Below, piece after piece: positions 1 through 21,482 of a DNA stretch of 21,482 nucleotides. Below the pieces are notes generated by a model. The model worked only from the letters and a program-made list of their open reading frames with translations. It did not search any database and was not told the origin of the DNA. Location of the stretch: IMG/VR virus record IMGVR_UViG_3300034072_001639, positions 1 to 21,482 of that record; one strand, given 5' to 3'. Numbering within the stretch: the stretch's first letter is position 1; every line of letters begins with the position of its first letter. A program made the translations under genes and the position numbers. This DNA is from a virus.

Positions 1-268
1 CGGAACGGTGGGCAGGGGTGACCACCGAGAGGCGCTGCCGGGGGGCGGACGATGATCGGGCAGCAGAAGCCTGACCCAGCACAAAGGCGCTGGCGACAAA
101 AGTGGCCGTGCGGGCAGGTTCTGTCTGAAGGGGACCAGCCCCTTCCCGCACGGCCACCGGTTCGCAGAGCCAGGTTTCATTTTCCAGCGGATCGGGAAGC
201 GCATAGCCACGCTGGAACATGGGGCCGGTCTGCGAGCGGCCAATCTGAATGGGGGATGCAGCGGTCAC
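1..268 (-). CDS. Hypothetical early-operon protein, C-terminus beyond the window
   Basis: This frame is open from a GTG at 268 to the left edge, giving 89 residues without a stop. The GTG overlaps the TGA of the preceding Cro/YdaS-like gene (265-267) as GTGA, which suggests translational coupling in the leftward early operon. An internal ATG (residue 17, beginning MFQRGYALPD) is an alternative start. The visible part has no transmembrane segment, Cys cluster or helix-turn-helix, and I do not recognise a family. Being second after the Cro-like gene, it should be an early gene for replication or regulation, but that is inference from position only. A strong nested inverted repeat (102-157) lies inside it. 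Confidence 0.55.
   Translation of the reverse strand, partial: MTAASPIQIGRSQTGPMFQRGYALPDPLENETWLCEPVAVREGAGPLQTEPARTATFVASAFVLGQASAARSSSAPRQRLSVVTPAHRS
102..157. repeat. Nested inverted repeat, 13-bp perfect outer arms
   Basis: GTGGCCGTGCGGG at 102-114 is the exact reverse complement of CCCGCACGGCCAC at 145-157. Inside it, AAGGGG (128-133) pairs with CCCCTT (139-144) around the 5-base loop ACCAG. The inner stem abuts the right outer arm directly, while the left side has a 13-base bulge. The whole structure lies within the open early gene on the minus strand. There is no T-run, so it is not an ordinary terminator. A protein-binding or replication-related hairpin is possible but unproven. Confidence 0.7.
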
Positions 269-591
269 CGGCGGGCACCTGCCGTCATGCGCTGGGGCGT
301 GCCCAGGTCGATCCCGCAAAAGCGATCGCACAGCGGCGCTTCGAGCGAGTCCTCTATCGCCTCCGGTTGCAATACCGGGTGCGGATAGATGTCAGGCCGC
401 AGCACATGGCGCGGCACATCAAAGGCGCGCTCTGCGATCAGCACGAACTGGTGCGACATGCGGCGCGATGAATGCAGCATCTTCCAGACGGCGGTCTGCG
501 AGCAGCCCAGCTCAAGGCCGAGCTTTTCCTGCGATCCTGCTTTGCGGAGACAGAGGCGAAGCGCCTCATGGGGGGTGAGTGGCTGTTCCAT
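265..591 (-). CDS. Cro/YdaS-like transcriptional regulator
   Basis: From ATG 591 this is a 108-residue protein. Residues about 6-60 form a helix-turn-helix: the segment KAGSQEKLGLELGCSQTAVW is followed by the RHVLRPDIYP-type ending common to Cro/YdaS-type phage proteins. The C-terminal ~45 residues have no recognised domain. It diverges from the CI-type gene and should act as the lytic-side Cro or as an early activator binding the 603-667 operators. A GTG at 597 is in frame two codons upstream, but the predicted -10 hexamer at 600-605 puts the transcript start near 591-593. That favours ATG 591 and an almost leaderless message. Its TGA overlaps the next gene's GTG. The family call is solid; the Cro role is inferred. 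Confidence 0.85.
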   Translation of the reverse strand: MEQPLTPHEALRLCLRKAGSQEKLGLELGCSQTAVWKMLHSSRRMSHQFVLIAERAFDVPRHVLRPDIYPHPVLQPEAIEDSLEAPLCDRFCGIDLGTPQRMTAGARR

Positions 592-599
592 GGTCACTG

Positions 600-627
600 G
601 ATATAACCTAGGTTATGACCCTGTCAA
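600..627 (-). promoter_or_regulatory. Leftward early promoter
   Basis: On the minus strand a perfect TTGACA (627 to 622) is followed after 16 bases by TATATC (605 to 600). The expected start point is about 591-594, at the ATG of the Cro/YdaS-like gene. The 14-bp palindrome at 603-616 lies between the two hexamers and overlaps the -10, so a bound repressor would block RNA polymerase. Confidence 0.7.
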
Positions 628-667
628 TAACCAAAATACACAGGCGGGTTATAACGCCGGTGGTTAT
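603..667. promoter_or_regulatory. Operator array, half-site ATAACC/GGTTAT
   Basis: ATAACCTAGGTTAT at 603-616 is a perfect palindrome. The same half-site recurs as ATAACC at 627-632, GGTTAT at 647-652 (inside the smaller palindrome GTTATAAC, 648-655) and GGTTAT at 662-667. All lie in the 85-base intergenic stretch between the divergent Cro-like and CI-like starts. This is the arrangement expected for CI and Cro operators of a lysis/lysogeny switch. Which protein prefers which site cannot be read from sequence. Confidence 0.8.
627..655 (+). promoter_or_regulatory. Probable rightward repressor promoter
   Basis: TATAAC at 650-655 is a good -10 for the CI-type gene at 677, with an expected start near 662 and a ~15-base leader. 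No convincing -35 is present: the hexamer 17 bases upstream (627-632) is the operator half-site ATAACC. This suits a weak, activated or autoregulated promoter. The -10 overlaps an operator half-site. Confidence 0.45.
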
Positions 668-676
668 CGCTGAGTC

Positions 677-1354
677 ATGAGCGACGATGGCCGAATCGAT
701 GGTGACCGCGTCCGGAGGCGGATGGACGAATTAGGTCTAAGCCAGAATGGTTTAGCTCAGCGGGTTGGTGTGTCGCAGGCTTCGATCGCCAAAATCACTG
801 GCGGCCAGTCCTTCGGTTCCAAGCACCTCCACCGGATCGCGCGGGAACTTGGGACGACAGCGGCCTATTTGACTGGCGAGACCGACGATCCCAGCGAAGG
901 CGCGCTTCCGATCCCGACATCCGACGATATCGCTCAGCAGGTTGGCGGGGTTCGGATCAAGGAAATCGATCTCGATTACGGGATGGGCGCGACGTGGATC
1001 GACGGCGTGCCGGTGACCGAGATCGAGCGCGTTTTCCCTGCCGACTGGCTGGTGCAGTTCACCCGCGCCTCACCGCAGCATCTGTTCTTCGCGCATGGCG
1101 CGGGCGATTCGATGATGCCGACGATCCTCGATCGCGACATCGTGCTGATCGACACCACCCAGCAGACGCTCAACATGGCCGATCGCATCTGGGCGGTCGC
1201 GTTCGGCGGTGCCGGGATGATCAAGCGGCTGCGGCCTCAGCCCGATGGCGGCGTGCGGCTGATGAGCGACAATCCCTCGATCCGCGACGAGGTTGCCTAT
1301 GACGGCGAACTGTCGATCATCGGGCGCGTAGTTGCGGTAATGCGGAAGGTTTAG
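677..1354 (+). CDS. CI-type prophage repressor, HTH + S24 peptidase
   Basis: The 225-residue protein has an N-terminal helix-turn-helix (about 10-66; LSQNGLAQRVGVSQASIAKI) and a C-terminal LexA/CI-like S24 domain (about 110-225). The S24 nucleophile is Ser145 in GDSMMPT and the paired Lys is Lys183 in GMIKRLR, so the Ser-Lys dyad is intact. The protein should hold the prophage silent by binding the 603-667 operators, and RecA-stimulated self-cleavage on DNA damage is the known behaviour of the family. The cleavage site is not obvious; the linker around 85-95 contains GGVRI rather than a clear Ala-Gly. There is no strong ribosome binding site upstream of ATG 677. It diverges from the Cro-like gene and leads the cargo genes. 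Confidence 0.93.
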   Translation: MSDDGRIDGDRVRRRMDELGLSQNGLAQRVGVSQASIAKITGGQSFGSKHLHRIARELGTTAAYLTGETDDPSEGALPIPTSDDIAQQVGGVRIKEIDLDYGMGATWIDGVPVTEIERVFPADWLVQFTRASPQHLFFAHGAGDSMMPTILDRDIVLIDTTQQTLNMADRIWAVAFGGAGMIKRLRPQPDGGVRLMSDNPSIRDEVAYDGELSIIGRVVAVMRKV

Positions 1355-1356
1355 TT

Positions 1357-1632
1357 ATGACAGACCAAGAGGAACAAGGCAGGCCTGGAAACGAGGTGGT
1401 AAAGTCACAAACTGTCCGCCTCGATTATGGGCATTTCGAGAACAAGTCTTTTATCAGTTGCACCCTAGTGTACGGCGGGGGCCTGCCTCCAACACTGATC
1501 AATTGCGACTTCATAAAAAGTCGGTTTGCATTCGAGGGAGCTGCCTTGAATACCGTCAACTTTATGAACAGCATGGTCAAAGGGGGCGATGGCGGTCGCG
1601 CCTTGATAAACCAAATGTTGGGCCTCACGTGA
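1357..1632 (+). CDS. Hypothetical 91-aa protein in the repressor operon
   Basis: The start ATG lies two bases after the CI stop, with GGAAGG about 8 bases upstream, so it is very likely co-transcribed with CI. The protein is 91 residues with no membrane segment. Its middle reads HFENKSFISCTLVYGGG, then LINCDFIKSRFAFEGAALNT. The alternating F/C/aromatic pattern suggests a short beta-sheet or pentapeptide-like stack, but it is too short and irregular to name. A hand count gives 32 G+C in the 60 bases from 1441 (53%), below the structural genes. The expected role is a lysogeny-expressed accessory function, from position only. Confidence 0.7.
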   Translation: MTDQEEQGRPGNEVVKSQTVRLDYGHFENKSFISCTLVYGGGLPPTLINCDFIKSRFAFEGAALNTVNFMNSMVKGGDGGRALINQMLGLT

Positions 1633-1633
1633 C

Positions 1634-2077
1634 ATGGCAAATGTCATCAACATCGATAAATCGGAATACGTGGGCTCGCATGAGACCACCGACTCGGGCA
1701 ACGTGGTAACCGGGTCGGTTTTCGGTGGTGGATCTGGAGGAGGACCTATGGAACCGAAAGTACCGCTGAAGGACTATGTCGACGCGCAAGACAACGCGGT
1801 CGAGTCGCGGCTCATTGAGCGTCTGAGCGGCTTGGCCAAAGCCGATGATATCAAGAGCATCAGGCAAAACATATGGACAGCCGCCGGCACAATGCTGGCA
1901 ATCATGCTAACAATGTTCGCCATCGCAGGCGATCGCTTTGACGGTGGAATTGGTGCATCATCGCTTCTCCGAGAGCAAGCAGCGATCCAGGAATCAAAAG
2001 ACAAAGCCCAGGATGCTCAGCTGGAACTGGTCAACCAAAAGTTGGACATCTTGATCAAGCAAACTGCCGAAAAATAG
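1634..2077 (+). CDS. Small membrane protein, one TM and helical tail
   Basis: From ATG 1634 the protein has 147 residues. It has a Gly/Ser-rich N-terminal stretch (about 22-38, with GGGSGGG), a charged helix (41-78), one clear transmembrane segment (about 80-98, IWTAAGTMLAIMLTMFAIAG) and a C-terminal helix rich in K/Q/E/L (110-147). An in-frame ATG at 1748 has a far better ribosome binding site (GGAGGAGGA, 5-6 bases away) and would give 109 residues keeping the TM and helices. The true start may be 1748, or both may be used. It is one base from the preceding stop, in the CI operon. Function is unknown; a membrane-anchored exclusion protein is a fair guess. Confidence 0.7.
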   Translation: MANVINIDKSEYVGSHETTDSGNVVTGSVFGGGSGGGPMEPKVPLKDYVDAQDNAVESRLIERLSGLAKADDIKSIRQNIWTAAGTMLAIMLTMFAIAGDRFDGGIGASSLLREQAAIQESKDKAQDAQLELVNQKLDILIKQTAEK

Positions 2078-2130
2078 CCCGGCTGCTCAATTTATCAGGC
2101 CAATCTGATGGCTGTCGGTCCTGCATACTA

Positions 2131-2232
2131 TAAGTGTCTGAGGGTGCAGCTGTGGGCAAACGCGCTGGCGCCTAGGCGCGGTCTCCTGTTCATGGCGATA
2201 TCAACTGCGCGATGCTGAAGGCGGGGTTGGCG
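2131..2232 (+). pseudogene. Relic copy of nuclease-like C-terminal segment
   Basis: Read in the frame starting at 2131, this stretch translates as stop-VSEGAAVGKRAGA-stop-ARSPVHGDINCAMLKAGLA. It matches the intact reading at 2383-2484 (VSEGGTGGKRTAAWCSSPVHGDISCAMEKAGLA) almost residue for residue, 252 bases (84 codons) upstream. TAA replaces a Cys codon and TAG replaces a Trp codon. The DNA match is strongest over catggcgatatc and the following 30 bases. It is a decayed tandem partner of the next entry and cannot be expressed as written. Confidence 0.7.
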
Positions 2233-2526
2233 GCGGCCGAGATGGACTCCAGCGATAGTCTCGGCAACCCCCGCCCTGATGCCCGCGCGACGGCAGCGCG
2301 TGACGGGCTGGCAAAGCTGCTCGGGCGGGTGACCGGGACCGCGCCGACAGGTCACCTTCTGGTGAAGGGTGCGCGCCTGCAATGTGTGTCAGAGGGCGGC
2401 ACTGGCGGCAAACGCACCGCCGCCTGGTGCAGCTCTCCGGTGCATGGCGATATCAGCTGCGCGATGGAGAAGGCGGGGCTGGCGATACGCTGGGCGAAAT
2501 ACTGGCGGGCGCACCGGTGCGGATGA
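2212..2526 (+). pseudogene. Truncated staphylococcal-nuclease-like gene
   Basis: The open frame gives 104 residues. Residues ~27-38 (ARATAARDGLAK) and the C-terminal part (KRTAAWCSSPVHGDISCAME then KAGLAIRWAKYW) resemble the second half of thermonuclease (SNase-fold) proteins: the G-R-x-A-x-C strand, the DI..A(L/M)V..GLA helix and the final Y/W-rich helix. The N-terminal beta-strands carrying the catalytic Asp and first Arg are absent. The apparent ATG at 2212 is only the Met inside the relic copy just upstream, so this is probably a 5'-truncated, inactive gene rather than a functional enzyme. Its TGA overlaps the ATG of the next small ORF. Family assignment is moderate. Confidence 0.5.
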
Positions 2527-2609
2527 AGATCGAGTTCGCGGTCCTGCTGGTGATATCGCTGGCGGGGCTGGCGAGCGGTATAGCGATGCTCATACGCGCT
2601 GGATCGTAG
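2523..2609 (+). CDS. Candidate 28-aa membrane peptide
   Basis: A short ORF begins with an ATG that overlaps the preceding TGA as ATGA. It encodes MKIEFAVLLVISLAGLASGI followed by eight residues, essentially one transmembrane helix after a short charged start. There is no strong ribosome binding site, so expression would depend on coupling to the truncated nuclease-like frame. It could be a small membrane peptide such as a toxin or exclusion peptide, or a chance ORF. Confidence 0.4.
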   Translation: MKIEFAVLLVISLAGLASGIAMLIRAGS

Positions 2610-2632
2610 CCGAGCCAAAAAAGGAAACAGGG

Positions 2633-3361
2633 ATGTCAGTACCTATTCGTTGCAGGCGGTGCGGCTACAAAGGCATTGCGACAGGAATCACATTCATAAA
2701 CTCTCGCGATATCACCATCGGTAAGGCGAGCGAAACCTGTCCCATGTGTGGGGGGCGTGCCGACTATCAATCTGGAACCTATGATTTTGTTGGCGATGCA
2801 ATCGCTGCATTTCGTGCTCCTGGCGTCACGCGTGCTTCTGCAGAAGAGTTCGCAAATGTGGTGTCATCAGCTGCAAAAGGAGAACTGACAACCGAACAGG
2901 CACTGCAACAAGCTGAGAGCATCAATGCGATTTTTTCTGCCTTCTTTCGGAAGGCTCTGGCAAACGGCGTCCCCATCGATCGGTTGGTGAACGTCATTTC
3001 GCTGATCCTCGCGGCTTGGGCGTTCTACTCGTCTGAAGTTGGTGGGGAGGCAACATTAGGCGAGCTTCGCACTCAGACCGAAGTTCAGCGGACGATTTTA
3101 CAAGAGATGAAGAAGCAGACAAATGCCGCTCAGAGAACTGAAGAAGGTTCTCAGCGGCAAGCCGCAGCTGCCGAGAGGACCGCAGCAGAGTCTCGAGAGC
3201 AGACACGTCTGCTGCGTGAATTGGCAGCCAGACAAGATTTGCAACAGCGAGACCCATCGCAAACCCACGGAGCGCCAAGCCGCGCCGAGCGTCGTCGGGC
3301 TGCCGCGATTGAGCGCAAGCGGAAGAAGCGGATTTCGAGAGGGATCGCCAGACCTCGCTAG
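2633..3361 (+). CDS. Zinc-ribbon, membrane and coiled-coil protein
   Basis: ATG 2633 has AAGGAAAC about 8 bases upstream, giving 242 residues. The domains in order are: an N-terminal zinc ribbon with two CxxC pairs (Cys7/Cys10 and Cys36/Cys39); a helical region (52-110); a probable transmembrane or amphipathic hydrophobic segment (about 117-134, IDRLVNVISLILAAWAFYSS); a long Q/E/R/A-rich coiled coil (140-205); and a strongly basic C-terminus (SRAERRRAAAIERKRKKR). I do not know a named family. It is the last gene of the rightward CI-side block and runs convergent to D. Composition is lower GC than the tail genes. A membrane-associated sensor or effector in superinfection exclusion or defence would fit, but that is inference. 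Confidence 0.75.
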   Translation: MSVPIRCRRCGYKGIATGITFINSRDITIGKASETCPMCGGRADYQSGTYDFVGDAIAAFRAPGVTRASAEEFANVVSSAAKGELTTEQALQQAESINAIFSAFFRKALANGVPIDRLVNVISLILAAWAFYSSEVGGEATLGELRTQTEVQRTILQEMKKQTNAAQRTEEGSQRQAAAAERTAAESREQTRLLRELAARQDLQQRDPSQTHGAPSRAERRRAAAIERKRKKRISRGIARPR

Positions 3362-3366
3362 GCAGC

Positions 3367-3398
3367 ATCGTTTTGCCCTTCACTCTGCCAAAAACGAT
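3367..3398. terminator. Inverted repeat between convergent operons
   Basis: ATCGTTTT at 3367-3374 pairs exactly with AAAACGAT at 3391-3398 around a 16-base loop. It lies between the stop of the rightward cargo block and the stop of D, where a bidirectional terminator is expected. The T-run is within the stem rather than after it, so termination strength is doubtful. Confidence 0.4.
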
Positions 3399-4402
3399 CA
3401 ACCATTGCCCGCGCTCTCCAACTTGAGCGAGGTCAGCAGGCCGGTGGTGCCGTAGCGGGTGGTGACCTCATCGACCAGCCATGCCATGCCGTCAATCTCG
3501 CTATCCCAGCCCTGCAGCTGCACGGGCATGTTGGGCGTGATCGCCGAATCTCCGAAGGCAAGATCATAGGTGAAGCTGTATGCACCGCGCTTGGCCTTGT
3601 CGGCAGCCGATTTCGCGGCCTTCTCGGCATCGGCCTTGCTGGAATAGACCTTCTTGAGCTTCTTCGGCTTGCTGCCGCCGGTGGTCACCGTCTTGCGCTG
3701 GCCTGCGTCCTGATCGTGATATTCGGCGCTGACGCCATCGGCCCCGGTGCGCTCTTCATGCCTGAAGGTCCAGCTCCAGCCATCAACCTTGGACAGGCGC
3801 AGGGTGGGCAGCGCCTTGCCGCTGGGGGTGGTGCTGGAGCCCAGCGGCATGAAGATGAGCGTGCCCGCCTTGACGGTGGCGACGGCATCGTAGCGGCGGC
3901 CGAGATCGCGGACGAAGGCCATGTCGCTCTTGCCTGCCTGCTCGATCGCCTTGATCGGGATTGACGCCAGTTCGCCGGTGATGCGTGAGGAAAAGCCGTT
4001 CTCCCCGGCGATGGTCTGGATGATGGTGCCCAGCGTCGTATCGACCCAGCTCTTGGTGCGGCGGGTGCGATAGTCGCCGGTGAGATCGGCAGAGCGCGCG
4101 CGGATGGTGATGATGTCGGGCGGGCCGCTTCGTTCGATCTCATCGATCCGGAAGCTGCCCTTGTCGACCATGCCGGGCAGCACATCGTCCCCGCTCTCCC
4201 ATCCCAGCGCGAGCGTGAGCACCTTGCCGACCTTGGGCGGCGCGAGTTGACCATCGTGGTTGTGGATGGTGAGGTCGAGCGTATCAGCCTCCCCGCCCCG
4301 CTTTTCGGTCAAGGTCAGGTCGATGATGCGCGGGTTGACGCGGCTCGACAGATCCACGCCATTGTCGAGCACCAGACGGCAGGCTGCCTTGTTGGCCACC
4401 AT
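3398..4402 (-). CDS. D: Tail hub protein gpD (late control protein D)
   Basis: The 334-residue protein is of P2 gpD length and type. It starts with the family's N-terminal beta-rich region (VLDNGVDLSSRV, then LTLTEKRGGEADTLDLTI), followed by the LGWESGDDV.PGMVDKG..RIDEI strand set and the GDYRTRRTKSW motif. The C-terminal part has a Lys/Ala-rich stretch (about 245-275). gpD forms the baseplate hub under gpV, at the tail tube end next to the tape measure. It is the last gene of the F operon, 5 bases after the U stop, with AGGA about 10 bases before ATG. The name 'late control' is historical; this is a structural protein. Confidence 0.95.
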   Translation of the reverse strand: MVANKAACRLVLDNGVDLSSRVNPRIIDLTLTEKRGGEADTLDLTIHNHDGQLAPPKVGKVLTLALGWESGDDVLPGMVDKGSFRIDEIERSGPPDIITIRARSADLTGDYRTRRTKSWVDTTLGTIIQTIAGENGFSSRITGELASIPIKAIEQAGKSDMAFVRDLGRRYDAVATVKAGTLIFMPLGSSTTPSGKALPTLRLSKVDGWSWTFRHEERTGADGVSAEYHDQDAGQRKTVTTGGSKPKKLKKVYSSKADAEKAAKSAADKAKRGAYSFTYDLAFGDSAITPNMPVQLQGWDSEIDGMAWLVDEVTTRYGTTGLLTSLKLESAGNG

Positions 4403-4407
4403 GGGCG

Positions 4408-4947
4408 TTAATCCTGCCGCACCAGATCGACCGCGAACTCGGTGCGCCGCGCGATGCCGCCAGAGATGATCGACGTACCCCTGAGGTCGATATTCTCGAT
4501 GCGATAGCTACCCCAAATCTGGCCCGCGCCGTCGAGCAGCGGCCAGTTGTCGCCGGTGCTGGCCATGTCGACCAGGTTGTCGATCGCGCCGAAGCTGCCC
4601 GCGACCTCGGGCACCAGGACGCCGGTGAAGCTCACCGTGTCTTCGCCCAGGCCGACATATTGCGCCGCAGGGCGCTCGGTATGGCGTTCGCTGGTCGCGT
4701 GACGCCAGCTCATCCGCCGCTGGAATTCCTGATAGGGCAGGCTCTTCATGCCGAATACGAACATGCCAAGCACCATCAGCTCGGTACCCTGGGGCAGCCC
4801 CGCGGTGCGCAGGGCCGAGGTGTCGCTCGTAGGGGTGGCAGTGAGCGCACCGAACAGATCGTCGAGCCGGCGTGCATCGGAGCGTACCTGGTCGACCCGG
4901 CCCCGGGCCTTGTCGAACGGCAGGTTGAGCGAAGGTGGAAATCGCAT
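4408..4947 (-). CDS. U: Tail protein gpU
   Basis: From residue ~58 the protein matches P2 gpU: MVLGMFVFGMKSLPYQEFQR, then YVGLGEDTVSFTGVLVPEVAG, WPLLDGAGQIWGSYRI, and a final beta-strand region. gpU sits at the head-proximal end of the tail in P2-type myophages. The total is 179 residues against about 159 in P2. The difference lies in a 57-residue polar N-terminal extension (MRFPPSLNLPFDKARGRVDQ onwards). ATG 4947 is 3 bases past the T stop and has GAGGA about 11 bases upstream, so the extension is probably translated. The internal ATG at 4776 would give the minimal family-like form. Confidence 0.92.
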   Translation of the reverse strand: MRFPPSLNLPFDKARGRVDQVRSDARRLDDLFGALTATPTSDTSALRTAGLPQGTELMVLGMFVFGMKSLPYQEFQRRMSWRHATSERHTERPAAQYVGLGEDTVSFTGVLVPEVAGSFGAIDNLVDMASTGDNWPLLDGAGQIWGSYRIENIDLRGTSIISGGIARRTEFAVDLVRQD

Positions 4948-4950
4948 CGA

Positions 4951-7137
4951 TCAATCATCCTCGTAGCTGGAGCGGCGGCGTACGCCCATGATCTGCTCGA
5001 TCTTCTTGATCACCAGCTCAGCGAGCTCATTGACGTCCTGACCCGGCAACGCGTTGATCGTGAGGTAGAGGGTCAAAGCTGCTCCCGCAGCAGCCGATGC
5101 TCCACTGCCTCCTGCAGAGCGGATCGGTGCGCCGGCGGCGGCAAGCCGGGGCATGCCGCCCTTCGCCACGCCGTCGGCAAGGCGCTGAGCCGACTGGATG
5201 GCGCGTCCCCTGCCCCCTTCGATGCCCAAGGCCATGCCCGCGCTGACATGTCCGCCCAGCGCCATGAACAGGCGGCTCGGGGACTTGATGCCGAGAAACG
5301 CCTTGATCTTGTCGATGCCGATACCGACGATGCGCTTGAGAGCGTTGAAGACGCCCATGGGGTTGCCGAGGATGCCCGAGATCAGTCCGTCAATGATCGC
5401 CCTGCCCATCGCCCCCATGCTGTTGCGGAAGTTGACGATGAAGTTGGCAGCGCTGGTGAACCATCCCTTGATCGTGTCGAGATGGGTGTAGATCAGATAG
5501 GCGGCAACGCCGATGCCAACCGCCAGCGCAACGATGGGGTTGGCCATGGCGGCGCGGGCCAAGAACATGATCGCTTGCCCAGCGATCCACGCACCCGATC
5601 GCAACAGCCACAGGCCCTTGCTGAGCACGCCCAGCGCGCGCAGCTTCTGGAACCAGCCCCATGCCGTGGCGAACGGACCGATGATGCCACCCAGGGCGAT
5701 CTTCGCCGCCCCCAGCCCCAGTTTGAAGACTGCCAGCCCGGCAACCAGCTTGATAATCGTCGCCGCCGCCTCAGGGTTGGCCTGCGCCCAATTCGACACA
5801 GCCATGGCGATGGTGCTGACCTGAGACAGTGCCTCGGTCATGACGGGCAGCAGGGTGGTCCCGAGCGTGATCGCCAGCGTCGAAGCGGTGCCCTTGAACG
5901 CTTCCCAGCTGACATTGGCGTCCTTGAGCACGCGCTGGTCGAAGGCCTTGTCGATAACGCCGCTGGATTTCAGGGACTTGTCGCGGATGTTGCGATATTC
6001 GTCGAGGTTCTGGATCAGGCTGCGGAGCGCCCCCTGTGCCTGCATATCCTCGAACGCATAGCCGAGCTTCTTCAGGTCGCCGCCGGTCGCCTGCCTGGTG
6101 ATCATGGCAATGCTCTCGACCGTGTCATAGCCCTGCGCCTCGAGCTTCTTCATCGCCGCGGGCAGATCAATTCCGAAATTCTTCTCGAATGCCCTGACCG
6201 TCGCCGGCGCGTTGATCTTGGTGAGCAGGTTCTGGATGTTGTTCGCCGCCTGATCGGCATTGCCGGTGCCCTTTTCAGCGATCTGGAGCGCGGCAGACAG
6301 CTGCCCCACAGCCGGGACGCCCTTGGCCCCCAGCGCCTGCATCTGCGCGGTGAGCGCAGGAAAATGGCGGGCCATGTCGCGGATCTCGAACGCGCCCATG
6401 TTGCCGCTGGCCGCCATGACATCGAGCGCGGCGCTGGTCTGGCTGATCGGCACCTTGAGATTGTTGAGATTGGCATAGGCCGCAGCCGCGCCATCGCCCA
6501 GATCGACGCGGAAGGCGGTGCCAAGCCTGCCGATGGCCGGTGCGAGCAAGACCGCCTGGCGCGGGTCAAGGCCCTTGCCAGCCAGCACGTCGACCGCCTG
6601 ACGCATGTTCTCGGGCAGCTGCCTGGATGCCTGGGCAGCCTGGACGATCGTGTTCTGCAGGCGCTGGGTGGCAGCGTCGGACAGGTCGGCCTTTTGCTGG
6701 ATATCGACCATGCCGGTCGAAAAGTCGGCGGCAGCCTTGGTCGCGAGGATCAGCGGCGCGAACAGCGATGCGCCCTGAGCCAGATCAGACTGGCCAGACG
6801 AAATCAGGTTTGCTGCCATGGCCTTTCGATCGGCGGTCTTGCGCTCGATGGCTGCCAGCTGCCCCAGCTTGGCCTTTTGCTGCTCGATCTGGCGGTTGGA
6901 GAATTCGAGCTGGCGAGCCAGATCCCGCTCGCGGTTGATGAGCGCCGTGACATTGCCGGTCGCCGACTGCATCTGTTTGCCGACATCCGCGAGCTCGCGC
7001 TTGAGGCGGCGCGATTCATCGCCCATCGCCTTTAGTGCGATCGAGCCCTTCTTGCTGGCGCCCATGATGTTGCGGATCGAGCCGGAGAGCTTGTCGGCCC
7101 CGATGAAGCTGACCAGCAGCGACAGTTTGTTGCTCAC
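4951..7137 (-). CDS. T: Tail tape measure protein gpT
   Basis: The 728-residue protein determines tail length and sits inside the tube. Its N-terminus has a coiled coil (about 40-110, rich in R/E/Q/L). Next comes the phage-minor-tail/TP901-type core (about 130-330; AADFSTGMVDIQQKADLSDA and the GAFEIRDMARHFPALTAQM segment). Two long hydrophobic stretches follow (about 455-500 and 520-560, including NPIVALAVGIGVAAYLIY), and then a Gly/Ala-rich C-terminal part with SPSRLF. Length is close to P2 gpT (815). The start is 18 bases after the E' stop. The complementary strand has a long open frame that is a compositional shadow. Confidence 0.95.
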   Translation of the reverse strand: MSNKLSLLVSFIGADKLSGSIRNIMGASKKGSIALKAMGDESRRLKRELADVGKQMQSATGNVTALINRERDLARQLEFSNRQIEQQKAKLGQLAAIERKTADRKAMAANLISSGQSDLAQGASLFAPLILATKAAADFSTGMVDIQQKADLSDAATQRLQNTIVQAAQASRQLPENMRQAVDVLAGKGLDPRQAVLLAPAIGRLGTAFRVDLGDGAAAAYANLNNLKVPISQTSAALDVMAASGNMGAFEIRDMARHFPALTAQMQALGAKGVPAVGQLSAALQIAEKGTGNADQAANNIQNLLTKINAPATVRAFEKNFGIDLPAAMKKLEAQGYDTVESIAMITRQATGGDLKKLGYAFEDMQAQGALRSLIQNLDEYRNIRDKSLKSSGVIDKAFDQRVLKDANVSWEAFKGTASTLAITLGTTLLPVMTEALSQVSTIAMAVSNWAQANPEAAATIIKLVAGLAVFKLGLGAAKIALGGIIGPFATAWGWFQKLRALGVLSKGLWLLRSGAWIAGQAIMFLARAAMANPIVALAVGIGVAAYLIYTHLDTIKGWFTSAANFIVNFRNSMGAMGRAIIDGLISGILGNPMGVFNALKRIVGIGIDKIKAFLGIKSPSRLFMALGGHVSAGMALGIEGGRGRAIQSAQRLADGVAKGGMPRLAAAGAPIRSAGGSGASAAAGAALTLYLTINALPGQDVNELAELVIKKIEQIMGVRRRSSYEDD

Positions 7138-7155
7138 GTCTCTTGCTCCCTCGTG

Positions 7156-7646
7156 TCAGCCATCCTTGCCGTACATCCGGTTCCAGCGATCCTTCGCCTT
7201 CACCGTCCAGAAGATCAGCTCATCAAATTCGAGGGCCTCCAGCTCTGACAGCGGCCAATGGAAAATGGCTGCGACATCGGCGATCAGATCGTCGATATCG
7301 GTTCCCCGGACGTCATCTTCTCGATCAACGCCCGCTCTGCCCGGGTCAGAAAAAAACCGCGGATCACGCCCCCGATTTCGGCGAGGTCTGCCGGGTCGAG
7401 TTCGCGCGCCTCTGCATCGGTAAGGATCGGATCGGAGATCCGCGGCACCAGCGTGATGATGGTGGTGACATCGGTGGTGAGCAGATCCTGCAAGGTCAGT
7501 CCGCGCAGTTCGCCCGACTTTGGCTTGCGCAGGATCAGGCTGGTGATCCGGGTCTCGCCGCGCACGATCGGCTCGACCAGCTCGATAGGGTCGGAGAAGC
7601 GCGACGTGGCAGCGCTGGTGGCGGGGGGCTGGATATCGGTGGTCAT
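7156..7646 (-). CDS. E: Tail assembly chaperone E+E' by -1 frameshift
   Basis: Ribosomes starting at 7646 read 99 codons to the slippery run T TTT TTT (7356 to 7350), slip back one base, and continue in the -1 frame to TGA at 7156-7158. This gives a fusion of about 163 residues, join(7646..7350, 7350..7156). The E' part is SDPGRAGVDREDDVRGTDID and on to FDELIFWTVKAKDRWNRMYG, with the W-rich ending usual in this family. In P2 the same arrangement makes gpE and gpE+E', both needed for tail assembly and acting with the tape measure protein. The product lies just before T, as in P2. The slip efficiency is not readable from sequence. Confidence 0.88.
7284..7646 (-). CDS. E: Tail protein gpE (unshifted product)
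   Basis: This 120-residue gpE-family (tail assembly chaperone) protein has the typical pattern PIELVEPIVRGETRITSLIL, then RKPKSGELRGLTLQDL and DPADLAEIGGVIRGFF. It ends 21 codons after the slippery site at TGA 7284-7286. It is the major unshifted product; the shifted form extends it by E'. AAGG about 12 bases before ATG is a usable ribosome binding site. A 9-bp GC hairpin lies upstream, between this gene and FII. Confidence 0.93.
   Translation of the reverse strand: MTTDIQPPATSAATSRFSDPIELVEPIVRGETRITSLILRKPKSGELRGLTLQDLLTTDVTTIITLVPRISDPILTDAEARELDPADLAEIGGVIRGFFLTRAERALIEKMTSGEPISTI
7350..7356 (-). other. Slippery heptamer T TTT TTT
   Basis: On the minus strand the E reading is GGT TTT TTT CTG, so the seven Ts form a canonical X XXY YYZ -1 slip site in frame. 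The -1 frame then stays open for 64 codons up to just before T. P2 uses T TTT TTG at the corresponding place. Confidence 0.9.
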
Positions 7647-7684
7647 CTGGGGGAACCTTCACATTGCAAGGGGGAGGATGGATC

Positions 7685-7715
7685 GGGCCGGGGACGCCTA
7701 ACACACCCCCGGCCC
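7685..7715. repeat. GC-rich hairpin between FII and E
   Basis: GGGCCGGGG (7685-7693) pairs perfectly with CCCCGGCCC (7707-7715) around a 13-base loop. It occupies the 119-base gap between FII and E. No T-run follows on either strand, so it is more likely an mRNA-stabilising or attenuating structure than a full terminator, since E, T, U and D must be transcribed through it. Confidence 0.6.
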
Positions 7716-7765
7716 TGCCCCGCTCGCGCCGTCCCCCAATGGCAGCGCCCGCGGAATCGAAGAGG

Positions 7766-8275
7766 TCAGAGGCCGATGGCGGCGCGGATCTCGGCGTAGC
7801 GATCGATGCCATCGACCAGCAGGATCGCGTTGATCATGTCGATTTCCATCTCGACCCGGCCATCGACAACCAGCTTGTAATAGGCGAGCGGCATCTTGGC
7901 CTTGTGCTCGGTATCCTCACCGGCCTTGGCGTTGCCCATGTCGATCTCTTCATAGCGACCGCGCATCACCATCTCGACCGCCTGTGGCGCGCTGCCGTCA
8001 TCGCGCTGATAGGCTCCAACCAGGCGCAGCAGCACGCCATCGACGCGCGGAATGCCAAACTGACGGATGATCTGGGTAACCAGACCGCCTACCATGAATT
8101 CCGCCTCCATGAGCTGCAGCCCCATGTCGATCTTAATCGGACCGAGCATGCCGCCGCCGCGCCACTCTTCCATCTGGGCGGCGATCTTGGGCTGGGTGAA
8201 TTCCCCGACGATGCCGAGATAGCTGTTGCCGTCGTTGTAGAGGTTGAAGTTCTTCAGTTTGCGGGGAAGGCCCAT
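7766..8275 (-). CDS. FII: Major tail tube protein gpFII
   Basis: The 169-residue protein is very close to the P2 FII length (172). It opens MGLPRKLKNFNLYNDGNSYL with GIVGEFTQPKIAAQMEEWRG, typical of the contractile tail tube family, and contains the GAYQRDDGSAPQAVEMVMRG and DMGNAKAGEDTEHKAKMPL segments. It forms the inner tube around the tape measure. It follows the FI sheath gene after 56 bases, as in P2. Confidence 0.96.
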   Translation of the reverse strand: MGLPRKLKNFNLYNDGNSYLGIVGEFTQPKIAAQMEEWRGGGMLGPIKIDMGLQLMEAEFMVGGLVTQIIRQFGIPRVDGVLLRLVGAYQRDDGSAPQAVEMVMRGRYEEIDMGNAKAGEDTEHKAKMPLAYYKLVVDGRVEMEIDMINAILLVDGIDRYAEIRAAIGL

Positions 8276-8331
8276 GGCGGTGTCCTTTGACGATCAGGTG
8301 CGAACGGTGGCAGGTGCGACGAAGGCGGCGA

Positions 8332-9480
8332 TCAGTTGAGCTGGTCTGCGAAGCCGGCGTAATAGCGGTCGGTAATTCGCTGATTCAGGATGATGTTTTC
8401 AGCAGGCGCAGCGGGCGTGAAATCATAGTCGATGGTGAGCCTGCCGCTCGCCAGATCGGTCTGGCTGTTGAGCGCAGGGTCGAACCATGCGCGGCCGTCA
8501 ATGATGCGACCCTGTGCCTTGAGGTTCCGGATTTCCGCGTTGATCGTCTCGAGGATGTCCTTCACCAGGCCGCGTGTCATCGGCTTGTCCACCGCCCAGG
8601 CAAGGCCCTCGGCAATGGTATCCTGCAGCACCTGGGCAGTGCGCACCGCGCTTTCGAACGCGAACTCGGGTACATCGCTGCAGGTGCGGTTGCCCCAGAA
8701 GCGATAGCCGTTCATGCGGACGATCGTGGTCACTTGGCCATCGTTGAGCACGCCGGCGGGCGTGGTGGCATCCTGCAGGTCGAAATAGACCGATTTGTCG
8801 ATGCCGGTGACACCATCGACCGCGACATTGGAGAGGGTCTTGTGCCAACCCTGCTCTTCGTCGATGCGTGCGCGCAGGCCCATGGCACGGGCAACGGCGT
8901 CGCCGGCGAACTGGTTGGTGAAATTGGGCCAGATGAGCATCAGCTCACGCGCGGAGAATTCATCGCGATAGGTCAGCGCGTCGGCGATCTCGTCTCCGAT
9001 CGCGCGGGCATAGACCATGCCGCGCAGCCGCTTGGCGATGATCACCATCTCGGCGGTCACATCCTGCACGTCGAGACCGGGGCAGCCGAGGATGCGCGGT
9101 CGAATGCCGAGCTGCGCCTGAGCATCGAGCAGGCAATGCATGCCGGTGGCCACGCCGCCGGTGTTGCCGCCGATCACGTTGGCGGTGGTTTCCGCGTCAT
9201 CCTCACCGGGGGCCACGCGCACCACCACCAGGATCGGACTGGTCTGGTCGGCAATCGCCTCGAGCGAAGGCAGCAGGGTGCCGCCGGTACCAGCCTTGCC
9301 GATGGCGGAACGGATATCGGTGACCAGCACCGGGGTATCGAGGGGGAAGGCTTCATCAAGCGCCTCGGTCGCCGCACCTGCGGCAGCGGTGGCGGTCGCG
9401 ACCAGGCCGATCACGGCGCTGGCAATGGGCACGATGGGACGCGCGCCGGTGGTGAGTTCATTGACCTTGATGCCGTGCAT
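8332..9480 (-). CDS. FI: Contractile tail sheath protein gpFI
   Basis: From ATG 9480 the protein has 382 residues, near P2 FI (396). It begins MHGIKVNELTTGARPIV and continues through FPLDTPVLVTDIRSAIGKAG and SLEAIADQTSPILVVVRV, the sheath N-terminal domain. The C-terminal half has NQFAGDAVARAMGLRARIDE, RFWGNRTCSD and KPMTRGLVKDILETINAEIR, which contribute to the sheath protofilament. An in-frame ATG at 9540 would add 20 residues unlike the family (MPLVSAANTPARKAARGRWI), so 9480 is preferred; AGAGG lies about 10 bases before it. It heads the F operon, behind the 45-base element at 9545-9589. Confidence 0.95.
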   Translation of the reverse strand: MHGIKVNELTTGARPIVPIASAVIGLVATATAAAGAATEALDEAFPLDTPVLVTDIRSAIGKAGTGGTLLPSLEAIADQTSPILVVVRVAPGEDDAETTANVIGGNTGGVATGMHCLLDAQAQLGIRPRILGCPGLDVQDVTAEMVIIAKRLRGMVYARAIGDEIADALTYRDEFSARELMLIWPNFTNQFAGDAVARAMGLRARIDEEQGWHKTLSNVAVDGVTGIDKSVYFDLQDATTPAGVLNDGQVTTIVRMNGYRFWGNRTCSDVPEFAFESAVRTAQVLQDTIAEGLAWAVDKPMTRGLVKDILETINAEIRNLKAQGRIIDGRAWFDPALNSQTDLASGRLTIDYDFTPAAPAENIILNQRITDRYYAGFADQLN

Positions 9481-9544
9481 AATCCATCTGCCTCTTGCTG
9501 CTTTCCGGGCGGGGGTGTTTGCAGCAGAGACAAGAGGCAAAGGC

Positions 9545-9589
9545 TGGCCAAAGGCCAGCGCGGGCGGTTGTTACCGGGCCGGTTACAAC
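9545..9589 (-). promoter_or_regulatory. 45-base element, candidate late promoter P_F
   Basis: These 45 bases are 41/45 identical, without gaps, to 15976-16020. The part at 9567-9589 is a 23-base near-palindrome with a single non-pairing position either side of the centre, ending in GTTGT...ACAAC. The remainder (9545-9559) is the perfect hairpin GCTGGCC-TTT-GGCCAGC plus flanks. In P2 the Ogr activator binds TGT...ACA dyads centred near -55 of late promoters. Here the dyad centre (9578) is 98 bases before the FI start, exactly where P2 has P_F. The role is inferred; the repeat itself is directly visible. Confidence 0.6.
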
Positions 9590-9593
9590 GACG

Positions 9594-9968
9594 TCAGCTA
9601 TTACTGGGGCTGGCACCGCCCCGGCGGATCGGGATGGACAGTTGCACGCGCGAATTCGCCTGGCCGATATCCGTGCGCTCGCCTTCCAGCGCGATCACCA
9701 GTTCGCCGGGCTGCTCACCCAGGCCGATAGCGATGCGCTTCAAGCGGAGCCGCGGTTCCCAGCGCTGCAGAGCCAGCGCAGTCGCCCCATAGAGCAGCAG
9801 GCGGGTGGCGCCATTGATGGGCTGGTCGATCAGATCGAACAGCATCGAGCCATAATCTCGGCGCATCACGCGGGTGCCGAGCGGGGTGGACAGGATGTCA
9901 CCAATCGACTGCGCCAGATGCGCATTGCCTTCGATCTGCTGCCCCGTTGTCTTGTCGATTCCCAGCAT
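9594..9968 (-). CDS. W: Baseplate wedge protein gpW (gp25-like)
   Basis: The 124-residue protein has the gp25/W signature LAQSIGDILSTPLGTRVMRR, DYGSMLFDLIDQPIN, then LALQRWEPRL. In P2, gpW is the T4 gp25-like baseplate wedge component that nucleates the sheath. It is 11 bases after V. Its location between the tailspike/V and FI, rather than before J, is unusual for P2-type phages. It ends 4 bases before the P_F candidate element. Confidence 0.95.
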   Translation of the reverse strand: MLGIDKTTGQQIEGNAHLAQSIGDILSTPLGTRVMRRDYGSMLFDLIDQPINGATRLLLYGATALALQRWEPRLRLKRIAIGLGEQPGELVIALEGERTDIGQANSRVQLSIPIRRGGASPSNS

Positions 9969-9979
9969 CTGCAGTCCCC

Positions 9980-10552
9980 TTATTGCGGCGCGCCGGTTTG
10001 CCCGCTGCCAGGCTGCACGCCACCATGCCGGTGGGTCTTGAGGCTGATGCCATCGGCGATCACGTCTTCGCTGGCAGTCAGCGTGCCGTTGAGCGTGACG
10101 TCACCGTTGATCGTCACCCCGGCCTGGGCGTTAATGGTCAGACCGCCCGGCGCGGTGATCGTGGCGGTGGCACCATCGGGTAGCAGGGCCTCGAGGTGAT
10201 GCGCCTGCGGATCGTAGCGCAGCTGCGCGCCATCGGCGAAGTCTATGCGCTCTTCGAGGCTCGAGCCGAGCGGCGGGAAACTATCGCGAATGATCCCGGT
10301 CAACGCCAGCCCGGCACCGATCTCGCCATCCGGGCAGAGCAGCACAACCTGCTCGCCGACAGTGGGAGGCGACCAGATGCGCGTGGAACCGCAGCGCGGC
10401 ATGATCCAGCGGATGGGAGGGGTGACGGTTTCGCCGCCTTCAGGATCGCCGCAGCGCACGATACAGCGCGCCGAATCGAGATCGATAGAGTCGATGACAC
10501 CAAGACGGATCAGGGTGGCGGGATCGAGAGGAATGTCTTCGACAGTCATCAT
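9980..10552 (-). CDS. V: Baseplate spike protein gpV
   Basis: From ATG 10552 there are 190 residues (P2 gpV has 211). An OB-fold region (about 10-100; RLGVIDSIDLDSARCIVRCG, then WSPPTVGEQVVLLCPDGE) is followed by a beta-helix repeat region (130-172, GLTINAQAGVTINGDVTLNG). The tip is THRHGGVQPGSGQTGAPQ; His-x-His at the tip is the iron-binding motif of gpV-type membrane-piercing spikes. The start overlaps the stop of the 46-aa ORF as ATGA; the second codon is also ATG. It lies behind the tailspike gene instead of between S and J. Confidence 0.95.
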   Translation of the reverse strand: MMTVEDIPLDPATLIRLGVIDSIDLDSARCIVRCGDPEGGETVTPPIRWIMPRCGSTRIWSPPTVGEQVVLLCPDGEIGAGLALTGIIRDSFPPLGSSLEERIDFADGAQLRYDPQAHHLEALLPDGATATITAPGGLTINAQAGVTINGDVTLNGTLTASEDVIADGISLKTHRHGGVQPGSGQTGAPQ

Positions 10553-10689
10553 GGCAAAAAGGTTCCATCCCTCCATAACGTCGTCAGGACTGGATTGATG
10601 GCATTGCGCGCTGCAGCGTCGACAGTGCCGCTGGCTTCCTGGTCAGGACATTCCGCCACCTTGCCGCTTGCAATTAGAAGGGCGTCCAT
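10549..10689 (-). CDS. Small 46-aa protein between tailspike and V
   Basis: This short ORF begins with ATG 10689, inside the last codons of the tailspike gene (which ends at 10674). It ends in a TGA overlapping the V start as ATGA. The protein begins MDALLIASGKVAECPDQEAS and ends NPVLTTLWRDGTFLP. Overlap at both ends with coupled genes and a gap-filling position argue that it is real; nothing in it identifies a function. It lacks a membrane segment. No strong ribosome binding site is seen, so it would rely on coupling. Confidence 0.5.
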   Translation of the reverse strand: MDALLIASGKVAECPDQEASGTVDAAARNAINPVLTTLWRDGTFLP

Positions 10690-12866
10690 GTTCCTGCCCC
10701 CGCTGGATTAGTCACACGCATAGCGAAATTGTCGCCAGGCCCCGCGTCTGACAGGTAACATACTGAGCCCCGAGCCCATGTACCGTCGTTGGGGACTGCC
10801 GGGCGATAGAAATGCCAGACCTTTTTTGACGGGTTCGCCGGATCCTGGCCGAACGAAACTGCGCTGGTGATGATGCGCCCCGGATTGACCGTGTTGTTGG
10901 TGCAGTTGGTGAAGGTACACCGCTCGATCATTGCATATTTGCCAGCATCAATTCCCATTGAAATGCCGATTGCGCAGTCGTCGAAGTCGCAATCGGCAAG
11001 GGTCGCGCTGTCCCCGACTTCCTTGTCATCGATCGCGCCGTTTATAAGATCAACGCCCGTCGCCCAACCGCTGAACAGCACGCCTCTGATCTTCCATTTC
11101 GGCAATGTGCCTGCGTTGGTGTAGAAACCCGCCTGGGTAGATGTAGCCTTGCCCGGCCCCACGATCTGCCCGCCAAGGACCTGAAAACCGTCCGGGACAG
11201 CTCCGGTATCTCCCTGGATGACGCGGATCCCTGGCCCACCATCGACCGTGCTGCGCAGGATCGGGTTTGCGATGACGACATTGCGCAGAACAGACGATAC
11301 CGTCTGCACATCAATAAGGATATGCCCGCCGGCATTATCGTAGCTTTGAAAACCGCTGATGTTCACGCCATCCATTGTCGTGCCGCCGATCACGCGAATT
11401 TCCAGCCCGTAGCCGCGCCCGTTGCGCGCGATGCAGCCAGCAACAACAGTGGCGCGCGAAGCGCCGACGATGAGAAAACCAGAGACAGGCGCGAGGCGGC
11501 TTGAGCCATCCGCTTTGTAGCCCGTCCCGATGGCGATGTTGCCTGTGCTCGTATTGCCAAGCTTCCCTGACAGGTAAAAGCCCGCCGAGATACCGCTTTC
11601 GCCGTTAGACCCGCCACCACAATAAAGGGCGATATTGCCGGAAACGGTGACGCATCCGCCATTCTGGGCCTCCTGCGGCGCAGAAACATAGACACCGTTC
11701 CAGTTGAACCCGACCATTATGTTGCCTGAAACGGTCGCATAAGCCGAAGGACCGTAATCCGCGATGATGCCGGAGCGCGCACGCGTGGTGAGCGAACGTC
11801 GCGCAATATTGCCGGTCACCGTGTGACATGAAGTATCAAGCGCAGAGACACTGACCGCGGGACCGCTAAAGAAATGGTCATGCTCAGAGAGCGAGATGTT
11901 GCCGGTGATGACCGCATTACGGACATAATAGGCGCAATTGATGTCTGCGCCGACGACGCTGACGTTGTTCTGAAGGAAGGCGCAGTTTGTTACCTTGATG
12001 CCGTCCGTCATCATGGCAGCAATGCAGCTTGCACCAATGTTGATAGCCGTCGTGTCCTGCCCAATCTTGTCAAACCAGCAAGCTGTAACGGTCACATTCT
12101 TGCAGTTGAAGAAAAACAGCCCGTCGCCGCCCGTGCCTCCGGTGGCTGGATTGTACACCCCGCCGGTCAGGTTGCCTTCGACGAACACGCTTTCAATGCT
12201 AATATTCTCTTTGCCTGCCGCCCAAAAAACCCGCTTGTTGGCACCGGTCGTTCGGATCTTGCTGGAACTTCCCCGCCCGACGACTTGAAGCCCACTCCAC
12301 AGTTCGATTGCATCGCTGACCACATATTCACGCCCGAGGAGCTGGATGTGCTGGTGCCCCGCGGCCCGCGCTGCTGCCCATGCCAGCGTATCGTCAGCGT
12401 GAATAGCACGTCTGTAGCTGTCCAGGGTCGGCCAATCCCGCACAAGGTTCTCGCCGATGCTGGCGATCGTTTCCTTCAGCGGCAGATTATCCGCAATCAA
12501 CCGGTTGTCGAATTCGCCGAGAGATCTGCCCATCGTGGCCAGCTCGGCCTGAAGCACGGCCACACCGTCATCATTGCGATAAAGATTGGGTGGGTTTCGG
12601 GTCCAAAAGGTCTGCCCCGGATCGGTCCCCAGGATGCCTAGTTCGGCAGTTTCAAATGCGCCAACGGCCTGGGCTATTGCACCAGCGATATCCGCCGAGT
12701 TCGCGGCGTCCTGTGCATTTGCCTGGGACGCTGCCAGAGCAGGCGCAACTGCCGCACCCACCAGTCCAGATACAGCTGCACGCCGTGTCACTCCGTCTTT
12801 CACGAGTACGACCTGTTCACTTCCCACGAGATCAATTGCCTCAGGAAGAAGGCTTATCTTGCTCAT
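10674..12866 (-). CDS. Beta-helix tailspike / receptor-binding protein
   Basis: The 730-residue protein starts with a head-binding-like region (MSKISLLPEAIDLVGSEQVV) and an Ala-rich helix (about 38-75). From about 145 to 670 it is a right-handed parallel beta-helix of the pectate-lyase-like class, with repeated rungs such as VTVTACWF, VSGNIMVGF, VTGNIARRS. The C-terminal ~40 residues (GTWARGSVCYLSDAGPGDNF) look like a trimerisation/tip domain of tailspikes. It probably binds and perhaps degrades capsule or O-antigen; the catalytic residues cannot be picked out. GC is lower than in neighbours (29 G+C in the 60 bases from 12181), which suggests recent exchange. The ATG overlaps the preceding stop (ATGA). 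Confidence 0.85.
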   Translation of the reverse strand: MSKISLLPEAIDLVGSEQVVLVKDGVTRRAAVSGLVGAAVAPALAASQANAQDAANSADIAGAIAQAVGAFETAELGILGTDPGQTFWTRNPPNLYRNDDGVAVLQAELATMGRSLGEFDNRLIADNLPLKETIASIGENLVRDWPTLDSYRRAIHADDTLAWAAARAAGHQHIQLLGREYVVSDAIELWSGLQVVGRGSSSKIRTTGANKRVFWAAGKENISIESVFVEGNLTGGVYNPATGGTGGDGLFFFNCKNVTVTACWFDKIGQDTTAINIGASCIAAMMTDGIKVTNCAFLQNNVSVVGADINCAYYVRNAVITGNISLSEHDHFFSGPAVSVSALDTSCHTVTGNIARRSLTTRARSGIIADYGPSAYATVSGNIMVGFNWNGVYVSAPQEAQNGGCVTVSGNIALYCGGGSNGESGISAGFYLSGKLGNTSTGNIAIGTGYKADGSSRLAPVSGFLIVGASRATVVAGCIARNGRGYGLEIRVIGGTTMDGVNISGFQSYDNAGGHILIDVQTVSSVLRNVVIANPILRSTVDGGPGIRVIQGDTGAVPDGFQVLGGQIVGPGKATSTQAGFYTNAGTLPKWKIRGVLFSGWATGVDLINGAIDDKEVGDSATLADCDFDDCAIGISMGIDAGKYAMIERCTFTNCTNNTVNPGRIITSAVSFGQDPANPSKKVWHFYRPAVPNDGTWARGSVCYLSDAGPGDNFAMRVTNPAGAGTWTPF

Positions 12867-13318
12867 GAGTCAATCTCCGAACGGTCGAACTCAGGCCACA
12901 ACTGATTATTGATGATGGGAAATTCCGTCAGTGCCAGGACATCATCCAGGGCAGCTACCTGGTCTTCAATAAAATTGCTGGCAGCGCGGATCGCATCGAT
13001 TTCGTGAAAGCCCGGGTCACGATTTTCGCGTATGGCATTCAGCTGTTTCCAAATCGGGAATCGCTCATTGATGCGGCGGGAGGCCTCTCGCCGGATAGCT
13101 CGCACGCATGCGCTTCTTGCCGCTTCCACGGTCTGCGGCCGCAAGCTGCGCAGCTGCGGGCGGCCCCGCTCATCGGGTACGATCTCCAGGCCTTGGGCCT
13201 GACCCGCAAGCAGCGCAGCGTGACGCCTGGCCGTTACCGTCACTGCGTCTTGCGGTATGGAGCGATGGAAGCGGCTATCAAAAAACCCCCGAGCGGAGGC
13301 GCTGTATCTGATCGTCAT
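12863..13318 (-). CDS. Tail fibre assembly-like protein
   Basis: From ATG 13318 there are 151 residues, with the H stop overlapping as ATGA. The N-terminus (MTIRYSASARGFFDSRFHRS, then IPQDAVTVTARRHAALLAGQ) has the YS...GFFD...IP.DAV.(I/V)T...HAALL.GQ.QG pattern of the tail fibre assembly (gpG/Tfa) N-terminal domain. The C-terminal half is helical and charged. These proteins help fold the adjacent fibre. An in-frame upstream start at 13351 would add residues inside H that do not fit the family. It is followed directly by the tailspike gene. Confidence 0.75.
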   Translation of the reverse strand: MTIRYSASARGFFDSRFHRSIPQDAVTVTARRHAALLAGQAQGLEIVPDERGRPQLRSLRPQTVEAARSACVRAIRREASRRINERFPIWKQLNAIRENRDPGFHEIDAIRAASNFIEDQVAALDDVLALTEFPIINNQLWPEFDRSEIDS

Positions 13319-14385
13319 GACAGGTCGATCCTTCCGATGGCCATGAAGCAACAGGCATCATTGCTGGCGTTGGCATTGTGGACCGAGAAGCCACTGGGGC
13401 TGATGGTGTTGGCCCTGACCGCCGGGTAATTGTCCTGCGCGTCGTTGCTGGTGTCGCTGGTACCATCAACCACCACCGAAAAGGCGTTGCCGGTAAAGCT
13501 GATCGGGAACGCAACCGAAGTCTGACTATTCGGCCCGGCGCTGAATCGTCCCCATTGCACCAGCGGCGTGTTGGCGGGATCTGCTGCCGGGATGATGGCA
13601 TAGCCATTTTCGAGCATCGACTTGGTCATCGGGCCAAGAGATGCGGGGGTCAGCGCGCGGTCATTGGCCGTCCCCATGCGCGCCTGTGCCGGGCTGGCTG
13701 CCGTCACGGTGAGCACCCGATCCGCTGTCAGGTTGCCGCCACCGGTAACCAGGCCGCCGCCAGTGATATTGCGCCCTTGCAAGGCAGTGATAGCTGCGTT
13801 GACCGCACCTTGAAAGGTGGTGAAAGCTGCGTCGATGACGTCGGCCAGGGCATCGAGCCTCCGCTTGGTCTTTTTGGGGGTCATGATGCGAGTGTCATCA
13901 TCACCGGCATCGGCCTCCGAATTGTCGGCGATCTCGGCAACGCCCTTGACCGTCTCGCTGGCAGGGGGATTCAGGAAAAGCGCATCACCAAATTCGATCA
14001 GCGCCGCCATGTTGTTGGCAAAGGCGATATCGAAAATGATGAGGCCGGTGGCGAGTTGCGCCTTGCTCAAAACGGGCTCTTCACTGGCGCTGTACACTGC
14101 AAGCAGCACGCCGGCATCAGTGTAGATTCCGATCCCGGTCACATCATAGACATCCGCGCTGGGGTCATAGGCAGTGACGTGAACCACATTCTCGCTGACC
14201 GCCTGGCCTGACACAGCATCGATCCGCTTGAATTCGCCCGGCAACGCATCGATCGTCGGCGCTGCAATGAAGGGGGTTGCCGTCAGTCCGATTTCGGTGA
14301 TCCGGATTTCATCGGTGCCGCCGCTTTCGGCCGCCACAATGGCATCCAGGCCGGCATTGGTGACCATCATTGCAAGTGCTGCCAT
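13315..14385 (-). CDS. H: Tail fibre protein gpH
   Basis: The 356-residue fibre is short relative to P2 gpH (~670). The N-terminal ~150 residues (MAALAMMVTNAGLDAIVAAE, then ITEIGLTATPF) are the conserved P2-H/phage tail-collar attachment region. Residues ~155-180 carry the linker ETVKGVAEIADNSEADAGDD followed by the TRIMTPKKTKR motif seen in many fibres. The C-terminus (VQWGRFSAGPNSQTSVAFPI and GFSVHNANASNDACCFMAIG) matches the gp53-like tip domain. The start shares a base with the gpI stop (TGATG). It binds receptor together with the downstream tailspike; two receptor-binding proteins in series may extend host range. Confidence 0.9.
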   Translation of the reverse strand: MAALAMMVTNAGLDAIVAAESGGTDEIRITEIGLTATPFIAAPTIDALPGEFKRIDAVSGQAVSENVVHVTAYDPSADVYDVTGIGIYTDAGVLLAVYSASEEPVLSKAQLATGLIIFDIAFANNMAALIEFGDALFLNPPASETVKGVAEIADNSEADAGDDDTRIMTPKKTKRRLDALADVIDAAFTTFQGAVNAAITALQGRNITGGGLVTGGGNLTADRVLTVTAASPAQARMGTANDRALTPASLGPMTKSMLENGYAIIPAADPANTPLVQWGRFSAGPNSQTSVAFPISFTGNAFSVVVDGTSDTSNDAQDNYPAVRANTISPSGFSVHNANASNDACCFMAIGRIDLS

Positions 14386-15038
14386 CAGCTCACCTCCATG
14401 AATGCATTGTCTTCCCTGGTAATGGGTTCGCCATCCTCGGTTTGAAGGTAGCTATCCCAGCGCGGATCTGGGTCATGTGCCGCAGCCAGATCAAAGCGGA
14501 TTGAAGTGGCTGTCATTGCAGCAGGCGAGAGATAGGCCATCGCCTGCGCCTCGAGATACTGGACGAAGGTGAAATGCGAGCGCGCAGGCTTGACCGAAGC
14601 CACGTCGCGAATGATGGCCGCTGCAGTCTCTGCGCTCAGAAAACTGGGCGGAATAAGGTTGGCGGGCATCCGCACTTCGAAAGTGTGGACCGGCTGACGG
14701 GGATTTGCCTCGAACCACTCGACGATCTCGAGCAGCGGATTGAAGCGATCGAGCACCTCGCGCAAGATCGCGCGTGTACCCTTACGGCGATGAAAGGGAA
14801 TGGCATCCCAGATAGCAGTACGGCGCTCTTCTTCCGTCCATTGCGGATCCCAGCGGGCGATCGCAAGCCCCCAGGCGAGGAAGGGCAGCAGCTCAGCCGG
14901 GCACGTGTCAGGGTTCCAGAGGTTGCCGACCTGGGAGATATCGATGTCGGCGCGCATGGCCGCTTCAAGCGCCATTTCGGAGCTTTGCGCGTTCGGCGGC
15001 AGCAGGCTCGTGCCAAGGATTTCGTCTGGGAGGGGCAT
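14385..15038 (-). CDS. I: Baseplate protein gpI
   Basis: The 217-residue protein has the family core LWNPDTCPAELLPFLAWGLA, then RWDPQWTEEERRTAIWDAIP and HRRKGTRAILREVLDRF. P2 gpI is 176 residues. It is a baseplate component that connects J to the tail fibre H. The start lies 9 bases past the J stop, and the gene overlaps H by one base. The C-terminal ~60 residues are less conserved. Confidence 0.95.
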   Translation of the reverse strand: MPLPDEILGTSLLPPNAQSSEMALEAAMRADIDISQVGNLWNPDTCPAELLPFLAWGLAIARWDPQWTEEERRTAIWDAIPFHRRKGTRAILREVLDRFNPLLEIVEWFEANPRQPVHTFEVRMPANLIPPSFLSAETAAAIIRDVASVKPARSHFTFVQYLEAQAMAYLSPAAMTATSIRFDLAAAHDPDPRWDSYLQTEDGEPITREDNAFMEVS

Positions 15039-15047
15039 CGCGCGCGA

Positions 15048-15971
15048 TCAGTCCCAAGTGCCGCCGATGGTGACATCGATGTCGGCACAGTGGCCTGCCT
15101 GCAGCATGCTGTAGACCTGATCGACGGCAGGCTCCGCCAGTTCGACACGCTGGACGCCGGCGACATGCAGCGCCGCGATGATCGCCGATCGCGGGATGTC
15201 GCGGCCTAGGCGGCGTGCGGTAGCAAGATAGCTGTTCAGACTGCCAAGCGCGGTGTTGAGGATCAGCTCGGGATCGGGACCCGAATACAGCCAGAGCGCA
15301 GCGACGACATCGAAGGGCTGGATATCAGCAGACTGCACGGTGACCAGATCGGTCAGAGGCCGCACCTGGTCGTTGAGCAGCACGGCTTCGACCGCTGCCA
15401 GCGTTCCCGGCGGAGCGGTGCCATCGCCGGTGCGCGACAGGACCGAGACAACGACCTCGCCCGGCTCAGGCGAGGTGGCCGACGCATCAAGCACGTCACC
15501 CGATGCCGAGATCGCGTGATAGACATAGGCCATTTCAGGCCCGGCGACCGAGAAGCTGTGTGGGGCGAGCAGCACGCGGCGGCGCAGCTCATCGTCGTTT
15601 TCCATGACGGCCCCGGCCCCTGTTACCGGATTGGCGGGCGTGATCTCGAGTCGCTCGACCGCGTAGAGCGCCGCCAGGTGATCGAGATTGGAGCCGTGAG
15701 CAAAAGCGATGAGCAGCTGCCGCGCCGCATCGTCGAACGCTTGGGCAAGCACCTGTTCGTCATAGCTGTCAGCCTGCAGCAGCTTGATCGCCGGATCGGA
15801 TTCTACCAGCGCGCTAAAGGGCGGGAACAGCGCGAGAAGCTGGGCACGCTTGGCCTCATAGCGCGTTTCGAAATCCGTCTGCGGCACCACCGAGGGCGGC
15901 GGCAGTCGCGACAGATCGATGGCTGGCGAAGTGGCGATGGACGAAATCGACATGGCTGTCAGCAGCATCAT
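15048..15971 (-). CDS. J: Baseplate protein gpJ
   Basis: The 307-residue protein is close to P2 gpJ (302). It begins near IDLSRLPPPSVV, followed by FETRYEAKRAQLLALFP, then the gp47-type core with VLAQAFDDAARQLLIAFAHG and SNLDHLAALYAVERL, and the C-terminal LNSYLATARRLGRDIPRSAI segment. J is a T4 gp6/gp47-like wedge protein. Several starts are possible: ATG 15971, the adjacent ATG 15968, or ATG 15953 (MSISSIATSP). None has a strong ribosome binding site. The 45-base element at 15976-16020 ends just 4 bases before 15971, which makes 15953 a serious alternative. Confidence 0.93.
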   Translation of the reverse strand: MMLLTAMSISSIATSPAIDLSRLPPPSVVPQTDFETRYEAKRAQLLALFPPFSALVESDPAIKLLQADSYDEQVLAQAFDDAARQLLIAFAHGSNLDHLAALYAVERLEITPANPVTGAGAVMENDDELRRRVLLAPHSFSVAGPEMAYVYHAISASGDVLDASATSPEPGEVVVSVLSRTGDGTAPPGTLAAVEAVLLNDQVRPLTDLVTVQSADIQPFDVVAALWLYSGPDPELILNTALGSLNSYLATARRLGRDIPRSAIIAALHVAGVQRVELAEPAVDQVYSMLQAGHCADIDVTIGGTWD

Positions 15972-15975
15972 GCCT

Positions 15976-16020
15976 TGGCCAAAGGCCAGCGGGCGCGATT
16001 GTTACCGGGCCGATTACAAC
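15976..16020 (-). promoter_or_regulatory. 45-base element, candidate late promoter P_V
   Basis: This is the second copy of the 9545-9589 element (41/45 identical). The dyad part (15998-16020) is less symmetric than the other copy but keeps TTGTTACCGGGCCG and TTACAAC. The hairpin part keeps GGCCAAAGGCC. It stands directly upstream of J, where P2 has its P_V late promoter (in P2, upstream of V). If the start point were ~55 bases past the dyad centre it would fall near 15954, at one of the J start codons. Confidence 0.6.
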
Positions 16021-16044
16021 GGTGCGGCCCGGCATGGCGCTAGC

Positions 16045-16096
16045 AAAACCAGCCGGGCCTGACCCGATAAGTTGAGTACTCAACATATCGGGCTGG
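16045..16096 (-). terminator. Terminator-like 30-bp palindrome with T-run
   Basis: CCCGATAAGTTGAGT (16063-16077) and ACTCAACATATCGGG (16078-16092) form a 30-base palindrome with a single mismatch. In the minus direction an outer CCAGCC/GGCTGG pair (16096-16091 with 16054-16049) can also form and is followed by TTTT (16048-16045). It lies after S and before the P_V candidate, so it probably ends the O-to-S operon. A protein-binding site is an alternative reading for the uninterrupted palindrome. Confidence 0.55.
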
Positions 16097-16150
16097 CGGG
16101 CGCATGACTTTTGGCCAACCGGAGAAATAGGACAAAAACGACATGGGCCG

Positions 16151-16624
16151 CTACCCATCGGCCAGGGATTGCATCACTGACTCGAGCACCCTTTCCATGT
16201 CATCACCGCCAAATCCGAGCAGGCGACGCGCTTCATAGCGCGCGCGGATAGTGCTGCCGTCACGTGTGCGCCCCACTCGATCGGTCCGGCCATCATGGTG
16301 CACCTCGGCAATGCGCTGGGCGTTGCCGCCGCCGAAATCGAGCTCGACGCTGTCTGGCGTGGCCTTGATACGCATGTTGCGGGCCATGCGCAGGCGGCGG
16401 AACATGCGCTTGCGACGGATAGGCTTGCCGTCTGGTCCGATGCGTGGCCGGCGCGGAGCCATGGCCTTGCCATCGGGTTCCTTGTTGGCAGCGATGCGCT
16501 GGGCATTGGACCGGCGAAGCGACTGGCCGACCTTCAATGACAGCTTTCGGCGCGCGCCCGGCTCCAAGCGCAGCATGAGGCCATCAAGCCAGTCTTCAAC
16601 CTTGGTGAGATCGGTGTCGGCCAT
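16151..16624 (-). CDS. S: Tail completion protein gpS (virion morphogenesis)
   Basis: From ATG 16624 the protein has 157 residues (P2 gpS has 150). Family features include LEPGARRKLSLKVGQSLRRS near the N-terminus, the basic linker DGKAMAPRRPRIGPDGKPIR, and the C-terminal RYEARRLLGFGGDDMERVLE. It completes the tail for head joining together with gpR. A TTG at 16630 overlaps the R stop (TTGA) and is an alternative start adding two residues. Confidence 0.93.
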   Translation of the reverse strand: MADTDLTKVEDWLDGLMLRLEPGARRKLSLKVGQSLRRSNAQRIAANKEPDGKAMAPRRPRIGPDGKPIRRKRMFRRLRMARNMRIKATPDSVELDFGGGNAQRIAEVHHDGRTDRVGRTRDGSTIRARYEARRLLGFGGDDMERVLESVMQSLADG

Positions 16625-16626
16625 GA

Positions 16627-17130
16627 TCAATGCCAGGGCGGCAGCGGTCCGTCTTCATCGGCGATCTCGGTGAGCGGCAGGGTGCCCGGAGCCGGTTCTC
16701 CATCGCTGGCGATCAGGGGCAGGTCATCGTCGAACAGCGGCACCGGCTCATCCAGGTGCTTAAGATCAAAGCCACCATCCTCGCGCCGGGTGGCCAGCAC
16801 GTTCTCATCGAGCTGGATCTGCAGCTGGAGATCCACGGTCTTGCTGTCGATGAGATCGACCTCGATCGAGAAGGCTTCCTTGCCAGGGGTGAGCAGCTCA
16901 GGCTGATGTTGGCGCAGCCAGTTGGTCACCGCCAGAATGACGACACTGGGCTGCCCTGAAAATTCGATCAGGATGACATTGAGCCGGTAGCGATAGGCAA
17001 AGCCGAGCGTGGGGGTCGAGCAGGCAACGATGCTGCCCTGATCGACCCACATCAGAAGCTTTGCCGGATCGCGCGCCAGATCGGGCTGGAGCGCAACTAT
17101 CGCGGCGCGCAGGGACGCGGGCTTGATCAT
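16627..17130 (-). CDS. R: Tail completion protein gpR
   Basis: The 167-residue protein is close to P2 gpR (155). It opens MIKPASLRAAIVALQPDLAR, then LLMWVDQGSIVACSTPTLGF and YRLNVILIEFSG, the usual gpR pattern, with NWLRQHQPELLT in the middle. The C-terminal 45 residues are acidic and variable. The ATG overlaps the holin stop (ATGA). R and S together close the tail end that receives the head. Confidence 0.93.
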   Translation of the reverse strand: MIKPASLRAAIVALQPDLARDPAKLLMWVDQGSIVACSTPTLGFAYRYRLNVILIEFSGQPSVVILAVTNWLRQHQPELLTPGKEAFSIEVDLIDSKTVDLQLQIQLDENVLATRREDGGFDLKHLDEPVPLFDDDLPLIASDGEPAPGTLPLTEIADEDGPLPPWH

Positions 17131-17429
17131 GCCGGGTCACTTTCCGGCAACTGGGCCATGTCGCCGACGCGTGCCTGAGGCACGGATGATGTCAGCTGGT
17201 CTCCCATCCGCTCTACCTGCCTGCCGGATGAGAGAGCGATCAGGGCGGAGAGGCAGTCAGCGATCTTGACCACCAGGCCACCGGCGATGGCGGAGAAGAT
17301 CGATTCCGCCCAGTCGGGAAGCTGGCCCCATGTCATGGCGGCGATGATCGCCAGCAGCACGATGAAGCAGCCGGCGGCGATGAACTTGACGACGCTGCGG
17401 TCGCCCTGACGATCGAGTACGCTGCTCAT
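17127..17429 (-). CDS. Holin-like two-TM protein
   Basis: From ATG 17429 (overlapping the endolysin stop as ATGA) the protein has 100 residues. Hydrophobic segments at about 15-35 (VKFIAAGCFIVLLAIIAAM) and 43-66 (IFSAIAGGLVVKIADCLSAL) flank a short polar turn, followed by a polar C-terminal tail. Its size, topology and position next to the endolysin are those of a holin that forms membrane lesions for lysis. It follows the endolysin, whereas P2 has holin Y before endolysin K. An ATG at 17441 in the same frame is less likely. Confidence 0.75.
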   Translation of the reverse strand: MSSVLDRQGDRSVVKFIAAGCFIVLLAIIAAMTWGQLPDWAESIFSAIAGGLVVKIADCLSALIALSSGRQVERMGDQLTSSVPQARVGDMAQLPESDPA

Positions 17430-18154
17430 CGGGCGCTCCACTTCGCATGGGCCTTGGCGATCTTGATGTGATAAGCATTCTTCGCATAGCCCGTGCCGTT
17501 ATATCCCTCAGCGAAGGGGATGCAGGCCGCATGCACGTTGCTGATCTGCCGCAGCTCATCCTGCAGACGCCTGCTCTCGATAAAGGCGCAGAAGGCATCT
17601 AGGTGATCGCGCTCGCTGCGCTTCATGGCGTCCCAGAACAGCTCGACCGTGGCAAAGCCCGCTGCCCGATGGTTGAAGCCCATGATCTGGTAGCGGCCTG
17701 CCGAGGCAGACTTGAGCGCGGCCTCGGCATCGAGCGCGATCGCCTGGTTGAGCCGGTCCCACTCCCCTGCCCCGCCGATATAGAGCTTCTTGTTCCACGA
17801 CCTGCTGGACAGGTTCGGGTGGCTGGCGCGAAACCGACCATCGGTGAATTCGTCGAACTTGTGGGCTTCGAACAGGGCGCGCGGCCTGCCATCGGGCAGG
17901 AAGCCGCTGCCGTTGCTCTCGACCTCATCGACCGCGCGGATCTGTGCCACGGTACAGCCGAGGCGGGCGGCGGCGGCGGCATAGTCCTGCGGCGAGAGTC
18001 CGATCTTGGCGATCGGCGCGAGCGCAGCGGGGGCGCGGCGGCGGTCCCAGCTGGCAGCGAGCTGGTTGATCAGGTCAACCTCTGGCTGCACGAACTGGTT
18101 GGCGGGGGCGCTAGGGCGCAACAGCGCAACAATCCGGTCGGCGGTGGTGGTCAT
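17426..18154 (-). CDS. Endolysin, N-acetylmuramidase
   Basis: From ATG 18154 (GGAGG 7 bases upstream, overlapping the preceding stop as ATGA) there are 242 residues. Residues ~45-242 match the phage N-acetylmuramidase domain: VDEVESNGSGFLPDGRPRAL with the candidate catalytic Glu79, FEAHKF (Glu96), SAGRYQIMGFNHRAAG (151-166), and a C-terminal YNGTGYAKNAYHIKIAKAHA. It cleaves the peptidoglycan glycan backbone. No signal peptide is seen, so release through the neighbouring holin is expected. It replaces the unrelated P2 gpK endolysin. The first 35 residues are a helical extension. Confidence 0.92.
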   Translation of the reverse strand: MTTTADRIVALLRPSAPANQFVQPEVDLINQLAASWDRRRAPAALAPIAKIGLSPQDYAAAAARLGCTVAQIRAVDEVESNGSGFLPDGRPRALFEAHKFDEFTDGRFRASHPNLSSRSWNKKLYIGGAGEWDRLNQAIALDAEAALKSASAGRYQIMGFNHRAAGFATVELFWDAMKRSERDHLDAFCAFIESRRLQDELRQISNVHAACIPFAEGYNGTGYAKNAYHIKIAKAHAKWSAR

Positions 18155-18492
18155 GACGTGGCCTCCTCCAAGCGCATTTCCTCGAGCAGCTGCTTTGCGC
18201 GCTTCAGCGTACGGTGACCGGGGTCGATGCCTTCCATCGCATCGAGCAACAGCTGGATGATTGTCCACATCTTGGCGCGGCGCTTGTCTCCCCGCTCCTC
18301 GCGCTCCTCGCATTCCTTGAGGGCATTCTCGATCCGGCGGAATCGCTCCTCGAGCTTTTCGGCCTCCCGCACGGCTGCCTGCTGGCGCTCGATCCGCCAA
18401 GCATCGTACTTGTTCCATGCGAACTTGAGACCGACGCCCAGCGTAGCCAGCAGCGTGACGATCGCCGAAATCAGGGCGGGTGCATGTACCAT
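18151..18492 (-). CDS. Small TM + coiled-coil protein, spanin-like
   Basis: The start ATG at 18492 lies 2 bases after the X stop, and the gene ends in a TGA overlapping the endolysin ATG. The protein has 113 residues: a transmembrane anchor at about 5-25 (ALISAIVTLLATLGVGLKF), then an E/R/K-rich coiled coil (about 32-85) and a helical tail. This is the topology of an inner-membrane spanin (Rz-like) and the position is in the lysis cassette, so i-spanin is plausible. No lipobox-bearing o-spanin was found overlapping it in the other frames, so the assignment stays tentative; a lysis regulator is an alternative. Confidence 0.7.
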   Translation of the reverse strand: MVHAPALISAIVTLLATLGVGLKFAWNKYDAWRIERQQAAVREAEKLEERFRRIENALKECEEREERGDKRRAKMWTIIQLLLDAMEGIDPGHRTLKRAKQLLEEMRLEEATS

Positions 18493-18494
18493 TG

Positions 18495-18707
18495 TCAGTC
18501 CCATAGCTGGATGGTCTCGCGCATCGCGGGCGCGGTCTCGGTGATGTCGGGCAGTTGCACGACGGTGCCTTCGGCGAGCTGGGGACCGGCTGCGGCCAGC
18601 CCCGGGTTGAGCGTATAGGCCTGTTCCGTCACGCCCTGGGTGCGCCCCAGCACGCGCCAACAGATGGCATCGAGAGTCTCGCCAGCCAGAGCGGTTGCGG
18701 TGGTCAT
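18495..18707 (-). CDS. X: Tail protein gpX
   Basis: The 70-residue protein is of gpX size (67 in P2). TALAGETLDAICWRVLGRTQ, then NPGLAAAGPQLAEGTVVQLP is the LysM-like fold typical of tail protein X. The ATG overlaps the L stop (ATGA). It lies between head completion L and the lysis genes, as in P2. Confidence 0.93.
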   Translation of the reverse strand: MTTATALAGETLDAICWRVLGRTQGVTEQAYTLNPGLAAAGPQLAEGTVVQLPDITETAPAMRETIQLWD

Positions 18708-19198
18708 AGCAGCGACACCCGGTTGCGCGGCACCGGCTTCTCAGCCCCGATCGAGAGCAGATCGCTGATCGCATGATGCGCCATGCGGCGATATTCGTCA
18801 GCGGTGAGCCGTTCGTTTTCGCTGCGGATATTGGCCTGATCGGAGGCGACCAGATCGCGATGGGTATCGGCGACTTCGGCGGCGGCGTAATAGCGGATGA
18901 TGCGTTCCCACAATACCACCGAGCGTTTGCGCCCGCCAATGCTGACATCATCGATCGCCGCCAGATCAGCAGCCCCGTTGGCCGCCCAGCTGCTGCGCCA
19001 GGCGTGCAGTTGCCTCAGCGCGGTGATGACCGCGCCCTCGATCGCGGCGACCAGGCGTTCATGGGTGACCACGCCCTCGCCGATGCGGAGCGTGTCGCGG
19101 ATGGCGTTGACGTCGATCGCCGGAAACCAGTCGTCGACGCTGACCGAGCTGTCGGCGGGAGAGGCCGGTGCGGGCGGCGTGGCGATGAAACCTGACAC
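18704..19198 (-). CDS. L: Head completion protein gpL
   Basis: The 164-residue protein matches P2 gpL (169). Its N-terminus MSGFIATPPAP reads into VDDWFPAIDVNAIRDTLRIG, followed by VTHERLVAAIEGAVITALRQ and the C-terminal LTADEYRRMAHHAISDLLSI. gpL seals the capsid after DNA packaging. The start codon is GTG at 19198, with AAAGG about 10 bases upstream. The gene follows M after a 120-base gap. Confidence 0.93.
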   Translation of the reverse strand: MSGFIATPPAPASPADSSVSVDDWFPAIDVNAIRDTLRIGEGVVTHERLVAAIEGAVITALRQLHAWRSSWAANGAADLAAIDDVSIGGRKRSVVLWERIIRYYAAAEVADTHRDLVASDQANIRSENERLTADEYRRMAHHAISDLLSIGAEKPVPRNRVSLL

Positions 19199-19265
19199 TG
19201 CGCGGGCCTTTCTGTTCTTCCGGGCCGAACCGCTTTACGGGGGGTGGGGATCGCCTGTGGCTTAT

Positions 19266-19295
19266 GGGCGGACCCTGGCCAGAGATGATCCGCCC
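19266..19295. repeat. Hairpin in the M-L spacer
   Basis: GGGCGGA (19266-19272) pairs perfectly with TCCGCCC (19289-19295); the 16-base loop contains the small palindrome CTGGCCAG. It lies in the 120-base gap between M and L, and no gene was found there. No T-run follows, so transcription through to L should continue. Confidence 0.5.
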
Positions 19296-19318
19296 CCCGA
19301 GCGGCGTGGGCCGATCCT

Positions 19319-20074
19319 TCAATCCTGTCCGGTCTGGTCAGCGGGCGGCGTGACCAGGCGCTCGAGGCGCTCGATATCCTTCTTGACCCCGATGGCCTTG
19401 TTGAGCTGCAGCGCACGCTTGCAGGCATCGAGCGCAGCGTGCAGCAGCGCGGCCTTGCCCCCTGCGGGCGCGCTGTCCGCCTCTGCATCGAATTCATCGG
19501 CGGCCCTGGCATAGGCGCGGCCCAGAGCCTTGAGCAGCTTGGCGCGCGCCTGATCGGGCATGTCGTAATCGCCGGTCAGCCTGTCGAGCCGCATGAGCTG
19601 CTCAAGCGTGGCGAGCTGCGGCTCAGCCAGCACGGCGGTGGCGATCTCTTCGGCGAGCAGGCAGGCGGGCGTGCGCAGATAGCGTTCGGGCAGCGTGATG
19701 CCGAAGCGCAGCACATGCTCGCCGATGTCGAGCGCACGTTCGAAATCGCGATAGTCGATCGCCCAAATCATCATCTGCGCGACAATCTCATCTTGCGCGG
19801 CAGTGCCCTCGGCACCGGCGGCGAGCGCGCCATCGACCCATGCCCGGAAGGTCTCGGCCATCTCGCGCTTGATCGGATTGCGGCCCTCGATCGACTGGAT
19901 GTCTGAGAGCGACCGAAGATTGTCCTGCAGCACCGCGTAAAGCGCGCGATACTCGCTGGCGACCTCGCCGGTTTCCGGCATGGCAACGGCCTGGCCGACC
20001 ACTGCGGCGTTCGCGGCAGCACCGGCCAAGGTTGCGCGGATCTTCTGCTGGTGACGGCGGAACGGGCTTAGCAT
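19319..20074 (-). CDS. M: Small terminase subunit gpM
   Basis: The 251-residue protein is close to P2 gpM (247). It has MLSPFRRHQQKIRATLAGAA at the N-terminus, the conserved DEIVAQMMIWAIDYRDFERA, LDIGEHVLRFGITLPERYLR and TPACLLAEEIATAV segments, and an ending GVKKDIERLERLV like that of P2. It selects the genome for packaging together with the ATPase P (outside the window). AGGA lies about 7 bases before ATG. The gene is separated from N by a 247-base structured gap, where P2 has only a short one. Confidence 0.95.
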   Translation of the reverse strand: MLSPFRRHQQKIRATLAGAAANAAVVGQAVAMPETGEVASEYRALYAVLQDNLRSLSDIQSIEGRNPIKREMAETFRAWVDGALAAGAEGTAAQDEIVAQMMIWAIDYRDFERALDIGEHVLRFGITLPERYLRTPACLLAEEIATAVLAEPQLATLEQLMRLDRLTGDYDMPDQARAKLLKALGRAYARAADEFDAEADSAPAGGKAALLHAALDACKRALQLNKAIGVKKDIERLERLVTPPADQTGQD

Positions 20075-20103
20075 GGCAGGTCCTGAAGCTGGGGTTCATC
20101 ATT

Positions 20104-20313
20104 GTGGGGGCTTCCCACCCTCCTCGACCTGACCGTCAGGCTCCAGCGACCCTTTCGGGCTTGTTCGCTGCCATGTCCCCGGCATTGGCTTCCGGGGCTT
20201 TAGGCTCTCATGCGGGGTGCGGTCTGAAACCCTTGGAGGCTGACCCAATAATCAGCCGCTGGAGGCCCACTCAAATCGTTGGGCGAGCCGTGCCAGACAC
20301 CCCTCTCGGGTGT
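20104..20313 (-). ncRNA. Candidate structured RNA between N and M
   Basis: The 247 bases from 20075 to 20321 contain six inverted repeats in a row: 20104-20118 (GTGGG/CCCAC), 20128-20140 (CCTGAC/GTCAGG), 20145-20169 (AGCGA-CCC/GGG-TCGCT), 20177-20197 (CCCCGG/CCGGGG), 20238-20257 (GGCTGA/TCAGCC) and 20297-20313 (ACACCC/GGGTGT). No convincing coding frame fills the gap; the best is a 28-codon frame without a ribosome binding site. The strand is assumed from the operon. It might be a stable RNA, an mRNA processing element or a translation control for M. The hairpins are seen; the RNA role is inferred. Confidence 0.4.
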
Positions 20314-20321
20314 TTCGGAAC

Positions 20322-21392
20322 TTAGGGATCAGCCGCTTCGAAGGTGATGTTCTCGGCCATCACGGCAAAGTCGTCGTCTTCGATAATATAGCCTTCGTTG
20401 ACGCTGTTGTAGTCAACCAGGCCGCGCTTGTTTTCCGGCTCATCCTTGATGTACCGGCGGCGGCTGCCTTCCTGATAATAGATCGAGAGGTTTTTGGGCG
20501 GCGTGATGAGCATCGTGCCTTCCGGGAAAAACGGCACGATTACCGCAGGCCGTCCACCGATCTGCTTTTGTGAACGGATGATCTGGCCCACCACTTCGTC
20601 GCTGGTCGCTTTCCCGCCATCGACCGTCGCCGCAAGCGGGCGGTTGATCATGGGGAAGTACTTTTCATCGACCAGGTCGGAGCTGACCATCACGAGATGC
20701 TCGGTATTGGCGCGTGCCCAGCTCGGCATTCCGGAGATGAGATCATAGGCCAGGGCATCGATATTCTGATAGTTCTGCCCAGCTCCGACCAGCACCGGCG
20801 CTGCCGCCCCGGTAGCGGTGCCGCCAACCATTGCGCGGCCCATGACATGATCGGGACGTTCCAGGCGAAGCTTTTGCAGCCAACCGATGTTGAGGTCTTC
20901 GCCGTTCGGGTTTTCTTCGGGGTCGGTCTGGGCGGCAGCCGCAAGGCCATGCCATCCCACGGTGATCCGGGTCAGCGCGATGGAAATTGCGACCGCCCGG
21001 CTATAGCGAACTGCGAAGTCGGGGAACTTCGACCACGCATCGATCAGCGCCCAAGGCAGCATCGTATCGAACTCGGTGTCGAAGAGCTCATACGATTTTT
21101 CCTGCATGCGCCCAACATACTTCGGGGTGCGAGGGAGGTTCGCCGCAGACGTCCGCGCGCCGATCATATTGTTCGCGCCCATGCCGATAGTCTGCCCCTT
21201 GAGGTCGCGCACCCCAAAGATGTTGATCGCGTTGAGGAACTCGACCGACTCGGTCTGCAGGTCTTCGAGACGCTGCTCGACGGTCGGATCGATCGTAAAC
21301 TGGCGGTGGACATTCGAGGTGTTGTTGATCTGACCGATGGTCGCATAGTGCCGGTCAAGAGCTTCGCGACCGCGCTGGGAAAGAGTGTTCAT
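20322..21392 (-). CDS. N: Major capsid protein gpN
   Basis: The 356-residue protein is almost exactly P2 gpN length (357). Conserved family segments include FTIDPTVEQRLEDLQTESVE, then FLNAINIFGVRDLKGQTIGM, FDTMLPWALIDAWSKFPDF and NIGWLQKLRLERPDHVMG. It has the HK97-type capsid fold and in P2 is processed together with scaffold O. It lies directly downstream of O. A short hairpin follows the stop. Confidence 0.97.
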   Translation of the reverse strand: MNTLSQRGREALDRHYATIGQINNTSNVHRQFTIDPTVEQRLEDLQTESVEFLNAINIFGVRDLKGQTIGMGANNMIGARTSAANLPRTPKYVGRMQEKSYELFDTEFDTMLPWALIDAWSKFPDFAVRYSRAVAISIALTRITVGWHGLAAAAQTDPEENPNGEDLNIGWLQKLRLERPDHVMGRAMVGGTATGAAAPVLVGAGQNYQNIDALAYDLISGMPSWARANTEHLVMVSSDLVDEKYFPMINRPLAATVDGGKATSDEVVGQIIRSQKQIGGRPAVIVPFFPEGTMLITPPKNLSIYYQEGSRRRYIKDEPENKRGLVDYNSVNEGYIIEDDDFAVMAENITFEAADP

Positions 21393-21437
21393 CGATACGT
21401 CCTTATTTTTCGGGCGAGGGATTGCGGGGCGAGAGCG

Positions 21438-21482
21438 TCAGAAAACCTTGCTGAAATCGGTCTGGCTGCCATTGGCCTGCGG
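21438..21482 (-). CDS. O: Capsid scaffolding protein gpO, C-terminal end only
   Basis: The frame is open from the right edge to TGA at 21438-21440 and encodes PQANGSQTDFSKVF. A short hydrophilic ending ahead of N is what the scaffold/protease gpO would give by gene order in P2. Only 14 residues are visible, so the call rests mainly on context: 45 bases upstream of the N start, same strand. Confidence 0.6.
   Translation of the reverse strand, partial: PQANGSQTDFSKVF

Follow-up and report, generated by a model that had tools for sequence, protein, structure and literature searches.

A repeated 45-base element before FI and J of a P2-like phage as the upstream part of two putative Ogr-dependent late promoters

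What could a 45-base unit do that stands, nearly unchanged, upstream of both the tail sheath gene FI and the baseplate gene J of a P2-like phage? The two copies occupy positions 9545-9589 and 15976-16020 of the window, which is a whole IMG/VR record of 21,482 bases (62% G+C) from an incomplete P2-like phage with hosts of the Blastomonas/Sphingomonas type. The minus strand of the window carries the virion genes in the order N, M, L, endolysin, R, S, J, I, H, spike, V, W, FI, FII, T, U, and D, and the plus strand carries an S24-type repressor gene and other genes (Table 1). A direct, ungapped count gave 41 identical positions out of 45, and comparison of both copies as a repeat family (D3) gave 91% over 46 nt. 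The 21-bp core TTGTTACCGGGCCGRTTACAA occurs at two places in the window versus no match, with up to three mismatches allowed, in 100 dinucleotide shuffles. The repeat to which an earlier note had drawn attention was confirmed in this way as lying far above chance, and the 23-bp near-palindrome described there, GTTGTTACCGGGCCGGTTACAAC with its TTGT...ACAA ends, is present. The statement that operon V begins at the J-side copy proved wrong: the operon begins at J, and V and W are located at its far end.

Because all late genes lie on the minus strand, the element was read in that direction. The core then reads TTGTAAYCGGCCCGGTAACAA, and CTGGCCTTTG stands 9 bases behind it. TTGTAAYCGGCCCGGTAACAA is a dyad of the form TGT-N13-ACA, and the 13-bp spacing and the TTGT/ACAA ends are found at both window sites. 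We consider it highly probable that each copy forms the upstream part of an Ogr-dependent late promoter, PJ before J and PF before FI, with ogr and a third copy lying beyond the record. A zinc-finger activator of the Ogr type, encoded by the phage just outside the record, would bind the 19-bp dyad TGT-N13-ACA, presumably as a dimer, at a centre about 56 bp before the transcription start, and would recruit the host RNA polymerase to a promoter with TNG(C) at -35 and a weak -10 region. PJ would thus switch on the baseplate operon (J...V-W) and PF the tail operon (FI...D), whose first gene is FI. The third dyad copy would stand past the right end of the record, where the P/Q and O operons diverge. 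This reading draws on four things that can be seen in the sequences themselves, namely, the copies and their positions, the ogr genes of full-length relatives, the promoter geometry, and the covariation between half-site and Ogr.

Table 1. Coordinates of the putative late promoter elements and of selected genes in the window
Feature	Position	Strand	Remark
Ogr-type dyad TTGTAACCGGCCCGGTAACAA (TGT-N13-ACA) of putative PF	9568..9588	-	centre 9578
CTGGCCTTTG block of putative PF (TGGC at +21 to +24 from dyad centre, -35 position)	9549..9558	-	invariant in 8 sequences
Predicted PF -10 region (9534-9529) and transcription start (~9522)	9522..9534	-	from position only
Ogr-type dyad TTGTAATCGGCCCGGTAACAA of putative PJ	15999..16019	-	centre 16009
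TGGC of putative PJ (+21 to +24, -35 position)	15985..15988	-	
HTH-S24 repressor gene	677-1354	+	encoded in the window
FI tail sheath gene	8332..9480	-	PHROG 23 tail sheath, E 1.9e-101; ATG at 9480
W baseplate gene	9594..9968	-	stop 5 bp before the PF dyad
J baseplate gene	15048..15953	-	PHROG 4226/6 baseplate; first gene of the J-I-H...V-W operon
N capsid gene	20322-21392	-	virion gene

The likely ATG of J (15953) lies 56 bp from the centre of the PJ dyad, so the predicted PJ transcript would begin on the start codon or right beside it and be leaderless or nearly so. The annotation of P2 has a comparable arrangement at V, whose start codon and transcription start coincide at position 10308, and in P2 and 186 the annotated dyad centres are located 55-57 bp before the start. 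At the predicted -10 positions, the hexamers CTTGTC (PF) and CTGCTG (PJ) are poor matches to TATAAT, as would be expected of activator-dependent promoters. A generic sigma-70 scan picked up neither PJ nor PF, and an Rfam search gave no match.

Closest to the window are sequences of Blastomonas sp. and Sphingomonas ursincola, which share 93-94% identity in FI, together with several virus contigs; the prophage of S. ursincola KR-99 has about 93% in FI. When eight close sequences were aligned, the PF dyad was found between W and FI in all of them, and the conservation that the earlier note had called for was thereby established. Two of the relatives are longer than the window, G001 (34,983 bases) and G002 (37,757 bases), and each contains exactly three copies of the dyad TTGTAAYCGGSCCGGTAACAA. 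One separates the divergent P/Q and O operons (3944 in both), one stands directly upstream of J (10072 and 10565, respectively), and one lies between W and FI (15972 and 17841). The copies that had been anticipated before other late operons therefore exist, at P/Q-O in addition to J and FI. The Ogr/Delta-like gene that had been anticipated was found as well, since G001, G002, and the Blastomonas and Sphingomonas ursincola genomes give a match to Ogr/Delta (PF04606) above the curated cut-off, and a zinc finger CX2CX22CX4C of this family is encoded in G001, G002, and two further relatives (L141 and L142). The window itself holds neither ogr nor a third site, and the record ends before the expected place of each; both should lie just beyond its ends, the third site beyond the right one. 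The best match of the sheath protein to an annotated phage (62%) is with Microcystis phage Mae-JY29 (PP438421), whose gene order is P2-like and which, despite its label, may stem from a proteobacterium in the culture; no clear TGT...ACA dyad was seen at its P/O, J, or V positions.

The FI copy also contains the perfect 7-bp stem GCTGGCC/GGCCAGC that the earlier note had singled out, and the element could be taken for an RNA hairpin or for a terminator or processing signal between operons, built from two stem-loops of which the second is GCTGGCC-TTT-GGCCAGC. Both inverted repeats do fold as RNA, the FI copy folds better than shuffled sequences (z = -2.37), and the element follows directly on the stop codon of W. 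The J copy, however, has only a shorter stem of 5 bp and folds no better than shuffles (z = -0.13). In addition, the window, L005, and L141 have the full 7-bp stem, but just 3-4 bp of it are left in L003, L006, and L014; CTGGCCTTTG does not vary among the eight sequences, those with the broken stem included. A rho-independent terminator would combine a conserved GC-rich stem with a T-run; here the stem is not conserved, no T-run stands behind it, and the element is absent from the terminator hits; a terminator at the P/O copy, which lies between divergent operons, would make no sense for either. The missing stem conservation largely refutes the hairpin or terminator, which we regard as very improbable, and the hairpin was rejected as a functional part although it is present in the FI copy. 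Its left arm would instead be a promoter element, T-N-G(-C), at a constant distance of 21 bp to the dyad centre, and such an element, seen in the 130-site alignment described below, explains why CTGGCCTTTG was kept where the stem was lost.

The geometry of the putative Ogr-dependent promoters was compared across about 80 relatives, and 130 non-redundant sites were aligned on the dyad centre. Matches to TTGT-Nn-ACAA in 24 records amounted to 34 at n=13 versus 0-5 at each of the other values of n from 8 to 19, and those with N13 were located at the starts of P/O, J, and V, W, or FI. Dyads with N13 stand at late-operon starts in dozens of relatives, and the spacing is 13 bp at nearly every site. 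Downstream of the dyad, TNG occurs at +21 to +23 from the centre in 81 of the 130 sites, where no other offset exceeds 27, and 60 of them have TNGC. For V sites, the match to TATAAT peaks at +44; J and O sites show a weaker peak at about +44/45. These data pointed to a -35-like element, a 17-bp spacer, a -10 region, and a start near +56. About a dozen divergent relatives, several of them with Ogr, gave no clear dyad in our scans. A free search for a joint dyad of any length was too noisy to be of use, length 21 winning or tying in only 17 of the 63 records with two regions; in records with scores close to 1.0, the winning dyads appear to be of odd length and centred at the same place.

The earlier note had likened the dyad to that of P2. 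An Ogr-type late-operon site, conserved far beyond chance, was indeed borne out, whereas the N12 spacing of P2 was not, since the actual spacing is N13. The annotated sites of P2 and 186 and the upstream region of P4 sid fit N12 (P2 PV is ambiguous), and in P2 and 186 one half-site is imperfect (TTGT...CCA), while the window sites have N13 and are nearly perfect. P2 PO, P2 PF, and 186 pJ carry TGGC or TAGC 14 bp downstream of the base with which the proximal half-site begins, and the same distance is kept at N13 sites. The extra base of the N13 type thus appears to lie between the half-sites, with the proximal half-site keeping its distance to the promoter. The layouts are alike in that P2 and 186 also have one site common to the divergent P and O promoters and another before FI; they differ in the baseplate operon, whose first gene is V in P2 and J in the window phage.

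N13 spacing is already known from other phages. Predicted late promoters of the Ralstonia phages phiRSA1 and phiRSY1 follow TGTTGT-(X)13-ACAACA (PMC5694545), and Burkholderia phage KS5 has N13 at three late promoters. phiRSA1 and phiRSY1 resemble the window lineage in having TTGT-N13-ACAA upstream of the late operons and a zinc-finger Ogr homologue; they differ in the dyad centre, and the PF site between W and FI belongs to the window lineage. No sigma-70 type promoter was seen at their late sites (PMC5694545), and TNG(C) at -35 becomes visible only when many sites are aligned. For the Stenotrophomonas phage Smp131, promoters PP', PO', PJ', and PV' were predicted at sites reported as TGT-N12-ACA, one of which, as listed, spans 19 bp (PMC3931495). 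Smp131 shares with the window phage a J-I-H operon, the order V-W-FI, a late promoter before J, and an Ogr-like protein with CX2CX22CX4C, but its third site stands before V. In most relatives of the window phage, W runs straight into the ribosome-binding site of FI and the third site is found before V or W instead, so that the site between W and FI appears to be a feature of the window's lineage. The window element very probably adds one case to a kind of late-activator site that was already known.

The position at operon borders also fits a different origin, in which the repeat would lack a regulatory role and be either a boundary left by recombination or a linker of gene modules that was copied recently: the element sits exactly at module borders and, given that most relatives lack it in the W-FI interval, looks inserted there. 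Conservation, however, is largely confined to the dyad, the CTGGCCTTTG block, and single positions scattered downstream, while the flanks drift, and very divergent relatives show the same geometry in different letters, which copying cannot explain. We give this origin next to no credence. The spacing likewise bears on whether a host regulator such as PpsR/CrtJ uses the dyad as its operator. Blastomonas and S. ursincola belong to aerobic anoxygenic phototroph lineages, and published PpsR/CrtJ sites have the form TGT-N12-ACA. Against such an operator, the spacing is N13 throughout, the same geometry is found in relatives from Chitinimonas, Marinobacterium, and Burkholderia, and the half-sites vary with the phage's own Ogr; a host regulator is accordingly a most unlikely owner of the dyad. 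As dyads are typical of operators and an HTH-S24 repressor is encoded in the window, we also considered that a phage repressor of the S24/CI type might bind here and silence the late genes in the lysogen. In the window, G001, and G002, neither the repressor nor the early region has a copy nearby, the copies are centred at -56 of the predicted late promoters, which is an activator position, and the covariation described next is with Ogr, all of which makes a repressor operator highly unlikely.

Evidence on the identity of the activator, to our mind the part deserving specialist attention, came from the outermost base of the dyad. Records that lack TTGT ends keep the 19-bp geometry but have other outer bases (GGT...ACC, CGT...ACG, or AGT...ACT), and comparison of the Ogr proteins singled out one residue, which is flanked by a conserved Arg and Ser and follows the second cysteine (R-X-S). 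When a different protein was used in a later scan, most of the loci that it gave for the R-X-S comparison were new. Every RRS locus for which the W start was covered, including L260, L263, L266, and L271, has GGT-N13-ACC 65-67 bp before W. At the same place and within the same Ogr clade, RSS goes with CGT...ACC (L256 and L262), RHS with CGT...ACT (L264), and RDS with CGT...ACA (L274). Counted by distinct fingers, Arg was accompanied by G/G in 15/15 cases and a residue other than Arg in 1/47 (a Lys); within the clade, the figures are 15/15 and 1/7 (Fisher 9e-5, uncorrected for kinship). In a motif-masked tree, which has few columns and many weak forks, most G/G cases fall into a single clade, which itself contains several departures. 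For cases derived from genomes, the pairing of each Ogr with its prophage was assumed from their positions.

Since the outer base of the half-site covaries with a residue of the Ogr finger, the sites are tied to that protein. Whether the outermost base of xGT-N13-ACx' is contacted by the R-X-S residue (Thr15 in P2 Ogr), making this one readable position, seems to us evenly balanced. We are just as divided over the code that would come with it, in which Arg reads G, Thr, Ser, and Asn accept T, and C goes together with EGS or YGS, motifs in which Gly has a changed neighbour. In the 130-site alignment, the fixed parts are GT...AC, the 13-bp spacing, and TNG at +21, while the outer base changes with the activator. 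The window lineage shows the common state (RTS in the Ogr of its relatives, outer base T, TGT...ACA); the variant activator specificity suggested by the earlier note does not apply to this lineage but has good support in other branches, with G or C as outer base.

One further rule, that Asp (RDS) goes with A, was predicted in advance from L147 and failed on G057a, L298, L301, and L274. The RDS protein G057a goes with TGT...GCA before J, L298 has TGT, L301 has CGT, and L274 has the CGT...ACA given above; Asp is thus accompanied by A, C, or T. For G057b (YDS), where no firm prediction had been made beforehand, TGT was found at three sites. The residue-base rule appears to be incomplete, with the protein sequence of the activator only partly predicting the letters of its site, and a sequence search for a solved structure of the Ogr finger returned nothing useful.

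With these promoters, the Blastomonas/Sphingomonas lineage joins the phages with a recognisable Ogr regulon, the operon borders of the virion genes are fixed for the window lineage, and the promoter layout can be used as a search pattern in other prophages. If the proposed contact is true, the late regulon of a P2-like phage would be partly predictable from the sequence of its activator, as would the satellites and co-resident prophages able to share that activator. The separation of fixed from variable positions in the 130-site alignment makes DNA recognition by small zinc-finger activators testable by exchange of a single residue.

Several other repeats were noticed. The window contains a 110-bp direct repeat (family D1, 75% identical) at 2123-2232 and 2375-2484, on the plus-strand side between the repressor-linked genes and D. 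The S-J interval holds a near-perfect 30-bp palindrome, CCCGATAAGTTGAGTACTCAACATATCGGG, at 16063-16092, within about 130 bp that are absent from the close relatives G001 and G002; no second copy of its core was found in the window or elsewhere among the fetched loci, and its 24-bp centre gave no match in viral_contigs. Ten scattered copies of a similar palindrome, TGTTACCGRNYCGGTAACA, are found in the 66-kb record IMGVR_UViG_3300017605_000212 (L079 and G036), e.g., at 2949, 15303, 20019, 29149, 32322, 46204, 53068, 54542, 60285, and 64361. This record has no Ogr match, and the scatter recalls stoperator-like repressor sites; the copies are probably unrelated to the late promoters discussed here. 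Finally, Sphingomonas sp. UV9 (G057, contigs C9 and C12) carries three Ogr genes, with the motifs RDS, YDS, and RSS; they come with separate late-gene regions and offer a natural setting for cross-activation between co-resident prophages.
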